The notes beneath the pieces are model-generated. The model ran no database searches. It was not told the origin of the DNA and was given only the letters and a program-made list of their open reading frames with translations. 64,000 nucleotides of DNA. It comes from a virus. Shown piece after piece: positions 1 through 64,000 of this stretch. The position numbers and the translations under genes are program-made. The DNA lies in IMG/VR virus record IMGVR_UViG_3300023179_000062, positions 21,487 to 85,486 of that record. One strand, given 5' to 3'. Each line of letters starts with the position of its first letter. The stretch's first letter is position 1.

Positions 1-2
1 CA

Positions 3-380
3 AATGATATTATTCAAAGAAAAGGTGTGAGTTACCTTGCACAGTTACAGAAACTTGCAAATGATAAAGCATTGTTATATGTGTCCGCATTAAAAACAGT
101 TCGTCCAGTTAGTAATGTTCATGCTGCTCTTCCAACCAGCAATGATTTCCAAGAAGCTGATGTTATCAATTATTCACCGGGGCTAAGCAGCACATGGCAT
201 GCACCCATGACCTTGCCGATATCTGTATTAAAGAGCATAGTTGAACCAGAGAATATTATGCAAATACCTGTCCCCGGTAAAGAAACCCCTCAAGGACAAT
301 CCACAGGTGATAATTCGTACAATAACGGAACACAGCATCCTAATGTAGTAGGACAGAAGGAAAAAAGAAAAGGTAAGTAA
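3..380 (+). CDS. C-terminal part of an uncharacterised protein, 5' end outside the window
   Basis: The reading frame is open to the window edge, so this is the 3' part of a longer gene. The GTG at 27 is internal to the open frame and is not needed as a start. The visible part has a helical beginning (SYLAQLQKLANDKALLYVSA) and a low-complexity hydrophilic tail rich in Q, N, G and K. I do not recognise the family. It lies directly before the gp6-like wedge gene with a late promoter box between them, so a structural or baseplate-assembly role is likely by position only. Confidence 0.6.
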   Translation, partial: NDIIQRKGVSYLAQLQKLANDKALLYVSALKTVRPVSNVHAALPTSNDFQEADVINYSPGLSSTWHAPMTLPISVLKSIVEPENIMQIPVPGKETPQGQSTGDNSYNNGTQHPNVVGQKEKRKGK

Positions 381-391
381 TCTAATTATAA

Positions 392-399
392 TGTAAATA
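392..399 (+). promoter_or_regulatory. T4-type late promoter box before gp6-like gene
   Basis: TGTAAATA, 5 nt before the ATG at 405. Confidence 0.55.
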
Positions 400-404
400 A
401 TTAG

Positions 405-2162
405 ATGAATGATAATTTTCCAGTTTCAAAGGACGCTTACTTAGCTTTCGATGGACTTTCTATTAGAGATAAAATACGTGAACGTCTAACCCAAACCGGA
501 GTATTCTCCGATCAAAGTTTTGAAGGAAGCAATATATCTGCCATCAATGATGTAATATCAATGGTATTTTCGTTGTTACTATATAATTTAAATAAAACAA
601 GTTCCAATGGAACCTTTTCAGAGACTACATTATATAAATCCATAAACGGCATCGTGAAGGCATTAAATTATAGTCCAATTGGCGCACAGACTGCATCAAT
701 TAACTACACCATGAATGTTGATTCTCTAGACGCAGGGTTCTACACTATTCCTCGTTATTCATCAGTAGCATTGGGTGGAATAAAGTATTCATTTAATGAT
801 GACTTAGTTTTTAGTAAATTAATCAATGGTGTTAGGGAAGAAATTATTGATATAAACAATTCTAAAATTTTATATCAAGGTTCTTTTCAGGAATATCCTA
901 CTGTTATTTCGTCAGGAACTCCTAACGAGCTTATCTTCATAATTCCTGATAATACCGTCACAATTGATCATTTTAACATATTTGTTTATGTTAAGGAACC
1001 CAACGGAATTTGGACCAAGTGGCAACGCACGTCCTCATTATATCTTCATAATTCTTCCGATCAAGTTTTTGAAGTTCGATACAATGAGAACAGACGATAT
1101 GAATTAAAATTTGGCAACAACATCAATGGTAAACAATTACCAGAGAATAGCCAAGTGGGAATTTATTATTTAGCATCTGATGGGCCTAGCGGAGAAGTTG
1201 GTATAGGCGCGGTAACTAATAAAAAAATAACAGTATTCAGTACTTCAAGAATAGACAGTATCTTATCAGACGGGCGGGTGGGCAACATATTGAATAATGG
1301 AGACATAAACACGGTATTGCTTAATAATTCGTCTCCTAGCACATATTACAGTGATCCAGAAACTGTTGAACAAATTAGACAAAATGCCCCAACTAATTAC
1401 AGGTCGCAATATAGTTTAACAACTGCAAAATCATACGAAACTTTCATAAAAACAAACTTCGCAAATATATTACACGATGTTGCAGTTATGAATAATGATG
1501 AGTATTTAGATAGCTATATTAAATATTTTTATGATTTAGGTTTAACCAATCCTCAATTAGAATATAGATCATTATACAATCAAGTGAATTTTGCAGACGC
1601 TTGTAACTTCAACAATATATATTGTTTCTGTGTCCCTAAGACACGAAACAATGTAAAATCATATATGATTTCTGAACAGAAATCATTAATTATCAATACT
1701 ATTGATGAGCAAAAAGTCTTAACCGCCGAGGTAATTATAGCTGATCCGGTATATATGGCAGTTGATATTGCCGCATCTGCAACAGGACAACCACAAGTTA
1801 CAGATATCAACAACACACAGATATTAGTTTATAAAGACCTAGTTACTCGTAAGAGTGATTCTACTATCGCATCCGAAGTTAATGACCTTATTATATCGTT
1901 CTTTAATAGAGTTAATAATAATCTTGGACAACATATAAACGTGAATCAGTTGGTTACAGATATATTGGCAATTGAAGGTGTAGCACATATTGCAACACGC
2001 ATAAACGATGCTAATACTATTGTAGAGGGGCTACAATTATTAATGTGGAACCCTGCGTATCCATCATTTACTACATCATTCAGCACCAACATAACATTGG
2101 AAAAATTCCAATTTCCCTTCTTATATACTCCTTCTATGATATCTAGAATAACAGTTGTTTAA
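405..2162 (+). CDS. gp6: Baseplate wedge protein, gp6-like
   Basis: This 585-residue protein resembles T4 gp6 (660 aa), the wedge component whose dimers form the inner ring of the baseplate and carry a baseplate-J-type core. The N-terminal 120 residues have the typical pattern: a helical region around EGSNISAINDVISMVFSLLL, then ALNYSPIGAQTASINYTM, which matches the LGY.P......I......L region of gp6/J proteins. A beta-rich middle follows, then an alpha/beta C-terminal part (about 430-560) of the J type. The next gene downstream is in the gp7 position, as in T4. There is no Shine-Dalgarno sequence; the ATG follows a late promoter box. Confidence 0.82.
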   Translation: MNDNFPVSKDAYLAFDGLSIRDKIRERLTQTGVFSDQSFEGSNISAINDVISMVFSLLLYNLNKTSSNGTFSETTLYKSINGIVKALNYSPIGAQTASINYTMNVDSLDAGFYTIPRYSSVALGGIKYSFNDDLVFSKLINGVREEIIDINNSKILYQGSFQEYPTVISSGTPNELIFIIPDNTVTIDHFNIFVYVKEPNGIWTKWQRTSSLYLHNSSDQVFEVRYNENRRYELKFGNNINGKQLPENSQVGIYYLASDGPSGEVGIGAVTNKKITVFSTSRIDSILSDGRVGNILNNGDINTVLLNNSSPSTYYSDPETVEQIRQNAPTNYRSQYSLTTAKSYETFIKTNFANILHDVAVMNNDEYLDSYIKYFYDLGLTNPQLEYRSLYNQVNFADACNFNNIYCFCVPKTRNNVKSYMISEQKSLIINTIDEQKVLTAEVIIADPVYMAVDIAASATGQPQVTDINNTQILVYKDLVTRKSDSTIASEVNDLIISFFNRVNNNLGQHINVNQLVTDILAIEGVAHIATRINDANTIVEGLQLLMWNPAYPSFTTSFSTNITLEKFQFPFLYTPSMISRITVV

Positions 2163-2178
2163 CATACGGTGTATACAT

Positions 2179-2186
2179 AATAAATA
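2179..2186 (+). promoter_or_regulatory. Late promoter box before the gp7-position gene
   Basis: AATAAATA, 6 nt before the ATG at 2193. Confidence 0.65.
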
Positions 2187-2192
2187 ATCGTT

Positions 2193-5100
2193 ATGCCTTC
2201 TATTGTTCTCAGAAAGATTGCTCAGCCGCAACAAATCTCTTCCAGAGATATATTTAACACACCCACTCCTTTAAATTATAAAGATTGGTTGGCGCAGCAC
2301 ATTGCAGTAATCCCTAATGATGCGCAGAAACAATACGAACAATATTTGTTAACCTTTTATACAAAAAAGGAAGATCAGACAGTTGCTAAGGCGGCTAGTA
2401 TCAAAAAAGACTATCTTTCACTGATTGAAAAATTAACCACTATTTTCAAATATGATAAGGATTTCCAAAGGTATGCCAAGATAGATTTATCATCTAACAC
2501 AGAATTAAAGATTGCTATACCGTTCTATGCCAAGAAACTTAAAGAGATTGCAGTGTATTATATTAATCATAGAGATAATATCAAACAGAGTAAATTACAC
2601 TATGCATCCGTTGGTTCGGAAGTAGGGGTTGAACGTTTTCTATATAAAAACCTGTTAAATTTATTCACTAAAAAACCTTTCTCTGCCGGAGGATTGTATT
2701 CTACTGATAATGTGGATTTATCTGCGGTGTCACCATTCTTTAAAATTCAAATAGAAGAATTATATGATACAACTAATTATTCCAAAGAGAATGTATTAGA
2801 CATAAACCCTCTATTATGTGTGTTAGATGGTTACGTCTCCAACATTTGTACCCAATTCAATGATATCACTACAGATAACAATAATGCTCCATTAGAATCT
2901 ATTTTTTTATGTGATACTGACAATCCTGATAGCAATGATCTTATTCGTCAGAGTTGGGAAAAATATTTAGGAACTGATTTATATTACATGTCGGGTGGCG
3001 GTTCAGTGTTTAATAGCGCAGAAGTGTCACTAGCTTTACAAAACGGTAACAACTTCTTCTACTGGTTCAGTGGGGAAAATGCTGATGAAATTCCCGAAGG
3101 GCGGTATAATGATATCGCATTATCTGCGTTAGATTGGTCAGGGGCCACAGGAGCAAGTCATTTCTCTGCCGCTGATATAGTGTTTGTAAACTACGGCAAT
3201 CTAAAGACAGAGGCTGCATGGTTGATGTCTGCGGCTAAGTACACCTACGACACTGAAATGGTGGCAACTATTTCAAATAAAAGAGAATTTAAGTTTCCTT
3301 ACCCCGGTATCGGACTAAGTGCCGAAGGCGGCGTGTGGACAGGTAGATTAATAATTGATAATTACGAAGAGGATAAACGATTCTTCCCTAATGAAATTAG
3401 CTATCAGAATAACCAAAAAGAAATAGAAAAATTATACTGGAGTTCTACAGTAACGAATTCCGCTGTCCAACCAACTAATATTCAAACATTATCTTTGGAA
3501 CAATGTGGTGCATATGCGTCTAATAAATTCAAAACGGCTGACAAACTATATATTCGACGCCCGATTGGAGAGCTTACAAATAATGACCAAAATCCTAATG
3601 GAGTTTTTACAGGTGATATTAATATCGCATGGTTATACAAATTCAATCAGACACAAATACCTGTTAACGTAGGTGATACTAATATATATTATCCGCTAAC
3701 TTCGTTCGATAACTTGGATGATTTGTATTATGAGTATGAAAGCGGTGATGATATTCCTCTTTCGGCTATTCCTGTAAATGAGTCGTTCTCAGGGGCGATT
3801 GCAGGAGATGATGTTTTAACAGGTGATATGCTTATTAAATTGAAGGCTCCATGTGGACCTGAAATAGAAGCGGCATGGCTAAAAGGTGTTCCGTTGAGAT
3901 TCTCACAAAATATCTATTTAAACAATTATACCTGTGGTGAAAATCAATTAACTCAATACTATACCCAATGGAACTATATCAGCGGAACAACCCAACCGGG
4001 AATAGCATTCAGAACAGATCAAGGCGAATATGTTCGATTTGTTTGGTCAGGTGGTGATATTGACATCAACAATGTTAAAGGATTCACAGGATTTATACAT
4101 GATCCGTCATGTGAATATACACAGTTAAATCATGACAGTTCTATTCTCGATGTCAACTTTTTATCGGTAGATGATACTGAACGATATGAACGTTGGAAAA
4201 AATGTAGCTGTAAATCAGTTAACTATTCTCCGTTAGGACATCAAGGAGAACATCTACGTATTAGAAAAGTAACGCCCGATTTCATTGTTCCTGATACTCA
4301 GCCAGATAAAGCATTTAATTTAGTGGATTGGAGAGGTAATGACGGTAAGGCATATACCGAATCTACTGATCTTATCAGATTCCGCCCCGATCATCTAATG
4401 GAAAAAGATATTGGATGGAATAAAGGTCGATGGGTTCGACCTTCTAATATACCATTTATATTAGAAACAGGTAAAAGTTATATCTATTACAGAACAAATC
4501 TGGATAGCTGTAACTACTCATTGCCGCCATTTATAATAAATCAAGGCTATTCCACTTCTACCATAAAAACCGACACATGTGATATCATTAATAGTGTTCC
4601 TTCTTGGTATAAAGCTGTCAAGAATAGTAAAGGGGAATGGATAGATACTGGTATTTTGAGTGATATGGTGCTAGATTCTGGATCATTCTTCACATACGTT
4701 CATAGAAATTCCTATGTGATCGCTAAGCAAAAACTACTTTATAACGGTGCAGATGTTACCCCTATAAGTGGGGATTATATCACCGTATTCAAGGATGACA
4801 CCAATATCACATATGAGAAAATCATATTCTCTTCTCCTGCTGTAAATTTCTTAATTAAGATACCTCTTTTAAATAATAGTGCATATTGGGCAAAGGCAGA
4901 ATATGGTGATAAAGAAAAACCTGTTCAGAAAACCACTGATGATAATCGTAATGTTAGCGAATATCTACAATTGTCACAGCCGCTACCAAGCAACATAGTA
5001 TTAACCGAACAAAACGTTATACGTTACGAATTAAGCGAATGTAATCAATGTTTCATATGGAAACAACCAATAACTTTACAAGTATCTAATTCTGAGATGC

Positions 5101-6029
5101 GTTGGAATAAAATCAGTATAGATGATTGTGTGTACTCTGATGTGTTGAACTATCTACATGAACGTGCGGATAAATTCTGTAACTCATACACCCCGCAATG
5201 CTATTCAGAGTGTCAAGAATTTAGTATTTGTGGTTGCGGTGATTTCTGTGAAACTTCTAAAACGGGAGTAACTGCCACGGGCATTCCTGCTGATATTATA
5301 CTCAACACTGAACTATCTGGTATACCAGTGTTTATCAACTATTTCGCAAGAAATCAATTCAATTTAAAATTTGATGTTACGGATTTAACTGCGGGGTCAA
5401 TTCATCATCAACCACTTTCTGGATTATTAACAAAAGCTGCAAAACCATGGAATAATTTATTGAATGATAAAACGGCCAATTTCCTTTATAAACAAATAGA
5501 TGATAACTTATTAACTAATCGACAGTTGGGACTCATGGTGCCACAAAGATTAGGATTAGGAAAATATGAATTAGCCAATGCACTACATCCTGAACAGGTG
5601 GCAGTGAACGGTATAAGTGCTATACGTTTAAACAGATTCGATCATCCATTAGAACCCGAACAGATTGATTCTAGAAAATACAAAAATAATATAGGTGTTC
5701 CATTAGTAAATGGAAAACAAACGTATCATCCTTATACCATAGGAGCAAACGATTTAACCGATATATCGAACGATCTATTAGATTGGCAAACTGATATTTT
5801 CGGTAATCAGTATTATTTGGTTTCAAAAAAATCTAACTCATTGACATCTATAGGCAGTCTATCTGTGAAATCACCAGACGGAATATTATATGATGGGACA
5901 AAATATCTTTCTGCAATTTTCGACAAATATAAAGCTATAACCTTCGATGGCGCTATAGAGGGAATCATTTCAACTGAGGATGGTTATGGTATAACTACTG
6001 AGGATGGTTTCATAATATTGATAGGATAA
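2193..6029 (+). CDS. Very large baseplate/tail structural protein in the gp7 position
   Basis: This 1278-residue protein directly follows gp6, the place of gp7 (wedge initiator, 1032 aa) in T4. The first 170 residues are helical (FYAKKLKEIAVYYINHRDNI). The rest is mostly beta with many aromatic residues and several Cys-rich patches (CSCKSVNYS; QCYSECQEFSICGCGDFC near 1000), which may bind metal or form cross-links. The last 20 residues contain two in-frame copies of a TEDG unit, a motif I have seen at the ends of phage tail proteins. I cannot confirm homology to gp7; the call rests on size, position and wedge-like N-terminus. Confidence 0.6.
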   Translation: MPSIVLRKIAQPQQISSRDIFNTPTPLNYKDWLAQHIAVIPNDAQKQYEQYLLTFYTKKEDQTVAKAASIKKDYLSLIEKLTTIFKYDKDFQRYAKIDLSSNTELKIAIPFYAKKLKEIAVYYINHRDNIKQSKLHYASVGSEVGVERFLYKNLLNLFTKKPFSAGGLYSTDNVDLSAVSPFFKIQIEELYDTTNYSKENVLDINPLLCVLDGYVSNICTQFNDITTDNNNAPLESIFLCDTDNPDSNDLIRQSWEKYLGTDLYYMSGGGSVFNSAEVSLALQNGNNFFYWFSGENADEIPEGRYNDIALSALDWSGATGASHFSAADIVFVNYGNLKTEAAWLMSAAKYTYDTEMVATISNKREFKFPYPGIGLSAEGGVWTGRLIIDNYEEDKRFFPNEISYQNNQKEIEKLYWSSTVTNSAVQPTNIQTLSLEQCGAYASNKFKTADKLYIRRPIGELTNNDQNPNGVFTGDINIAWLYKFNQTQIPVNVGDTNIYYPLTSFDNLDDLYYEYESGDDIPLSAIPVNESFSGAIAGDDVLTGDMLIKLKAPCGPEIEAAWLKGVPLRFSQNIYLNNYTCGENQLTQYYTQWNYISGTTQPGIAFRTDQGEYVRFVWSGGDIDINNVKGFTGFIHDPSCEYTQLNHDSSILDVNFLSVDDTERYERWKKCSCKSVNYSPLGHQGEHLRIRKVTPDFIVPDTQPDKAFNLVDWRGNDGKAYTESTDLIRFRPDHLMEKDIGWNKGRWVRPSNIPFILETGKSYIYYRTNLDSCNYSLPPFIINQGYSTSTIKTDTCDIINSVPSWYKAVKNSKGEWIDTGILSDMVLDSGSFFTYVHRNSYVIAKQKLLYNGADVTPISGDYITVFKDDTNITYEKIIFSSPAVNFLIKIPLLNNSAYWAKAEYGDKEKPVQKTTDDNRNVSEYLQLSQPLPSNIVLTEQNVIRYELSECNQCFIWKQPITLQVSNSEMRWNKISIDDCVYSDVLNYLHERADKFCNSYTPQCYSECQEFSICGCGDFCETSKTGVTATGIPADIILNTELSGIPVFINYFARNQFNLKFDVTDLTAGSIHHQPLSGLLTKAAKPWNNLLNDKTANFLYKQIDDNLLTNRQLGLMVPQRLGLGKYELANALHPEQVAVNGISAIRLNRFDHPLEPEQIDSRKYKNNIGVPLVNGKQTYHPYTIGANDLTDISNDLLDWQTDIFGNQYYLVSKKSNSLTSIGSLSVKSPDGILYDGTKYLSAIFDKYKAITFDGAIEGIISTEDGYGITTEDGFIILIG

Positions 6030-6039
6030 GTAAGCTAAT

Positions 6040-6732
6040 ATGTACAATTTATATTCCGCATTATCTAGTACCAGTCTTAATTATGGGATAACCCTTTTAA
6101 AGGTATTTTATGATACCTTGATGGTGGGTGTTAAGTGTAAAGATAGTGGCATTAATAATTCATATTATGGGCATGTGTTATTTGACAAGATCAATTATGA
6201 CTATTCGGAATACCCGTTACAATCTAACAAATCTATCGTGTTAAATCTTGGATTAATAAATTCTGACATTGTACAGTTTACCGGAAATCAAATTGTTGAC
6301 ACTTATTTTGATCAGAACAATAAAACAGTAACATTATTCACCATATCCTCATTAGAAACTTCATTTGTACCAAAGATTTACAAATATAATATTAATAATC
6401 ATGATATTGCCATGCAATATCCTGTAGAGAATGAACTTCCTACATGGTTAGATTCGTCATTAGGTACACTGACTACTGCGCACCCTCCTTGTTTGTCGAT
6501 AACAGATGATGTAGCCGATATACTTATTACCACTATCACGGACGAATTTAAAGTGTTGAATCTGTTGACATTTAATCTCGTAACTACCCCCAAATTAATA
6601 AATTATTCCAAATATAGCGTTGCATTGGACGATTCTAGTGTTATTAAGAAAATTCAAAGAGTTGATAATGAAATACAATTTTATTCCTCATATGATCAAA
6701 ACATCACGCCGTTTAAAATAGTGGATAAATAA
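6040..6732 (+). CDS. Uncharacterised beta-rich virion-cluster protein
   Basis: A 230-residue protein without a recognised family. It is rich in beta-forming and Asn/Tyr/Ile residues, has no signal peptide, membrane segment or Cys cluster, and looks like a structural beta-sandwich or propeller fragment. It lies 10 nt after the gp7-position gene and 4 nt before the next gene, so it belongs to the same late operon. It may be an accessory subunit of its large neighbours. Confidence 0.6.
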   Translation: MYNLYSALSSTSLNYGITLLKVFYDTLMVGVKCKDSGINNSYYGHVLFDKINYDYSEYPLQSNKSIVLNLGLINSDIVQFTGNQIVDTYFDQNNKTVTLFTISSLETSFVPKIYKYNINNHDIAMQYPVENELPTWLDSSLGTLTTAHPPCLSITDDVADILITTITDEFKVLNLLTFNLVTTPKLINYSKYSVALDDSSVIKKIQRVDNEIQFYSSYDQNITPFKIVDK

Positions 6733-6736
6733 ATAT

Positions 6737-9502
6737 GTGATCTTATCCGCGATAAACATAGAACCCCTTTCTGCTAGTATCTCTCCGTTAGTTATATCTT
6801 ATATACATAACGGCAGAAATATCACGTTACCTGTGTCAGCGGATAATTTTTTAGGGGGGACACTATCATCTTATAACTGTTTACGTAAGGTAAAGGATAT
6901 CGAGATAACCAATAACAGTATATCGTTTCTAACCGACACTATAGCATTGTCGTCACTGTTTTATGACAATTATAACAGACAACCCCAAAAATTAAATACC
7001 TATTTCTTTAGAGAATTAAATGATTTGGACGATTTTAATGTGAATCTTCGATCATCATATAATGTGCGAGGTAATTATTTAGTCACTTGCCCGCTGTCTT
7101 CTGAGTTGGTATTTAATATAGTACCTATGAAAAACTCAATGAATATCAATGAGGAGAAAGGATGGTTTTCTAATTTCCGTGATTATAAATCTTTAAGTTT
7201 TAGTAAAACATGTGGGGCAGATAGTAATGATTTGTTTGCAGAATATAAAACCAGTTACGTTCCTAAGAATATTGAACCTGATAATGAGGCAGTCTTTAAT
7301 ATAGTTGGTAAGGGAATAAACATAGCGATTAGTGCATTGGGATTGGTAGAATCTGGTGCCATAGGAGGCTCTCAGCCGCTTGATTCAGATATTATATATC
7401 TAGACCGCCTTAACTCTGTGAAGTCGCCAAATATAGCTAATTTTAACGGCACGCCCCTGTGCCTATGGTTATCGGGAAGTTCTGTATTACAGGGCTTTCC
7501 TAAACAGTGGATGGAGCGATGGTACGATGCTAATAATATAACCCAAGGAAATGCTCTTGTCAGCAGAGTCAACTATTCACCCTTTAGTCCGGTAGTAGAT
7601 ATTCCATCCTCTATGTCTATAAAAGACGGGGATACCATCACTATTAATAGATTGGGACCAAAAAGAAATTTAGAGTTTATTGATTATTTCGCATCAACTC
7701 AGAAATGTTGTATATCGGCATGGGGGCAAACTTTTAAAGATGAACTCAATGGAATACATGGGTTTGTGGAAGGATTATATCCTCATCATACATCTGAGCT
7801 TATATTAGATGGTCGTATCCATGCCCACATACCACCTGTAGATAATTTATTAAAGGAATATGATTTTACTACCTCGTTTTGGGCATATAAGGATGATTGG
7901 ATGTATGGGCCTGATAGCCAAATTTTTGGGAATTTTTCCAATTTCGAAGGCTACAGTGTCAACTATAACACCGGAGGTACTACCAGTTTACTAACATTCC
8001 CAACCAATGTTGGTATAGTTTATGGATTTAATCCGAAAGGTTATAAGATATTTGAAAAGAATCTTGTTAAGAGTGCGGGATTAGTTGCACCATATATATC
8101 CCTTATTACCACAGATTTCTTCGGCGCACGATGGATATTTGACAGTGCTAACCGCAAGCTCATCAAACTAGAATCTGACGACTTGCTTAAAGAGGTTATC
8201 ACCTTACCATCTAATGCAGTTATTAAATCCATAAAGATAAACAAATTGAATCAATTGGTTATGTTGGATAGTAAAAACCACACTATCACAACATTTGATC
8301 AGACGGGTTCGCTTGTTTCTACAAATTTCATATCTCCAAATTTCAATAATTTTGAAATTGATGGTAACAACACGCTTAAAACGTCTATTGCAGATAGTAT
8401 GCACTGTGATAACAATAATAACATTTACAAGACTATCGGCAGTAATATCTATAAAAACGATAAGACATATTTCCATGTTGGAAAAGAAATCAATGCTATT
8501 AAATTTGATTTATCAAATAATATGTGGATATTGTTTGATAGAAGCAGAATAATGAAGCTTTCGCCTGATAAGAAACTATTATTTAATATAGAGTTACCTC
8601 TAACATATAAGGAGACATCCTTTGAGATGAACTTTGTGAAAGATGTCATCGGTTCAACTGAACAGGATATTTTATGGATAGTGTTCAATAATAATAGAAG
8701 TATACTTCAAATGAATTCAAATGGGGAAATCATAAAAAGATTAAATCTAAATGATGTAGTAAATCTGAATAAATGTAATCCGTTTTTCTTAACTACTAGA
8801 GGAGATTTTACCGATTTTGATATCAGACGTAAATTTGAAAAAGCGGACAACGGTAATATATCAACCGCAAATCCGGCCTTTTCTGTCAAGATGAATCTTA
8901 AATGTGGGGATAATAAAGAGTTATTACAGATGTTCTATCCCGTTAAAAATCTACGTGGTTGGGTACATTTCTCCTTAGTTCATAAAATAGAAGACAATGC
9001 CACCAGTATTAGTTTATATATTAATGGAATTAAACGGTTATCAAAAACATTTAATGGTAGCAGAGGCACATCAAATATAAAAATGGTTAATTTTGGAACA
9101 AAGGTTTCTCCTTTTATTATAGGAGGTACTAGTGGAAAACTAGGAGCGAATAAATTAGAACGATCTATTGAGAATGAATATCTTTTAGGGCGATTCGATG
9201 ATTTACGCATTCATCATAGTTGTTTAAACAACTATGAGATATTATCATTAGCTAACAACAAACATTACAGCAATTGGAATGATTTAATTTTCCATATGCC
9301 TACAGATAAAAACACTTGTATGGAGAATATTAAATTTTTCCATATGAATAGACCTCCCGGCCACAAATCAAATAAATTCAATTTAATTATTGAAGGATTT
9401 GATGATGTAGACACGCAGGCAAATATCGAACATTACATTCTCGCCAATATAGATAGTCTAAAACCTGTCAATACTATTCTTAATAAAATTATTTTTAAAT
9501 AA
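6737..9502 (+). CDS. Large virion protein with propeller-like repeats and a LamG-like C-terminal domain
   Basis: A 921-residue structural protein that starts at GTG 4 nt after the preceding stop. The ATG at 6735 is followed at once by a stop in its own frame. Residues about 440-690 have repeated short strands of the NHL/propeller type (RWIFDSANRKLIKLE, NQLVMLDSKNHTITTFDQ, NNMWILFDRSRIMKLSPDKK, ILWIVFNNNRSILQMNSNGE). Residues about 735-840 look like a concanavalin/LamG jelly roll (GWVHFSLVHK, SISLYINGIKR, FIIGGTSGKL, RFDDLRIHHSCLNNYEI). Such domains bind sugars or cell surfaces, so an adsorption or baseplate-peripheral role is likely. The family as a whole is not recognised. Confidence 0.65.
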   Translation: MILSAINIEPLSASISPLVISYIHNGRNITLPVSADNFLGGTLSSYNCLRKVKDIEITNNSISFLTDTIALSSLFYDNYNRQPQKLNTYFFRELNDLDDFNVNLRSSYNVRGNYLVTCPLSSELVFNIVPMKNSMNINEEKGWFSNFRDYKSLSFSKTCGADSNDLFAEYKTSYVPKNIEPDNEAVFNIVGKGINIAISALGLVESGAIGGSQPLDSDIIYLDRLNSVKSPNIANFNGTPLCLWLSGSSVLQGFPKQWMERWYDANNITQGNALVSRVNYSPFSPVVDIPSSMSIKDGDTITINRLGPKRNLEFIDYFASTQKCCISAWGQTFKDELNGIHGFVEGLYPHHTSELILDGRIHAHIPPVDNLLKEYDFTTSFWAYKDDWMYGPDSQIFGNFSNFEGYSVNYNTGGTTSLLTFPTNVGIVYGFNPKGYKIFEKNLVKSAGLVAPYISLITTDFFGARWIFDSANRKLIKLESDDLLKEVITLPSNAVIKSIKINKLNQLVMLDSKNHTITTFDQTGSLVSTNFISPNFNNFEIDGNNTLKTSIADSMHCDNNNNIYKTIGSNIYKNDKTYFHVGKEINAIKFDLSNNMWILFDRSRIMKLSPDKKLLFNIELPLTYKETSFEMNFVKDVIGSTEQDILWIVFNNNRSILQMNSNGEIIKRLNLNDVVNLNKCNPFFLTTRGDFTDFDIRRKFEKADNGNISTANPAFSVKMNLKCGDNKELLQMFYPVKNLRGWVHFSLVHKIEDNATSISLYINGIKRLSKTFNGSRGTSNIKMVNFGTKVSPFIIGGTSGKLGANKLERSIENEYLLGRFDDLRIHHSCLNNYEILSLANNKHYSNWNDLIFHMPTDKNTCMENIKFFHMNRPPGHKSNKFNLIIEGFDDVDTQANIEHYILANIDSLKPVNTILNKIIFK

Positions 9503-9529
9503 TTATAAATTGATTGAATATATTATTTT

Positions 9530-9537
9530 CATAAATA
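9530..9537 (+). promoter_or_regulatory. Late promoter box before portal gene
   Basis: CATAAATA, 6 nt before the ATG at 9544. Confidence 0.65.
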
Positions 9538-9543
9538 TCTATC

Positions 9544-11793
9544 ATGAACACTGTTGACAGAACAATATCCAGCTTACCCTATGTAAAATCACTATTTGGG
9601 GATAATGAGATTCAAAAAATTAATGATAAATATAACATTTTTAATGGTCCCGGTGTAACAAAAGATAAACAGGTTCAACGACTATCCATTACTAATCAGT
9701 TTGATAATCAGATGGAATATACCACTAATGGCGGGCGTGTTCCTAATCTGTTCTATCATCAATTGATGAGCGGAATTAGTTCCGAAAACAAAAAGCGTCG
9801 TATAATTGATTTCAGAAGCATGTCCCAATACCCAAAAGTAGAAAATGCGGTGAGAGAAATATGTAACGAAATGTTTGAAAGGGATGATAAAGGGGAAACA
9901 TTTAAATGCCGTCTCCGTGGAGATTACAATGATGAGGTTCGTTCCTTAATTGAGAAAGAATTCCAGAAATTTCTGAATATTTATAAATTCGAAGAAAAGG
10001 GGTGGCAATATGCTCGCGACTGGATTACAGAAGGTGAACTTTTCTTTGAAAATATTGTGTCGGCTAAACAGACTGAATTAGGTATTATAGGTACAACACG
10101 AATTGCCGCAGAACGTATTGATCCTCTTTATTACGATCTTGATAATGAACTTATTGATTGTTTCATCATGAGAACTAAAGAACATGATGACTATCCGTAT
10201 CAATGGGGTAAATTTACTGCACAAAGCTCAATTAGTTCTGGCAGACAACATCAACCGATGTTTTTAAATGACAAACAGATAACCTACATTAGTAATGATC
10301 AGTGGGAAACTACTGGTAAAAAATTCCGTATTCCTATTCTTGCACATGCACAAGGACCATATAGACAGTTGAGTCTTATCGAAGATGCAACTGTTATCTA
10401 TATGTTAGTTCGCGCTCCTGAAAGATTGGTGTTTAATATTGATACAGGGAATCTTCCTGCCGCACAAGCAGAGAAATATATGAAACGAATGATGGCAAGT
10501 TTCTGGTCAAAGAAAACAGTTGGACAGGATGGTAGAATAGAAAACGTTTATGACCCACAGGGGATGTTAGAAAATTATTGGTTCCCTAAAGGACGTGATG
10601 GTTCAGGCTCCACAGTAGAAAGCGTTGGTGGTGGCAAACAATCCGCCGATAATCTTGACACATTGAACTATTTCGTTCAATGTTTATATACTGCATTACA
10701 TGTACCTCTTGGTCGTTTAAATTCTGAAACAGCATTCAGTGATGGGGAAAACATCACTAGAGAAGAATTGCGTTTTGCAGAATTCATCATAACTATTCAG
10801 AAACTATGGGCAAGTGCTATTAAGAAAACTTTCATAGTTCATTTAAAACTTAGAGGTAGACAACTTCTGGAACAGGCGAAGAAATATAAAGTAAATGATA
10901 TTAAAGTTCCTAATAAGAACGATCCCAATGCTAAAGAAACATTGAAAGTTACAAATATTTTCAAAGATAATTTCAATAATAAATGTTGGGATTATTATGA
11001 TATTTTATCGGAAACTATAACAGATAAAATACAGGCTACTAAGAAATCGTTAGAGGAAGACCGCGAAAAATTATATGCTCGATCATTATTAATTAATGAA
11101 GAGTTGTTTGAGTTGGATACACAGTTAATCACTGAATCTGATAATTTGTTAGTTAATAAAATTGAAGATAGCAAAGCTCGTTTAATCACTGAGTCAGAAA
11201 CATCAGCAAAAACTTTAGAATTCATAGATGGAAAAATTAAAGAAATCGAAGATGAAGGTGTAAGTTGGTGGGAACAATACGATATTCAGGAAGAGGATAT
11301 TGATGTTAAAATGAATGAACCTACACAGTTCTTCCAAATTAGAGAGCAACAAATTTTCCAACAAAAATTAGACAACTACACCAATATTGCATCACAAGAT
11401 TTCATCAGTGCTACCTTTGCACAGAAGATGTGGTTTGGTATGAGCGATGAAGAGATATTAGCTAATAGATCATTGATGCAAAAAGATGCAGCATTTAGAT
11501 GGGAATTAGCACAGATCGAAGCAAATGGTCCCGATTTCAGAGAAAAAGCACTACAGGAAATGGAAGACACTCTTGCAGGTGGAGACGATATGGGTGGATT
11601 AGATGGTGGAGGTGGTTTACCATCCGGTGGTGGCGGAGGCGGTCTTCCAACTGGTGGTGGTGGCGGAGACACTAGTTTACCAGCATTCGGAGCACCCCCT
11701 GAAGGTGATGTATCCCAAGGTGGAGAATCCTCGCCACAAGCAGATACAGGCGGAGAAAAAACAGCGGCCCCGCCGCCACCACCACCTAAGTAA
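9544..11793 (+). CDS. gp20: Portal vertex protein, gp20-like
   Basis: The portal dodecamer forms the DNA-entry vertex, docks the terminase and nucleates prohead assembly. This 749-residue protein shows the T4 gp20 pattern: a clip/wing region around RRIIDFRSMSQYPKVENAVR, EICNEMF, RDWITEGELFFENIV and AAERIDPLYYDL, then VIYMLVRAPERLVFNIDTGN and the DTLNYFVQCLYTALHVPLGR stretch leading into the crown helices. The last 100 residues are unusual: a Gly-rich low-complexity segment (runs of GGGG with L, P and D) ending in eight prolines and a lysine. T4 gp20 (524 aa) lacks this tail. It is followed closely by the neck gene. Confidence 0.9.
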   Translation: MNTVDRTISSLPYVKSLFGDNEIQKINDKYNIFNGPGVTKDKQVQRLSITNQFDNQMEYTTNGGRVPNLFYHQLMSGISSENKKRRIIDFRSMSQYPKVENAVREICNEMFERDDKGETFKCRLRGDYNDEVRSLIEKEFQKFLNIYKFEEKGWQYARDWITEGELFFENIVSAKQTELGIIGTTRIAAERIDPLYYDLDNELIDCFIMRTKEHDDYPYQWGKFTAQSSISSGRQHQPMFLNDKQITYISNDQWETTGKKFRIPILAHAQGPYRQLSLIEDATVIYMLVRAPERLVFNIDTGNLPAAQAEKYMKRMMASFWSKKTVGQDGRIENVYDPQGMLENYWFPKGRDGSGSTVESVGGGKQSADNLDTLNYFVQCLYTALHVPLGRLNSETAFSDGENITREELRFAEFIITIQKLWASAIKKTFIVHLKLRGRQLLEQAKKYKVNDIKVPNKNDPNAKETLKVTNIFKDNFNNKCWDYYDILSETITDKIQATKKSLEEDREKLYARSLLINEELFELDTQLITESDNLLVNKIEDSKARLITESETSAKTLEFIDGKIKEIEDEGVSWWEQYDIQEEDIDVKMNEPTQFFQIREQQIFQQKLDNYTNIASQDFISATFAQKMWFGMSDEEILANRSLMQKDAAFRWELAQIEANGPDFREKALQEMEDTLAGGDDMGGLDGGGGLPSGGGGGGLPTGGGGGDTSLPAFGAPPEGDVSQGGESSPQADTGGEKTAAPPPPPPK

Positions 11794-11799
11794 ATTATG

Positions 11800-11807
11800 A
11801 ATAAATA
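11800..11807 (+). promoter_or_regulatory. Late promoter box before gp13-like neck gene
   Basis: AATAAATA, 6 nt before the ATG at 11814. Confidence 0.65.
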
Positions 11808-11813
11808 GTAGTA

Positions 11814-13907
11814 ATGAATAATATAGTTCCAGATGGTTTTGGTAGTACTTTCCTAAGTCCGATAATTAATAATTATGCGGACTTAGTATATAGATGTAAG
11901 TCCTTGCTTGGATTTCCTATTCAAAATGATGAATTAACCGATGCCCAATGGGCGGTTATTATTGATGAGGCAATTGAAAATTATACAACTTGGGGCGGCG
12001 GTTCCAAGGAAGAGTATCTCATTTTCTGTGCAAACATGTATAAGCAAGGATGTGGTGTCAAGTTAGATGATCTAATCTCTGTAGGATGTAATAGTCAATA
12101 TTGTAACGTCACAACAGTTGTTTCTGCGGTTACTTCATTGGTTACAACTTATGATTTAATTGATACTAAATCTGCCTTTCTATCTGTTACTCCATTTTCT
12201 TATCCATCATTTGTAGATAATACAAATCCTTATAGCATTGCTTATAGTGGTGTAAGTGGTCAATACATGTACTTGTATTTCGATCCTAAGAATCCATGGA
12301 ATGCTAACACAGTTTGTAACTTAGATTGTGTTCAGCTTAATCCAATCAATTCTCAGTGGTTTCAACTTAGTGGAAATCCGTCATTATCGGCATTGACTTT
12401 TGATTTTGTTAATGATGCAACTCTATCACCGTTGGCATCAGCCGTTTCTGCGATTCCCGGTTATTCCTTAGACTCTATCCCGTTATCAGCAATGGGGAAT
12501 CTATTATCAATTATCCCTACATCTTATTATGATGTTGCATCATTCTATCCATCAAACATTCCATTTGGTCCTCCTTTAGAAGCATGTTTAGAAATTGGTG
12601 GGGGTAGTGGTTACATTTTCCCTAAATGTAATACTCGTCTCATAAATGCATGTTCGGCACTATCTTCCCAATACAATATTTCACCTGCATATGATTATGT
12701 GCTTGCAACTGAGACTATTTCCGCTGTAACAGTTCAAACGAGTTCTGTTGATTTTCCTACCATATCTGCGTATTTCGATTTGTTCTGTAGCGATTGTAAC
12801 TGTAACTGTGCAGCTATTTCATCAATTAATTGGTCAACTTCCGCAGTAGATTTCTTACTGTTCAGAAATGTTATCAGTGGTAGCGATGGTGTTATTTGGG
12901 ATTTATCTGCTACTGACATCAGTAAAGCTACCCATGTTAAGCTTAATAATGTGCCTATCTGTGCGGGCGGTGATTCTATTCCTTTGAACTCTAATAACGG
13001 AATTTATAGTAATTTCACTCTATGTAATTCGGCCCTTAGTACTAATGGTAAGATGTACCTTGAAAGTGTTCAATTCTTAAAAGATTTCAAACCAGATACA
13101 AATGCCTTATATGATACTCATTGCGGATGGAATAATAATGGATTCACTTTGAATTATTACATTAGTGCTAATTCCGACTGTATCCGTCATACTCCTGATA
13201 AAATTCCAGTTGATATTTCTTTTTATAAGAAAACCCAATCTACCGAAGTTGGTGAAGTTTCGTCATATTACAGCTATAATTATGATTACGGCCTTAATCG
13301 TAAACGTAAGATTTATGGTGTTTTCAGTTTAGATAATGCCAACAACACCGGAAGTTATGGTGGTTATGGTTCTGATTTACTTTTCAATTTTGATTATGCG
13401 CTTCTAGCTTCTACCTTCGGATACAATCTACAAGGATCAAGAATAACCGCTGGTGGTGGATATGATCTTGTCACATATCATTTAGCTCGTTCTTTCGTAG
13501 AACAGAGCAAGAAAATGCTTCGTTATATTTCTTATCAATGGGATGAAAGAACTCAATATTTGAAAATGACTCCCGAACCTCCACTAAGTCAACAAAATGG
13601 TGGTACTTGTTGCAGTTCTAGTGTCATTGGTGCTTACAATAACCAATGTTATCTTATTGGTGTATATGTTGAAGCGCCTGTTCAAGAGTTACTTTCTACC
13701 TATTTCGTTAGAGAATATACCCTTGCAAGAGCAAAACAAGTTATTGGAAATATTCGTTCCAAATATGGTGCTGTTACCCTTTATGGTGGTGCAACTTTGG
13801 ATGGCGCAACCCTAGTTCAGGATGGTACTGGTCGCATTGAAACTCTTATGAAAGAATTAAGAAACGAATCGTATTATACCGCGCCCGCCAGTTTTTATAT
13901 TCATTGA
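11814..13907 (+). CDS. gp13: Neck / head-completion protein, gp13-like, with a large insertion
   Basis: The ends of this 697-residue protein fit the T4-like neck family: residues 20-60 (YADLVYRCKSLLGFPIQNDE, then a DAQWAVIIDEAIENY helix) and residues about 615-697 (FVREYTLARAKQVIGNIRSK, YGGATLDGATLVQDG). Between them is a beta-rich, Ser/Asn/Cys-rich insertion of roughly 400 residues that makes it more than twice the length of T4 gp13 (309 aa). It may form a decoration or whisker-like part of the neck. The gene follows the portal, which supports a connector role. Third-position C and T are more frequent than in accessory genes, suggesting high expression. Confidence 0.62.
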   Translation: MNNIVPDGFGSTFLSPIINNYADLVYRCKSLLGFPIQNDELTDAQWAVIIDEAIENYTTWGGGSKEEYLIFCANMYKQGCGVKLDDLISVGCNSQYCNVTTVVSAVTSLVTTYDLIDTKSAFLSVTPFSYPSFVDNTNPYSIAYSGVSGQYMYLYFDPKNPWNANTVCNLDCVQLNPINSQWFQLSGNPSLSALTFDFVNDATLSPLASAVSAIPGYSLDSIPLSAMGNLLSIIPTSYYDVASFYPSNIPFGPPLEACLEIGGGSGYIFPKCNTRLINACSALSSQYNISPAYDYVLATETISAVTVQTSSVDFPTISAYFDLFCSDCNCNCAAISSINWSTSAVDFLLFRNVISGSDGVIWDLSATDISKATHVKLNNVPICAGGDSIPLNSNNGIYSNFTLCNSALSTNGKMYLESVQFLKDFKPDTNALYDTHCGWNNNGFTLNYYISANSDCIRHTPDKIPVDISFYKKTQSTEVGEVSSYYSYNYDYGLNRKRKIYGVFSLDNANNTGSYGGYGSDLLFNFDYALLASTFGYNLQGSRITAGGGYDLVTYHLARSFVEQSKKMLRYISYQWDERTQYLKMTPEPPLSQQNGGTCCSSSVIGAYNNQCYLIGVYVEAPVQELLSTYFVREYTLARAKQVIGNIRSKYGAVTLYGGATLDGATLVQDGTGRIETLMKELRNESYYTAPASFYIH

Positions 13908-13961
13908 CCCCTCCTTCCTTTTTTATTGGACGTAGTAAATTATTATTTTTAATAATAAAAT

Positions 13962-13969
13962 TATAAATA
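13962..13969 (+). promoter_or_regulatory. Late promoter box before a small CTS-like gene
   Basis: Perfect TATAAATA, 5 nt before the ATG at 13975. Confidence 0.7.
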
Positions 13970-13974
13970 CACAT

Positions 13975-14274
13975 ATGACTCCAGAGTTTGATAAATTTAT
14001 TCAAGAGATATTAACAGAGGCTAAACGATGTCAAGGCCCATCTCTTCGCCAATTAAGTGATAAAGCAAGGTACCGTTTCATGGCATGTCGGGAAAATCCA
14101 TACTCGCCGGGGTACAAAAGAATTTATTGGGGACATAAGGATGGGTCATTTGATTATACAAAATGTTTACGAAATCCTAGACCGGGAACAAGTGCCTATG
14201 AAGAATGTAAGGATATACAACGTGCTCGGCTCAAAAGATTGAAAAGATTACGTAGATTAAAAAATAGAAAATAA
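13975..14274 (+). CDS. Small basic protein with a capsid-targeting-like leader
   Basis: 99 residues. The N-terminus MTPEFDKFIQEILTE ends in L-T-E, a fit to the (I/L)-x-E cleavage consensus of T4 gp21-type proteases, and resembles leaders of the proteins starting at 24533, 38682 and 47565. The body is hydrophilic and ends in a strongly basic tract (RLKRLKRLRRLKNRK) that could bind DNA. A perfect late promoter serves this gene. I infer an internal head protein that is processed and packaged with DNA. The body family is not recognised. Confidence 0.65.
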   Translation: MTPEFDKFIQEILTEAKRCQGPSLRQLSDKARYRFMACRENPYSPGYKRIYWGHKDGSFDYTKCLRNPRPGTSAYEECKDIQRARLKRLKRLRRLKNRK

Positions 14275-14277
14275 AAT

Positions 14278-14433
14278 ATGAATTTCTTAGAATTATTAAT
14301 GTGTGAAGAGGATGATGCCGGAATAATGGTTATGCCAGATATTAATCAATTTCATGATGATGCCATATATATTACAGATTTTAGTAAATCATTAAATCTC
14401 TACCAACCGGACGATTGTACCATAGAATCCTAA
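14278..14433 (+). CDS. Possible 51-residue acidic protein
   Basis: A short frame beginning 4 nt after the preceding stop, MNFLELLMCEEDDAGIMVMP, and overlapping the 3' end of the convergent PAS gene by 42 nt. It is acidic and begins with an amphipathic stretch like the other leaders, but the cleavage motif (M-C-E) is off consensus. It could be translated by coupling to the gene before it. Small size keeps confidence low. Confidence 0.35.
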   Translation: MNFLELLMCEEDDAGIMVMPDINQFHDDAIYITDFSKSLNLYQPDDCTIES

Positions 14434-15027
14434 AACCTTCCCGTCAATTGATTTATGGGCAACAGCGGTTGTTCTAACTCTGAATCTTTTTTTAGTATTA
14501 TGGTTCATAACAGTGTATTCCGCTTCATATGGAATATCAAGCGCAATGCTCTCGTTCCATTGTTTCCATACATATGCACGATCATCGCCTAACACACCTG
14601 ATAACCATCCACTACCTAGACAGTCTTCAAAGGTAAGACCGAACATATCACATAATGCTTTATTAACCCATGTACATTCTCCATTTGGAGCACATTCGTA
14701 TGCACCTGTGGTGATTAAATTATTAGCAATCATTTTGGAGCGTAACTCTGCTAAAGACACTGCATCATTAATTCTATTAATTTGATCTTTTATAGATTTT
14801 CCTCCATTTTTAGAGAATTCATTTTTTAATGAATTTATAATAGGTAAAACTTCTTCGTTTAAGGTTTTACATATCGCTGCTTGCTCGTCCACATGATTTT
14901 TTGTAAAATCTAGTATTTTCCGTATAGGTGTAATTATTAGTTTCCAGCCACCCCATAGAACACCTATTAAAGTGACAAGCCCCACTAAAATCTCTATTGC
15001 TGCTTGTAAAATTAATAATGTTTCCAT
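14392..15027 (-). CDS. Membrane-anchored PAS-domain protein
   Basis: 211 residues. Residues about 5-33 form one hydrophobic membrane segment (LLILQAAIEILVGLVTLIGV). Residues 35-100 are a helical linker. Residues about 100-211 have a PAS fold pattern: NLITTGAYECAPNGECTWVN, KALCDMFGLTFEDCLGSGWL, WNESIALDIPYEAEYTV and the final GFYGTIVRLVEI. No kinase, cyclase or other output domain follows, so any output must come through partners or the membrane. The gene has its own late promoter box and lies beside the tail-fibre cassette. A role in lysis timing or host sensing is possible but unproven; the single membrane helix alone does not make it a holin. Confidence 0.72.
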   Translation of the reverse strand: METLLILQAAIEILVGLVTLIGVLWGGWKLIITPIRKILDFTKNHVDEQAAICKTLNEEVLPIINSLKNEFSKNGGKSIKDQINRINDAVSLAELRSKMIANNLITTGAYECAPNGECTWVNKALCDMFGLTFEDCLGSGWLSGVLGDDRAYVWKQWNESIALDIPYEAEYTVMNHNTKKRFRVRTTAVAHKSIDGKVLGFYGTIVRLVEI

Positions 15028-15035
15028 GTATAATT

Positions 15036-15043
15036 TATTTATA
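15036..15043 (-). promoter_or_regulatory. Late promoter box before the PAS gene
   Basis: TATAAATA on the minus strand, 8 nt before the ATG at 15027. Confidence 0.6.
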
Positions 15044-15063
15044 AATACACGATAAACATATGA

Positions 15064-15240
15064 TTATTCTTCGTATTTTTTAATTATGTTAGCAACCATT
15101 TCCAGAGTCTCTTTCAAAATATCTGCGTCCTGTAATGTTATAGTTAATGGACTTTTATTTAAAATATTTACTAAATGGCTCCAATGCGCAAGTAATTGAT
15201 TTTTTGATATAGGCGTCGATGTATTAGGAAGATTATCCAT
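15064..15240 (-). CDS. Small uncharacterised protein of the tail-fibre cassette
   Basis: 58 residues from the ATG at 15240 (MDNLPNTSTPISKNQ). A longer version from TTG at 15252 would start right against the promoter box, so the ATG is preferred. It is mainly helical and no family is recognised. It follows the TPQEIA-type protein on the minus strand, 4 nt after that gene's stop. Confidence 0.5.
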   Translation of the reverse strand: MDNLPNTSTPISKNQLLAHWSHLVNILNKSPLTITLQDADILKETLEMVANIIKKYEE

Positions 15241-15244
15241 GATA

Positions 15245-15559
15245 TTATTCAATATTTATTGTGCCTGTATCATCAATGCTATAATTTATAGTAGGTGTAA
15301 AATCTTCTGAAGATATTGCAGTAGGGTCCAGCATAGTTATAGCTTGTAACAATAGAGTAAAACGATTAAATGCTAGTTGACCATTTGTTCCCAACTCTTT
15401 TGCTATTTCTTGAGGTGTTACTCGATCATTTTTCCAAAATAATTCAAAGGCGGTTGTCGCTTTTTGAACTAACTCTGTTACAATAGAAGTATTTAATTGT
15501 TGCATAGTTTCCAATGCTTCTTGTGCGGGTGTCAGTCTTGGAGGAGTGAATAGTATCAT
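15245..15559 (-). CDS. Small fibre-cassette protein with a TPQEIA...LGT motif
   Basis: 104 residues. The central part (about 40-70) contains FWKNDRVTPQEIAKELGTNG followed by an amphipathic helix. This Trp...TPQE(I/V)...LGT pattern is one I associate with small proteins encoded beside tail-fibre genes in many tailed phages, of unknown function. The neighbouring genes are fibre proteins, so it may be a fibre-associated virion protein or assembly factor. The assignment rests on motif memory and context. Confidence 0.6.
   Translation of the reverse strand: MILFTPPRLTPAQEALETMQQLNTSIVTELVQKATTAFELFWKNDRVTPQEIAKELGTNGQLAFNRFTLLLQAITMLDPTAISSEDFTPTINYSIDDTGTINIE
15253..15260 (-). promoter_or_regulatory. 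Possible late promoter box before the small fibre-cassette gene
   Basis: AATAAATA on the minus strand, 12 nt before the ATG at 15240. It lies inside the end of the upstream gene. Confidence 0.4.
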
Positions 15560-15564
15560 AATAA

Positions 15565-15572
15565 TATTTATT
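15565..15572 (-). promoter_or_regulatory. Late promoter box before the TPQEIA-type gene
   Basis: AATAAATA on the minus strand, 5 nt before the ATG at 15559. Confidence 0.6.
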
Positions 15573-15583
15573 GTATTAAATAA

Positions 15584-16471
15584 TTAATTACAAACCCAAT
15601 TAGTCCCATTATAAAATACTGGAGTGATTATTGCTCCCCCACCCACCACCGCTACCAAATAAGAAGGAGCTAGAGCATCGGTAACAAAGGCGGTATCACC
15701 TCGAGTACCTGTAGGTAAGGTTTCTACAGTATAGCCTTTTAATCTGGCTGTGGAACTATATATTACGGGATAATTAAATGTGGTATTCCCCGTGGTTCCG
15801 TCGATTGATACACGAGAAGTATTGTTAGTTATTAATTGTAAATCTCTATAGTTTCCTCCTCCGCTTCCTGCCTGTGTACCCACTTGAAATATGTTGGATG
15901 TCCATGCTAACACGCCAGTCTCGTAGTTGGTACTTGATGTCCATGTATTATATATTCGCACTGTTTGAGCATTGGTGGTAGTTTGTCCCCTAATTTCTAA
16001 TGTATTTGCAATATATCCAGACAACCCGGTACTAGATACCCCCCGCCAATGCAACACCCATGAATCCCATATCTGCACACCGCCACCATTGCCGGTGGTG
16101 ACGCTGGGGTGTACTAGTAATATGCCGTCTCCTAGTTGATCCCCGCCATTATCACCATATCCATAAACTGTACGAATAGCTGCCTTGCCTGTAGTATCTA
16201 AACTATAAATTGAAGTACCGGTGGTGTTTTTATAATCAACTATGTTGCCTGCAAAAGATGTAGGTGTAACTGATCCAAAAATAGTACCAGATGCATGCCA
16301 TGAAGTAGGTGCTGCAACATTTCTAGGTTTAAAATAGAAATGAGGAGTGTTGGTGGTTGTGCTACCTCTGGTGTAAGGCAAACCTGTTAATAAACATGCA
16401 GGTGTATTTGCTCCACTATCAAAATCATTGATAGGGAAAGTCGTAAAAGGTGTATGGAACAAATGAGTCAT
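15584..16471 (-). CDS. Tail fibre / receptor-binding protein
   Basis: 295 residues, rich in Gly, Thr and Asn with short beta strands as in trimeric fibre tips. The C-terminus (GDTAFVTDALAPSYLVAVVG ... GTNWVCN) matches the FVTDA......VVGGGA...PV..(D/N)GTNW motif common at the ends of phage tail-fibre or tail proteins. The start codon overlaps the stop of the preceding gene by one base (TAATG), so the two are probably translationally coupled. It is the best candidate for a distal receptor-binding subunit; an intramolecular chaperone is not evident. Confidence 0.7.
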   Translation of the reverse strand: MTHLFHTPFTTFPINDFDSGANTPACLLTGLPYTRGSTTTNTPHFYFKPRNVAAPTSWHASGTIFGSVTPTSFAGNIVDYKNTTGTSIYSLDTTGKAAIRTVYGYGDNGGDQLGDGILLVHPSVTTGNGGGVQIWDSWVLHWRGVSSTGLSGYIANTLEIRGQTTTNAQTVRIYNTWTSSTNYETGVLAWTSNIFQVGTQAGSGGGNYRDLQLITNNTSRVSIDGTTGNTTFNYPVIYSSTARLKGYTVETLPTGTRGDTAFVTDALAPSYLVAVVGGGAIITPVFYNGTNWVCN

Positions 16472-16887
16472 TAGTATTTTCCGCCAATTATAGTTACATA
16501 GTATCCTGCTGCTACTGTTGTCCCTATAGTTACATTTAATTTATAACCCGGTGGTAAAGCAAAATTTAATATAATCTCTTGGTTAGTTAATTGAGCAACT
16601 TCTGAATTAGTGGTTGCGGGTAATGTTATGTCTTCATATAAAATATTATTTGCGGCTGTTGCATTGGTGCCACCATTATTGATAAAAACACGCGCAACTG
16701 TTGCAACATTAGTTCCTGCTGCACGGAAACGAATTTTCTGAACATATCCCCCATTTGTTGCATCTGCTGTGAATGCTGTTAACACTGTTCCTGTTCCATC
16801 CTTTGCAGTGTTTGCTGTTGTGATTGCTGTTGTTCCCCATTGAATATCTGGAGATAATGTATAAATTGGATTGGTATTTGCAGCCAT
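16471..16887 (-). CDS. Small beta-sandwich virion protein of the fibre cassette
   Basis: 138 residues, beginning MAANTNPIYTLSPDIQWGT, with TANTAKDGTGTV, IRFRAAGTNVATVARVFINN and a Thr/Ala-rich second half. I recognise this as a widespread family of small proteins (MAANT.PI.TL...) beside phage tail fibres, probably a jelly-roll virion component; no biochemical function is known to me. It is coupled to the following fibre gene by a 1-nt overlap. Confidence 0.65.
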   Translation of the reverse strand: MAANTNPIYTLSPDIQWGTTAITTANTAKDGTGTVLTAFTADATNGGYVQKIRFRAAGTNVATVARVFINNGGTNATAANNILYEDITLPATTNSEVAQLTNQEIILNFALPPGYKLNVTIGTTVAAGYYVTIIGGKY

Positions 16888-16897
16888 AGTATATTAC

Positions 16898-16905
16898 TAT
16901 TTATC
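16898..16905 (-). promoter_or_regulatory. Late promoter box before the small beta-sandwich gene
   Basis: GATAAATA on the minus strand, 10 nt before the ATG at 16887. Confidence 0.5.
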
Positions 16906-16907
16906 TC

Positions 16908-19142
16908 TTAATATGTCATTGCTGTATTGACCATAGCCAATATTTTTCCCATTGATACTCCTTGCCATGTAGTTGCACTGTTAGATCGAACAGTAGTATA
17001 TACATTATTCCAATTAGCACTTAATGTATTAACATTAGAATAAACACTTGAATTGTTAGCAGATTGTGTATTAGTTGAGGTATATACTGAATTATTATTT
17101 GCACTTTGAGTGGAAAATGATGTGTAGGTGTTTTGCCAACTAGCTGTCAATGATTTAACATCAGTTCCCTGATAATTCCATTGAACGGCTGAATTAGTAT
17201 TAACAGTGGAATAAACCGACATATTATTCGCACTATTAGAATTGGTATTAGAATAAACTGAATTCCAGTTAGCACTATTAGAATTTACTGTAGTAAAATT
17301 ACTTAGATTATTTGCACTCTGTGTATTTAGAGTGGTGTATGATGAATTTACATTATCTACAACAGTGGTTAAACCACTAATCTTTGATTGATTTATATTT
17401 GCAGCAGAGGCAACATCTACGTCAACTAAAAGAGAAGCAGGTGTTTGTGTAACCCCGTCAACAACTTTTACTAACCCTGTTCCTCCGACAAAAGGTATAG
17501 TAGAGTGTAAATGTGATGGAGTGGAATCCCCAAATGCCAATGTTACAGTTTTATTATTGGCAGTTGCTTTTGCTCCAATTTCTACATATATTCTATCAGA
17601 TAATGATACAGTTTTCTGTGGAACTAAACACGACATTGACTGCTGAATAAATATTCCATTATTAGTTAATACTGCATCATTGGATGTGGAAAGTAAAACA
17701 GGCGCATTTATTCCATCATAAGTATAAACTATTACCTGTAATACGGTTGGATTATTAGTATTGGCATTGGAATATCCCCATACATTAAAATCCCAAATAC
17801 CACCGGGTATAGTAGTAGTGTTCGGGTCTAACGCATCTGTTACAAAACCGGCAATCAATGTATAATTGAGTTGTGAAACAACTCCACTTGTATATATTGT
17901 TTGAGCACTTAATCCTAAACTTCCTAATTGCTTTGCAGTTAAGGGAAGATTGGTTGTGGGTGATTGTGCTAATATGGCTTGATTGAAATAATATATTTTT
18001 CCCCCTCCTGATCCACCAGTCCCCGAGGCCCATGTTGCAGAATTAGTATTAACTGTGGTATATACAGAAACATTATTTGCACTATTACTATTAGTAGTGG
18101 AATATACTGATAAATTATTAGCCGATTGAGTGCTAAAATTAGTAAAAGTATTTTGCCAATTACCTGTAAGAGATTTGATATCCGTTCCTTGATAATTCCA
18201 ATTTGATGCGGAATTACTATTAACAGTTGTGTAAACTGATGCATTATTGGCAGATTGTGTATTAAAAGAACTATATACATTATTCCATTTATTACTGTCG
18301 CCACCTGTAACAGTAATAACCCCATTAACATCTAATTTTGTGGTAGGAGTTATTGTGCCAATACCAACATTACCAATATTTTCTGTTAATATTAAATTTG
18401 TATTAGGATTAATTGTAATATTATTGCCTGCCCCTATGCCAAAATCTCCATAGGAATTTCCTATATTCGCAGAATCTATATTAAAATATAAAGGGTCGTT
18501 ATTAATTCCTATACTGCCAGTCAATTTGCCACCACTTAAAGGAAGATATGTTGAATCGGTAAATTCCTTTGTTACAAGCGTGGCAGAAGCACTATTCCAT
18601 GAAGAAAATGCATCGTTCCAATTAGCAGAATTTGTATATACTTCTGTGAGAACAGATGAATCTATTCCTACTCCAGTTAGGGTTGCCCCGTTCCAATCAA
18701 GCATAACATCTCCATTAGCATTATGTAATATACGCGCATTGGGATCAATGCTATTAATATTACTGCTATCTAAAATATTAGAACCTGATAAAAATGATAA
18801 AGGAGAACCTAGCGGAAGTGTTCGAACGGTTGATCCGTCTTGTTCATAATTAGTTAACCGACCTGCTTGATAATTTAATTCATAGTCAAGTGAACAGCGC
18901 AAGGAAATACCTTTATTTCCGCCAGTAAATTGATCAGTAGTTCCTTGAACCAATCTTGATCCATTTTGAAATGATATGGCGGCACTCTCAGACATAGTTC
19001 CACCTGATAAAGGAAGATACCCGTTTTGAATATTATCTATTGTGGCACTAATTAAATTAAAATTACTTTGAACATCTGTTGATATAGATGTTCCAAATTT
19101 TCGATTTAATTCTGCTTGAAGATTTTGTTGTTCAGGTGTCAT
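16908..19142 (-). CDS. Long tail fibre with 14-residue shaft repeats
   Basis: 744 residues. The N-terminal third carries fibre attachment motifs (YLPLSGGTMSESAAI, YLPLSGGKLTGSI), the typical LPLSGG.(L/M)(T/S) unit. Two arrays of 14-residue repeats follow (about 285-370 and 605-725) of the form (T/S)(Q/N)SANNxSVYxTxN, each interrupted by a WNYQGTD(I/V)KSLT block. Between the arrays is a globular domain of about 200 residues with SDRIYVEIGAKATANNKTVT. The repeats presumably form a long trimeric shaft. Repeat-number change by recombination could alter fibre length. Confidence 0.8.
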   Translation of the reverse strand: MTPEQQNLQAELNRKFGTSISTDVQSNFNLISATIDNIQNGYLPLSGGTMSESAAISFQNGSRLVQGTTDQFTGGNKGISLRCSLDYELNYQAGRLTNYEQDGSTVRTLPLGSPLSFLSGSNILDSSNINSIDPNARILHNANGDVMLDWNGATLTGVGIDSSVLTEVYTNSANWNDAFSSWNSASATLVTKEFTDSTYLPLSGGKLTGSIGINNDPLYFNIDSANIGNSYGDFGIGAGNNITINPNTNLILTENIGNVGIGTITPTTKLDVNGVITVTGGDSNKWNNVYSSFNTQSANNASVYTTVNSNSASNWNYQGTDIKSLTGNWQNTFTNFSTQSANNLSVYSTTNSNSANNVSVYTTVNTNSATWASGTGGSGGGKIYYFNQAILAQSPTTNLPLTAKQLGSLGLSAQTIYTSGVVSQLNYTLIAGFVTDALDPNTTTIPGGIWDFNVWGYSNANTNNPTVLQVIVYTYDGINAPVLLSTSNDAVLTNNGIFIQQSMSCLVPQKTVSLSDRIYVEIGAKATANNKTVTLAFGDSTPSHLHSTIPFVGGTGLVKVVDGVTQTPASLLVDVDVASAANINQSKISGLTTVVDNVNSSYTTLNTQSANNLSNFTTVNSNSANWNSVYSNTNSNSANNMSVYSTVNTNSAVQWNYQGTDVKSLTASWQNTYTSFSTQSANNNSVYTSTNTQSANNSSVYSNVNTLSANWNNVYTTVRSNSATTWQGVSMGKILAMVNTAMTY
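16968..17330 (-). repeat. Array of 42-bp repeats coding the second shaft array
   Basis: Imperfect 42-bp tandem units encode seven or more 14-residue repeats near the C-terminus of the 744-residue fibre; one interruption encodes the WNYQGTDVKSLT block. Confidence 0.7.
18030..18285 (-). repeat. Array of 42-bp repeats coding the first shaft array
   Basis: A shorter version of the same repeat pattern (units such as TQSANNLSVYSTTN and SNSANNVSVYTTVN) with the same kind of WNYQGTDIKSLT interruption. Edges are approximate. Confidence 0.65.
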
Positions 19143-19150
19143 TATCTAAT

Positions 19151-19158
19151 TATTTAAT
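19151..19158 (-). promoter_or_regulatory. Late promoter box before the 744-residue fibre gene
   Basis: ATTAAATA on the minus strand, 8 nt before the ATG at 19142. Confidence 0.45.
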
Positions 19159-19160
19159 AT

Positions 19161-20078
19161 TTAATCTCGGTCTTCCCAATTTCCTACATAATTAAGGGCA
19201 ACCCATTTATAAGGAACGGGTATATTCCAGTTAACCGTAGCTATTCCTTGATCGGTTTTGGTTAATGATTCGGGATCAACCACATCAATATATTCTCCAT
19301 TAATAAATGTGCCTGATACATTACTAAGAAGAGTGAAATAGTCTGATATATGATATACAAAATTGCCCAATGCACTACTTGTTCGCCCCATGACAGTATC
19401 ACCTAAATTAAAAATACCATTCCATGCATATACCCACATTTGCACTTCATTCACGGGTAACACCATTAATTCTAAATAATTACCAACATCACTTGCATAA
19501 CAAGAATATTGTGCCATTTGTCGTCCTATACGAAAACACCATGTACCTGTATCATCTGCGATATTAGGATATACAGAGAATCTAGTAGTTGATTCGGGTC
19601 TAGTCGAAAGAAATTTAAAAACTCCTTGTCCTAGACATGCAGATAATGGAGGTAAACGGAAATTTATACTACTCCAATATGGGGTGGATTGGTCGGTTAT
19701 AATTAATCCTGCCTGTTCTACTGTAAGAGGAACTTGATACCATCCTGATACAACAGCAGAAGAAATAAAGATACTATTCATCCATGATGCTGAATGAGTT
19801 TGAACAATAGTGGTCGTGTCGTTATTACCGCCTCCCCATCCAGCAGATAGAGAACTTACTGTATTATAATTACTATCATAATTAATAATTTTAGCATCTG
19901 TAAGACTTTCATCATTTAAAAATATATTAGTGGCGCTTAAATCGCCTGTGAGGGTTCCACCAGTCAGCGGCAGATAATTAACCAATAAATTACCCACTAC
20001 TTGGTTAAAATCTGTAATATCTTTAACCGTATGGGTATGGGAAATCTTTTTGGTTACTATTTGCTGAGAACAACTCAT
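19161..20078 (-). CDS. Tail fibre protein with an N-terminal attachment motif
   Basis: 305 residues. The N-terminus (KISHTHTVKDITDFNQVVGN, then YLPLTGGTLTGDL) combines the HTH...DI.DF and LPLTGGTLTGDL motifs used by many phage fibres near their attachment or collar region. The remaining 180 residues form a compact domain with QVPLTVEQAGLIITDQ and many aromatics, of no recognised family. It probably forms a proximal or short fibre in the same cassette as the two fibre genes downstream. Confidence 0.75.
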   Translation of the reverse strand: MSCSQQIVTKKISHTHTVKDITDFNQVVGNLLVNYLPLTGGTLTGDLSATNIFLNDESLTDAKIINYDSNYNTVSSLSAGWGGGNNDTTTIVQTHSASWMNSIFISSAVVSGWYQVPLTVEQAGLIITDQSTPYWSSINFRLPPLSACLGQGVFKFLSTRPESTTRFSVYPNIADDTGTWCFRIGRQMAQYSCYASDVGNYLELMVLPVNEVQMWVYAWNGIFNLGDTVMGRTSSALGNFVYHISDYFTLLSNVSGTFINGEYIDVVDPESLTKTDQGIATVNWNIPVPYKWVALNYVGNWEDRD

Positions 20079-20083
20079 AGTTT

Positions 20084-20091
20084 TATTTATT
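20084..20091 (-). promoter_or_regulatory. Late promoter box before the 305-residue fibre gene
   Basis: AATAAATA on the minus strand, 5 nt before the ATG at 20078. Confidence 0.6.
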
Positions 20092-21352
20092 GTAAATCAG
20101 TTACCGTGATTTCTCCCAACTGCATTAACTCTCTAATCTGTTCAAGAATAGCTTCTCGATTTATGCCTTCAGGCTCATAATAGATAATATCTTCTGTATC
20201 GCTTATAAGAGTTGGGGCGTTTAGATCACTGGTTATGATTAATCCATTTAAATATGGAAATTGTTCTACGCACCAATTATAGTGTTCGGGCAGATTTATT
20301 GGGTAAGGATTTTCTGAGCGGCTACATCTATTCGCATCTTTGGTAAGTCTGCTCCATCCGCAATCTGTTACTGCAATGATATCTGTAAATCCTATAACCT
20401 TTGCAGCAGGTAAATCAAATGATAACTTCTGTGGTGAGAATATTGAATATTCAGAAATGGGATAACCATTGAAAACTGATCCATCAGGGGCATTATATGC
20501 AGACATTGGATACATCGACGAGTCGCTTCCGCTTACAAATAAACTAGTAACTCTCTCAAATCCGCCACCTTCTACTGTAATAGTAGGAGTATCAGTAGTT
20601 TTGAAATAATATTTATCAATATAGCGCAATTGTGGTACTCCTGATATAGAATAGGATTCAGTAACATTATCAGCAGTATTAGATGATAATTTATCATAAT
20701 CACATGATAGCATATCAGTAATGACTATATCATCATATATAAAGCATATAGGTTTTACTGGTTCTAATTCAGTTCTAAATAGCCATGTTTTTATGACCAT
20801 ATTAAGTGTTGCACTTAATCTATAAGATTTATCATTAGGTAAATCTCCACCCACTGTTGGATATTCAATCGCAACTTGTCCATCCCAATTAACTTCCACA
20901 TTTAATTTTTTACCTGTTTTTGGTTCTTTTAGTGAATAAACTAAATATGGATTAATAAATAAAGCGATATTTTGGATAATTTGATCCATATCCTGTTGAT
21001 ATTTGCTAAGGATATTCAATTGAACATTAATATTCCAAGGTATAGGACGAATATTAATGTATCCTCCTTTTGGATTTTGATAAACGATGTCTTGAATTTT
21101 ATTTTTATTACGTGCATCGTCCCGGCCCATACCTGTCATTGTCATACCTATAATAGGAAATTTGATAGTATCTGGCTGTCCTTTAATATCTTGTAAAATA
21201 CGAGTTTTTGGACCATAAACAAAATTAACCTTAATTCTATCGGTCATTTTTTCGTTCATGTCTTCATAACGACGAATCTCTATATCGTCTAAAGCAGACT
21301 CAAGCATCTTCAAATTTTTGGTAATTTCGAAATTATAGTTATATTCGTTCAC
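20087..21352 (-). CDS. gp15: Tail completion and sheath stabiliser protein, gp15-like
   Basis: 421 residues starting at GTG. T4 gp15 (272 aa) forms the hexamer that caps the tube and holds the last sheath ring. The matching order of motifs is DDIEIRRYED, DRIKVNFVYGPKT, IKFPIIGMTMTGM, IRPIPWNINVQLNILSKYQQ followed by DMDQIIQNIALFINPYLVYS, then DKSYRLSATLNMVIKTWLFR near 230. These fit the sheath-stabiliser scheme (D..I.VP..Y, LPRI, P.PI...L.I...Y..D..QI.EQILP.F.P). About 190 extra C-terminal residues have no T4 counterpart. It diverges from the gp14-like gene through overlapping promoters. Confidence 0.72.
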   Translation of the reverse strand: MNEYNYNFEITKNLKMLESALDDIEIRRYEDMNEKMTDRIKVNFVYGPKTRILQDIKGQPDTIKFPIIGMTMTGMGRDDARNKNKIQDIVYQNPKGGYINIRPIPWNINVQLNILSKYQQDMDQIIQNIALFINPYLVYSLKEPKTGKKLNVEVNWDGQVAIEYPTVGGDLPNDKSYRLSATLNMVIKTWLFRTELEPVKPICFIYDDIVITDMLSCDYDKLSSNTADNVTESYSISGVPQLRYIDKYYFKTTDTPTITVEGGGFERVTSLFVSGSDSSMYPMSAYNAPDGSVFNGYPISEYSIFSPQKLSFDLPAAKVIGFTDIIAVTDCGWSRLTKDANRCSRSENPYPINLPEHYNWCVEQFPYLNGLIITSDLNAPTLISDTEDIIYYEPEGINREAILEQIRELMQLGEITVTDLQ

Positions 21353-21360
21353 AGTAATAC

Positions 21361-21368
21361 TATTTATG
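21361..21368 (-). promoter_or_regulatory. Late promoter box before gp15-like gene
   Basis: CATAAATA on the minus strand, 8 nt before the GTG at 21352. It shares bases with the opposite-strand box at 21367. Confidence 0.6.
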
Positions 21369-21374
21369 TAAATA
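21367..21374 (+). promoter_or_regulatory. Late promoter box before gp14-like gene
   Basis: TGTAAATA, 5 nt before the ATG at 21380; overlaps the divergent box by two bases. Confidence 0.6.
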
Positions 21375-21379
21375 ATATT

Positions 21380-22165
21380 ATGTCTTACGGTAATCCTAAC
21401 TTTTCATTCAACCCGAAAATGGGTTATTCCTTTGACCCTTCGGGGAATAATAAGAGTGCGGAAAATAGTAATCCCGTTCCTGTAACAGATAATTTATATG
21501 TTCCGAAATGCGGAAACAACTTTATCGAAAATAACCATAAACAACAATATCAGGAATATGTGAATAACTATGGACAAACCGTATCGTATCAGCCTGTAAA
21601 GTATAATTTCAATACACATAACTTCCTTTATGGAGAAGACCCTACATCAGGATATTTCTATGCGCGTAAGGTAAAGGCAATCATTGACTTTAATTCATAT
21701 ACTACATTCTTGACTAAATTTGGTATTATGTCAGATGCTGATATTACCATTTATATTCCTATTTCAGAATTTTCCCGTGCATGGGGTTCTCCTCAAGGAG
21801 AAACATATCCACTTGCAGGCGATTTATTCATGATAGATGATTCTGCATGTGATAGACCATTAGGACAATCTCCTATGGTATTTGAAGTCACAGATAAAGA
21901 CGACAAGATTAAACCCGTGGATTTCATGGGTAAACATTATGTTTGGAGATTGACTGCTAAGCGTTTCGACTACAGCTACGAACCAAATGCTCCTCTCGAA
22001 AGATTCCTATCCGAAAATACATCGGATTCCAAGGAATATGGAAGATTGCCGGGTGGTGCAAATCCACCTGATCTTTCAGGGAAAGACTATGATGTGGATG
22101 ATTTTGCTAATAAAGAGTTTAAATTACCAGATAAAGAACAATCAGTGTATGGAAAGTACTTATAA
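21380..22165 (+). CDS. gp14: Neck protein, gp14-like
   Basis: 261 residues, close to T4 gp14 (256 aa), a neck component that joins head and tail. The recognisable core is NFLYGEDPTSGYFYARKVKA, NSYTTFLTKFGIMSDADITI and YPLAGDLFMIDD, with FMGKHYVWRLTAKRFDYSYE after it. It matches the T4-like scheme (LYGEDP......A..I..Y......F..KFGL...D...L, GDL, F.I......P.Y..G...Y...C..F.YS). The hydrophilic tail rich in D, G and P is not conserved. The gp15-like partner lies divergently upstream. Confidence 0.78.
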   Translation: MSYGNPNFSFNPKMGYSFDPSGNNKSAENSNPVPVTDNLYVPKCGNNFIENNHKQQYQEYVNNYGQTVSYQPVKYNFNTHNFLYGEDPTSGYFYARKVKAIIDFNSYTTFLTKFGIMSDADITIYIPISEFSRAWGSPQGETYPLAGDLFMIDDSACDRPLGQSPMVFEVTDKDDKIKPVDFMGKHYVWRLTAKRFDYSYEPNAPLERFLSENTSDSKEYGRLPGGANPPDLSGKDYDVDDFANKEFKLPDKEQSVYGKYL

Positions 22166-22182
22166 ATGTGATATATTAGTAT

Positions 22183-22941
22183 ATGGGTAGAATAAAATGG
22201 ACTGATGAAATGTTACATTCTGATGCATTAAAATATAAACATAGAAGTGATTGGCAGAAGAATTCCAGTGGTTATCAAATTGCTGATCGTAGAAATTTAT
22301 TAGATAGTTGCTGTCAACATATGGTGCCTAAAATAAATTGTTACACCCATAATATCGGTGTGATATATGCATTTATGTTTGATGATAAAACCATATATAT
22401 TGGACTGTCAGTTTCGCTACAGAAAAGATATAACTATCATTTAAGAGAAGGAATAGTTAATAAAAAAATTAATACATCTATACCTTATAAATTTATAATT
22501 TTGGAACAAAATATCCCTAATCAAATGCTATCAGAGAAAGAAATATTTTATATAGACAAATTTAAAAATGATGGATGGAATTTATTAAATATTGCTAAGG
22601 GTGGAAGTAGAGGTGGTACTTATATTAAAATTAAAAATGAAGAATTGATGAAATCTGCTTCAAAATATTCTTCAAGAACAGAATGGGCAAGACAGGAACA
22701 TAAATTATATAATGTGGCGGTTCATAGAAAATTAGTAGATAAATGTTGTGAACATATGACTGTTATTAAACGATCTTGGAATATTTCTGATGCAATTAAT
22801 GAAGCACAAAAATATTCAACTATTTCTGAATGGCAAAAAAATAATAAGTCATCTTACAATTTTTTATATAGAAAACCGGAAATGATGGATGCCATTGCAC
22901 ATATGAATAGACATTATATTAGAAAAACTAATACTATATAA
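22183..22941 (+). CDS. GIY-YIG homing endonuclease with three copies of a binding repeat
   Basis: 252 residues. The nuclease domain (about 58-150) has the GVIYAF and IYIGLS halves of the GIY-YIG motif, the conserved Arg in SLQKRYNYH, and the later metal-site region LSEKEIFYIDKF...WNLLNIAKGG. Three related repeats of about 35 residues flank it (about 11-47, 152-187 and 206-241), ending DSCCQHM, DKCCEHM and DAIAHM; these are DNA-recognition modules common in phage freestanding GIY-YIG enzymes. Its place between neck and protease genes of a compact cluster, and its higher A+T content, suggest lateral insertion by homing. No intron is evident. Confidence 0.85.
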   Translation: MGRIKWTDEMLHSDALKYKHRSDWQKNSSGYQIADRRNLLDSCCQHMVPKINCYTHNIGVIYAFMFDDKTIYIGLSVSLQKRYNYHLREGIVNKKINTSIPYKFIILEQNIPNQMLSEKEIFYIDKFKNDGWNLLNIAKGGSRGGTYIKIKNEELMKSASKYSSRTEWARQEHKLYNVAVHRKLVDKCCEHMTVIKRSWNISDAINEAQKYSTISEWQKNNKSSYNFLYRKPEMMDAIAHMNRHYIRKTNTI

Positions 22942-22947
22942 TAAATA
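22940..22947 (+). promoter_or_regulatory. Late promoter box before prohead protease gene
   Basis: AATAAATA, 8 nt before the ATG at 22956; overlaps the stop of the endonuclease gene. Confidence 0.6.
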
Positions 22948-22955
22948 ATCATTAT

Positions 22956-23636
22956 ATGCAAATCGCTCGTAAATTAATAGTAGAATCACCTAATTATGAT
23001 CTTGTTTTCGAAAAAGTACAAGAAAATAGGGATTCTGATAAAAGGTACTTCATTACGGGACAGTATGTAATGATGAATCGCGGTAACAAAAATCGCCGTA
23101 TTTATGAGGAAGATGAAATGGTTCCTGCCGTTGATACCTATATTAAAGAATATGTTCTTGAAAACCGTGGGGGTGGAGAACTTAATCACTCTGACAAGCC
23201 AGATGTGGACTTGACAAAGTTAGCAGATAAAATCGTTCATCTTGAACGTGATAAACATGACTCAGATTATTATCTTGGGCGTTCTTTAGTACTATCAACC
23301 CCATCCGGTAAAATCCTTGAATCATTGATTCATGATGGTGTAAAGTTTGGTAAGTCAACTAAATGCTTAGGTCAAATTTCTGAAAGCACTGACGGTTTCA
23401 ATCGTGTTAAAATGCCTATTCTCGTCTTAGTTGATAACGTATTTGATCCTTCCGTTTCCACTGCATTCGTAAATGGAATCTGTGAAAATAGAGAATATAT
23501 CATTGGAAATGATGGCAAGATTGCCCGTGCATATGAAGCATTAGATGCAAGTCTTTCCAAATATCCTTCCAAGCACTCGGATGAAATCCGTGCCTATATC
23601 TTTGAAAACCTTCAGAAATTCCTTGCAAAAATTTAA
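22956..23636 (+). CDS. gp21: Prohead maturation protease, gp21-like
   Basis: 226 residues, similar to T4 gp21 (212 aa), the serine protease that digests the scaffold and trims head proteins after (I/L)-x-E. Residues 71-86 hold GGGELNHSDKPDVDL with the catalytic His78. Residues 128-139 hold VKFGKSTKCLGQ with the probable nucleophile Ser134, matching the usual GVSSRG(L/F)G. Its own N-terminus (MQIARKLIVE) fits the cleavage rule, so autoprocessing after Glu10 is plausible. It precedes two small genes that are candidate prohead contents, as gp67/gp68 flank gp21 in T4. Confidence 0.88.
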   Translation: MQIARKLIVESPNYDLVFEKVQENRDSDKRYFITGQYVMMNRGNKNRRIYEEDEMVPAVDTYIKEYVLENRGGGELNHSDKPDVDLTKLADKIVHLERDKHDSDYYLGRSLVLSTPSGKILESLIHDGVKFGKSTKCLGQISESTDGFNRVKMPILVLVDNVFDPSVSTAFVNGICENREYIIGNDGKIARAYEALDASLSKYPSKHSDEIRAYIFENLQKFLAKI

Positions 23637-23641
23637 TTAAT

Positions 23642-23929
23642 ATGAACACTCATTCTGAATTAGAATTAATATATGAAAATATGCTCACCCCGATAGGAGC
23701 ATTAAGTATTACTCAACAGCAACAACCTGTACAAGTTACAGAAATTGAAGAAGAGATGTCGGAAGCCGACGAAGTGAAAATTGCTAAACAAATACTTAAA
23801 CAAGTAGATCAATTGGATATGGCGGCAAGTGAAGCAGCAGTTAAAACATATCGCCGCAAATTAGAATCTATTGCTGATGCTATCAGAGATTTAACTAGTT
23901 TGTTAATTCAGGGACACCCCGGCGTATGA
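23642..23929 (+). CDS. Small head-cluster protein with a capsid-targeting-like leader
   Basis: 95 residues. The leader MNTHSELELIYENMLTP contains L-I-Y-E followed by N, close to NIYEN in the protein at 40464 and NLYES at 33612. Two helical segments follow (about 35-85), separated by a Gln-rich linker. It starts 5 nt after the protease stop, and its stop overlaps the next ATG (ATGA). This fits a prohead core or internal protein cut by the adjacent protease. The body is not recognised. Confidence 0.65.
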   Translation: MNTHSELELIYENMLTPIGALSITQQQQPVQVTEIEEEMSEADEVKIAKQILKQVDQLDMAASEAAVKTYRRKLESIADAIRDLTSLLIQGHPGV

Positions 23930-24135
23930 CACAAAAATTTGATAAATTTGTAAACGATTTAATTTCTAAATATGGTGAAAAAGAAGTATATTCGGGTATA
24001 GATGTTGAAAAAGAACACAAAGATATTACGCATGGAGATAAGCTAAAAACAGCTAAAATAGCTGCTGTACATTTAAAAGAAAGACCTGATTACTACAAAA
24101 AACTTAAAAAATACGTAGAATCTAATAGCAATTAG
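23926..24135 (+). CDS. Small DUF5661-like protein
   Basis: 69 residues. Residues 25-63 (DVEKEHKDITHGDKLKTAKI, AAVHLKERPDYYKKL) fit the DUF5661 pattern VE.EHG....D...TAKIA..HL.E.PDYY..L, a small family of unknown function often found in marine and environmental phages. The first 15 residues (MTQKFDKFVNDLISK) resemble the MT..FDKF leaders in this genome but lack an [I/L]-x-E site. The start overlaps the previous stop by 4 nt (ATGA). Confidence 0.7.
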   Translation: MTQKFDKFVNDLISKYGEKEVYSGIDVEKEHKDITHGDKLKTAKIAAVHLKERPDYYKKLKKYVESNSN

Positions 24136-24533
24136 CAATTCCATTTTCTTAAGCTTTTATTGATGCGGCTATCTGGATCATTTGCAGTTTTAGCAGAAGT
24201 TAATTTAGATTTCATGCCTTTCATACGTGAGCAAAAAGATTTTCGACGTTTTGCAGATTTACTCCCTTTTTTCAATTTAGAGGGTTCAGTAGTTACTGCT
24301 GTTTGTAATTTAGAACCGGGATGTTCCCTTTTATATGACTCCACCCCTTTTTTATTAAGACCGCCTTCGGGATTTTTCCCTTCTTTTCGTTGCCATGCAG
24401 GGGTTGAACTTTCTTGGACAGGCACACAATTTGGTACTGTTCTTTTCCCCTTCTTTTTCATTCCTACTTTCTTGTAGCCTTTCCAACAGGATTCTAAGAT
24501 AGAAGTTACATATTCGTCAAATTGTTCGGTCAT
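24132..24533 (-). CDS. Basic DUF6321-like protein with a capsid-targeting-like leader
   Basis: 133 residues. Residues about 45-133 (AWQRKEGKNPEGGLNKKGVE, GSKLQTAVTTEPSKLKKGSK, KRRKSFCSRMKGMKSKLTSA, NDPDSRINKSLRKWNC) match the DUF6321 domain, strongly basic and present in many T4-like marine phages. The N-terminus MTEQFDEYVTSILE fits the [I/L]-x-E leader form. Basic charge, late promoter and leader suggest a DNA-condensing protein inside the head, which is inference. Its end overlaps the convergent gene by 4 nt. Confidence 0.78.
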   Translation of the reverse strand: MTEQFDEYVTSILESCWKGYKKVGMKKKGKRTVPNCVPVQESSTPAWQRKEGKNPEGGLNKKGVESYKREHPGSKLQTAVTTEPSKLKKGSKSAKRRKSFCSRMKGMKSKLTSAKTANDPDSRINKSLRKWNC

Positions 24534-24538
24534 GTATA

Positions 24539-24739
24539 TTATTTACATTTTTTTATATTATATGTGTTGTTGTAATGAATTTTGATTTGATTAGTAAGAA
24601 AATGCATGATTCGTCCTTCATTTTCTAATGCAACAGTCCATACATCATTCTCATGCATTCCATTTTCTTTTATATATAGTACATAACCTTGCCCCATTGG
24701 AGTGACTACAGGAATAGGGTCTTTTGGTTCAAATATCAT
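24539..24739 (-). CDS. Small protein with an SH3-like beta core
   Basis: 66 residues. Residues 8-50 (PIPVVTPMGQGYVLYIKENG ... WTVALENEGRIMHFLTNQIK) follow a pattern common in small phage and bacterial proteins: P...V.TP.G.G.V.Y......DVW.V.L..G.I.HF...Q. That suggests a small five-stranded barrel. Function is unknown. A TATATT hexamer lies 7 nt before its ATG but has no clear -35 partner. Confidence 0.6.
   Translation of the reverse strand: MIFEPKDPIPVVTPMGQGYVLYIKENGMHENDVWTVALENEGRIMHFLTNQIKIHYNNTYNIKKCK
24540..24547 (-). promoter_or_regulatory. Late promoter box before the DUF6321-like gene
   Basis: TGTAAATA on the minus strand, 6 nt before the ATG at 24533. Confidence 0.6.
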
Positions 24740-24794
24740 TTATCTGAATATAAAAATGCCAGTATGAAGTTGGAGTGAATCAGATGAAGATGAT

Positions 24795-25244
24795 TTAATA
24801 TCTTGATGTTCCCCGCATCCACGAAGGGATATCTGTCGTTTTTGGCATCGGAGTAGATTGTTGTTTCGGACCTTGACTTGACGTATTAGGTTGATTGGGC
24901 ATTGCGGTATTACTTCCAGTGGGTGTGGATGGTTGATTAGATGTAGCTAAAAATTGTGGAAATTTCTGTTGAATCTGATTAAGAAGATTTTTACTTATTT
25001 GTGCAGTGAAATTTCTAGGAGAGAGCTTACTAACTGAACCGCTTGTATTTATAACTGAACCGTCTTGTGTATATGGTAGATATTCGGATTGAATACTGGG
25101 GTCCATATTATTATAGGTATTAGCATCTGTTATTTTTCTAGCATTACCATTCGCATCAAATGACATATATCCTATGGCTTGTGGAGAAGATTTATTATAT
25201 AATGCTTCAACTATACATTCTAATTTATTATTATTATATGTCAT
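24795..25244 (-). CDS. Late small protein with a disordered Pro/Ser/Thr/Gln tail
   Basis: 149 residues. The N-terminus MTYNNNKLECIVEALYNKSS includes I-V-E, compatible with a protease-cut leader. The middle is soluble and mixed, and the last 50 residues are rich in P, S, T, N and Q and probably disordered, ending PSWMRGTSRY. It has a perfect late promoter box. The family is not recognised; an internal head protein is possible. Confidence 0.55.
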   Translation of the reverse strand: MTYNNNKLECIVEALYNKSSPQAIGYMSFDANGNARKITDANTYNNMDPSIQSEYLPYTQDGSVINTSGSVSKLSPRNFTAQISKNLLNQIQQKFPQFLATSNQPSTPTGSNTAMPNQPNTSSQGPKQQSTPMPKTTDIPSWMRGTSRY

Positions 25245-25250
25245 ATAATA

Positions 25251-25258
25251 TATTTATA
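25251..25258 (-). promoter_or_regulatory. Late promoter box before the 149-residue gene
   Basis: Perfect TATAAATA on the minus strand, 6 nt before the ATG at 25244. Confidence 0.7.
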
Positions 25259-25272
25259 GATTAATTCAAATT

Positions 25273-25461
25273 TTATAGGTCTTCATAACTATATGAGGTA
25301 TAATCCATTTCATCATATACATCCTTATGACCTTGACATGCATGTAGCCAAGTCCAAGAATCTCCGTCACCCTCATCACCAACTACTTTAACATCTCCCC
25401 AACAAGGTTTTTCCTCAGTTGAAAGATAGTTATATGTGCAATCTGATCCAGTAGCTTCCAT
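25273..25461 (-). CDS. Small acidic protein
   Basis: 62 residues, strongly acidic and aromatic (DEGDGDSWTWLHACQGHKDV, DEMDYTSYSYEDL), with Cys residues at about 8, 20 and 42. No family is recognised. It fits cleanly between the RNA ligase gene and the 149-residue gene. An acidic DNA-mimic or inhibitor role is conceivable from charge alone. Confidence 0.5.
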   Translation of the reverse strand: MEATGSDCTYNYLSTEEKPCWGDVKVVGDEGDGDSWTWLHACQGHKDVYDEMDYTSYSYEDL

Positions 25462-25486
25462 ATTATCTACTTATTGGGGTATTTAC

Positions 25487-26821
25487 TTATTCAAGTAATA
25501 TTACATTTTCGTCGTCAAGTTGTTCCGATTCTTGTAGATTAAAACGGAAAGATTTTAATTTATAAACTTCCCATTCATTAGGTTTATCATTTCGAACAAT
25601 TATTCCTTCTGCTGGAGTATGTGGAACTTTGGTACAGAAACGACAATCTTTTTCAAGATAATCATTCATTAATAATTGTAATAAATCATCATGCCAATGA
25701 TCATCCCTTAAAAGCTTATATAATAATCCTGCCTTTCCTTGATAATGCAGTAGAGGAGTTTTAATATTAAATTTATTACAATAATCTACTACTTGAGAAT
25801 GTGATAATTCAAAGACATCGCCTACCGAATTAGTGAAGGTCATACGATAAACAATACATTCTAATTTACCTTCTTCGCAACCATAATCATAATTCTTCTG
25901 GATCATCGAACCTGTTGGAGTATATCCTACGATTTCTCCATAGAAACTATATCCCGGTTTTAATGAAGGATATAATCTTTCCGAAGCAATTTTCCACACA
26001 TCTGAATCATAATAATGGTTGTTCTCTTTATCATCATTTAATGTTGAATTTTTAATAACACTTCTGGAACTATAAAGCATACCATATTCCGTTTCATTTA
26101 TATTAGCACCAAAGAATTTACCAATTCTATCAATTAATGATAGTTTCTTTTTAACCAAAACATTAGATACTACAAAAGAAGTTCCGTGATATTTTTCAGT
26201 AATAATGATATTATCATCAAAATTAATTTTTGAAATACATCTTTTTAGATGTTCCGTTGAAGGATGGAAATGGAACTGGTTATCGACCAATTTAGAAGCA
26301 TATCTTTTCACGTTTCCGCGAGTCTTCTTAGAAGAAGCAAGACCACTATTTTCAAGTCCTTTTGCGATATATTTCTTACATAGTTGATGTCCACAGATAG
26401 TATCAAAGTCTATGCCTGCATAGTCTGTTGAACTATCTTCAATCATGACAGGGTTATCCAGTACTACTTCACAGAACAATTCAAGAGCAGATACTGGTAC
26501 AATATACCCTTCGCTCTTTGAACCACGGAGACGTAATGCACGCACACGACCATGATATTCGAAGAAACCTTTTGCGGTCTTATCTTTGTTCAATTCTGGT
26601 TCACGATATGAGTTATGGAACTTGAGAAATTCATTGCTGATTGCACATTCCAATGGGAAATAGCAATATAATCCCGGTTCCGCATCAATACCTGTGATAA
26701 CATTGTTCCCGAAAAGAGATACCATCTTAAGCTTATTTGCATTAGGGTGGGGTCTGAATTCAGCTATATTAACTATAGATGCTAGATAATTTGCGTTATG
26801 ATCTGTTGATTTTGTAAACAT
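25487..26821 (-). CDS. RNA ligase, DraRnl (Rnl5)-like
   Basis: 444 residues. ATP-dependent RNA ligases seal nicked or broken RNA, and phages use them against host tRNA-cleaving defences. Residues 12-50 look like the N-terminal OB domain of the Deinococcus-type ligases (ASIVNIAEFRPHPNANKLKM). The nucleotidyl-transferase core has motif I EKYHGT with the adenylated Lys210, motif III/IIIa around YSFYGEIVGYTP, and motifs IV and V EGIIVR and EVYKLKS. The OB-ligase order and E-K-x-H-G form point to the Rnl5 group, not to T4 Rnl1. It has a near-perfect sigma-70 promoter of its own, so expression is probably early. Confidence 0.85.
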   Translation of the reverse strand: MFTKSTDHNANYLASIVNIAEFRPHPNANKLKMVSLFGNNVITGIDAEPGLYCYFPLECAISNEFLKFHNSYREPELNKDKTAKGFFEYHGRVRALRLRGSKSEGYIVPVSALELFCEVVLDNPVMIEDSSTDYAGIDFDTICGHQLCKKYIAKGLENSGLASSKKTRGNVKRYASKLVDNQFHFHPSTEHLKRCISKINFDDNIIITEKYHGTSFVVSNVLVKKKLSLIDRIGKFFGANINETEYGMLYSSRSVIKNSTLNDDKENNHYYDSDVWKIASERLYPSLKPGYSFYGEIVGYTPTGSMIQKNYDYGCEEGKLECIVYRMTFTNSVGDVFELSHSQVVDYCNKFNIKTPLLHYQGKAGLLYKLLRDDHWHDDLLQLLMNDYLEKDCRFCTKVPHTPAEGIIVRNDKPNEWEVYKLKSFRFNLQESEQLDDENVILLE

Positions 26822-26826
26822 ATGTC

Positions 26827-26854
26827 ATTATACTATATTTTAAGTCGTTGTCAA
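26827..26854 (-). promoter_or_regulatory. Sigma-70-type promoter before RNA ligase
   Basis: On the minus strand: TTGACA (26849-26854), 16-bp spacer, TATAAT (26827-26832), then 5 nt to the ATG at 26821. Consensus in both hexamers. Expected transcription start is at the start codon. Confidence 0.8.
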
Positions 26855-27481
26855 TTACCATTCTTGTTCGTATCCATAAAACTCTTTATCTTCTTCATAT
26901 TCGGGGGTATAGGCTCCATTATATTTTTTAGATGATTGTGGAGATAATGAATGCCATCCATATGTCTTTTTAGGTGATTGTAAGGATACCCCGTGCCAGC
27001 CTTGAAGCTCTTTATTAATTTCATCATAATCTGTAAGAACATCATATTCTTCAGAGGATGCATCATCATTTGCATCATAGATTGCCTCCATAAGTTTTTC
27101 TCTAGCACGTTTAGTATGATCAGGAATAACTGTTTGGTCTTCCGCAAACAAAGCAATGCCTTCTTTATTTTTCATGAAACTTCTTGCGCCCTTCTTAACA
27201 ACACGACCATGTTTTTGCCATGCGTCAAAAGTTCGAAAAAAAGTATAAACATAAAAATATTCAATTACCCAAGTAGGCAATTTACTTTTAGTATCAGCTA
27301 AAAGATCATCAAATAATCGTTTAGCACGGGCTTTATGTCCTGTTTCGATTTTGTTATAAACTAATCGAATTTTACCAAATTCTTCAATATTAGTTACCCC
27401 ATAATAATTGTTATAATTATGCCAGCAATACCATAGCGTAGCTTGCTCGTCTCCAATGCGTTCTTTTATTGTTTTATTCAT
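26855..27481 (-). CDS. Uncharacterised protein between RNA ligase and phosphatase
   Basis: 208 residues, helical and charged, with a conserved-looking core (DEQATLWYCWHNYNNYYGVT, KLPTWVIEYFYVYTFFRTFD) and a Tyr/Glu-rich tail containing two copies of GWH(G/S)(V/L)SxQS(P/S)KK. The sequence upstream contains AAGGAG 11 nt before the ATG, but this overlaps codons of the phosphatase gene, so its use as a ribosome site is uncertain. It probably shares the phosphatase transcript. Confidence 0.65.
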   Translation of the reverse strand: MNKTIKERIGDEQATLWYCWHNYNNYYGVTNIEEFGKIRLVYNKIETGHKARAKRLFDDLLADTKSKLPTWVIEYFYVYTFFRTFDAWQKHGRVVKKGARSFMKNKEGIALFAEDQTVIPDHTKRAREKLMEAIYDANDDASSEEYDVLTDYDEINKELQGWHGVSLQSPKKTYGWHSLSPQSSKKYNGAYTPEYEEDKEFYGYEQEW

Positions 27482-27482
27482 A

Positions 27483-27977
27483 TTAAAATTTTCTCCTTTT
27501 ATCTATAACTTTGACTGGTTCTGGATTAAATGATAGATAATATTCTTTCATTAACTTGAACAATGTAGTGTTTGGAACGGCGATTCTTCTACCGTCTCCT
27601 GTCCATTCATATCCCAATAATTCCATACAGAATTGTGCTACAGCGGCTGAACGAGACTTTCCTGCGCGACAGTTAACAAACACATGTTTATTTTTATGTG
27701 CTAAGATGAAATCTACGATAGTTTTTGCGTCTTTTTCATTAGGAGGATATAAGAAAATTTCTTTATCATCCCCTCCTATAGCTGGTACTGGAACAGTTAA
27801 ATCCCAAAAATTGATATGCAGGTTAGGCAGATCATCTAAAAATGGATTTCTAACTGCATCGTAAGACATATGAGCATGACCCGGTTCACCTATGGCAATC
27901 CAAATGGCTTTATCAGGATCGACATAAGTTGACCAATCTCTCATGGTTCTTCGAGGAAAATTAACTACCGTTGTCAT
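27483..27977 (-). CDS. Dual-specificity-type protein phosphatase
   Basis: 164 residues. The CX5R active-site loop is clear in HVFVNCRAGKSRSAAVAQF, with nucleophile Cys103 and Arg109; the upstream acidic loop may supply the general acid. Small Cys phosphatases of this shape occur in many large phages and may act on host proteins, nucleotides or RNA 5' ends. Encoded next to RNA ligase, an RNA or nucleotide end-processing role is possible but unproven. It is the first gene of a minus-strand early-type unit with a weak sigma-70-like promoter. Confidence 0.8.
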   Translation of the reverse strand: MTTVVNFPRRTMRDWSTYVDPDKAIWIAIGEPGHAHMSYDAVRNPFLDDLPNLHINFWDLTVPVPAIGGDDKEIFLYPPNEKDAKTIVDFILAHKNKHVFVNCRAGKSRSAAVAQFCMELLGYEWTGDGRRIAVPNTTLFKLMKEYYLSFNPEPVKVIDKRRKF

Positions 27978-27983
27978 GATATT

Positions 27984-28012
27984 AGCATAACATATTATCC
28001 AAAGTTAAGCAA
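27984..28012 (-). promoter_or_regulatory. Weak sigma-70-like promoter before phosphatase
   Basis: On the minus strand: TTGCTT (28007-28012), 17-bp spacer, TATGCT (27984-27989), 6 nt to the ATG at 27977. Hexamers are imperfect, but the geometry repeats that of the RNA ligase promoter. Confidence 0.45.
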
Positions 28013-28037
28013 ATTATTGTTTTATTTAAAACAAATC

Positions 28038-28045
28038 AATAAATA
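28038..28045 (+). promoter_or_regulatory. Late promoter box before the 55-residue prohead gene
   Basis: AATAAATA, 7 nt before the ATG at 28053. Confidence 0.6.
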
Positions 28046-28052
28046 TTAAATT

Positions 28053-28220
28053 ATGACTAGCGAAGCCCAATCACATATTCAGAAGTTTCTATATAATTTA
28101 TCTATGGAGAATTATTCAGATGCAGATAAAAATCTTAACAATCTTGTAAAACAGAAGGTAGATCGAAGATTTAATGATGCAACGGAGAAGGTTAAGAGTG
28201 ATTTAACGAAGATAAAATAA
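28053..28220 (+). CDS. Small helical protein upstream of the scaffold, probable prohead core component
   Basis: 55 residues starting MTSEAQSHIQKFLYNLSMEN and continuing with a YSDADKNLNNLVKQKVDRRF helix. It is entirely helical and charged. Small proteins of this kind precede the scaffold and capsid genes in T4-like phages, where gp67 and gp68 are prohead core proteins; I infer a similar place but cannot show homology. It has its own late promoter box and 35 nt separate it from the scaffold gene. Confidence 0.6.
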   Translation: MTSEAQSHIQKFLYNLSMENYSDADKNLNNLVKQKVDRRFNDATEKVKSDLTKIK

Positions 28221-28239
28221 TAGAAAATATAACTATTTC

Positions 28240-28247
28240 AATAAATA
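28240..28247 (+). promoter_or_regulatory. Late promoter box before scaffold gene
   Basis: AATAAATA, 8 nt before the ATG at 28256. Confidence 0.65.
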
Positions 28248-28255
28248 ATCCTTAT

Positions 28256-29164
28256 ATGTTAAATGAATTACAACCTATTTTTGAGCAGATTGATAAAAAT
28301 CTCTTTAATGAAGACACCATGCAGAAGATTGCATCAATCGTTGAATCTAAAGTCAACGAAAAAGTTGAGTCCCGTGTAACCCTTGAAGTTGAATCTGCTA
28401 AACAGATACAGGAAGAAGATTACACTAACAAGATGCAACACCTTGTAAAAGTTATCAAAGAAAATATTGATAAAGACCATTTAGCTAAAATTAAATTTGT
28501 AGTTGAAAAAATCAACACAGATCATATGGACAAGCTTATTAAGCTTAAAGAAAACTATGAAAACCTCTTAAAGAAAACTGCCGTGGAGCACAAGATGCAA
28601 TTGGTAGAAGGCGTTGATGCGTTTTTGGAAAAGTATATTGACAAGAATCTTCCTTCCCAAGTAATAGAAGAAGCTGCAAAAAATACTCACGTTTCAAATC
28701 TTCTAAATGAAGCCCGTAAGGTTCTTGCAGTTGATCCTACTTTTGTTAAAGATAATATTAAAGAAGCCATCGTGGATGGTAAGAAACAAGTGGATCGTCT
28801 CATTCGTGAAAATGCTGAATTGAAACAAGCAAAAGCATCCGAAGAAACTTCAAGATTCCTTGCAGAGAAGACCGCAAATCTTCCTCTAAATACAGCAAAA
28901 TTTGTACGTAGTCGTTTAGCAAATAAACCACTAAAAGTAGTTAAAGAAAACTTTGACTACGTTGTTGAAATGTTTTCGGTTCAAGAAAAGAAAAATAAAG
29001 TTTCTTTAGTGAATGAAAACAAACAACCTATTTCTAACGTTGATCGGTCTAAAATTTCCGGTGATGCAACAACAATAATTGAAAGTACTGAAAAGAGACA
29101 ACCCCTATCTTCTGCAAATCCGCTAGAAGATATGTATATGGGCATCCTTAATTCACGAAATTAA
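28256..29164 (+). CDS. gp22: Prohead scaffold protein, gp22-like
   Basis: 302 residues, mostly charged coiled coil (about 20-230), close to T4 gp22 (269 aa), the core that shapes the prohead and is later destroyed by gp21. Position directly before the major capsid gene, the Lys/Glu-rich composition and many possible [I/L]-x-E cuts (for example near IFE, LVE and VIE) support this. The C-terminal part (FVRSRLANKPLKVVKENFDY, then a Ser/Thr-rich tail ending DMYMGILNSRN) fits the short end that contacts the capsid shell. Codon choice is like that of highly expressed head genes. Confidence 0.85.
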   Translation: MLNELQPIFEQIDKNLFNEDTMQKIASIVESKVNEKVESRVTLEVESAKQIQEEDYTNKMQHLVKVIKENIDKDHLAKIKFVVEKINTDHMDKLIKLKENYENLLKKTAVEHKMQLVEGVDAFLEKYIDKNLPSQVIEEAAKNTHVSNLLNEARKVLAVDPTFVKDNIKEAIVDGKKQVDRLIRENAELKQAKASEETSRFLAEKTANLPLNTAKFVRSRLANKPLKVVKENFDYVVEMFSVQEKKNKVSLVNENKQPISNVDRSKISGDATTIIESTEKRQPLSSANPLEDMYMGILNSRN

Positions 29165-29173
29165 TAGATAAAC

Positions 29174-29181
29174 ACTAAATA
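29174..29181 (+). promoter_or_regulatory. Late promoter box before major capsid gene
   Basis: ACTAAATA, 8 nt before the ATG at 29190; an overlapping TATAAAAT may also contribute. Confidence 0.5.
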
Positions 29182-29189
29182 TAAAATAT

Positions 29190-30746
29190 ATGGTAAATCC
29201 ATCATCACAATACGTAGACAGTGCCCCAGCCTTTATCAACAAGGATCGTGGGCGTTCCCTAATCAATAAATGGAGTAAAATACTCGAATTCACTGACAGC
29301 CAAACCGCGCCAATCGTGGGCTATCAAAAACAATTGGCAACATCAATCATTCTTGAGAACCAAGAAAACTACCTCAAACAACAAGGTTTCCTACGTCCTA
29401 ACGTGATTCAGGAAAACGGTATGATCGCAGGTGGAGCATTTGCTTCAACTCCGTTCGGTGGTGGTACCGCTGGTACTGCACCAACCGTTAACGGTCAATA
29501 CGGTAATGCTTTGGGTGCTTCCGATTGGTATGCTCCCGGTGATGCACGTCTTCCTAAGACTCTCATTCCTATGATCCGTCGTACTTTCCCTGAGTTAATC
29601 ACTCATGAAATCGTCGGTGTTCAGCCAATGAGCGGTCCAGTAGGTCTTGCTTTCGCACTTCGTTATCAATATGACCAATCTGCTCTTGCATGTAGTCCAT
29701 ATGACGACAAGAATTGTACATCCCCTAACTCTAAGTGGAATCCTAACGGTCAACCATTTAACACCAACCATTTAGGTTCCGGTGAAGCTGGTTATCAAAA
29801 GTTATACACCGCACATACAGGTATCACCGCTGCTGGTCTATCAGGTAATTCTGATTTCTCCATCCCAGCTATTGATTCTGGTGTTGCTCAACTTCTTAGT
29901 CACTTTGAAGCAAGCAGCAATATTCCTACTATGTCTCTTAAGATCGAAAAGACTGCTGTTGAAGCAGGTACTCGTAAGCTTGGAACTAGCTGGTCTATGG
30001 AACTTGAACAAGACTTGATGAACATGAATGGTATCGACATTGATGCTGAAATGACAAACGCGATGAGCTATGAAATTCAGGCAGAAATCGACCGTGAAAT
30101 GGTTATCCGTATGATCCAAGTTGCCCTCAATGCAGGTCAAGGTACAGGTTATTCCGTCTGGAAGCCACAGCTTGCCGATGCTCGCTGGTTCGGTGAAAGA
30201 GGCGTAGACTTCTATGCTAAGATCGTTGTGGAAGCTAACAGAATGGCTATTCGTAATCGTCGTGGTCCAGCTAACTTCATCGTTGCTACTCCGAAGGTTT
30301 GCACCATTCTTCAGTTGCTCCCTGAATTCCGTCCGTTTGAAGTAAGTTCCAACATCCAAGTTCACCCAAATGGTGTCGCTCGCGTTGGTTCCCTTGCAGG
30401 ACAGTTCAACATCTATCGTGACACTCGTTCCGAAGCGCAGTATCTTGCAGGTGTTCGTGCAACTTCTATTGAATATGCACTTCTAGGTTACAAAGGTTCT
30501 GAATTCTATGACACAGGTATCGTGTATTGCCCATACATCCCTGTTCTTGTTCAGAGAACAATTAGCCCTCACACCATGACACCAAATGTCGGTATGATGA
30601 CTCGTTACGGTGTTATTGACTCTCTATGGGGTGCTTCAAACTTCTATCACATCATCATTGTGAAAGATATTGATCGCAATCACTATAGCTCAAGCTTAAC
30701 TCCAACCTCTGCTGCAACTCTTCCAGTCTATTCAGTTTCTAACTAA
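29190..30746 (+). CDS. gp23: Major capsid protein, gp23-like
   Basis: 518 residues, the same length class as T4 gp23 (521 aa), an HK97-fold shell protein. Markers are PKTLIPMIRRTFPELITHEI, VGVQPMSGPVGLAFALRYQY, the MELEQDLMNMNGID helix region with NAMSYEIQAEIDREM, and AKIVVEANRMAIRNRRGPAN. The N-terminal region before about residue 75 is probably removed: VIQE at 72-75 followed by NGMIAGG fits the gp21 rule, as Glu65 does in T4. Codon use is the most C/G-rich in the window, as expected for the most abundant protein. A strong terminator follows. Confidence 0.95.
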   Translation: MVNPSSQYVDSAPAFINKDRGRSLINKWSKILEFTDSQTAPIVGYQKQLATSIILENQENYLKQQGFLRPNVIQENGMIAGGAFASTPFGGGTAGTAPTVNGQYGNALGASDWYAPGDARLPKTLIPMIRRTFPELITHEIVGVQPMSGPVGLAFALRYQYDQSALACSPYDDKNCTSPNSKWNPNGQPFNTNHLGSGEAGYQKLYTAHTGITAAGLSGNSDFSIPAIDSGVAQLLSHFEASSNIPTMSLKIEKTAVEAGTRKLGTSWSMELEQDLMNMNGIDIDAEMTNAMSYEIQAEIDREMVIRMIQVALNAGQGTGYSVWKPQLADARWFGERGVDFYAKIVVEANRMAIRNRRGPANFIVATPKVCTILQLLPEFRPFEVSSNIQVHPNGVARVGSLAGQFNIYRDTRSEAQYLAGVRATSIEYALLGYKGSEFYDTGIVYCPYIPVLVQRTISPHTMTPNVGMMTRYGVIDSLWGASNFYHIIIVKDIDRNHYSSSLTPTSAATLPVYSVSN

Positions 30747-30774
30747 TAGCTAAAGAAGAAAAGAAAAATCCACG

Positions 30775-30807
30775 AAAACCCGCTCAATTGAGCGGGTTTT
30801 CTTTTTT
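30775..30807. terminator. Bidirectional terminator after the major capsid gene
   Basis: A perfect 13-bp inverted repeat (AAAACCCGCTCAA and its complement) followed by CTTTTTT, between the + capsid gene and the convergent - gene. Confidence 0.9.
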
Positions 30808-31342
30808 ACCCGTGATTGATTTTAAAATAATGTTTATTTTTAGCAAGTGTAATAGATGCTGCCACGGTATCAGATAATTGATCATAAATTCTATCATCAA
30901 TTGCAAGATTATTTTTTTCGGCGGCATCGGCTCTCCACATAATATCAAGATATGTCATTCTATAGGCATCATTTGGACGACCATATACCACTTTACTTCT
31001 ATCTCTGGCTATCCAATATCCATGTTCCCAATTAGTGGTTAGTCCAATTAGTTCTCTTGTTCTAGGAATCCAAAACATGATACAATCAGCAATTTTCAAT
31101 CCAGCAAATTCCCATTCAGGAATATCATACCGATATTGATCCGATTCAAACTTACTAGTAAATTCAGGAACAACAAGTGTTCCATCAAATCCTTGACGTT
31201 CAAATTCTTCAATAGCAGCAAATCGCCATGAAGTTAAGTGGGTTTGATTACCTCTTACAGTTGGTCCCGCAAGAAAAACAATAGGTTTATCAAGGTATTG
31301 TTCAAATTCTGTTTCAGGAGTTTCATATCTAAGTACATTCAT
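30806..31342 (-). CDS. Nucleoside 2-deoxyribosyltransferase-like protein
   Basis: 178 residues. The fold signature is present: KPIVFLAGPTVRGNQ at 19-33, then VVPEFTS, WEFAGLKIADCIMFWIPRTR and TTNWEHGYWIARDRSKVVYG with the Glu of the NWEHG segment in the position of the catalytic Glu. Relatives swap bases on deoxyribose or hydrolyse nucleotides; phage members may support salvage or base modification. It is the last gene of a three-gene minus-strand early unit with a small membrane protein and a phosphoesterase. Confidence 0.8.
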   Translation of the reverse strand: MNVLRYETPETEFEQYLDKPIVFLAGPTVRGNQTHLTSWRFAAIEEFERQGFDGTLVVPEFTSKFESDQYRYDIPEWEFAGLKIADCIMFWIPRTRELIGLTTNWEHGYWIARDRSKVVYGRPNDAYRMTYLDIMWRADAAEKNNLAIDDRIYDQLSDTVAASITLAKNKHYFKINHG

Positions 31343-31345
31343 AAT

Positions 31346-31531
31346 TTAATAAGTGTCAATAATTTCTTTAGCTTCTTGTTCTGTCATTCCTAACGAGATT
31401 AACCATTTAATCTCTTCTTCATATGTCATTGGTGATGGACGCGGAGTAGGGTATGAGATACAAATGAGCCATAAAATGGGTATCCCTAATGCTAGTATGC
31501 CGAATAAACTTCCTATTATAATATGCCACAT
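31346..31531 (-). CDS. Small membrane protein with a helical tail
   Basis: 61 residues. Residues 2-27 are a hydrophobic membrane segment (IIIGSLFGILALGIPILWLI). The tail has a compact helical motif (IKWLISLGMTEQEAKEIIDT) that looks like a ubiquitin-associated or GM-type three-helix fragment. It sits between the phosphoesterase and deoxyribosyltransferase genes with gaps of 3 nt, so it is probably translated from their transcript. Function unknown. Confidence 0.55.
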   Translation of the reverse strand: MWHIIIGSLFGILALGIPILWLICISYPTPRPSPMTYEEEIKWLISLGMTEQEAKEIIDTY

Positions 31532-31534
31532 AAG

Positions 31535-32098
31535 TTAATAAGGGAAAACATGTTTATCATAGTGTTTTTCACATGCGGTTCTACAAAAATCAATTTCATC
31601 TTCTGAAACGGGTCTAAAATGCCATGCATCAACTCCAACGTTAATCATATTCTTCTGAACTTTCCATAATCCATGTATATGTCCGGTTAATGAAAATTCC
31701 TTATTGATGCATTTGGTAGGATAGTGGTTTAGATAATATTCTCTACCTTTAATTTCGATGGTTCTGTCTTCTACAATTTCATGAAAAATCTTGGACAAAT
31801 AATCTATTTTATCATCATCATAATTGCCTTTAATGAGAGTTAATTTGGAATCTGGGTACATTTTAAAGAAATTATCTCTAAAGTAGATATCCAGTCTATA
31901 AGTCTCTTCGGTGAGAGAATATACTACATCTCCTAAATGGTATAGCTCGTCTCCATTGTGGAATATATCAGAGAATTTATCTAAAATATGATACCTCTGC
32001 TCATATGTAGAGGGAAATGGTCTATAGAATAGATTTGGTTTCCCGTTTACTCCTATTCTATCTTCATTTAAGTGCCAATCACTTGTAAAATATCTCAT
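31535..32098 (-). CDS. Calcineurin-like metallophosphoesterase
   Basis: 187 residues with a complete two-metal set: D-x-H in TSDWHL (Asp7, His9), GD in LYHLGDVVY (Asp57), GN in LIKGNYDDD (Asn92; GNYD in place of GNHD), His125 in LNHYPTK and GHIHG (His140, His142). It probably hydrolyses a phosphodiester or phosphomonoester, perhaps a nucleotide signal or nucleic-acid end. It is the first gene of an early-type unit with a promoter whose -35 is perfect. Confidence 0.85.
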   Translation of the reverse strand: MRYFTSDWHLNEDRIGVNGKPNLFYRPFPSTYEQRYHILDKFSDIFHNGDELYHLGDVVYSLTEETYRLDIYFRDNFFKMYPDSKLTLIKGNYDDDKIDYLSKIFHEIVEDRTIEIKGREYYLNHYPTKCINKEFSLTGHIHGLWKVQKNMINVGVDAWHFRPVSEDEIDFCRTACEKHYDKHVFPY

Positions 32099-32104
32099 GT
32101 GGGT

Positions 32105-32133
32105 ATGTTACCACATACATATAGGCGTGTCAA
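32105..32133 (-). promoter_or_regulatory. Sigma-70-type promoter of the phosphoesterase operon
   Basis: On the minus strand: TTGACA (32128-32133), 17-bp spacer, TAACAT (32105-32110), 6 nt to the ATG at 32098. Expected transcription start is at the ATG. Confidence 0.65.
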
Positions 32134-32139
32134 CGTATA

Positions 32140-33021
32140 TTACATGACATATATACTACCTATTGACGAACCTAATAATGCATCAATGTCATTATTAATA
32201 TCATTTTCAGAATTAGATAATATATCATCTAATTCTTCCGTTAATTCTGGTGTCATTTGTTTTGCCACAGGTCCGCTAGGTTTCCCCCATGCATGAGATA
32301 TTGGTAATATTCTAGGGAAATTTCTATTCAAGCTTATTTTTCCTGTGATTATATATTGTGCAATTAATTCAAATGTAAATTCGGCATCATTTCGTATATT
32401 CTTATCTCTAGCAGATTTGAATGTTCCTAAAGCATGCGCTAATTCATTTCGTAATTTACGATCATCTGTTTCAAATCCTCCATAATCACCATAAGATGAT
32501 ATTCTCTTTTTTAGAGATTGTTTATTATATATGGTACGTGCAATAGTCAATAATAATCTATTAATAGTATCTATTAATTCTTTATAATGATGAGTTGTGC
32601 CATTGAATCTTTTATGACTGGTGTGTGTTCTAGCAAGTGCATGTCCTAATCTATGAGCTATTGTCCATGCAGTCATTGGCATCTTTTCGTCACCTTTATT
32701 ATTCACAAAAATAATTGTAATTTTATTAGGGTCATTTTGAATGTTTAATTTTAAATTATCTCTGACAAAATCTGGAGATACTCTGCCCAATTCCCCACTT
32801 TTATTACCTTCCGAGGAGCGTAGAAAATACAAGTCAAAATCGAAAGCCGTTTTCTCCCACTTCTTTTTAATTTTTTCTAAACCTTTAGGATTTTTTAAAA
32901 TATTTATAGAGGCTTTGTCATATCCATATTTTTTAGCACTGTCTCCCCAATCACCTTTTAACTCAATATTATCTATTGAGTCTTCTTTGATTAATAGTTG
33001 ATATAATTGATGTAATGTCAT
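32140..33021 (-). CDS. Degenerate metalloprotease-like protein (HRLGH) with a capsid-targeting-like leader
   Basis: 293 residues. The N-terminus MTLHQLYQLLIKE fits the [I/L]-x-E leader form. Residues about 116-130 read AWTIAHRLGHALAR, the shape of a zinc-peptidase helix, but with Arg in place of the catalytic Glu of HExxH. A second His/Asp-rich stretch follows (HTSHKRFNGTTHHYKELIDT), and RKLRNELAHALGTFKSARDK near 190 may complete the domain. It may be a metal-binding structural protein or an inactive or altered peptidase. The late promoter and leader suggest packaging in the head. Family not firmly recognised. Confidence 0.6.
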   Translation of the reverse strand: MTLHQLYQLLIKEDSIDNIELKGDWGDSAKKYGYDKASINILKNPKGLEKIKKKWEKTAFDFDLYFLRSSEGNKSGELGRVSPDFVRDNLKLNIQNDPNKITIIFVNNKGDEKMPMTAWTIAHRLGHALARTHTSHKRFNGTTHHYKELIDTINRLLLTIARTIYNKQSLKKRISSYGDYGGFETDDRKLRNELAHALGTFKSARDKNIRNDAEFTFELIAQYIITGKISLNRNFPRILPISHAWGKPSGPVAKQMTPELTEELDDILSNSENDINNDIDALLGSSIGSIYVM

Positions 33022-33026
33022 AACAT

Positions 33027-33034
33027 TATTTACA
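33027..33034 (-). promoter_or_regulatory. Late promoter box before the HRLGH gene
   Basis: TGTAAATA on the minus strand, 5 nt before the ATG at 33021. Confidence 0.6.
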
Positions 33035-33563
33035 CATCTATAACTATACCGTTTGCTTCTTTAATCTTCTGTTCAGCTTTCTTCTTATCTTCATCTGATC
33101 CGAATAAACTATTAAAAATAGATTCTCTGGTAGCAATAATGAATGTGTTATTCTGAGGATTAGCTGCACCATTGGTTAACTCAGGTGTAACCATTTTATT
33201 ATTAATACTCTTTTCCTTAAGATCAAGATCACGGGTTTTAAGTTCTTTATTCTGATCCATTTTTCTCTTTTCGATGACAACTCCAACCATATTCTTAATT
33301 AATTCAGATTGGCTTTTTACTACAGCCGCATGCGCCTCAATATATTCAGATGTCCCTACTTGGTTCACTAAATCTTTAGTCTGTTCCATAACTTCAGCAT
33401 TTGAGTCAATTGTTTGACGTAATTTATTCATCAAGTAATTATATGTCTCATCATCAGTTAAATTTTCAACTGGTGTTGCCTTAACTTCATTGTTTACTTG
33501 TTTGGCAGTGCTTAGAGAATTAAGCACATCGTCTAAGTCTGGTTGATTAGATGCATCTATCAT
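33030..33563 (-). CDS. gp16: Probable small terminase subunit, gp16-like
   Basis: 177 residues. A central helical hairpin (about 40-125: TYNYLMNKLRQTIDSNAEVM, EYIEAHAAVVKSQSELIKNM, VGVVIEKRKMDQNKELK) matches the two-helix oligomerising core of T4-like small terminases, in which a long helix ends with a conserved SE.(P/Y)..(Y/H)E....L..... segment. The C-terminus has a short NSLFGSDEDKKKAEQKIKEA helix. Length is near T4 gp16 (164 aa). It is close to tail and large terminase genes. Sequence support is moderate. Confidence 0.6.
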   Translation of the reverse strand: MIDASNQPDLDDVLNSLSTAKQVNNEVKATPVENLTDDETYNYLMNKLRQTIDSNAEVMEQTKDLVNQVGTSEYIEAHAAVVKSQSELIKNMVGVVIEKRKMDQNKELKTRDLDLKEKSINNKMVTPELTNGAANPQNNTFIIATRESIFNSLFGSDEDKKKAEQKIKEANGIVIDV

Positions 33564-33569
33564 AAGTAC

Positions 33570-33577
33570 TATTTAAT
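33570..33577 (-). promoter_or_regulatory. Late promoter box before the gp16-like gene
   Basis: ATTAAATA on the minus strand, 6 nt before the ATG at 33563. Confidence 0.45.
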
Positions 33578-33597
33578 TTATTATAATAATAAATCAA

Positions 33598-33605
33598 TGT
33601 AAATA
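33598..33605 (+). promoter_or_regulatory. Late promoter box before the 87-residue gene
   Basis: TGTAAATA, 6 nt before the ATG at 33612; back to back with the box of the divergent gp16-like gene. Confidence 0.55.
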
Positions 33606-33611
33606 CTATGT

Positions 33612-33875
33612 ATGGAATCTCCGCAACTAGAAAATCTGTACGAATCAATATTGAACACCTCTCTTCCAAAACCCGAAGAAATTATAGGACGTTTTATAGC
33701 AAAGGCTCATGGGGGATTATCATCTTCTCTTACTAGTCTGCAACAAGTACAGGATCAGTTGAAGCGTTTAGAAAATTCTGAGGTTTTGCAACAAGCAATC
33801 ACTCAGTATATATCTGACATCAAAGCAGTACAAGATAATGTTAATAGTCATTTTGCTAGATATTTTCATAATTAA
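33612..33875 (+). CDS. Small helical protein with a capsid-targeting-like leader
   Basis: 87 residues. The leader MESPQLENLYESILNT contains L-Y-E then S. Two amphipathic helices follow (LTSLQQVQDQLKRLENSEVL, then AITQYISDIKAVQDN), probably a coiled coil. It is a lone + gene between minus-strand genes, with its own late promoter and a bidirectional terminator, the same layout as other candidate internal head proteins here. Confidence 0.65.
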   Translation: MESPQLENLYESILNTSLPKPEEIIGRFIAKAHGGLSSSLTSLQQVQDQLKRLENSEVLQQAITQYISDIKAVQDNVNSHFARYFHN

Positions 33876-33892
33876 TAATAAAAAATAACAAT

Positions 33893-33924
33893 AAAAAAGG
33901 CGGGGATTTCTCCCCGCCTTTTTT
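33893..33924. terminator. Bidirectional terminator between the 87-residue gene and the sheath gene
   Basis: AAAAAAGGCGGGGA, a TTTC loop and the perfect complement ending in TTTTTT, between convergent genes. Confidence 0.92.
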
Positions 33925-33934
33925 GTTTAATTTA

Positions 33935-36900
33935 TTAGAATATCTCGTTAAGAGTTACTCCGGTTCTGTTGATTACAAGGTCTGCAATGATCATCTTGAT
34001 AGTGCGTGTTGGTTGCACATACACGGCTACTCTCATTAATCCTTGGTCGATACTTTCCGCAGTATTATTGCGTTCATCAACTACGATATCATATCCATAT
34101 AAACCTGCATTATCTTTCATGAAGTTAAGAATAGGACTGAGTTTATTCTTAACTCTTGTGCGAGTAATGATGGTGTTAGGTTGTCCGATAAACTCATACA
34201 AGTTATCTTGTAGAGAATTAGCTAACCATAGAAGACCTCTACGAATATAGTTTTCTTGTAATGCGCTTGGTTCTTTTTGAAGAGTCAAGGTATTATATAC
34301 GAGATAACCAGTATTAGGGAACTTAAGAATTGGGTTAATTCCAAGTTTAGTGATCAAGTCCATTTCACGTTGATTTGGATTGATAGCTAAATCTACAACA
34401 TTTGCAAGTGCTCCGTTCTTAGCACCTAATGCGGCAGTCCATGGGTATTGATTCTGATCGTTTCGTGCATAGAGTGCTGCTTTATAGGCAGAAGGGCCGA
34501 ACCATGCATAAGAGTCAGTGTTCATAGAATATCCTTTAATCCAGTTAGCATGGCTTTCTGAATAGTTGGAATCGGTTCCTGCAAAAAGGTTACGAAGGGG
34601 TGCCCAAATATTTCTGCTGAATGATGCATACTTTTCAGTAGGTTGTCCAGTAGAAGATTCAAGAATTAAACCTTTTTGACGGTTAGCCACTTTATAATCT
34701 TTACCATTTACGAAGATTTGACGAAGAGGGTCTTGAATATGTAAGTGTCCTACTCCACCATTTGCTTTACGAGTAAAGCGAGCAAAGGAATCGAAGATAT
34801 TATATATTGTAGTCCATGCATCAATGATAGGAGAGTTCATCGAAGTACCATCATAAGGTGATAGAGAATCGGTGTCTACGAAATAAGAATCGTCATAGTT
34901 GTAACAGATACTTGTATTTGTGATACAGTTATCGTTTGATACACTTGCGCGAGTTGCCCATATAGTAGAAAGTCCGTTATCAATTGTGATATCAATTGGG
35001 TATTGGAGAGGATTTTCAACATTCACTAAAGCTCTTTCAAGTTTAGCAGGAAGATTACCTATATCTTTCTTCTGGCACATAGTATAGAGAGAATCTCTAC
35101 AATAGCCATTATAAGCACCTACACCGTATAGGTTATCACCGTATGCAGCAAGTTGTGCCTCTGCATCGAAGTTATCAAATACCCCTCCGGTTTGTTCGCG
35201 GAACATTCTAACTGTTTTCTGTGGAACACCTTTAGAATCTGCCCAGCAATTGTTATTGGAGAGATATGGGTTAATCATAACTTTCAAATAATTGCTATTT
35301 GAAACGGATTTTTCAAGGAAGTATGAGCGAGGAGGACCACCGTATGAATCATTTACTTTTCTGTCTGCATTGAGAGAACCAGTAAACTGTTCAACTTTAA
35401 TCTGATCAAGTTTATTGATAGTTTCAGTCAATTGTGTTGGACGTAGTTTGAATAGAGTTACTGTAAGAGAATCATTATAATTCTTGCTGCTGAAATCTAT
35501 ACCGCCACCGTTTTCGACTATTTCGGAAATTGATCCAGCCGCACCATTAAAGGTTTGACTAGTGTGGAAATTCCAACGTTCGGATGGAACATGAATCCAA
35601 TTACCAGATACACCGGGACATACTTCTTGATAGTAACCTGCAACACTTGTGATGGAGTTGAAATCAGTAGAAGGATTTACATTTAGATTGTCATTTATGG
35701 CAAGATAGAATCCGCTAAAATCTTCAAGTTGGGCTGTTTTTGCAGTATTTACTACCACGATACCTGCACGAACATCATTATTGATGATATCCAAGCTTGG
35801 GGATGCATTTTCATATGCACCGCATTTCCAATTGAATTGTTCATTTTGAAGTAGGGTATATTCAGTTGCATTAAGTGTTTTACTGATAGGTTCACCTAAA
35901 ACATAGAAGTTTGCATCGTTTAACTGTGCATCACCTGCTACAGGATAGAAGTTATACTTATCAGCTTCAGGAACTTGTAGATTTAATGCGGTTATTGTGC
36001 TGCACGACAAACCTGCATCAACAGGCACACCACAGAAGGAGATTAAGAAATCAAGAGTGGTAGCATCTTTTGCAGATGTAGCAACCGTAATATTTGTTCC
36101 GGTTGTTATTGCAGAAAGGATAGAAACAGTTGTTTTATAAGTTCCTGCAACATCCGAATTAGCATTGAAATATTTCAATACAGGATTATTTGCAATGGAA
36201 TATGTACCGAAAACATCACCTGCACTCACATATAAACCAGTCAAAGTTTGACCAGAAAGTAAACCAGAATTAACATTATAAGTTCTTGCAAAGCTAGCAT
36301 CTGTTAAATCAACAATAAGACGTTTACCGTCATTTGATAGATGTGATTGATCTTCGTCTTTAGACACATAGATAGAGTCGAGAGAGAAAGCAGTAACAAC
36401 CGAATAGGTAGTATCCAATCCATTAACTGTAGGACGAAGTTGGAAAACCTTTAAATCTTCAGGAACGCTATCGCTATCAACTACGAATTTGAAACCAGTA
36501 ATGATCGAATTGTATTGAACTGGATGATCGTGGATATATAGCTTCCCTGCTTCTTCGTTGGAAGAATTGAGGGGGCAATTTAAATTGGCAGAACCATAGC
36601 AGATAGACGGACTTACAAAGTAAGAACTATATAACCATGGGAATTTGACACGGCATGAAGCTTCGTCGATGGAACGGAAATAATCACATGGGCTAACCTC
36701 TACAGCAGATACCCCGATAACAGGGAAAATAAGAGTGTTTACAGAATCAGAGTATCCAAGACCTGCACCGGAACCATATGGCATACGGGTAAAGAGGACG
36801 GATGCATCAGAAGTGTTTAGAAGTTGACTAATTGCATTATATGTATATTTTTCAGCGGATGTTTGAGGCAACCCAAAAAGTTGTTCAAATTCGGCTACCG

Positions 36901-37054
36901 ATGATACTGATGTGGGTTCATCAGAAATACCTTGTGATGCGAAACCTGCAAAGAAAACATTAGTTCCTGCGCGAGTGACAGTTGATCCAGATACGTCAAT
37001 TTCTCTGATAGCGACTCCCGGTGAATTTAAAATAGTATTAAGACTTGATGCCAT
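33935..37054 (-). CDS. gp18: Tail sheath protein, gp18-like, enlarged
   Basis: 1039 residues against 659 in T4. The N-terminus (LNTILNSPGVAIREIDVSGS, AGTNVFFAGFASQG, then EFEQLFG) and the C-terminal contractile core are typical: RQKGLILESSTG, WAPLRNLFAGTDSNYSES, LITKLGINPILKFPNTGYLV, ENYIRRGLLWLANSLQDNLY and the last 100 residues with QPTRTIKMIIADLVINRTGV. The additional length is in the beta-rich outer domains (about 90-560), which face outward in the T4 sheath. The sheath contracts to drive the tube through the envelope. The tube gene follows on the same strand. Confidence 0.93.
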   Translation of the reverse strand: MASSLNTILNSPGVAIREIDVSGSTVTRAGTNVFFAGFASQGISDEPTSVSSVAEFEQLFGLPQTSAEKYTYNAISQLLNTSDASVLFTRMPYGSGAGLGYSDSVNTLIFPVIGVSAVEVSPCDYFRSIDEASCRVKFPWLYSSYFVSPSICYGSANLNCPLNSSNEEAGKLYIHDHPVQYNSIITGFKFVVDSDSVPEDLKVFQLRPTVNGLDTTYSVVTAFSLDSIYVSKDEDQSHLSNDGKRLIVDLTDASFARTYNVNSGLLSGQTLTGLYVSAGDVFGTYSIANNPVLKYFNANSDVAGTYKTTVSILSAITTGTNITVATSAKDATTLDFLISFCGVPVDAGLSCSTITALNLQVPEADKYNFYPVAGDAQLNDANFYVLGEPISKTLNATEYTLLQNEQFNWKCGAYENASPSLDIINNDVRAGIVVVNTAKTAQLEDFSGFYLAINDNLNVNPSTDFNSITSVAGYYQEVCPGVSGNWIHVPSERWNFHTSQTFNGAAGSISEIVENGGGIDFSSKNYNDSLTVTLFKLRPTQLTETINKLDQIKVEQFTGSLNADRKVNDSYGGPPRSYFLEKSVSNSNYLKVMINPYLSNNNCWADSKGVPQKTVRMFREQTGGVFDNFDAEAQLAAYGDNLYGVGAYNGYCRDSLYTMCQKKDIGNLPAKLERALVNVENPLQYPIDITIDNGLSTIWATRASVSNDNCITNTSICYNYDDSYFVDTDSLSPYDGTSMNSPIIDAWTTIYNIFDSFARFTRKANGGVGHLHIQDPLRQIFVNGKDYKVANRQKGLILESSTGQPTEKYASFSRNIWAPLRNLFAGTDSNYSESHANWIKGYSMNTDSYAWFGPSAYKAALYARNDQNQYPWTAALGAKNGALANVVDLAINPNQREMDLITKLGINPILKFPNTGYLVYNTLTLQKEPSALQENYIRRGLLWLANSLQDNLYEFIGQPNTIITRTRVKNKLSPILNFMKDNAGLYGYDIVVDERNNTAESIDQGLMRVAVYVQPTRTIKMIIADLVINRTGVTLNEIF

Positions 37055-37063
37055 ATATCATAC

Positions 37064-37071
37064 TATTTATA
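37064..37071 (-). promoter_or_regulatory. Late promoter box before sheath gene
   Basis: Perfect TATAAATA on the minus strand, 9 nt before the ATG at 37054. Confidence 0.65.
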
Positions 37072-37095
37072 ATATTCCAAAAAAATCCTTATTTA

Positions 37096-37707
37096 TTAAA
37101 CAAGTTTCATACTTAGCTGACTAAAATCAAAAGTAAAGGTGGATTCTGTCTCGGATGCATCACGGGTACTGACATTTATTCCGCCTATACCTGTAATAAA
37201 TGCATCATAATATATAAACTCTGCTACAGGAGCACCATATTCCGCTAAAGGAAATATTGAAATATTGGTTGAGTATGTTTTAATTCTATTTTCTGATAGT
37301 CCTTCCAATGCACCATTTTGAATATCTAACCATTTCCATAAAATGTAATAATTATCATAATTATTATCTACTGTAAAATTACATACAATTGAGGGATAAG
37401 ATGGACGACTGTTTCCAGAAAATTTAAAAGTTTGTCCCCCAAATGATGTTTCTATTTTATTAACAGAAATGTCAGGAATAACCGATCCCCATACGGAGAA
37501 CCTTAATCTCTCTAGATTTCCCCCATGACATAATCTGTTTTCTTTTTGAACTAAGGGTTTTAGTGCGGGCGGCATATCCATCACCAATAGAAACTTATCC
37601 TTTCTGGATACATTGAGGACGCTCTGTTGATCAGTATAATATGATTGATTAACTGGTTCAGTAGGACAGTTATCTTCCAACACAGGAGCATTTGGTCTAT
37701 TATTCAT
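37096..37707 (-). CDS. gp19: Tail tube protein, gp19-like
   Basis: 203 residues, near T4 gp19 (163 aa). The beta-barrel tube pattern is visible: RKDKFLLVMDMPPALKPLV, RLRFSVWGSVIPDISVNKIE, SYPSIVCNFTVDNNYDNYYI with LWKWLDIQNGALEG, and AEFIYYDAFITGIGGINVST ending in STFTFDFSQLSMKL. The NNY.NYY.L.KWL segment is typical of T4-like tube proteins. It lies just upstream of the sheath gene in the direction of transcription. A second tube-fold protein is encoded at 48032. Confidence 0.82.
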   Translation of the reverse strand: MNNRPNAPVLEDNCPTEPVNQSYYTDQQSVLNVSRKDKFLLVMDMPPALKPLVQKENRLCHGGNLERLRFSVWGSVIPDISVNKIETSFGGQTFKFSGNSRPSYPSIVCNFTVDNNYDNYYILWKWLDIQNGALEGLSENRIKTYSTNISIFPLAEYGAPVAEFIYYDAFITGIGGINVSTRDASETESTFTFDFSQLSMKLV

Positions 37708-37713
37708 AATTAT

Positions 37714-37721
37714 TATTTATC
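37714..37721 (-). promoter_or_regulatory. Late promoter box before tube gene
   Basis: GATAAATA on the minus strand, 6 nt before the ATG at 37707. Confidence 0.6.
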
Positions 37722-38682
37722 TAGTGTATAATTCTAACTGTTCTATTACTGTGTTATAATATGAGTCAAATGAATCACCTATTACCCCTTTATGTTGATA
37801 ATATTTCGGCATACTGTCAATATCCATCTGTCGAACTTGTTGAGTTGCTGCGCTTTTAGATACTGTTTGTTCCTCTTCTAATCCTGAAACATCGCCTTTT
37901 TCCATATCATTAAGAGTGATAGAATATCGTTTACCTGTATATGTGGATATATTGTAACTGGTTATTCCTGCACGTTCGTCTGCATCATCATCGTACATAT
38001 GCCCTTCTTGCTCCAGTGCATCGTTTATACCCCTTGCCACGTTTCTGAGAGTGATGGAATTTAATTTATGAACTTCTATATTAGTACCATGCACACGAAT
38101 CCAGTTCCAATTTTTGATAGCATATTCGCGGGCATCTACTGTTGATCCATATGCAGTTAGCACTAAATCACTGGCTTTAGTCTCTGACATTTTACAGAAC
38201 GTAACAAGATATTTGATTATGGCATTAGCGGGGTCATTTTCTATATCTCCCCATTCATCTCCTATCTCATCTCCTATCTCACTTATGATATTGTTTTCAT
38301 GAAATTCATCTAGATTAAAAAATGAAGCAACTTCTGCACCACATTGTTGAATAACATATGCTTCATGGTTCATATCCCCTACGTCCCCGTCCGCATATTG
38401 AGCATTACCGCTCTCATCGAACCAATACTCACCTTTAATAGGAAGTTCTTCTACTTCAGGAGTTTCGGGTGTTTCTTCGGTAGGTTCTTCTGCGGCGAAT
38501 ATTCTATCTTTATTTGCTTTAATGATTCGTTCAACCATATCAATATCGAACGATTTACCTCCTAATTGCGGAACACCTTTTTCATCTGTTAAAGTATAGG
38601 AACCATCATCGTTCTTTTTCTTGAAAAGAGGAACTATATTTTCTATTATAGTATGCAGGTAACTGTCGAAATATGAAGTCAT
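37717..38682 (-). CDS. Late protein with a capsid-targeting-like leader, function unknown
   Basis: 321 residues from the ATG at 38682. An upstream ATG at 38709 would overlap the terminase end by 16 nt and place the promoter box inside the gene; starting at 38682 gives a box-to-ATG gap of 5 nt and a leader MTSYFDSYLHTIIE like those at 13975, 24533 and 47565. The next 80 residues are acidic and Glu/Pro-rich; the body contains EYWFDESGNAQYADGDVGDM and two repeats of I(S/G)(E/D)EIGDE. The C-terminus ends with GDSFDSYYNTVIEQLELYTR, which echoes the leader. Family unknown. Confidence 0.65.
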   Translation of the reverse strand: MTSYFDSYLHTIIENIVPLFKKKNDDGSYTLTDEKGVPQLGGKSFDIDMVERIIKANKDRIFAAEEPTEETPETPEVEELPIKGEYWFDESGNAQYADGDVGDMNHEAYVIQQCGAEVASFFNLDEFHENNIISEIGDEIGDEWGDIENDPANAIIKYLVTFCKMSETKASDLVLTAYGSTVDAREYAIKNWNWIRVHGTNIEVHKLNSITLRNVARGINDALEQEGHMYDDDADERAGITSYNISTYTGKRYSITLNDMEKGDVSGLEEEQTVSKSAATQQVRQMDIDSMPKYYQHKGVIGDSFDSYYNTVIEQLELYTR

Positions 38683-38687
38683 AGGAG

Positions 38688-38695
38688 TATTTATT
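38688..38695 (-). promoter_or_regulatory. Late promoter box that fixes the start of the 321-residue gene
   Basis: AATAAATA on the minus strand, 5 nt before the ATG at 38682, overlapping the terminase stop codon. Confidence 0.6.
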
Positions 38696-40400
38696 AAACG
38701 AATGTCCACCCGTTGCCTGCGTATTTAGTCATATCATGTTCTTTATAATTGAAAATACCTTTACCCATTTGGAATATAACTGGTGCGGGTGCTCCCCCTG
38801 TACATGCATAATTAGTATTACCGTCTCCCTGATTATAAAATGATATATTTGCTAATTCTTGATTAGGGTCTGCTATTCTAACAGGTTTACCTGTCTCATC
38901 ATATTCAAGTACTTCTAAATATTTCTCAGCTATATCCTTCTCTAATATAATTAATGCCCATATAAGAGACATAATTCTGTCGTCATGATGTCCTTTTTTT
39001 GCTCCCCATGTTTTATTTTCTTTACGAACAAAGGTTTCAAATTCTTTAACAGTTGACATATCATATATTTTAACAGATTCTAGGTGTTCGATGAAATATT
39101 TCATATTCATAATACCTGTATATTTGGAATTTTGATGACAGAAAATACCGAGATTTTGATATACTCCGCGTGTATCATTTTTCATAGAATAGTGTATAAT
39201 GTTCTCATATCTATGAACTTCTGACAGTGCATCTACTACTTGTCCCCCTTCTTTATTACGTTCTATACATAAAAACGGACGACCCCATGATCGTGCAATC
39301 TGGTTCAATTTTTCTGCAAAGATATATGGTTGTAACCTATTCGATGCAAAGGTAGCACAATGTCTAATATCAGTTGGATCAGTTATATCTATAATCTGTG
39401 CAACCGAATAATCTTGTCCAACCCCTTCAGCAGCATCAACTCCAATTGAGTATACTCTATTAGCTTCTGGTTCTCTCCATACCTGATAATCTCCAAAATC
39501 ATAAGTGAAATCCGCAGGACGACACATATTTTTTAGACGCTCAATAACCTCTAAATTCAATGCAGAAGTTCCATCTTCTAAGAAATGAAGGTCAAATTCT
39601 TGATTCCACATTGACATATCATATGATATTGCTTCTAACTGTTCCTTTTTCCATGCATCATCGCGCCCCGGTATCTGATGCCAATATATTTTAACACATT
39701 CCCAATTAGATTTTTTCTTCTCAGCATTTGAGAAAATATCATAAAATTTATTTTCAGTTCCTTTAGGGGTCGAAACTATGACTAGTTTAGATTTTCTAGA
39801 CGACGAAAGCGTAGGAATAATGGATTTAAAGAAGTCATCGGCAATTTCCTTACGTACGTGGGCAAACTCGTCAACAAATAACGTATTTACTGACTTTCCT
39901 CGAATAGCATCCGCAGAAGTAGTTGATACAAATATTTTAGAACCATTAGTTAATCGAAGTTGTTCTTTAGTGAAGTCTGATACGCCTGCTTTAATATAGT
40001 TAGGAATTTCTTCATATGCTAACTTAATACGTTCTAGAATTTCCTTTGCTTGGTCTTCCTTATTAGCAAGAATTGCTACAGTATGATCTTCTGTGAATAG
40101 AGCATACCATAGGCATACCACGGTCATTAGGGTGGATTTTCCTACCTGTCGGGATGCACATATAACAGTTCTTCTATTTTGAATAATTTTGAGAATAGCT
40201 TCTTTTTGGGGTTCATATAACTTTATTTTCTGCCTACCTTCATCTAAATTTACAATATAGAAAAAGTTCTCTGCAAAGTATATAACATCGTCCTTGCATC
40301 TACGTAGTTCTTCAATCTGTTCGGGGGTGTATTCAATTTCTACAGATATAGGAAGGTTTTCATTATTATTTAAAAACTTATCTGATTTCTTCTTAGCCAT
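38694..40400 (-). CDS. gp17: Large terminase subunit, gp17-like
   Basis: 568 residues (T4 gp17: 610 aa), the ATP-driven DNA packaging motor and headful nuclease. The ATPase has Walker A in CASRQVGKST (about 81-90), Walker B in NTLFVDEFAH (about 172-181) and the coupling motif VSTPKGTENKF. The RNase-H-type nuclease has the acidic clusters SIGVDAAEGVGQDYS, FLCIERNKEGGQ and KKGHHDDRIMSL. The small subunit candidate lies about 5 kb away, not adjacent as in T4. The gene has a perfect late promoter box. Confidence 0.95.
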   Translation of the reverse strand: MAKKKSDKFLNNNENLPISVEIEYTPEQIEELRRCKDDVIYFAENFFYIVNLDEGRQKIKLYEPQKEAILKIIQNRRTVICASRQVGKSTLMTVVCLWYALFTEDHTVAILANKEDQAKEILERIKLAYEEIPNYIKAGVSDFTKEQLRLTNGSKIFVSTTSADAIRGKSVNTLFVDEFAHVRKEIADDFFKSIIPTLSSSRKSKLVIVSTPKGTENKFYDIFSNAEKKKSNWECVKIYWHQIPGRDDAWKKEQLEAISYDMSMWNQEFDLHFLEDGTSALNLEVIERLKNMCRPADFTYDFGDYQVWREPEANRVYSIGVDAAEGVGQDYSVAQIIDITDPTDIRHCATFASNRLQPYIFAEKLNQIARSWGRPFLCIERNKEGGQVVDALSEVHRYENIIHYSMKNDTRGVYQNLGIFCHQNSKYTGIMNMKYFIEHLESVKIYDMSTVKEFETFVRKENKTWGAKKGHHDDRIMSLIWALIILEKDIAEKYLEVLEYDETGKPVRIADPNQELANISFYNQGDGNTNYACTGGAPAPVIFQMGKGIFNYKEHDMTKYAGNGWTFV

Positions 40401-40405
40401 TACAA

Positions 40406-40413
40406 TATTTATA
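40406..40413 (-). promoter_or_regulatory. Late promoter box before large terminase
   Basis: Perfect TATAAATA on the minus strand, 5 nt before the ATG at 40400. Confidence 0.7.
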
Positions 40414-40447
40414 TGTTAATATTAAAATAGAAAAATCAAACGTTTAC

Positions 40448-40455
40448 AATAAATA
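40448..40455 (+). promoter_or_regulatory. Late promoter box before the acidic 257-residue gene
   Basis: AATAAATA, 8 nt before the ATG at 40464. Confidence 0.65.
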
Positions 40456-40463
40456 ATGTTTAT

Positions 40464-41237
40464 ATGGAAAACAATCTAGACCTAGTAAACATTTATGAGA
40501 ATCATTATCTTAAGCCACAATCTTCTGCTGTGATTGTTGAGAAGAAAGAAGAAGCTAAGGAAGATGAGACTACTGATGCAGCCGCTGCACCTACTGTTTC
40601 TGCTACCAAGAAGAAAAAGAAGCCTTTCGATGCAGGTGCATGTTATAATGAGAAAAATTCATTCGACAACCTTTTCAATACCTTTATGGAAGAATTTGAC
40701 TCTGGTGAAAATTCTTTTGATGACGACTCTAGCGACGATTCCTTTGAATTTGATGCAGGAGAAGATGACGGAATGGGTGGCGATGACGACCAAACTTTCA
40801 CTCTCTCCGAACTTAAATCAATGACCCTTCAAGAAATTTGTGATCTTCTCTCTGGTGCAGGCACATCAGACGACGGAATGGGTGACGATTTCAGCTTTGA
40901 TGATGGAGACGACTCAGTTCCTACTGAATCCTATGGTCAAATGGGCAACGGTAAGCACCTCGGCAATACTCAGACCCGTGATGGTAAGCCAAGCAAGCAA
41001 GCAGCTACTACTCGCGTAAAGGGTAATGGTGATGCAGATTTCTCTAAAAATGAAACAGGTTTTGCTCCTGAAGACACTGAAGGTTCCGAAGGTGGGCATC
41101 ACGGTAATACCCAAACCCGCGACGGCAAGCCAAGTAAGCAGCCATCAACCAGTCATGTAAATTCCAATGGAAATGCTAAAGTGGGTCAATCCCAACGCAC
41201 AGGCTACGGTAAAAAAGAAGGTCAGAGATTATTCTAA
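40464..41237 (+). CDS. Highly acidic late protein with a capsid-targeting-like leader and C-terminal repeats
   Basis: 257 residues. The leader MENNLDLVNIYEN has I-Y-E. Then come a Lys/Ala linker, a very acidic block (about 75-155, rich in DD, ED and FDDG) containing a short helix TFTLSELKSMTLQEICDLLS, and a basic Gly/Ser/Thr tail with two copies of GNTQTRDGKPSKQ. Codons are C-rich as in the capsid gene, so it is probably abundant. T4 gp67 is also a small acidic prohead core protein processed by gp21; a similar role is plausible. A terminator follows. Confidence 0.7.
   Translation: MENNLDLVNIYENHYLKPQSSAVIVEKKEEAKEDETTDAAAAPTVSATKKKKKPFDAGACYNEKNSFDNLFNTFMEEFDSGENSFDDDSSDDSFEFDAGEDDGMGGDDDQTFTLSELKSMTLQEICDLLSGAGTSDDGMGDDFSFDDGDDSVPTESYGQMGNGKHLGNTQTRDGKPSKQAATTRVKGNGDADFSKNETGFAPEDTEGSEGGHHGNTQTRDGKPSKQPSTSHVNSNGNAKVGQSQRTGYGKKEGQRLF
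40962..41000 (+). repeat. First copy of a 39-bp coding repeat
   Basis: Encodes GNTQTRDGKPSKQ in the 257-residue acidic protein. Confidence 0.85.
41103..41141 (+). repeat. Second copy of the 39-bp coding repeat
   Basis: Encodes the identical 13 residues with several synonymous changes, so selection is on the protein, not the DNA. Confidence 0.85.
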
Positions 41238-41258
41238 TACTGAAAAATAATTAAAACG

Positions 41259-41290
41259 AAAAAAGCGACATGTAAATTGTCGCTTTTTTC
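41259..41290 (+). terminator. Terminator after the acidic head gene
   Basis: AAAAAAGCGACA, a 7-nt loop and TGTCGCTTTTTT. Confidence 0.88.
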
Positions 41291-41300
41291 ATTTTCAATC

Positions 41301-41308
41301 CATAAATA
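41301..41308 (+). promoter_or_regulatory. Late promoter box before the small fibre gene
   Basis: CATAAATA, 5 nt before the ATG at 41314. Confidence 0.65.
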
Positions 41309-41313
41309 AAATT

Positions 41314-41961
41314 ATGCTTTATTATGTCCCCGTCACTGTTTCAAAGACCACCTGTATAGGTAATAGTTTATCAACTATCAATATAGGGTTCACTGCGCTT
41401 GATAATAATTTACAAGCACTATCTGCATGGACCGTGAGTAGTATAAACTTTTTAAGTGCTACTATGATTTCAGTGAGTTCGACGTTACAGAATAGAATAG
41501 AGTTTTTAAGCTCTACTATGATTGCAGTTAGCTCTAATTTACAGGCACAGGTGAACTATCTTAGTTCCACCATGATTTCGGTTAGCTCTAATCTACAGGG
41601 ACAGGTAAACTTTCTAAGTTCTGGTTTGAATTATTTAAGTGCTAATATAGTGAATACTCCCGGCACACTTACGCATGCACCATCTGGTGCAATATCATGG
41701 GATGTTGCTTCAGTCGGCAGAAACGCCAATCTTATACTATCATCTAACTGTTTCATGAGAAACCCTACTAATATTGTAGCAGGACAACAAGGGAATATAT
41801 CTATAATGTCTAGTGGAACTAGTGGTTATTCTATCACTTCCTTTGGTAGTAACTGGCGCTTCTCTGGTAGTACATCTATGAACGTAGCCGCAAGTGGTAG
41901 AAACCTAATCAGGTACTACTATGACGGTACTATGATACTCAGTCAGATGCTTCAGTATTAA
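41314..41961 (+). CDS. Small fibre protein with an 18-residue coiled-coil repeat
   Basis: 215 residues. Residues 46-99 are three near-identical 18-residue units ((F/Y)LSSTM(I)xVSSNLQxQVN), then a partial fourth. Eighteen residues make five helical turns, so the shaft should be an almost straight trimeric coil. The C-terminal 110 residues are Ser/Gly/Asn-rich beta (NLILSSNCFMRNPTNIVAGQ, GNISIMSSGTSGYSITSFGS) and look like a fibre head. The N-terminus (NSLSTINIGFTALDNNLQAL) resembles fibre or whisker attachment segments. It could be a neck whisker (fibritin-like) or short fibre; the two cannot be separated from sequence alone. Confidence 0.65.
   Translation: MLYYVPVTVSKTTCIGNSLSTINIGFTALDNNLQALSAWTVSSINFLSATMISVSSTLQNRIEFLSSTMIAVSSNLQAQVNYLSSTMISVSSNLQGQVNFLSSGLNYLSANIVNTPGTLTHAPSGAISWDVASVGRNANLILSSNCFMRNPTNIVAGQQGNISIMSSGTSGYSITSFGSNWRFSGSTSMNVAASGRNLIRYYYDGTMILSQMLQY
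41449..41610 (+). repeat. Three tandem 54-bp coding repeats
   Basis: Encode the 18-residue coiled-coil units of the small fibre protein. Confidence 0.8.
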
Positions 41962-42292
41962 GGTGATCGTCTTTATGACGCTCAATATACTTTTTAGCGG
42001 CTTCGTATGAAGATGTGATAAGACCGTCAATGCTTATATTTTTTGCGGCGACATCTTTACCATTATAATGTATATTCGTTAACACTATAGGATTAGTAAC
42101 TATGCGATAATGTTCTTCTGCATATTCTACTAAGATAAAACAATTTTCTGAAATAGGTGTATTATTCGGTCCCATAGTTAGATATCTGGACTCGAAAATC
42201 TCTCTACGCTTCTCATCATACATAGAGATGAACATGATTTTATCATCATCTCTATACACTATGCCATTTATGATAGGTTTTTTTGTTGACAT
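41939..42292 (-). CDS. Uncharacterised small protein
   Basis: 117 residues of mixed alpha/beta type (KPIINGIVYRDDDKIMFISM, NTPISENCFILVEYAEEHYR). No family is recognised and no membrane or metal motif is seen. Its end overlaps the end of the convergent fibre gene by 23 nt. It starts 2 nt after the stop of the zinc-ribbon gene, so it belongs to that minus-strand unit. Confidence 0.55.
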   Translation of the reverse strand: MSTKKPIINGIVYRDDDKIMFISMYDEKRREIFESRYLTMGPNNTPISENCFILVEYAEEHYRIVTNPIVLTNIHYNGKDVAAKNISIDGLITSSYEAAKKYIERHKDDHLNTEASD

Positions 42293-42294
42293 TA

Positions 42295-42543
42295 TTAGGA
42301 AGTTTTGCGATTGATGCGATTAGCTTCTACACTGCGTAATAATCTTTCAGCATCTACATATTTTTTCACACATTTATTACAAATTTGGTATTGTTTATTT
42401 GTAGTCAGATAGCACGTATAAAACCTTCCGTGACATTTAGAGCAGGAATTGGCTGGTTTAGTTTTTAACGGAATTTGAAAAGGATCAGTTAGTTCTGTAG
42501 GAGAATCATATATCTCACCGGAAAATAATGAAAAGTATAACAT
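42295..42543 (-). CDS. Small zinc-ribbon protein
   Basis: 82 residues with two CxxC pairs, CSKC at about 34-37 and CNKC at about 55-58, with 17 residues between, ending in a helix VKKYVDAERLLRS. This is a typical four-Cys zinc ribbon. Small proteins of this type may bind nucleic acid or RNA polymerase; no T4 counterpart (for example gp33, gp55) can be assigned from sequence. It starts 1 nt after the preceding stop. Confidence 0.65.
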   Translation of the reverse strand: MLYFSLFSGEIYDSPTELTDPFQIPLKTKPANSCSKCHGRFYTCYLTTNKQYQICNKCVKKYVDAERLLRSVEANRINRKTS

Positions 42544-42544
42544 A

Positions 42545-42910
42545 TTAAGTAAATTGTATTTCTAATATAGAGTCTAAGAATTTTGAAGGTTTATCAACTA
42601 TACTGGCGTTCCCAATATTAGTCATCAGATTCTTTAAAACGGGATTCTTAGTAAGAGTATTAAATCTATAATCTAGATAGATGATGTCAGATTCTGGATA
42701 CTCACTATATGAGAAAGGATATGGGATTTTAAAGGATACTATCTTTTTAGTATTTTCTATAACCAATTCGAAATAAAAGTTATTAGTTATGACATGGTTC
42801 TGTATTAAAAGAAATTTGCCATTTTTAATATCATCATTCCCTATACGAAGTATTATATTTTTTTGAAAATACTTCGTAAACATTTTTTCGAAACCTTCTA
42901 TTTGTAACAT
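42545..42910 (-). CDS. Uncharacterised late protein
   Basis: 121 residues, beta-rich in the middle (KFLLIQNHVITNNFYFELVI, KIVSFKIPYPFSYSEYP) with a helical start and end. No family recognised. It has its own late promoter box and heads the short unit with the zinc-ribbon gene. Confidence 0.55.
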   Translation of the reverse strand: MLQIEGFEKMFTKYFQKNIILRIGNDDIKNGKFLLIQNHVITNNFYFELVIENTKKIVSFKIPYPFSYSEYPESDIIYLDYRFNTLTKNPVLKNLMTNIGNASIVDKPSKFLDSILEIQFT

Positions 42911-42916
42911 TGTTAT

Positions 42917-42924
42917 TATTTAGA
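42917..42924 (-). promoter_or_regulatory. Late promoter box before the 121-residue gene
   Basis: TCTAAATA on the minus strand, 6 nt before the ATG at 42910. Confidence 0.5.
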
Positions 42925-42951
42925 ACCTTAAAATAACTAAAACAACTACTG

Positions 42952-43464
42952 TTACCGTTTAAAATATTTTTTTACTCTATCCACAAAAGGTTGGAACTTG
43001 TCGGCTGCACGTTTAAATATACTGCGTTTTGTATGGACTGATACATTTGGTTGATGAGTTGCCACTATATCCCCTGTATATCCCATAAATTGTAACTTAT
43101 CATCTTGGGACATATTAATAATATTTTCATAGAAATATTGTTTGAATATTTCAATCCCTTCAGGAGTAGATACGTCCCATATCTGTCGGACATTAACTTG
43201 TTCTGCGCCAAACACGCGATACTCCTGCCGAAACATATCCCAAACAACACATAGATTAAATTGTTTATAGTTATATCCCATCCCTACTCCTTTTGGAGGG
43301 GCGAAATTTAATACCTGATGCCCGAAGTCCCCATTTAATAATTCATAATTGGTAGTACCAAATAGTCCTCTTATATCGGACCATCCGTTTTTATGATGTC
43401 GTCTGACGAAGTTTAATTCTACTACGTTTCTACTTAAGGTTAACTGTAAGGTGGCATTAGTCAC
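42952..43464 (-). CDS. Uncharacterised late protein
   Basis: 170 residues starting at GTG directly behind a good late box. It contains NVVELNFVRRHHKNGWSDIR, MGYNYKQFNLCVVWDMFRQE and YRVFGAEQVNVRQIWDVSTP, and ends in a basic helix (FKRAADKFQPFVDRVKKYFK). The core looks like a small alpha/beta DNA- or protein-binding domain; no family is recognised. Confidence 0.55.
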   Translation of the reverse strand: MTNATLQLTLSRNVVELNFVRRHHKNGWSDIRGLFGTTNYELLNGDFGHQVLNFAPPKGVGMGYNYKQFNLCVVWDMFRQEYRVFGAEQVNVRQIWDVSTPEGIEIFKQYFYENIINMSQDDKLQFMGYTGDIVATHQPNVSVHTKRSIFKRAADKFQPFVDRVKKYFKR

Positions 43465-43469
43465 CTAAT

Positions 43470-43477
43470 TATTTATT
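43470..43477 (-). promoter_or_regulatory. Late promoter box before the 170-residue gene
   Basis: AATAAATA on the minus strand, 5 nt before the GTG at 43464; overlaps the stop of the GroES-like gene. Confidence 0.6.
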
Positions 43478-43907
43478 AACCGAGTAGAATTTGATTAGTA
43501 ATGTCGTTTTTCATTTGTTCAGCAGTTCCTACATATTCTATGACTGCCATAACTGCATCTTCCCGAACAAACCATGATTTATACCCGTCAACACTTCTAT
43601 GTGCAGGTTGTCCTACCTGTTTAACAAACAGAATATGACTACCGACTACCGCATGTTTAACATCTGGACCAGTCATTAATATTTCGCCTAATGAATATGG
43701 CCCCTTTGCCTGAGTGGTAGTAAGAACTATCCCGTTTTTAATTACGGTATGTGCATCAGGTTCATCAATAAGTTTAACCCATAAGGAATCTTTATAAAGA
43801 TTCACAATTCTCCAATCCTTTAAATCAATGTTATGATTTACTATCTTCTCGCTACGAGGAATACTATTAACAACAGAATCTACTAATCTATCTTGGCTAT
43901 CGGTCAT
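43476..43907 (-). CDS. GroES-like co-chaperonin (gp31-type role)
   Basis: 143 residues. The region 52-126 follows the cpn10 fold: a mobile-loop segment with IKNGIVLTTTQAKGPYSLGE, whose GIVL matches the GroEL-binding GGIVL of GroES; then ILMTGPDV, a GSHILFVKQVGQ strand and the closing SWFVREDAVMAVIEYV. T4 gp31 replaces GroES so that GroEL can fold the large capsid protein. A late promoter box and the 518-residue capsid protein fit that role. About 45 N-terminal residues are extra relative to GroES. Confidence 0.75.
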   Translation of the reverse strand: MTDSQDRLVDSVVNSIPRSEKIVNHNIDLKDWRIVNLYKDSLWVKLIDEPDAHTVIKNGIVLTTTQAKGPYSLGEILMTGPDVKHAVVGSHILFVKQVGQPAHRSVDGYKSWFVREDAVMAVIEYVGTAEQMKNDITNQILLG

Positions 43908-43913
43908 ACAACA

Positions 43914-43921
43914 TATTTAAC
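43914..43921 (-). promoter_or_regulatory. Late promoter box before the GroES-like gene
   Basis: GTTAAATA on the minus strand, 6 nt before the ATG at 43907. Confidence 0.5.
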
Positions 43922-43931
43922 TATGTCATTT

Positions 43932-44339
43932 TTAGTTATCCACTTTTTTATACATCTTTTCATCTTCTTCGAATTCGTCTAAGATTTCTGGAAAAATATT
44001 AATTGCCGCTTGAATGTCTCGCTCTGATACCTCAAGAGATTTCGCCAAAAGCACAGCAACCCCGTTTGCTTTTTCAGCAAGTTTATTCTTTTTATACATC
44101 CATTCAATTCTTCTCTTATTTGTTTTTGGAAAAATTAGTCGCAGGAAATCTACTGTTTGTTGAGCATTTAACACATCCTTATATTGATTTACTGTCTGGT
44201 TTAAGATATTACAGAATACAGGAGAATGATATGAAATCAGTTTATTGATTACGAAAAGATTACAATCGTCACTAGAGGTTAGTCGTTTATCATCTTTTGT
44301 GAATAAAATATCATCAACAATACTAAAGGGTGTTTTCAT
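43932..44339 (-). CDS. gp62: Clamp-loader small subunit, gp62-like
   Basis: 135 residues, the size of the short cyanophage gp62 proteins (T4: 187 aa). gp62 joins four gp44 ATPases to load the gp45 clamp. Matching features are NLFVINKLISYHSPVFCNIL with LN near the start, DVLNAQQTVDFLRLIFPKTN, then a basic KRRIEWMYK segment and the helix VSERDIQAAINIFPEILDEF, in the same order as in T4-like relatives (PF..N..LSY.......N.MN.......Q..FL...V.K.KR..KW). A sliding-clamp gene is at the far end of the window. Confidence 0.72.
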   Translation of the reverse strand: MKTPFSIVDDILFTKDDKRLTSSDDCNLFVINKLISYHSPVFCNILNQTVNQYKDVLNAQQTVDFLRLIFPKTNKRRIEWMYKKNKLAEKANGVAVLLAKSLEVSERDIQAAINIFPEILDEFEEDEKMYKKVDN

Positions 44340-44811
44340 TATTTTTTAGCCTGAATAAATTTACGGTGTTATGGAACTCGGATTCTATCATTTGGCACAT
44401 TTCATTAGGTAGTACCTCGTCGGGGAACACGATATGGAATATATACGTTCCATTGTTCCGATCAACATATTTTCCTCTAGAATACGTACACACTTTCTTA
44501 GTGACGTTCTCAACAATTAAAGAATCTGGTTGCTGTTTTACAAGAATTTTCTGTTTAATGGTATCATCTACAATAAAAAAATTTTGTGTAGATACATCTT
44601 TTAACATTTCACATAATCTGTCAAAAAACCACAGTTTAAATAATATTCCGGCATCTTTAGATATATATGGTAAATCCATATACAGTGTGGTAGCAGAACC
44701 TAAATCAATTAAAATGTTTCCTATATAGGAATATTTTGTTCTAAAATAAGTACTTAATGGTTGATCATAAGTGTACCGATCATCTATATTTTCTCTATTA
44801 TCTACTATCAT
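44323..44811 (-). CDS. Uncharacterised protein of the clamp-loader operon
   Basis: 162 residues of mixed alpha/beta type (YSYIGNILIDLGSATTLYMD, GILFKLWFFDRLCEMLKDVS, GTYIFHIVFPDEVLPNEMCQ). No family is recognised. It overlaps the gp62-like gene by 17 nt and the glycosyltransferase gene by 4 nt, so the three genes are translated from one transcript. Confidence 0.6.
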   Translation of the reverse strand: MIVDNRENIDDRYTYDQPLSTYFRTKYSYIGNILIDLGSATTLYMDLPYISKDAGILFKLWFFDRLCEMLKDVSTQNFFIVDDTIKQKILVKQQPDSLIVENVTKKVCTYSRGKYVDRNNGTYIFHIVFPDEVLPNEMCQMIESEFHNTVNLFRLKNNENTL

Positions 44812-45539
44812 ACGGATTGTTTATAGTCTTTGTAATCTTCAGCGAACTCAATTGCTAGCTTCTGCCATAATTTATCATTGTGGAATTCTCCTAGTCCATG
44901 ATGAATGGCAAAAATCGGATATACCCCGATTGATAATCCTACCTTTTTGGCTTCTGCACATGCAGACATATCATAGTGATGGAAAGTATATTTCTCATTA
45001 AATTTCACCCCACTATCAGCCACTTTCTTAGTATTAAAACTGATAAAAACCCCATCCACAAATACTACCTCTGCGGGAGTTGGACCATAAAAAGATGAAT
45101 TAACATACGGAAACCCATATCCTCCGATATCTTTAGGAATAACATGTGATAGAAACCCTCTACCATCTTCTTTTCGGTTCATACATAAATGCCATGCCAG
45201 CGTTGTAGCATTGATATAATTTTGACTGGTTGTGCCTGCTACACCTACTATGTCAAATCTCTCATGAGCTTTTCTAAGCTTTTGAATGAAAAATTGGTCA
45301 TGAATTTCAATATCATCATGTACAAAAACTGTGATAGACTCCCCATTTTCGACAGGATCATTATGTATGTATTCGTTGTATAACGCACAGAAACCTTTAC
45401 GGTTTTCGGGAATAATCGTAACATATATTTCCATTTTTTTAGAATCGTGTGTCTGTATAATACGATTTAGGCAAGTATATGGGACACTATTTTTATAAGC
45501 TTCTTCGGTTAAGACCGTGGGTACAACTATTCGAATCAT
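44808..45539 (-). CDS. Glycosyltransferase-like protein, GT-A / StrF-like
   Basis: 243 residues. The GT-A pattern is present: IRIVVPTVLTEEAYKNS at the start, TVFVHDDIEIHD with the DxD-like acidic pair near 90, GVAGTTSQNYIN, VVFVDGVFISFNTKKVADSG near 160, and FHHYDMSACAEAKKVGLSIG with GVYPIFAIHHGLGE, the HH.D.....A...G form of StrF-like family 2 enzymes. Possible targets are modified phage DNA bases, capsid or host envelope sugars. It is the first gene of the operon with the clamp loader, which suggests early expression and perhaps DNA modification. Confidence 0.75.
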   Translation of the reverse strand: MIRIVVPTVLTEEAYKNSVPYTCLNRIIQTHDSKKMEIYVTIIPENRKGFCALYNEYIHNDPVENGESITVFVHDDIEIHDQFFIQKLRKAHERFDIVGVAGTTSQNYINATTLAWHLCMNRKEDGRGFLSHVIPKDIGGYGFPYVNSSFYGPTPAEVVFVDGVFISFNTKKVADSGVKFNEKYTFHHYDMSACAEAKKVGLSIGVYPIFAIHHGLGEFHNDKLWQKLAIEFAEDYKDYKQSV

Positions 45540-45544
45540 ACCAT

Positions 45545-45573
45545 AATATACATCTTATGTGCTTAAATAGCAA
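45545..45573 (-). promoter_or_regulatory. Sigma-70-like promoter of the glycosyltransferase/clamp-loader operon
   Basis: On the minus strand: TTGCTA (45568-45573), 17-bp spacer, TATATT (45545-45550), 5 nt to the ATG at 45539. Confidence 0.5.
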
Positions 45574-45600
45574 CATATATTTAAAATGTCATCAATATAG

Positions 45601-45608
45601 AATAAATA
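45601..45608 (+). promoter_or_regulatory. Late promoter box before the 183-residue gene
   Basis: AATAAATA, 7 nt before the ATG at 45616. Confidence 0.65.
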
Positions 45609-45615
45609 CTGTAAT

Positions 45616-46167
45616 ATGAATTATCGTGATTATTTTGCAAAACTCTTACTTGAAGACACTGACTTGGGGAATCCTACACATGATTCTAACGGAAGTGATG
45701 ATATCTCTAACTTTTTAGACGATGGTACAGAATCAGAAGCATTTGACACTACTGGTATTCAAGACAGTCTTAAGAAAATTGAAGCTAATTTTAATCAGAA
45801 AATGGCTCTTCTCGACGATATTGACAGCCTCGATAAGTCAGAAATTAATTCTCGTTTAGGACAATTAGAAGAATATCTCACCACTCTTAGTGCTTTTGTT
45901 AATACCAAGGATGAAGTGGATATGACCAATCCTTATTCTGTAATGGCAAATATCATCCGTAGTGATACTGTCAAAAAGACCAACTTTGACCAAGTAACTA
46001 AAGCTATCGAAGATTATAAAAGCTCTTCCAAGAAAGAAGAACAAGCAACTGAACAGGCTGCAAGAGAAGTAAAGGATTCATTAGGTAATCTATCAAAAGC
46101 TCGTAAATCCGTGACTTCTTCAAGTCAAGGAAGTGCTCCTAGCGAACCATCCGGCCCTTATAATTAA
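45616..46167 (+). CDS. Late protein with a T4 IP-like leader and helical body
   Basis: 183 residues. The N-terminus MNYRDYFAKLLLE resembles the T4 internal-protein leader MKTYQEFIAE: a short amphipathic helix ending in L-L-E. An acidic linker follows, then a long helical body (about 45-100: QDSLKKIEANFNQKMALLDD, INSRLGQLEEYLTTL) and a Lys/Ser-rich tail. C-rich codons and a solo late promoter with an embedded terminator downstream suggest an abundant, independently expressed protein. Internal head protein is the best inference. Confidence 0.7.
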   Translation: MNYRDYFAKLLLEDTDLGNPTHDSNGSDDISNFLDDGTESEAFDTTGIQDSLKKIEANFNQKMALLDDIDSLDKSEINSRLGQLEEYLTTLSAFVNTKDEVDMTNPYSVMANIIRSDTVKKTNFDQVTKAIEDYKSSSKKEEQATEQAAREVKDSLGNLSKARKSVTSSSQGSAPSEPSGPYN

Positions 46168-47147
46168 ATTCTAAGTAAACCTTTCTCTTCTGTAAAAGAA
46201 GACTCCACAATTAAAGCAGGATCAACAAAATCCTGCTTTTTTGCTACACAGAACTCGTTTAAATCCTTAAAGGGAGCGAACTCATTTTCATAGAAAAATA
46301 AACGTTCACCTGCGCGTAATTTAGAAATTAGTTTATTAACTACTTCTTTTTTCTCAAATTTGAGATTATCCAAAACCCATATTCTTTCGTGAAATGGGAA
46401 CTGTTCTAATTCTCGTTCCTGTTGTTGGGTTAAGGTTAATCCTGAAACTGCCACGCCATTTTGAACAAACATTGAATCTATCTGACCTTCGAATAAGAAA
46501 ATATAAGGAATCTCTGTCTTGATCTTATCAATATTAAATATTGTTTTAGGTGCATTAAATTTTAACAAATACTTTGCACTATCATCATCTAATATTTTAC
46601 GAGAAGTGTAACATATGATTCTATTATTCTTATAAAAAGGTATAATTAACCTATTTTTATGATATTTATCATTTAGACATACATAGAAAGTTTTAGGGGT
46701 GTTGATTGCATTGAATAATCTACGAGAATTACAATAATCTAATGCTTTCTGAACAATGGGTAATTTTTTATAAAATTTAAGCTGTACGGCATCCCTTAAG
46801 TTTACACATTCCCCCGGTAAATCAGGTAAAGTCCATTCTTTATCGGCTTCTTGTTCCCATTGTAAAATATAATCAGAATCTCCGGTATATTCCTTAATAT
46901 CATCTTTCAATTCCTTATGCGTCATACCGGAAACTTCTTTAACCCACCAATAAGGATTCCATGATCTTGCGCAGTTGTAACAATATAAGAAATCGTCTTG
47001 TATGTAATAATACAAGCGTTGTTTCGTATCCCAATTACTTCCTTCATGACAAATAGGGCAACCCCCGTTCAAATAACGAGAATGCTGCTTAGTCTTATTT
47101 GCATAAGAAAAGAATTTAGATATTGTATATGACTGAGGAATTTCCAT
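46164..47147 (-). CDS. gp61: DNA primase, DnaG/gp61-type
   Basis: 327 residues (T4 gp61: 342 aa). The N-terminal zinc domain has C30 and C33 (GCPICHEGS) and C56 and C59 (LYCYNCARSW). The TOPRIM core has the Glu/GQ.D motif in PYIFLFEGQIDSMF (Glu220, Asp224) and WVLDN (Asp260). Between them lies LIIPFYKNNRIICYTSRKIL, the usual basic strand region of primases. It makes RNA primers with the helicase. It follows the YopX-like gene with a 1-nt overlap; its last codons overlap the convergent gene by 4 nt. Confidence 0.88.
   Translation of the reverse strand: MEIPQSYTISKFFSYANKTKQHSRYLNGGCPICHEGSNWDTKQRLYYYIQDDFLYCYNCARSWNPYWWVKEVSGMTHKELKDDIKEYTGDSDYILQWEQEADKEWTLPDLPGECVNLRDAVQLKFYKKLPIVQKALDYCNSRRLFNAINTPKTFYVCLNDKYHKNRLIIPFYKNNRIICYTSRKILDDDSAKYLLKFNAPKTIFNIDKIKTEIPYIFLFEGQIDSMFVQNGVAVSGLTLTQQQERELEQFPFHERIWVLDNLKFEKKEVVNKLISKLRAGERLFFYENEFAPFKDLNEFCVAKKQDFVDPALIVESSFTEEKGLLRI
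46213..46242 (+). terminator. Terminator for the + strand inside the primase 3' end
   Basis: AAAGCAGGAT, a 7-nt loop, ATCCTGCTTTTTT. It would end transcripts of the 183-residue gene while coding for primase residues on the other strand. Confidence 0.7.
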
Positions 47148-47512
47148 TATTCGTGTATATTTCCTATAACTTTAATATCGACAAGATCGGATAAAGTCCG
47201 TCGGTATAGGCACCAGCCAAAATTTATAAATTTAACGGGACCACGGATGAGGTTATCTGATGGGTAATTTTCAGGAGTTAAATATGCTTCGATTATATCA
47301 TTTTCATAAATAGGAACACCATTTATATCACTGATGCCAGTATATTGTTCAATTATTACATCTTCCCTATGTGAATCATATAATGTTCCGCATGGATGAA
47401 CAGATATTCTGTTTGTTGTTATGTAACAACCATCTAGTTCATGAATAGTATTCTCTATTTTTTTAAAACATTTTTCATTACTCCAAACTCGAAATCGTAA
47501 TTCGCGCTGCAT
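47147..47512 (-). CDS. YopX-like protein
   Basis: 121 residues. The pattern of the YopX family is clear: LRFRVWSNEKCFK at the start, then IIEQYTGISDINGVPIYEND with II, and VDIKVIGNIHE at the end (TG..D..G..IYE.D(I/V) ... VIGN(I/H)). YopX proteins are common in phages and prophages; the molecular function is not known to me. It is the first gene of the primase unit. Confidence 0.82.
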   Translation of the reverse strand: MQRELRFRVWSNEKCFKKIENTIHELDGCYITTNRISVHPCGTLYDSHREDVIIEQYTGISDINGVPIYENDIIEAYLTPENYPSDNLIRGPVKFINFGWCLYRRTLSDLVDIKVIGNIHE

Positions 47513-47521
47513 ATATGCATG

Positions 47522-47550
47522 AATATATCATGACAATGCCACACTTTCAA
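47522..47550 (-). promoter_or_regulatory. Sigma-70-type promoter of the YopX/primase operon
   Basis: On the minus strand: TTGAAA (47545-47550), 17-bp spacer, TATATT (47522-47527), 9 nt to the ATG at 47512. Its -35 overlaps the late box of the divergent gene at 47565. Confidence 0.6.
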
Positions 47551-47556
47551 TAAATA
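47549..47556 (+). promoter_or_regulatory. Late promoter box before the basic 155-residue gene
   Basis: AATAAATA, 8 nt before the ATG at 47565. Confidence 0.65.
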
Positions 47557-47564
47557 ATAATATT

Positions 47565-48032
47565 ATGACAGAGAATTTTGATGCTTTTTGTGACGCAATT
47601 ATAACCGAATTATTTACTTCGAAGAGTAAGCGCACAGAACATAAATCGCGTTATTGGGGTACTAATCAATATAGTAAGGCACAACCTCGCCAAGTACGTA
47701 CGATGAATACTAAGACAGCTTCCCAGCGTTCCAAGTTAGGCAACCAGCAATACATAGGAAATATTTGGACACAGAAAGGTCCAAGAGGGCAGAACAAAAG
47801 TCAGAAAACTCCGCAAGAAATTGCTATAGCTAAAGGACATGGCGCACATATTCGTATTGACGGAGTAAACCCTAAAAAAGTGGGCGCTACCGTAAACTCT
47901 AAACAAGGAGATATGGAAGTCAAGTATAATTTAAATAACGGTGTTAGTAAAGTTGGTAGAATAGTCAAAAAGAACTATTTCAAAGACGGTGTTAAAAGGA
48001 ACCACATGAAACGCGGATTAAATAATGATTAA
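47565..48032 (+). CDS. Very basic late protein with a capsid-targeting-like leader
   Basis: 155 residues. The leader MTENFDAFCDAIITE ends in I-T-E and is a close relative of MTPEFDKFIQEILTE at 13975. After it the protein is strongly basic (SKSKRTEHKSRYWG, QRSKLGNQQYIGNIWTQKGP, VKKNYFKDGVKRNHMKRG) and probably binds DNA. T4 internal proteins IPI-IPIII are also small, basic and carry such leaders. Its last base is shared with the ATG of the next gene. Confidence 0.72.
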   Translation: MTENFDAFCDAIITELFTSKSKRTEHKSRYWGTNQYSKAQPRQVRTMNTKTASQRSKLGNQQYIGNIWTQKGPRGQNKSQKTPQEIAIAKGHGAHIRIDGVNPKKVGATVNSKQGDMEVKYNLNNGVSKVGRIVKKNYFKDGVKRNHMKRGLNND

Positions 48033-48784
48033 TGTTAATATCAGGAATATATCTACCTAGCAATTGCGGCAACATCACTCCACAAGTGTTTCAAACTTGT
48101 CCGATGCCTAATAGTCCAGATATTACACAGTCACATATCCCGTATTTCCATCGAAAAATGTGTGATTGGGCGTTTAATATTCCATTAAACTTTCAATGGG
48201 TATTAGTAATTACTGCCAAGAACAAAAACCATCTATTTAATAAAATAAAACAACGTTTACCATCTTTAGAGCCTGCTGGCTGGAATATCGGTATGTCCCT
48301 TGACACTACATGGACAACTGCTACCCAAGACGTTATAGGGTGTATATTTGCTCAAGGTGTTAGTCTACCGGGGGAGACTGTCAATACCGAACACGTAGGA
48401 ATAACAGAGGGTAGTAATAGAGGGTTTATTAATGCTCCAGTGATATCAGGTCGAGCAAATTTTAACAATTTAGAAATTGGGTTTTTGGAAACTAATAGAT
48501 CATTTACCGATGGAGTATTACGCCCTTGGAGCATAGTTGTTGCTCATGAAGGATTGATTGCTAATCAATTAAGTATAAAGGCGGACATTGATGTGTATGA
48601 ACTCGCTAAACATGGCGAATGTTCGCCCACTGTAATAAGAAAAGTGTGGCATTTTAAAGATTGTGCGCCTATCAATATTTCTCCTGAACAAAAAAGTTAC
48701 GAAAGTTCTACAGACTATCCTAAACGCCAAGCAGGATTTGTATATAATAGTTATTCGGTATCCGACATGGGATATAATCCGTAA
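48032..48784 (+). CDS. gp54: Tube-fold baseplate protein, probably gp54-like tube initiator
   Basis: 250 residues. The tube fold is recognisable: GCIFAQGVSLPGETV, GSNRGFINAPVISGRANFNN, LEIGFLETNRSFTDGVLRPW and SIVVAHEGLIAN, then VIRKVWHFKDCAPINISPEQ. It matches T4-like proteins that build the tube or its first ring on the baseplate (gp54, gp48). As gp19 and the gp48-like protein are encoded elsewhere, gp54 is the likeliest role; T4 gp54 is longer (320 aa). It starts the baseplate-hub cluster. Confidence 0.6.
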   Translation: MLISGIYLPSNCGNITPQVFQTCPMPNSPDITQSHIPYFHRKMCDWAFNIPLNFQWVLVITAKNKNHLFNKIKQRLPSLEPAGWNIGMSLDTTWTTATQDVIGCIFAQGVSLPGETVNTEHVGITEGSNRGFINAPVISGRANFNNLEIGFLETNRSFTDGVLRPWSIVVAHEGLIANQLSIKADIDVYELAKHGECSPTVIRKVWHFKDCAPINISPEQKSYESSTDYPKRQAGFVYNSYSVSDMGYNP

Positions 48785-48791
48785 CTAAATA
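48784..48791 (+). promoter_or_regulatory. Possible late promoter box before the gp26-like gene
   Basis: ACTAAATA, 10 nt before the ATG at 48802. Confidence 0.4.
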
Positions 48792-48801
48792 TATCAACAT
48801 A

Positions 48802-49776
48802 ATGCGGAACACATATTTAATTTGGATACCATCATTACAAAGAAATATTCGATTTAACGAATTAACAAATGAACAGTATCGTATAATTTTGAAAAATGTC
48901 GATGATGACACTCATCTAGATTTTCTTTATAATTTAAACACTATCATAGAATGTAACATGGTAGAGTCTTTTGATTATAAAAAATTCACAATACTTGATA
49001 GATTTGTCATTGTATTGTTTTTTAAAATATTAAGTTATAATTCTTTGCTGGATTTGGTTAAGGAATGTGAAAAATGTGAAAAGGAAGTTCGAATACGCAT
49101 AGACCTAAATACTTTACTTGATAATTTAGGATTAACTATTGATAAATCGTTCAAAACCGTGATAGCCGTGGATAATTATCCCTTACAGATTATATGTGAC
49201 ATTCCTACTATAGAACAGGAGTATGAAAATTTATTATACCATCAAAATAATAATTTATCAAATGACACCACTGATAAAAATATTGAAAAATATTTATTCG
49301 GGTATATCCGATATATTATTAGTGATTCTGTTGTTATTGATGTGGATAAATTATCAATTCCTGAAAAAACAACTATACTTGAAAAGATTCCGATATCACT
49401 TATCTTAAACATCCGCGATATCTTTGCAGAACCACTATATGCATTATTCAATCAAATTGTATTTCTAGATTTGAACTGTAAAGAGTGTGGTACTAAATTT
49501 GAAATAAAAATGGGATCAGACAATATGATATATCTTCTGAAAATGTTTTTCAAAGATAACACTTTAGACGGATTATTAAGTGATTATTTCAATATTACAT
49601 CAATATCACATATGGATAGTTCTTTTTTAGACAAAATAACGCCGAAAGAAACACAAATGTTAGTCAATTTTGCTAAATCAACGTATAAAAAATCGGAAAA
49701 ATCGGAAGTACCAAGTAATTCTATTGATCTTTTCGCAGACGCTGATAAATCTCCCTCGGAATTTGCTGGATTTTAA
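48802..49776 (+). CDS. gp26: Baseplate hub assembly protein, gp26/T4_baseplate family
   Basis: 324 residues. The opening LIWIPSLQRNIRFNELTNEQ fits the (V/I)PS....I.F.ELT..QYK start of the T4_baseplate family. Two CxxC pairs occur, CEKC at about 93-96 and CKEC at about 227-230, as in many members. T4 gp26 (208 aa) helps start the hub. The gene is followed by a second protein of similar design and the tape measure, as in T4-like hub clusters. Confidence 0.75.
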   Translation: MRNTYLIWIPSLQRNIRFNELTNEQYRIILKNVDDDTHLDFLYNLNTIIECNMVESFDYKKFTILDRFVIVLFFKILSYNSLLDLVKECEKCEKEVRIRIDLNTLLDNLGLTIDKSFKTVIAVDNYPLQIICDIPTIEQEYENLLYHQNNNLSNDTTDKNIEKYLFGYIRYIISDSVVIDVDKLSIPEKTTILEKIPISLILNIRDIFAEPLYALFNQIVFLDLNCKECGTKFEIKMGSDNMIYLLKMFFKDNTLDGLLSDYFNITSISHMDSSFLDKITPKETQMLVNFAKSTYKKSEKSEVPSNSIDLFADADKSPSEFAGF

Positions 49777-49786
49777 TTTTTAAAGA

Positions 49787-49794
49787 GTTAAATA
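49787..49794 (+). promoter_or_regulatory. Possible late promoter box before the second hub gene
   Basis: GTTAAATA, 8 nt before the ATG at 49803. Confidence 0.45.
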
Positions 49795-49802
49795 TTAGCT
49801 AT

Positions 49803-50636
49803 ATGCAAGAGATTTCACAGTTTAATGACATTCTAAATCTATTAGAGTCCGCTAATAAGACGTTAGAGTCTAATATTTTTGTTCCTTCTTTGAAAAAAGA
49901 GATAGTATCTAGGACATTAAATGCAAACCACACAAAAAATATAGTAAAAACTACTGTTGAGGGACCGTTTGCCGAAAATCAATTCATATTAGTCATGTAT
50001 AATGTGTTAGCGGATGTGTTAGGTTCAACTATAGACTTGAACACTTTGAATTTATATGATAAAATATTGATTTTGTTGCAGTTGCGCTCTAAAAATATAC
50101 AAGATGAATATAAAATCACTTTCGTATCTGCTGATGGCGAACAGAAAATTGAAAATTCTATTTCACTCAGTAAGCATATTGAAAAACTTAAAAAAAATTC
50201 GCCTAGTTTTGAAACCATAACAGATGGAACGAAGAACGAGGACACAATGGTATATAATTATACATTAAATATTCCATCAATCAAAGAAGAATTTGTCTTT
50301 GAGAATAATTTATACCAAGAAAAGATTTCTAAAATTGACGGAACCAATAATCAACAGTTAAAAACTCTGATTGCTCCGATGTTCTTAAGTCATATTGCAC
50401 CATTTGTCAAAACTCTAACTATAAATGATACCTTAGTCGATCTAGCAGTTCGTAATGTAAATGAGCGTATAGCAATTGTGGAACATTTATCCTCTAAGGC
50501 ACTTCTAGATATTATAAAGAAAGTGGATGATGCCTTTGGTAAAGATATGCAGAATGCTACTAAGGTAACAAAGATTATTGACGGAGTTTCTTATACAGGA
50601 ACCATCAAAATAGATGCTGCATTCTTTATAGAGTAG
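49803..50636 (+). CDS. Second hub-assembly-type protein, possibly gp51-like
   Basis: 277 residues with an organisation parallel to the preceding gp26-like protein: an N-terminal VPSLKKEIVSRTLNANHTKN segment, a helical TIDLNTLNLYDKILILLQLR stretch like LLDLVKE/FTILDRFVIVLFF of its neighbour, and a C-terminal helical part. It lacks the CxxC pairs. In T4 two small catalysts, gp26 and gp51, act in hub assembly, and this could be the second. Paralogy with the neighbour is inferred from layout, not aligned. Confidence 0.55.
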   Translation: MQEISQFNDILNLLESANKTLESNIFVPSLKKEIVSRTLNANHTKNIVKTTVEGPFAENQFILVMYNVLADVLGSTIDLNTLNLYDKILILLQLRSKNIQDEYKITFVSADGEQKIENSISLSKHIEKLKKNSPSFETITDGTKNEDTMVYNYTLNIPSIKEEFVFENNLYQEKISKIDGTNNQQLKTLIAPMFLSHIAPFVKTLTINDTLVDLAVRNVNERIAIVEHLSSKALLDIIKKVDDAFGKDMQNATKVTKIIDGVSYTGTIKIDAAFFIE

Positions 50637-51087
50637 GATTCTGTGGAGCAGCCTGTCTAACAGATGTCGGATTTAAATGTCCGTTTAACTGAGTAAATGC
50701 TTGAATGATGTAATTAGTCACATCCACTACATATTTGTCATTTGGATTGGCAGTTTGTAAGTTTTTTAACTGTTTCAAAAGTTGGGTGGACTTAATATTA
50801 CCTACGATTGATTTCCATGCTTGCGAACCTGCATTTTTAGCAACTGAAACATTTGGCTTATATCCACTTTGGGTTTGTTGAGCGGACTGTTGCTGTTGTT
50901 GGGCTTGCTGTGCAGGTTGTGCCTGAACATTAGGCGCTAATTCCTGTACAACCTTCAACTGGAAGGCATTTAATTCATTATTCTCCACCATTTTCGTTAA
51001 TTGGGTGTCAGAATATTTGCCACATTCTACATCATTACGGAATTTATCAGAATATAGGGCTTGTTCATAAATTAAAATTGAGAACAT
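50626..51087 (-). CDS. Late protein with a Gln-rich linker and LIYE leader
   Basis: 153 residues on the opposite strand within the hub cluster. The N-terminus MFSILIYEQALYSDKF has L-I-Y-E, like NIYE and LIYE of other small late proteins here. Residues 50-75 are a Gln/Ala-rich linker, and the C-terminal 80 residues are helical (SQAWKSIVGNIKSTQLLKQL). It has a late promoter back to back with that of the tape measure gene and overlaps the end of the convergent gene by 11 nt. Family unknown. Confidence 0.6.
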   Translation of the reverse strand: MFSILIYEQALYSDKFRNDVECGKYSDTQLTKMVENNELNAFQLKVVQELAPNVQAQPAQQAQQQQQSAQQTQSGYKPNVSVAKNAGSQAWKSIVGNIKSTQLLKQLKNLQTANPNDKYVVDVTNYIIQAFTQLNGHLNPTSVRQAAPQNPTL

Positions 51088-51093
51088 ATACTT

Positions 51094-51101
51094 TATTTAT
51101 G
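51094..51101 (-). promoter_or_regulatory. Late promoter box before the Gln-rich gene
   Basis: CATAAATA on the minus strand, 6 nt before the ATG at 51087. Confidence 0.6.
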
Positions 51102-51102
51102 A

Positions 51103-51110
51103 AATAAATA
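51103..51110 (+). promoter_or_regulatory. Late promoter box before the tape measure gene
   Basis: AATAAATA, 6 nt before the ATG at 51117; one base from the divergent box at 51094. Confidence 0.65.
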
Positions 51111-51116
51111 GAATTA

Positions 51117-53225
51117 ATGGCAACAACAACTCCCAATGACTTATTAACCGCGATTGATGCATATATGGCATCGAAAGGTAAAGGTATGGGATATCTAGCG
51201 ACTAGAGTGAGTGAACTTTTCGATGATAAAGATGCACCACTGAATGCTAAAACCGGACCACTAAGTTATATACATGAAATTTTTGACGATCTTCGGTTAG
51301 ATGTTAGATCATTGCATGTGGGTGCTGCATCACCTTTAGCAGTTTTTAGAAAAGAGACAAATTGGCTCAATAGAACATTGAAGTCATTTAATATAAAAAT
51401 CAAAAAAACTATGACTAGTTTAGATTTAATGGATTCTTATATTAAAGCAATGTCACATATCAATACTCCTAGTGGTAAAGGGGCTAGTAACACTCCATAT
51501 AAATTAACCTCTGATGGGTTATTGAAAGTGGCATTATTCGGTACCAAATGGAAATGGCCCGGAAGTCCAATGAATATGTTACCTGTGGTTGTTACAGGGT
51601 TCAGTATAAGTGCATTAACTGCCCTGTCATCATTTACTAATAAAGAGAAAATATTACCAACTTCTTCTAATTCGCCTATAAACAACGCTACTATTAGGCC
51701 CACACAAGTTAACACTGCGGTTGTCAACAATAATGTATCTGGCGAGACATCTTCGGGGGGTGGATGGTTATCTTCTATACTTGGAATTGGTGCTGGTTTG
51801 TTAGGAATTGGATGGTTAAATTCAGAAATGGATGAATCTTCTACTGGTAAAAAAATTAAAGAACATGTAAAGAATTTTATATCTCAAACATTTGATTCTA
51901 TTGGAAAATTCTTATCAGATAAAAAAACAATTAACAAACTTAAAAATGGTATAGCTTCTACATTAAGTGGAGTATGGTGGATTTTAGAAAAAGCATTTTC
52001 TAAAATAATCATTCCAGTGTTTACTGGTCTGATGGATGAAGCGCCTACTATTGCCAAAGCATTATTATTCAAAGGTATTTCGTGGCTAAATAAAATAACA
52101 TTTAAACTCTTTGATCTTAAAAATTGGGAAAAAAATATAAAAGGTTTTTTGAAAAATCCTCCCCCTTTACCGGGAAAAAAGGGCATAGGAGGTATCATAA
52201 GTAAATTATCTGTATTTGTTAGAAAAATTGCTCCTAAACTATTAAAGGGATTGAAATGGATACCCGGTTTAGGCACACTTATATCTGTTGGATTCGGTAT
52301 TGATCGTATTTGGAAAGGTGATTATTTTGGAGGATTTTTAGAAATAGCATCTGGAATAGCATATATTTTTCCCGGTGTGGGAACCGCAATCGGATTGGGA
52401 ATTGATGCTCTTAATATGTTCTTAGACTATAAACAAGATTCTGAACCTAATAAGGGTAAAGCATCTATATTAGGAGGTACCGTTTCAGAAATTTTCTCAT
52501 CTGCTAGAAAATGGATAGAAAATAAAATAGGTAAAAACCTAAAAGATTTACCTATTATAGGTAATTTTTTGAAAATAGGTGAATATATTGATAAAATGAA
52601 AACTGATCCGTTAGGAGGTTTACATGATGTGTTATCTTCGCTAGGAGGATTTATGGTTATACCGGGATTATCATCTACATTAAGTTTTATTAATTGGATG
52701 TCTTCACCAGATAAAGGAAACGATGTATCACAAGTAAAAAGTGATATTAATTCTTGGTATAATCCGTTAAAATTAACCGACAAAATATCTAATTGGGCAA
52801 AATCTTTATATGATTCTGCAACATCTATATTCAATGGTTCACCAGAAATTAAATATACTCCTGATGATATTAATGCGATGATGTATGGGGCAAATAATGT
52901 AAAAGATATTAAAAATATTAAAGCTGAACGATTTAATGATGCAACCGTTATTCAGCCACATTCCAAAGATCAAATCCTAATGGCTAAAAATGGTGGACCG
53001 TTTGATATTGCTATGAAACAAATGAATATATTAATGCGTGATAAATTAGATATGTTAATTGATATTATGACTGCAAATGTTCATGCAACTATTGAAGGAA
53101 GTAGTGCTGTGGTGAAAACTGTTGCATCCACATCTAATAGAGGGGGAGGATCATCTGGAGGATTTAGTTCTTCTCATGATGCTATACGTTCTATGAGAAA
53201 TCAAGTTAATCAAGCTATACGTTAA
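51117..53225 (+). CDS. gp29: Tape measure protein, gp29-like
   Basis: 702 residues (T4 gp29: 590 aa), which set tail length and line the tube. Features are long helices, a Ser/Gly/Asn linker near 200, hydrophobic stretches that could enter the host membrane (LSSILGIGAGLLGIGWLNSE, GLKWIPGLGTLISVGFGIDR, EIASGIAYIFPGVGTAIGLG) and a helical C-terminus (MKQMNILMRDKLDMLIDIMT) ending in a Ser/Gly-rich tail. It lies between hub-assembly genes and the tube-cap gene, the expected position. Sequence identity to gp29 itself cannot be judged here. Confidence 0.75.
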   Translation: MATTTPNDLLTAIDAYMASKGKGMGYLATRVSELFDDKDAPLNAKTGPLSYIHEIFDDLRLDVRSLHVGAASPLAVFRKETNWLNRTLKSFNIKIKKTMTSLDLMDSYIKAMSHINTPSGKGASNTPYKLTSDGLLKVALFGTKWKWPGSPMNMLPVVVTGFSISALTALSSFTNKEKILPTSSNSPINNATIRPTQVNTAVVNNNVSGETSSGGGWLSSILGIGAGLLGIGWLNSEMDESSTGKKIKEHVKNFISQTFDSIGKFLSDKKTINKLKNGIASTLSGVWWILEKAFSKIIIPVFTGLMDEAPTIAKALLFKGISWLNKITFKLFDLKNWEKNIKGFLKNPPPLPGKKGIGGIISKLSVFVRKIAPKLLKGLKWIPGLGTLISVGFGIDRIWKGDYFGGFLEIASGIAYIFPGVGTAIGLGIDALNMFLDYKQDSEPNKGKASILGGTVSEIFSSARKWIENKIGKNLKDLPIIGNFLKIGEYIDKMKTDPLGGLHDVLSSLGGFMVIPGLSSTLSFINWMSSPDKGNDVSQVKSDINSWYNPLKLTDKISNWAKSLYDSATSIFNGSPEIKYTPDDINAMMYGANNVKDIKNIKAERFNDATVIQPHSKDQILMAKNGGPFDIAMKQMNILMRDKLDMLIDIMTANVHATIEGSSAVVKTVASTSNRGGGSSGGFSSSHDAIRSMRNQVNQAIR

Positions 53226-53231
53226 TAACAT

Positions 53232-53239
53232 GATAAATA
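53232..53239 (+). promoter_or_regulatory. Late promoter box before the gp48-like gene
   Basis: GATAAATA, 6 nt before the ATG at 53246. Confidence 0.6.
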
Positions 53240-53245
53240 ATTATT

Positions 53246-54229
53246 ATGGCATCGACATCAGTATTATATAATAAACCTACAGAAGGTGCAAGTTTTTTAA
53301 CTCCTAAAGTGACAGGTGATATTAATGTTGTCGATGATTTTGCATGGACATTATCACCGAAATCAGCTAGGAAAGATGTCCCCTATATATACTTAGAAGA
53401 ATATCAGCAGACTACAGGGCAATTAATCGCATCTTTATCATATTATTCTCGTATCGCAGCTAATTTTGTGGCGGGTGAAACACCAAAAAATGTATACGAA
53501 GTTTATAAATATAAATATCTAGCAGAACCAACAGAATTTAGATATAGATTTCCATATTTCTCACAAGCGAAACATTCTAGGAGCACCAATTTTTCAGGCG
53601 AAGATAGTAAAAATCCTTTCCAATCTAGTATTGATTTAGGAAGAACGATGTTGGGATACGGACAGGGAAGCACTGCACAAGCTTCTCGTTTTTTTGGAAA
53701 AGAAATGGGAAATATAGGTAAATTAGCTACTTTAACAGAAACGGGAATCGCTATAGGAAATACAGTATTGCAGGGTAATATAAATTTCGAATTTCCTCAA
53801 AAATGGGTATCAACTAGTGAAAATTCAATATCAGTTAAATTTCATTTATTTAATACTGTATCATTAGAAGATACAGTATTAAATCGTGATCTTGCATTTA
53901 TATTAACATACCAGAATTCTGCAAGTAGAAGGAACTTTGCATTGAATGATCCGGTTGTGTTATATTCGTTAACCATTCCTGATGTGGTACATTTTCCCGC
54001 ATGTTACATGGATTCTCTCACAATTAATAATATTGGTAACACAAGATTAATAAAACATCAGGGGGTTGAGCGTATTATACCGGAAGCATACGAGTTTAAT
54101 ATGTCATTTAAATCATTATTTATGCCGACAAGAAATATCATGCTTGCACTTGATGATGGTGTCCCGGTGAAAACATTTGGAACATTTGCCGAGTTTAGTG
54201 AAGAGATGGATAGGTTAATATCCCGGTGA
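53246..54229 (+). CDS. gp48: Baseplate tail-tube cap protein, gp48-like, with an altered C-terminus
   Basis: 327 residues (T4 gp48: 364). Motifs of T4-like tube-cap proteins are SARKDVPYIYLEEYQQ near 40, YRFPYFSQAKHS near 110, QGNINFEFPQKWVSTSENSI with SVKFHLFNT near 190, and the tube-like C-terminal part DPVVLYSLTIPDVVHFPACY and VERIIPEAYEFNMSFKSLFM. The 3' end carries a 59-bp tandem duplication whose shift is not a multiple of three. The gene therefore stops early in the second copy (ending MDRLISR), and an unused former end (TEFSEETAKMLPGSK) remains downstream. Confidence 0.75.
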   Translation: MASTSVLYNKPTEGASFLTPKVTGDINVVDDFAWTLSPKSARKDVPYIYLEEYQQTTGQLIASLSYYSRIAANFVAGETPKNVYEVYKYKYLAEPTEFRYRFPYFSQAKHSRSTNFSGEDSKNPFQSSIDLGRTMLGYGQGSTAQASRFFGKEMGNIGKLATLTETGIAIGNTVLQGNINFEFPQKWVSTSENSISVKFHLFNTVSLEDTVLNRDLAFILTYQNSASRRNFALNDPVVLYSLTIPDVVHFPACYMDSLTINNIGNTRLIKHQGVERIIPEAYEFNMSFKSLFMPTRNIMLALDDGVPVKTFGTFAEFSEEMDRLISR

Positions 54230-54280
54230 AAACATTTGGAACATTTACCGAGTTTAGTGAAGAGACGGCTAAGATGCTAC
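54163..54280 (+). repeat. 59-bp imperfect tandem duplication at the 3' end of the gp48-like gene
   Basis: Copy 1 spans 54163-54221 and copy 2 54222-54280. The first 26 bases of each are identical, then substitutions accumulate toward the end. The second copy is read in a different frame and supplies the TGA at 54227. Confidence 0.9.
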
Positions 54281-54294
54281 CTGGTAGTAAGTAA
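54222..54294 (+). pseudogene. Remnant of the former C-terminal coding end of the gp48-like gene
   Basis: Read in the original frame this stretch encodes (I)PVKTFGTFTEFSEETAKM then LPGSK and a TAA at 54292, continuing the sense of the gene if the 59-bp duplication is removed. It is not translated in frame with the current gene. Confidence 0.7.
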
Positions 54295-54298
54295 TAAT

Positions 54299-54619
54299 AT
54301 GTCATCACAATTAAACATTTATGATTATGCAAATATTTTCTCCACTTTTACAGACGAAGATGGATATAAGTATTTTGATTTACTTAATAATCTTGTAATT
54401 CAAGGAGAGATTGATTCGGTATTATATAGTGAAATCTTTTATAATGAAAACACTTCTTGGTACGATTTATCATATAAATATTACGGAACAACCAGACTGT
54501 GGTGGACAATTCTAATTGCTAATAATATTATCAATCCTTTCGATGTAAAAACAGGTGAAAGAATAAAAATACTAAGAAAAGAAGTTATATCAGAAATATT
54601 ATCAAATATAAATAATTAA
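54299..54619 (+). CDS. gp53: Baseplate wedge protein, gp53-like
   Basis: 106 residues from the ATG at 54299 (MSSQLNIYDYANIF). A longer frame from 54236 would begin inside the duplicated remnant and is rejected. The C-terminal half WYDLSYKYYGTTRLWWTILI, NNIINPFDVKTGERIKIL is the conserved LysM-like part of gp53 (196 aa in T4), which joins wedges to the hub. Its last bases contain the late box of the next gene. Confidence 0.82.
   Translation: MSSQLNIYDYANIFSTFTDEDGYKYFDLLNNLVIQGEIDSVLYSEIFYNENTSWYDLSYKYYGTTRLWWTILIANNIINPFDVKTGERIKILRKEVISEILSNINN
54607..54614 (+). promoter_or_regulatory. Late promoter box before the gp27-like gene
   Basis: Perfect TATAAATA inside the 3' end of the gp53-like gene, 6 nt before the ATG at 54621. 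Confidence 0.65.
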
Positions 54620-54620
54620 A

Positions 54621-56225
54621 ATGTCCGATATTAATCCCAGTACCTACTCATTTAATAACCAAGACTATGATTTTACAGTGAGATTATATAATGGTATAAA
54701 TGATATATATTTAACAAACACAGCATGGGATGACTTATACTTAGAAGAAGATATTTTTAATCTTTTTATGAGGGGGTCTATCATAATTAATAATCCATAT
54801 AATATATTAGAACGCTCTTCTAAAGAAGCTAGGGACGCGCAAGGAGATTTATTAAAACTTGAATATAAATTTAGAAATGATGGACGCGACACTTTATATA
54901 TCTCAATAAAACCTAAAAGCGACAATATATTAGCAGAATCTCTAAAGGTAAAGTTAGATGATGATAGATGGTTAATTGAATTAGAACTAGTTGTATATGA
55001 AACACAAGATTTACCAAATGATGATACGTCACAAAAAAAGAAAAAATTATTTTTTTGGGAAAAATCTTATCAGATGATGTCTGAAAAAGATTCAGAATTC
55101 TCTACGGCAATAGCTGGTGAAAATGCTAATAAAACTGGACAAGATCAAGCAAATGACGATGCAAGAAGTCTTCCAACAGGTTCAGCATTGAAGGCATTAT
55201 TTGAAAATGATGAATATTTTAAACAACATGTTGAATCTATTCCTGATTCTTCATGGAATATAGGCGACACATCTAATCTATTATTCTACACTTCTCCTAT
55301 TGGAAATAAATTCATTGATGATTTATATGCTATATATAATAACCATGTTGCATCAGAAAGTGAAGGAAGCCAGCCATGTATTTTAAAATTGGAACGTCCT
55401 ACTGAAAAAGGTAAGATGCGTCAATTTACCCTTAAAACAATTCAACAATATTTCAAAGAAGCTGGTAAAGAAGAACCGGGACGTTATCAATTGGAACATT
55501 TTTTTATTAGAGAACAGACTGAGGAAGAGAAGGCTCCCCTTATCAAAAAGGCACCCCTATCCAGCAGTCAATCCAGTGAAATAAAAGGCGATGAATTTAA
55601 TCTAATTCGTAGTTATAATTTGACAGACTTATCAGGTAAAGATTATTCAGTTAATTTAGCAAATCGTCGAATAGTATCATATAATTCATCTGATAGACAA
55701 TGGAATATTGAATCAAAGGTGCATTCTGCTACAGAATGGCAAAATTTTTTTAATGAACGTATTAAACCTAACATACTAGTTTCTTCCAGCATTAAAAATG
55801 ATCCTTTACCTGTAACGCCTTATATAAAATTAGGAGAAAATAGTATAGTGGAGTACTCTACAAGACCTAATGAAAAAGGTCGATATGCAACTGGACGTAA
55901 TAAAATATTAAAATATTTCTTATTTTCAAATCTATCTATTTCATTCACCACTAGAGGTTTAACGCATCGTCAACCGGGTCGATTTTTCGGATTATCTAAG
56001 CAATCGCTTAATGATAAAGAGTATGATCATAAATTAGAAGGTCAATATTTTGTTACAGGAGTTAAACATTATTTCTCCAACACTCAACGTGGATACTACA
56101 CTGAATTAGTTGCAGTTAAAACCCATGTTTATCGTGAAGATATTAAATTACCAGATGGTGATGTTTTTATAATAGGTAAAATACCATTTACCCCTATACC
56201 ATTAAAACCAGTAATACCGGGTTAA
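54621..56225 (+). CDS. gp27: Baseplate central hub protein, gp27-like
   Basis: 534 residues (T4 gp27: 391). gp27 trimers form the hub ring that holds the gp5 spike. Features are an N-terminal beta domain (DFTVRLYNGINDIYLTNTAW, EEDIFNLFMRGSIIINNPYN), a middle helical, variable part with a long charged linker, and the C-terminal hub strand set RQPGRFFGLSKQSLNDKEYD, LEGQYFVTGVKHYFSNTQRG and YYTELVAVKTHVYRE. It lies between gp53-like and gp5-like genes. Confidence 0.75.
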   Translation: MSDINPSTYSFNNQDYDFTVRLYNGINDIYLTNTAWDDLYLEEDIFNLFMRGSIIINNPYNILERSSKEARDAQGDLLKLEYKFRNDGRDTLYISIKPKSDNILAESLKVKLDDDRWLIELELVVYETQDLPNDDTSQKKKKLFFWEKSYQMMSEKDSEFSTAIAGENANKTGQDQANDDARSLPTGSALKALFENDEYFKQHVESIPDSSWNIGDTSNLLFYTSPIGNKFIDDLYAIYNNHVASESEGSQPCILKLERPTEKGKMRQFTLKTIQQYFKEAGKEEPGRYQLEHFFIREQTEEEKAPLIKKAPLSSSQSSEIKGDEFNLIRSYNLTDLSGKDYSVNLANRRIVSYNSSDRQWNIESKVHSATEWQNFFNERIKPNILVSSSIKNDPLPVTPYIKLGENSIVEYSTRPNEKGRYATGRNKILKYFLFSNLSISFTTRGLTHRQPGRFFGLSKQSLNDKEYDHKLEGQYFVTGVKHYFSNTQRGYYTELVAVKTHVYREDIKLPDGDVFIIGKIPFTPIPLKPVIPG

Positions 56226-56250
56226 ATGGTATTTTATTGGTAAAATACAA

Positions 56251-56258
56251 GATAAATA
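56251..56258 (+). promoter_or_regulatory. Late promoter box before the 347-residue hub gene
   Basis: GATAAATA, 5 nt before the ATG at 56264. Confidence 0.6.
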
Positions 56259-56263
56259 TTTAA

Positions 56264-57307
56264 ATGGCAGAAGTCGTTACAGAACAGTTTTATCAAAGTC
56301 TAAGAGCTAGTCCATCGGGACAACAGCAGACAGGAACTATATTTGATGAACTCCACGGAGCAATGCAGACCTCACAGAACCCCTTAGATCGAACGGTTCA
56401 GATGATTTCTGAAACCCATGGACCATGGTCGGGGGGTTCAAACTCTTTATTCGGGTTCACCACCATGATTGCATCTATTTTAAACATTCCTATTTTAACA
56501 GTTTTATCAAATAAAATTGGGAATGCGGCGTGTGCAGTGGAAAAAGCGATATCATTATTACCTCCTTCATATGTAGGACGAGGAAACACCTTAACGGGTG
56601 CCACAATGAATACCGCACTTCTTAGAGAGTTTGTAACTACTGTTCAGAACATGCATCCGGCAATTAATGAATATATTGCAATGCACCAAGACACTTTCCC
56701 CTACTTTGCTCCTACTAGTGAAGAAGTGGGGTCTTTTGCATATATAACCATCAGAGAAACCGAAACCGATCCTTCTAAATGGGGTAAAAAGAATAATTCA
56801 GGATGTTTAGATAATAATTCTAGAATTCATAAAAATCAGACATTTAAAATGATACCATCTATTCATCAAGGAATGGATACTAGTAATCGTTTAGTTAATA
56901 CTATATTTGTTAGAAATTTGCAAGGAGATAACAACATGGCAGTGTTACATCCTGACTATAGTCAGGAACGGGCCATTGTACATGGTCATAACTTTACCAT
57001 GGATGTGTTTCAAGCAGGACGTAGAAAATCAGCAATGCCGGGATGTCTAGCGGCGATTATCGAATTAGCAGGTGATCTAATACGCTTAATAAATAAATTC
57101 TTCTGTCTATTATCTTTAGGTAGATATGAATTAGAAACATTTAATATCACTTTTGCACAAGGCGGACCAAATGATAGTCCTGTAACAATTGTTGTTGATA
57201 ATAAGGGACGGTTAATATCAACCGCTCCAAAATCAAATACTGTCAATGATCCTACAAACGATAAAATGATAAATGCTAAGACGGAGCATAAACAGGAGAA
57301 ACAATAA
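56264..57307 (+). CDS. Uncharacterised baseplate-hub cluster protein
   Basis: 347 residues. An N-terminal Gln/Ser/Gly-rich part is followed by a hydrophobic segment near 60-100 (GFTTMIASILNIPILTVLSN), a helical region NTALLREFVTTVQNMHPAIN, and a beta domain containing VNTIFVRNLQGDNNMAVLHP and ERAIVHGHNFTMDVFQAGRR. A second hydrophobic stretch AAIIELAGDLIRLINKFFCL is near 270. Between gp27- and gp5-like genes, with a 1-nt overlap to the latter, it is probably a hub component delivered with the tube tip. Family not recognised. Confidence 0.6.
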   Translation: MAEVVTEQFYQSLRASPSGQQQTGTIFDELHGAMQTSQNPLDRTVQMISETHGPWSGGSNSLFGFTTMIASILNIPILTVLSNKIGNAACAVEKAISLLPPSYVGRGNTLTGATMNTALLREFVTTVQNMHPAINEYIAMHQDTFPYFAPTSEEVGSFAYITIRETETDPSKWGKKNNSGCLDNNSRIHKNQTFKMIPSIHQGMDTSNRLVNTIFVRNLQGDNNMAVLHPDYSQERAIVHGHNFTMDVFQAGRRKSAMPGCLAAIIELAGDLIRLINKFFCLLSLGRYELETFNITFAQGGPNDSPVTIVVDNKGRLISTAPKSNTVNDPTNDKMINAKTEHKQEKQ

Positions 57308-58794
57308 TGGGACAATATAATGATCAATACCGAGGGATTATTATCAATCATAATGACCCAAACAATGCAGGACGAGTAAAAGTGTTCGTTCCAGAAGTCA
57401 ATGCCACTCTTCTCACAAATTGGAATAAAGACCTTAAAAACGATAAAGCTATCACCCATATGGGCGATAACACAGGAACATCATTAACTCGTGAAATCCA
57501 AGATAGATTACGTAAAATGTTGCCGTGGGCAGAAGTCTCCTATCCTATTTTTGGTATGTCAACTCCTGCATTTTTCGATGCAGCCGCTAATATATCATTT
57601 ATAGGTAATGATGGAGGTTTGACCAGTCAAGACAGCAACAAAACCGCAGAAGCATTTGAGCAAGATAAATCAGAAGAATCACAAAGAAAGGATGCTCCTC
57701 CCACTACTGATTCATATGCGAAGTCTCCTCGCCAAACAATCTATCAAGTAGATGTTAACACAGGTAAAACCATGTGTTTACCTGTTAACTGTGGCAATGG
57801 AAATCCTAATCAGACATCCTTTCCTTCTATATATTTAGGTTATAAAAAGAATTCATGTATATATAATTTGATACAGAATCAACCTAAGACATATACTATA
57901 GGTGAAACTATTATACCTCCATCAGATGCTAATCCTATTAATGATTTCAACACTGATAAAAATATTTCTATATCACGAATTACATTAGATGTGCAAAACC
58001 CTGACATCACTATCAATGATAAAAAGGTTGATGTGAATGCTACTATTTTCGGAGTAAAGTGTTTCGTTCCTATTGATAACTCAAACTTAAGATATAATCC
58101 ACCTATTCTATTCGAGACATCTACCTCATCAAACTTTCCAGAAAATTATAATGATATTCCGATACGTATGACAATAAACGGAAGCAATAAAATTACACAA
58201 GATTTCTACTATTCATCTATGAATGGAAACAGTTATATCTATAAAGCGGGTAATATGGCCGTAGGTATCAGTGCAGATAATATCAATAAAATAACCTTGG
58301 CAACTAATGGCTCTCCCACAAACATATCAAAGTTACAGAAAATCTTACCATTGATTATTGCTAATTTAGGATTGTTGCAAACTTTAGGTAATATCATTAT
58401 GCCTAGAGGTACTACCAATAAAACAATGATTTCTAGAGGTGGCGGCGGTAGCGAGTTATATAACCATGTCAATTCATCATTATTACCTGAACAAGTTAGA
58501 AGAAATTCATTAATTGGTGCTCATAATAATGCATCTAGATATACCCAAAATCAAGGCACTAGAAATATGTCAGATTATAAGAGTAATACAGAAGCAAATA
58601 TTCAAGGTAGGCCAGATATGAATGGACCTTATCGTTCTTCTGATCAAAATAATAACTATAAAGGTATTGTATCTATGCCTGCACCGGGCGCACATGTATG
58701 GGTGCGTTTCGAACAAGGTGATCCTAATCGTCCTATAATTATTGGAACATTTACATCTAAAAATGATATGATGAATATATACGGAATGATATGA
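57307..58794 (+). CDS. gp5: Baseplate hub OB-fold protein, N-terminal part of gp5, with an altered C-terminus
   Basis: 495 residues. Residues 1-80 are the gp5 OB-fold start (YRGIIINHNDPNNAGRVKVF, then VPEV and MLPWAEVSYPIFG). The end (YKGIVSMPAPGAHVWVRFEQ, GDPNRPIIIGTF) is the closing part of the same fold, so an insertion of about 330 residues splits it. No lysozyme domain is seen, unlike T4 gp5; the spike is on the next gene. A 23-bp tandem duplication shifts the frame at the 3' end: the protein ends MMNIYGMI in place of an earlier MKNIYGVETK. Confidence 0.78.
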   Translation: MGQYNDQYRGIIINHNDPNNAGRVKVFVPEVNATLLTNWNKDLKNDKAITHMGDNTGTSLTREIQDRLRKMLPWAEVSYPIFGMSTPAFFDAAANISFIGNDGGLTSQDSNKTAEAFEQDKSEESQRKDAPPTTDSYAKSPRQTIYQVDVNTGKTMCLPVNCGNGNPNQTSFPSIYLGYKKNSCIYNLIQNQPKTYTIGETIIPPSDANPINDFNTDKNISISRITLDVQNPDITINDKKVDVNATIFGVKCFVPIDNSNLRYNPPILFETSTSSNFPENYNDIPIRMTINGSNKITQDFYYSSMNGNSYIYKAGNMAVGISADNINKITLATNGSPTNISKLQKILPLIIANLGLLQTLGNIIMPRGTTNKTMISRGGGGSELYNHVNSSLLPEQVRRNSLIGAHNNASRYTQNQGTRNMSDYKSNTEANIQGRPDMNGPYRSSDQNNNYKGIVSMPAPGAHVWVRFEQGDPNRPIIIGTFTSKNDMMNIYGMI

Positions 58795-58807
58795 AGAATA
58801 TATACGG
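58762..58807 (+). repeat. 23-bp tandem duplication at the 3' end of the hub OB-fold gene
   Basis: Copies 58762-58784 and 58785-58807 differ at one base. The shift of 23 changes frame and brings in the TGA at 58792. The unused frame continues GVETK and a stop, ending at 58823. Confidence 0.9.
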
Positions 58808-58814
58808 AGTCGAA

Positions 58815-58822
58815 ACTAAATA
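58815..58822 (+). promoter_or_regulatory. Possible late promoter box before the spike gene
   Basis: ACTAAATA, 6 nt before the ATG at 58829. Confidence 0.5.
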
Positions 58823-58828
58823 AAATCA

Positions 58829-60793
58829 ATGTCGCATTACCCTAACAAATATTCCAATGATCCTGCTAATGCAGGCGATAAGTTAAGAGATTTATCTTTG
58901 ATAAATCAACCTGCGGGGCATCTAGAATTTATCAATACAAAGGATGAAGAAGTTTTTACCGTGGGTTACAAAACAGGATCATTTGATCGTTATTTCAAAG
59001 ACGGTAAAGAAAGTTTAGTGGTACGAAATAAACGACAACATATTACCGGGGATGAGTTTGCCCATGTGGGAGGTAATCAAGTTAATACAATGGATCAAAA
59101 TGTTGAAACTATTGTATTAGGGGATGTTTTATATAAAGTTGGTGATATTGTTAAATGGCAAAAGTATGTAGAAGAATATAAAAAAGCTATTAAGGATTAT
59201 CATGATGTTGTTCGTAAATTCGATACACAAAGAACTAATTATGAATATTCTATGGATCAATCTCCAACGCAATCAAAGTCTGGTACCAATGCTTCTTGTC
59301 CTATCCATGGAATGCAATCTAAGGTGCTTGTAACCGACTCTGCAATGACATTAGGGTCAGGTTCCTTGAAGTCCGCTACATGCCGTCAAATCCAGAAGAT
59401 TAACCAAACAAAGGATAGCTACAACAAGAGTGTTAATGCGGGTGGAAATGATTGTTTCGTTTGTGGAGGTTCTTTATTCAGTCCGTCTTCTCAAGATGGT
59501 AACTTTGATCCTGATCCTGAGAAGGCTAAGATCGTAGAAAAACGTGTTGAATTACAGAAAAAATTATATGAAATAGAAAGACATTTAGGACAGAATAAGA
59601 ATCCTGCGGGTGGTTCACAGATATTAACTATTGCTAAGGATTTAATAGTGTCTGTGGGATTAGTTATGAATGATTTGGAATCATACCGTCGTGATCCAGT
59701 TGGTAAGTTAGTTCCATGTGGTGTCAAAATTGATCCTAAAGGAACTAATCTTTATATACAATATAAAGAAAGTCCTTTGGTGGAAGCTGTTGACGTTGAG
59801 TATCTTCCCGGTGGAATATATGATGTTCAAGCAAATAACAGATTCAATCTTGTTGCTGGTTCTGGTGGAATATCTCTTAAGACAACAGGGCAAATGCAGT
59901 TGGGGGGAACATTGTTCACTGCTGCCATGGAAAATATGTTATTCAGTTCCCATAGCGAAATAGCATTGGCTGCGAAGCGTATTGACTTAAGTGCTGATAT
60001 TATATCTTTCAGACCAAATGAAATAACAGGTAAAAAGGGTATCGAGCAACAGTTACTAATTGATAGTAATTTAAATGTAGGAATAAATGCTGTAGTGAAA
60101 GGTGGATTACATGTCGAAGGTGAAGTTTCATTACATCATATAACTGCACCGTTGGAATGGCACACTACAGAAGCAGATTTCGAATTAGCCATTCAGAAAG
60201 AACCTACACCTATAGGTATTCCTCCTCCTCAAGGTGAATGTAAACCTGATGGATATTGTTGTCCCGGACCCTATAGTGGAATGAATGGCAAAAAAATGTC
60301 TCCTGATACTAGTGGAAATACTAGAGGTACTACATATGGTGATTTATTAGCAGGTGCATATATAGGCAGAGCAATTGGTAAAGATTCAAATGGAGATGAT
60401 CATTGTTTAGAAGTTTATAGTGTGGCATCAGATAATGTAATTTGTATGCATCCTCATTATCATAATTTCCCAACACTTCCTTTGACCTTAAAAGGTGAAG
60501 GTAGCATGCACGATGAAGTTCGTAAGGTTGGTGCAAATAACAACACTAATATTCCTGCTATTGCAAATTATGTATATGATAAATTGGCTCCCCTTTCTAC
60601 CTCTGAAGGTAAGAAAAATGCTACTCCTGAAAAGGGACAAAAAGACACACTTCCTAAAGGTGAAGGTGTTCGTACATCCAATTATACTCGTAAGCAAATT
60701 GAACAGAAAATGAAAGAATTGGAAAAACAAATGGAAGAGCAATATGGACAATTGAAACAAGACTTGGCTAATCTTTCCCAATTTAATGCTTAA
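58829..60793 (+). CDS. Baseplate central spike (gp5 C-terminal beta-helix equivalent)
   Basis: 654 residues. Residues 55-115 (HITGDEFAHVGGNQVNTMDQ, NVETIVLGDVLYKVGD) and 320-430 (GGIYDVQANNRFNLVAGSGG, ISLKTTGQMQLGG, SHSEIALAAKRIDLSADIIS) are stacked short strands of a trimeric beta-helix needle like gp5C/VgrG. Between them is a helical, Cys-containing insertion with CPIHGM and CFVCGG. Near the end MHPHYHNF could bind a metal ion, as HxH does at other spike tips, though a C-terminal coiled coil (RKQIEQKMKELEKQMEEQYG) follows. Its partner is the OB-fold gene upstream. Confidence 0.75.
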   Translation: MSHYPNKYSNDPANAGDKLRDLSLINQPAGHLEFINTKDEEVFTVGYKTGSFDRYFKDGKESLVVRNKRQHITGDEFAHVGGNQVNTMDQNVETIVLGDVLYKVGDIVKWQKYVEEYKKAIKDYHDVVRKFDTQRTNYEYSMDQSPTQSKSGTNASCPIHGMQSKVLVTDSAMTLGSGSLKSATCRQIQKINQTKDSYNKSVNAGGNDCFVCGGSLFSPSSQDGNFDPDPEKAKIVEKRVELQKKLYEIERHLGQNKNPAGGSQILTIAKDLIVSVGLVMNDLESYRRDPVGKLVPCGVKIDPKGTNLYIQYKESPLVEAVDVEYLPGGIYDVQANNRFNLVAGSGGISLKTTGQMQLGGTLFTAAMENMLFSSHSEIALAAKRIDLSADIISFRPNEITGKKGIEQQLLIDSNLNVGINAVVKGGLHVEGEVSLHHITAPLEWHTTEADFELAIQKEPTPIGIPPPQGECKPDGYCCPGPYSGMNGKKMSPDTSGNTRGTTYGDLLAGAYIGRAIGKDSNGDDHCLEVYSVASDNVICMHPHYHNFPTLPLTLKGEGSMHDEVRKVGANNNTNIPAIANYVYDKLAPLSTSEGKKNATPEKGQKDTLPKGEGVRTSNYTRKQIEQKMKELEKQMEEQYGQLKQDLANLSQFNA

Positions 60794-60859
60794 GTAGATA
60801 CTGATAATTCTAAGGAAAATCCTATCCTCATTGGAAATACTCCCGGTAATTGTATCTAA
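60794..60859 (+). other. In-frame open stretch after the spike gene stop
   Basis: After the TAA at 60791 the same frame stays open for 21 codons (VDTDNSKENPILIGNTPGNC I) to a TAA at 60857. The residues ENPILIGNTPG look like real coding sequence. It may be a former end of the spike gene or a readthrough extension; it sits just before the HNH endonuclease gene. Confidence 0.35.
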
Positions 60860-60877
60860 AATAGAGTATATTATCCA

Positions 60878-61471
60878 ATGGATGATAAAGAATTAAAGAA
60901 AAAGTATAAAGCTGATTATTATCGGAGAAATAAAGATAGAATTAGAGAACAACAGAGAATTTATCGCGAACAAAATCATGATAGTATCACTATTCAGAAA
61001 AAGAAAGACTATCTACAAAATAAAGAAATATATAAACATCGTACACGCCAATACCAATTGTCTAATAAAGATAAATGCCAAGATTATAATAAAATGTATT
61101 GGCAAAAAGAAAAGGATAAAATGATTGATATAGTGTATAAAGAAACAATTTTAATAAAAAATAGAGAAAAATTGAAAAGATATAGACAAAAACATGGGGA
61201 TAAAATTAAACAATATAAACTTTTGAATAGCGCAAAAAGTAATTTATATAAATCGAAACGACGTTGTAAACAAAACCAACATTCATTACCAATTAATAAT
61301 AAAATTATTACTACTATATATGAAACATCTAGGAGAATATCAAATTGTTTACAAATATCTTTTCATGTTGATCATATAATTCCAATATCAAAAGGAGGCA
61401 TTCATCATGAAAATAATCTTCAAATTTTACCAGCTATTATAAATCTCAGGAAAAGTGCTAAAATAATATAA
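60878..61471 (+). CDS. HNH homing endonuclease
   Basis: 197 residues. The N-terminal 120 are extremely Lys/Arg/Gln/Tyr-rich repeats that probably bind DNA (YYRRNKDRIREQQRIYREQN). The C-terminus has the HNH core FHVDHIIPISKGGIHHENNL followed by QILPAIINLRKS, with the DH pair, the Asn of ENNLQ and the closing N.RK helix. No zinc-binding Cys pairs are seen. The base composition is more A-rich than its neighbours, and it splits the spike and endolysin genes, so it is a likely mobile freestanding endonuclease. Confidence 0.85.
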   Translation: MDDKELKKKYKADYYRRNKDRIREQQRIYREQNHDSITIQKKKDYLQNKEIYKHRTRQYQLSNKDKCQDYNKMYWQKEKDKMIDIVYKETILIKNREKLKRYRQKHGDKIKQYKLLNSAKSNLYKSKRRCKQNQHSLPINNKIITTIYETSRRISNCLQISFHVDHIIPISKGGIHHENNLQILPAIINLRKSAKII

Positions 61472-61474
61472 ATA
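61467..61474 (+). promoter_or_regulatory. Late promoter box before endolysin
   Basis: Perfect TATAAATA, 9 nt before the ATG at 61484, overlapping the stop of the HNH gene. Confidence 0.65.
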
Positions 61475-61483
61475 ATTTATATT

Positions 61484-61975
61484 ATGACAGATAGATTTAA
61501 TAAATGGTTTGAGTGGTTGTTACTTTGGGAAGGTACTACTTTTGAGAATGACCCTGACGACCCCGGTGGCCGTACGAAATTCGGAATAGATCAACGTTCT
61601 CATCCTAAAGTTGACATTAAAAATTTAACTAAAGAGGGCGCTGCACAAATTTATTGGAATGAGTATTGGAACGCGGTTCATGCAGAAGAACTTCCTAAAG
61701 GAGTGGGGGAGGTGGTAGCAAACATCGCAGTCAATACAGGTAAAGGTAATGCGTCGCATTGGTTACAAAATGCCATTAAAGTTAATTCTGATGGAATTAT
61801 AGGCGAAAACACTATTAAAATATCTAATCAAGTATCTCCAAAAGATACTTGTGATAGATTACTAACTCATCTTGAAGAATTTTATAAATCAATTGCTACT
61901 GGCAAGAAAATAAAATATCTCAAGGGGTGGTTAAACCGCACAAAATCTCTACGAGATTTTATTACAACATTGTAA
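61484..61975 (+). CDS. Endolysin, glycoside hydrolase family 108
   Basis: 163 residues. Catalytic Glu16 lies in LLWEGTTFENDPDDPGGRTK, the family pattern EGG(Y/F).NDP.DPGG.T..GI. The C-terminal part (VVANIAVNTGKGNASHWLQN, SDGIIGENTI) matches the peptidoglycan-binding type 3 domain usual in this family. It cuts glycan strands of the cell wall at lysis. No signal peptide is present, so export needs a holin, which is not identified in the window. A terminator follows. Confidence 0.9.
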   Translation: MTDRFNKWFEWLLLWEGTTFENDPDDPGGRTKFGIDQRSHPKVDIKNLTKEGAAQIYWNEYWNAVHAEELPKGVGEVVANIAVNTGKGNASHWLQNAIKVNSDGIIGENTIKISNQVSPKDTCDRLLTHLEEFYKSIATGKKIKYLKGWLNRTKSLRDFITTL

Positions 61976-61977
61976 CC

Positions 61978-62006
61978 AAAAAGGGCGCTTATTAAGCGCC
62001 CTTTTT
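61978..62006. terminator. Bidirectional terminator after endolysin
   Basis: AAAAAGGGCGCTT, a short loop and AAGCGCCCTTTTT, between convergent genes. Confidence 0.92.
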
Positions 62007-62007
62007 A

Positions 62008-62358
62008 TTATAAATCATCTGGATCAATAATATGAATAGGTGGTTCATCATCAAAATATTGATTAAAGAAATCAAAAGCCAGATGATTTAATCCACGGGT
62101 TTCAATGGGTGTCCCATGATTTTCTACAATCATGGTTTCTAGTCCATCTACTGAAAAGCCTACTAACATATAACAATCCATGAATTCGTGTAATAAATGT
62201 TTTAATTTCTTAACAAATTCTTCTTTTTTTTCTGGTGATAAATTTTTATATTTTTTAGGCATCCTAGCAGGAGGGAGATTATCAATGACTTTCTCTACTT
62301 CCTCATAAGTATTAAGTTCCTCATTTATCTGTTTTTTTGACGGTTTTTTCTTTGCCAT
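62008..62358 (-). CDS. Uncharacterised small protein of the clamp operon
   Basis: 116 residues: a Lys-rich start (MAKKKPSKKQINEELN), a helical middle (EEFVKKLKHLLHEFMDCYML) and an acidic end (DDEPPIHIIDPDDL). No family recognised. It is the last gene of the minus-strand group that follows the sliding clamp, 2 nt after the previous stop. Confidence 0.6.
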   Translation of the reverse strand: MAKKKPSKKQINEELNTYEEVEKVIDNLPPARMPKKYKNLSPEKKEEFVKKLKHLLHEFMDCYMLVGFSVDGLETMIVENHGTPIETRGLNHLAFDFFNQYFDDEPPIHIIDPDDL

Positions 62359-62360
62359 AA

Positions 62361-62684
62361 TTAAACAGTTTCTGTTTTCGGTTTACCGTAATTCCAATGT
62401 TTATTAATAATTCCTCTTTCATTGAAATATTCGATCAAGACTTCAACAGAATCAGTATCTAATCGAAGATTAGGATTAAAGAATCTTGCTCCATCGTATA
62501 ATTGAATAGAAGAATCTTTAAAACACGTTAAAATAATAGATGCTACTCCGTTATCTACCATGATAGACCATTTTCTCTTATCGCTTTCATGATAAGATAC
62601 TGAATCTAGACGATCTACTATATAACCACTATCCCGTAAACGTTTAATGGTATATGACTGTGTTGTTATGCGATTATTACTCAT
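62361..62684 (-). CDS. Uncharacterised small protein of the clamp operon
   Basis: 107 residues from the ATG at 62684 (MSNNRITTQSYTIKRLRDSG), which overlaps the stop of the preceding gene by a few bases, a coupled arrangement. An in-frame ATG at 62762 would lie deep inside that gene and is less likely. The protein resembles its upstream neighbour in outline (YHESDKRKWSIMVDNGVASI against YHPSDHRCWTALINPEKENI), so the two may be paralogues. Confidence 0.6.
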   Translation of the reverse strand: MSNNRITTQSYTIKRLRDSGYIVDRLDSVSYHESDKRKWSIMVDNGVASIILTCFKDSSIQLYDGARFFNPNLRLDTDSVEVLIEYFNERGIINKHWNYGKPKTETV

Positions 62685-62985
62685 TGATTTCAAATAGTGT
62701 TGTTGTGATTCCTTTGCCGAGAAGATTTTCAATAATAGGATATACATCTTCTTGATATACATCCAACATAGTTTTTGTGGAAGTTAGAATATCAAAATAA
62801 CGTGATCCCGGTCCGTATTTATTAATACCATATGTAATAATAATGTTTTCCTTTTCAGGATTAATTAATGCCGTCCAGCATCTATGATCTGATGGGTGAT
62901 AGATAATGTCTAATTTCTGGACATTGCATTCATAATGTTTAATTTTACCTAAGAAGGTAGGATAGTCTAAGTATGTGTCTCTCAT
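62677..62985 (-). CDS. Uncharacterised small protein, possible paralogue of its downstream neighbour
   Basis: 102 residues. The pattern YHPSDHRCWTALI...NIIITYGINKYGPGSRYFDI recurs as YHESDKRKWSIMV...SIILTCFKDSSIQLYDGARF in the next protein, followed in both by a short helix (MLDVYQEDVYPIIENLL; VEVLIEYFNERGII). This suggests a tandem gene duplication. The function is unknown. Confidence 0.6.
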   Translation of the reverse strand: MRDTYLDYPTFLGKIKHYECNVQKLDIIYHPSDHRCWTALINPEKENIIITYGINKYGPGSRYFDILTSTKTMLDVYQEDVYPIIENLLGKGITTTLFEINE

Positions 62986-62989
62986 AAAA

Positions 62990-63295
62990 TTATAATGAAG
63001 GTGTGATAAGTGAAAATTGTGTCATTGGTATATTCCAAGATTGTGTTTTTTTATAAAATTCTGCCAATGAAATTATTTCAATATCGCGTTTTTCTTGATT
63101 AGTAGAAAAGATTGTTCCTACATGTGTAACCCAAAACATTCTCGCATCTTTTTCAATTAAAAGACGCGGAGGGACGGGTTCGCTAAAGCACTGACAGTTT
63201 GGGTCTACAGGTGGAATATCCCACTGAATTCTATATAATCTTTCATTATGGACCACATATTCTTGTGGGGGTAAAGATGCATGTTTTATTTCCAT
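62990..63295 (-). CDS. Uncharacterised small protein next to the sliding clamp
   Basis: 101 residues of beta-rich type (EYVVHNERLYRIQWDIPPVD, ARMFWVTHVGTIFSTNQEKR). CQC near 34-36 are the only Cys residues. No family recognised. It starts 1 nt after the clamp stop, so it is co-transcribed with it. Confidence 0.55.
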   Translation of the reverse strand: MEIKHASLPPQEYVVHNERLYRIQWDIPPVDPNCQCFSEPVPPRLLIEKDARMFWVTHVGTIFSTNQEKRDIEIISLAEFYKKTQSWNIPMTQFSLITPSL

Positions 63296-63296
63296 A

Positions 63297-64000
63297 TTAT
63301 TTCTTTAAAGAGGTTGTTAGATACTGTAGAGTGCTATTTTCATTCTGAATATTAACCATCATAGCATTTTTACCTACTTTGAATACCAAATCATTTTTTG
63401 ATTTTTCAATGAGTTTTAATATATTAACATTGAATATGTTTGATGGAATCGTTCCACTGAACTTATCAGATACTAAAATTCTAATATCATCTTGAACATT
63501 AGCAGTGTCTTCTGCTTTATCTCCGAAGAGGAAATATAATTTATCTCCTTCTGCTTCAATATAGAATTTATCAGTTGAAGTAGAAAAATCTAACACCCGT
63601 TTGATATCTTTAACTATATCAGAATCTATATAAATTTCAGAAGAGAATGGAAAATTTTTAATATTTTCGGGATTAATCTTTGGCACCATCATAAGATTAT
63701 CACTCAACAATCTTATATTAAACTTTATCAAATCATCTTGATATGAAAGTGAATTATTCGCTATTGTAAAATTTGAAAAACTTTCAGTTTGTTTTACACA
63801 GTTCAAAGCCTTAATCACACGGGTTAGATTAATATTAAACCTTTTTAGGGGATCATCTATTGCCACAGGAGTATATGTGTTATATAACACTACTCTATTA
63901 TCTGCCGTTTGAGATATACTGTATAATTCTGTATCTGTGCCGAAAATTGCAGCCTTTCCTTCTTTATTAATCTCCAAAATTGGAGCAAGGAATTCCTTCT
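63297..64000 (-). CDS. gp45: DNA polymerase sliding clamp, gp45-like, 5' end outside the window
   Basis: The frame is open to the window edge (upstream residues KEFLAPILEINKEG), so the TTG at 63977 is internal and the gene begins outside. About 234 residues are visible; T4 gp45 has 228. The two-domain clamp layout is seen: an N-terminal domain with AAIFGTDTELYSISQTADNR, a helix FNINLTRVIKALNCVKQTES, and a second domain starting SDIVKDIKRVLDFSTSTDKF, with the closing DLVFKVGKNAMMVNIQNENS and LQYLTTSL strand. The clamp tethers polymerase and, in T4, activates late transcription with gp33 and gp55, which fits the late boxes found here. Confidence 0.72.
   Translation of the reverse strand, partial: KEFLAPILEINKEGKAAIFGTDTELYSISQTADNRVVLYNTYTPVAIDDPLKRFNINLTRVIKALNCVKQTESFSNFTIANNSLSYQDDLIKFNIRLLSDNLMMVPKINPENIKNFPFSSEIYIDSDIVKDIKRVLDFSTSTDKFYIEAEGDKLYFLFGDKAEDTANVQDDIRILVSDKFSGTIPSNIFNVNILKLIEKSKNDLVFKVGKNAMMVNIQNENSTLQYLTTSLKK

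Follow-up and report, generated by a model that had tools for sequence, protein, structure and literature searches.

A 59-bp tandem duplication at the end of a gp48-like baseplate gene in a T4-type phage

Short tandem duplications of DNA belong to a general class of mutation, produced by slipped-strand copying or short-homology joining. In phage T4, gene 39/60 is split by a homing endonuclease, and gene 60 carries a 50-nt insert that is bypassed (PMC5009743). A literature search, drawing on parts of its sources, found nothing on a duplication at the gp48-gp53 junction.

The DNA analyzed here (the window) is a 64,000-base part of a virus record that is 85,486 bases long and comes from a metagenomic collection. 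The phage is of the T4 type, with genes for a gp23-like major head protein, terminase, sheath, and baseplate. Its tail-sheath gene (33938-37054) is long, encoding 1039 aa, and the sheath-family match of the product is confined to residues 826-1034, its last fifth. A tandem duplication lies at the end of the gp48-like baseplate gene, ahead of the gp53-like gene (Table 1), and is probably an ordinary tandem duplication that survived by touching only a variable tail.

Table 1. Positions, within the window, of the genes, repeat copies, and stop codons discussed in the text
Feature	Positions	Strand	Details
GIY-YIG endonuclease-like gene	22183-22941		
gp48-like baseplate tail-tube cap gene	53246-54229	+	ORF, 327 aa, end ...AEFSEEMDRLISR; fold matches
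59-bp duplication, copy 1, conserved core (45 bp)	54162-54206	+	44/45 identical to 54221-54265
59-bp duplication, copy 1, 3′ part or junction filler	54207-54220	+	8/14 alike to 54266-54279; encodes most of the new end
59-bp duplication, copy 2 (59 bp; core 54221-54265)	54221-54279	+	Offset-59 comparison
Likely old gp48 end, out of frame	54226-54294	+	VKTFGTFTEFSEETAKMLPGSK, stop TAA 54292-54294
Present gp48 stop, TGA	54227-54229	+	Bases 7-9 of copy 2; overlaps old-frame GTG (GTGA 54226-54229)
gp53-like baseplate wedge gene	54299-54619	+	PHROG 7145 baseplate wedge subunit, E 3e-10
23-bp duplication, copy 1, end of gp5-like gene (57307-58794)	58762-58784	+	
23-bp duplication, copy 2; new stop TGA 58792-58794	58785-58807	+	Undivided in relative G027/L178
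Old gp5-like end, out of frame	58791-58823	+	MKNIYGVETK + stop; cf. NIFGVD + stop in G027
HNH endonuclease-like gene	60878-61471		No such gene there in G027

The duplicated sequence and its reading frames

When the two copies are compared at an offset of 59 bases, similarity beyond the 45-bp cores and the 14 bases that follow them is at background only. With a score of 42 against 29 for the runner-up, this is the top repeat in the window at any offset from 20 to 200. No base separates the copies if the unit is taken as 59, and a second copy of the duplicated region was not found elsewhere in the record. The first-pass annotation had recognized a 59-bp tandem duplication at this gene end, and the duplication is real, although its start had been placed one base late (54163, instead of 54162). 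The same annotation was right that the gene shifts frame and stops within copy 2, 59 not being a multiple of three, that an older end is left unread before gp53, and that the copies diverge mainly in their 3′ parts.

The differences between the copies are distributed unevenly, with 1 in the 45 positions of the core and 6 in the 14 positions of the 3′ part (Fisher P = 4e-4). At least 8 matches in 14 also turn up in 2.5-3.4% of random pairs, which leaves it uncertain whether bases 54207-54220 are a copy at all. A search of the window for a source of the 15 bases 54206-54220 gave five matches at up to three mismatches, counting the sequence itself, where chance alone predicts 6.45. Simple slippage by 59 bp should have left copies that differ evenly, but this is not the pattern seen, and a shorter unit with a 14-base filler, or the joining of two alleles, would fit the uneven divergence better. 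Rapid change of the new end, in line with the suggestion of the first-pass annotation that it has evolved, may be another cause.

The gp48-like gene reads through copy 1 and halts in copy 2, giving a protein that ends in EEMDRLISR, and the old end is still readable behind the new stop. The old stop lies 4 nt ahead of the gp53 ATG at 54299 and the present stop 69 nt ahead of it. The older gp48 end most likely survives in copy 2, because gp48 stops 1-25 nt before gp53 in 11 distinct relatives, a layout that the old stop fits and the present stop does not. Gene spacing, together with the two parallel cases described below, thus points to the direction of change at this gene end.

Shine-Dalgarno pairing is unfavorable (energy 0 or above) at 19 of the 25 plus-strand gene starts tested in the window, and this pattern resembles that of phages whose hosts do not rely on Shine-Dalgarno sequences. 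The gp53 start has a pairing score of -3.1. A longer gp53 beginning at an alternative TTG start (54236) is possible, its one support being the pairing of -6.0 at that codon. Loss of translational coupling to gp53 was also considered; harm to gp53 is not claimable, since most of the tested starts do without favorable pairing and copy 2 retains the bases just before the gp53 ATG.

The gp48-like protein and its relatives

Sequence libraries (PHROG, PDB profiles, and Pfam) provided no name for the gp48-like protein, the only Pfam entry being DUF1967 at an E value of 0.035, below its cut-off. A structure model built from a 20-sequence alignment, the window included (mean pLDDT 69.5), matched chain BE of the T4 baseplate entry 5iv5 (Z 10.5, rmsd 3.1, 155 aligned residues), with further fold matches to the baseplate of Klebsiella phage KP1 and to viral (BFVD) proteins named baseplate tail tube cap. 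The name gp48-like therefore holds by predicted fold (the gp48/gp54 tube initiators), and not by sequence profile.

The changed part of the protein is its hypervariable tail. The last invariant column of the 20 sequences is N297 of 327, and residue 298 is the last one matched to the T4 baseplate chain. The first-pass annotation had proposed aligning the C termini of close relatives. The stretch after the RNIM motif has 28 residues here and 32-89 in 11 relatives, for a range of 28-89 residues in the 12 proteins. Residues 314-326 are modelled as a helix with a pLDDT of about 70, the tail not being predicted as disordered, and some structure matches extend to residues 312-327. Between two of the relatives, L157 and L158, a one-base change from T5 to T6 similarly shifts where gp48 ends in L158, so that NNS goes unread, a difference that may be a homopolymer error.

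Relatives were reached by way of the capsid protein and terminase and then through gp48 in their records (15 of 50 at E ≤0.01), as well as by profile. The profile search yielded 24 gp48 loci, of which 14 were at least 40% identical and 11 of those distinct. In all 14, gp48 and gp53 are 1-25 nt apart, and the distances from gp48 stop to gp53 start in the 11 distinct relatives are 1, 4, 6, 1, 11, 1, 25, 1, 4, 7, and 1 nt. Among the 10 more distant loci, nine have gp48 and gp53 within 34 nt of each other or overlapping, and the tenth runs off its contig. An insert at the gp48-gp53 junction was found in none of the 23 loci, out of 24, at which the junction could be measured.

No close DNA or protein relatives were found in the phage collection, a single-protein search of viral contigs with gp48 returned no relatives, and the peptide pattern VKTFGTF[AT]EF had 0 matches in viral contigs. 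An undivided relative with the gp48 tail of the window was not found in the phage collection, the viral contigs, or the records of the kin. A search of genome contigs with the terminase gave two loci, both in Methanobrevibacter MAGs and 42% identical over residues 21-269, which were left out of the comparisons.

The closest relative is G027 (IMGVR_UViG_3300010885_029461), with a terminase identity of 100%. In bins of 100 bases, the two sequences are 99-100% alike at 51.3-51.7 kb, the start of the compared piece, and 55-95% alike in a divergent tract at ~51750-56300; to the right of this tract, up to 60.7 kb, they are mostly 93-100% alike, with some bins as low as 79%. The tract spans the end of a 702-aa gene (51117-53225), gp48, gp53, and the next gene, and the 59-bp duplication sits inside it.

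Frame-breaking duplications at gene ends

Tandem duplications (unit 13-250, score at least 20) were surveyed in 48 of 86 related records (G000-G085), covering 2,538,182 bases that are partly redundant (2,408,437 bases non-redundant at 90% identity); 12 of the 48 records lack their last 0.1-10.6 kb. Ten codon-block shuffles, two for each of five records, gave zero repeats at the same threshold. The survey recovered 72 tandem duplications, with units that are multiples of three in 64 cases: 61 inside ORFs, two at a stop (9.2 expected), and one between genes. One such in-frame duplication, of 54 bp, lies within an ORF of the window (41507-41621); in-frame duplications of 54 bp also occur in G027 and G028, each in an ORF equal in length to this one.

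The other eight units break the frame. By a first count, none was inside a called ORF (6.72 expected), four were between genes, and four were at stops (0.76 expected, P = 0.0038). Comparison with homologues revealed that a 106-bp duplication in G076 (L289; 24053-24273 in the coordinates of that record) breaks a gene of ~300 aa midway, through a genuine knockout or else a fault of assembly. The recount thus places three of the eight at gene ends (two of them in this phage), four between genes, and one in a broken gene. In 20,000 trials of random placement, at least three of eight fell at stops with P = 0.031 and at most one of eight fell inside ORFs in 0 trials; the inside-ORF class is circular in part, since the ORF called over a frame-breaking duplication comes out shorter. 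These counts suggest a gene-end bias of frame-breaking duplications that is a pattern and not a law, given the small number of cases and an ORF calling that favors the same outcome.

The second case in this phage is the 23-bp duplication in the gp5-like gene (Table 1), whose protein now ends in NDMMNIYGMI, with the old end NIYGVETK unread behind it. The gp5-like gene of G027 carries no duplication and ends in NDIKNIFGVD, which is similar, not equal, to the old end. The third case is in G004 (IMGVR_UViG_3300003815_000002), where a 164-aa gene carries two tandem copies of a 40-bp unit at its end and now terminates in NNKFYIN. Its old end in copy 2, as read from the sequence, is NNENTL and runs into the start of the next gene at 63240. 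NNENTL is the exact end of two of the four homologues, those in this phage (G000) and in G027; the others end in NNEDTF (G028) and, in the more distant G029, in RATRL.

Both present stops in the window overlap a start codon of the old frame (GTGA and ATGA). Such a start codon at the new TGA is expected about three times in four, because a unit of 2 mod 3 puts NTG in the old frame. It is quite improbable that the old ends were restarted as small reading frames at these stops (GTGA 54226 and ATGA 58791), passing translation on to the next gene, with frame-breaking duplications at gene ends serving as a recurrent route of C-terminus exchange that parts tightly packed genes.

Origin of the duplication and comparison with known systems

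Between the two origins offered by the first-pass annotation, simple replication slippage and the loss of a mobile endonuclease, the former is the better, in the sense of slippage or a kindred accident. By the mechanism that we infer, a tandem duplication of ~59 bp would have arisen during replication or repair, through slipped-strand copying or short-homology joining, and would have fallen across the end of the gp48-like gene. Since 59 is not divisible by three, a ribosome would then read copy 2 in a different frame and would meet the TGA near the beginning of that copy. The old last residues would thereby be lost and MDRLISR gained; copy 2 would retain the old end, out of frame, as well as the sequence directly before the gp53 start. 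The duplication may have survived because only the hypervariable tail was altered and both neighboring genes stayed whole; the tail of gp48 would appear to be dispensable.

A different event, namely unequal recombination or template switching between two gp48-tail alleles in a mixed infection, would leave each copy ending as one of the alleles. It would suit both the uneven differences between the copies and the divergence of this region from G027 between more similar flanks, but no donor allele with either end was found in the phage collection or the viral contigs, and the 8 matches in the last 14 bases may be chance; this origin is considered unlikely. An assembly artefact, in which a metagenome contig fused two strain variants head to tail, is a distinctly unlikely source of the repeat. 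The record does come from a metagenomic collection, and a second record with the duplication junction was not found, but the gene-end cases occur in two different records, and an artefactual junction would need reads across it. Assemblers tend to collapse a 45-bp near-repeat, not to invent one.

There is very little probability that the duplication is the scar of a lost homing endonuclease that had arrived with a gene-end copy of its own. Two endonuclease-like genes, of the GIY-YIG and HNH types, are present in the window, the tract at 51.8-56.2 kb is mosaic with respect to the closest relative, and the unequal divergence of the copies would suit a foreign end. Against such a scar, the measurable gp48-gp53 junctions of the relatives carry no insert; the copies in the window abut if the unit is 59; and the gene ahead of the HNH gene is intact, its end not duplicated. 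The 23-bp and 40-bp cases likewise have no endonuclease gene between their copies. Restoration of the old end in translation, by a -1 shift or a ribosome hop over the insert as in T4 gene 60, is extremely unlikely. The insert is flanked by identical sequence, making a hop between equal codons conceivable, and no stop interrupts the old frame before its own. However, CGG, the codon before the TGA, does not recur among the 23 old-end codons, and a ribosome taking off within copy 1 would do so with no stop codon next to it. A -1 shift is possible only between the old-frame TAG and the new-frame TGA, where no usual slippery heptamer is apparent by eye.

The finding is ordinary in kind and indicates no new system. 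It provides a clear example of a compact phage genome altering the end of a protein with the flanking genes unharmed. Three such cases, spread over two related phages, suggest that frame-breaking duplications can survive at gene ends, and their recurrence there is of some interest.

Compared with known systems, the locus resembles T4 gene 39/60 in being a gene of a T4-type phage with an out-of-frame insert (PMC5009743); in contrast to gene 39/60, it has no endonuclease and no split product, and the codon next to its stop lacks an equal landing codon. Short tandem duplications in general share with it the head-to-tail copies and the loss of frame for any unit not divisible by three. Unlike the general class, the duplication in the gp48-like gene spans a stop codon, with the body of the gene kept and only its end exchanged, and the 3′ quarter of its copies differs more than the remainder. 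The 40-bp case in G004 is alike in that a frame-breaking unit lies across the stop, the gene now stops in copy 2, and the old end goes unread before the next gene; it differs in that its old end overlaps the start of the next gene and equals the ends of two undivided homologues.
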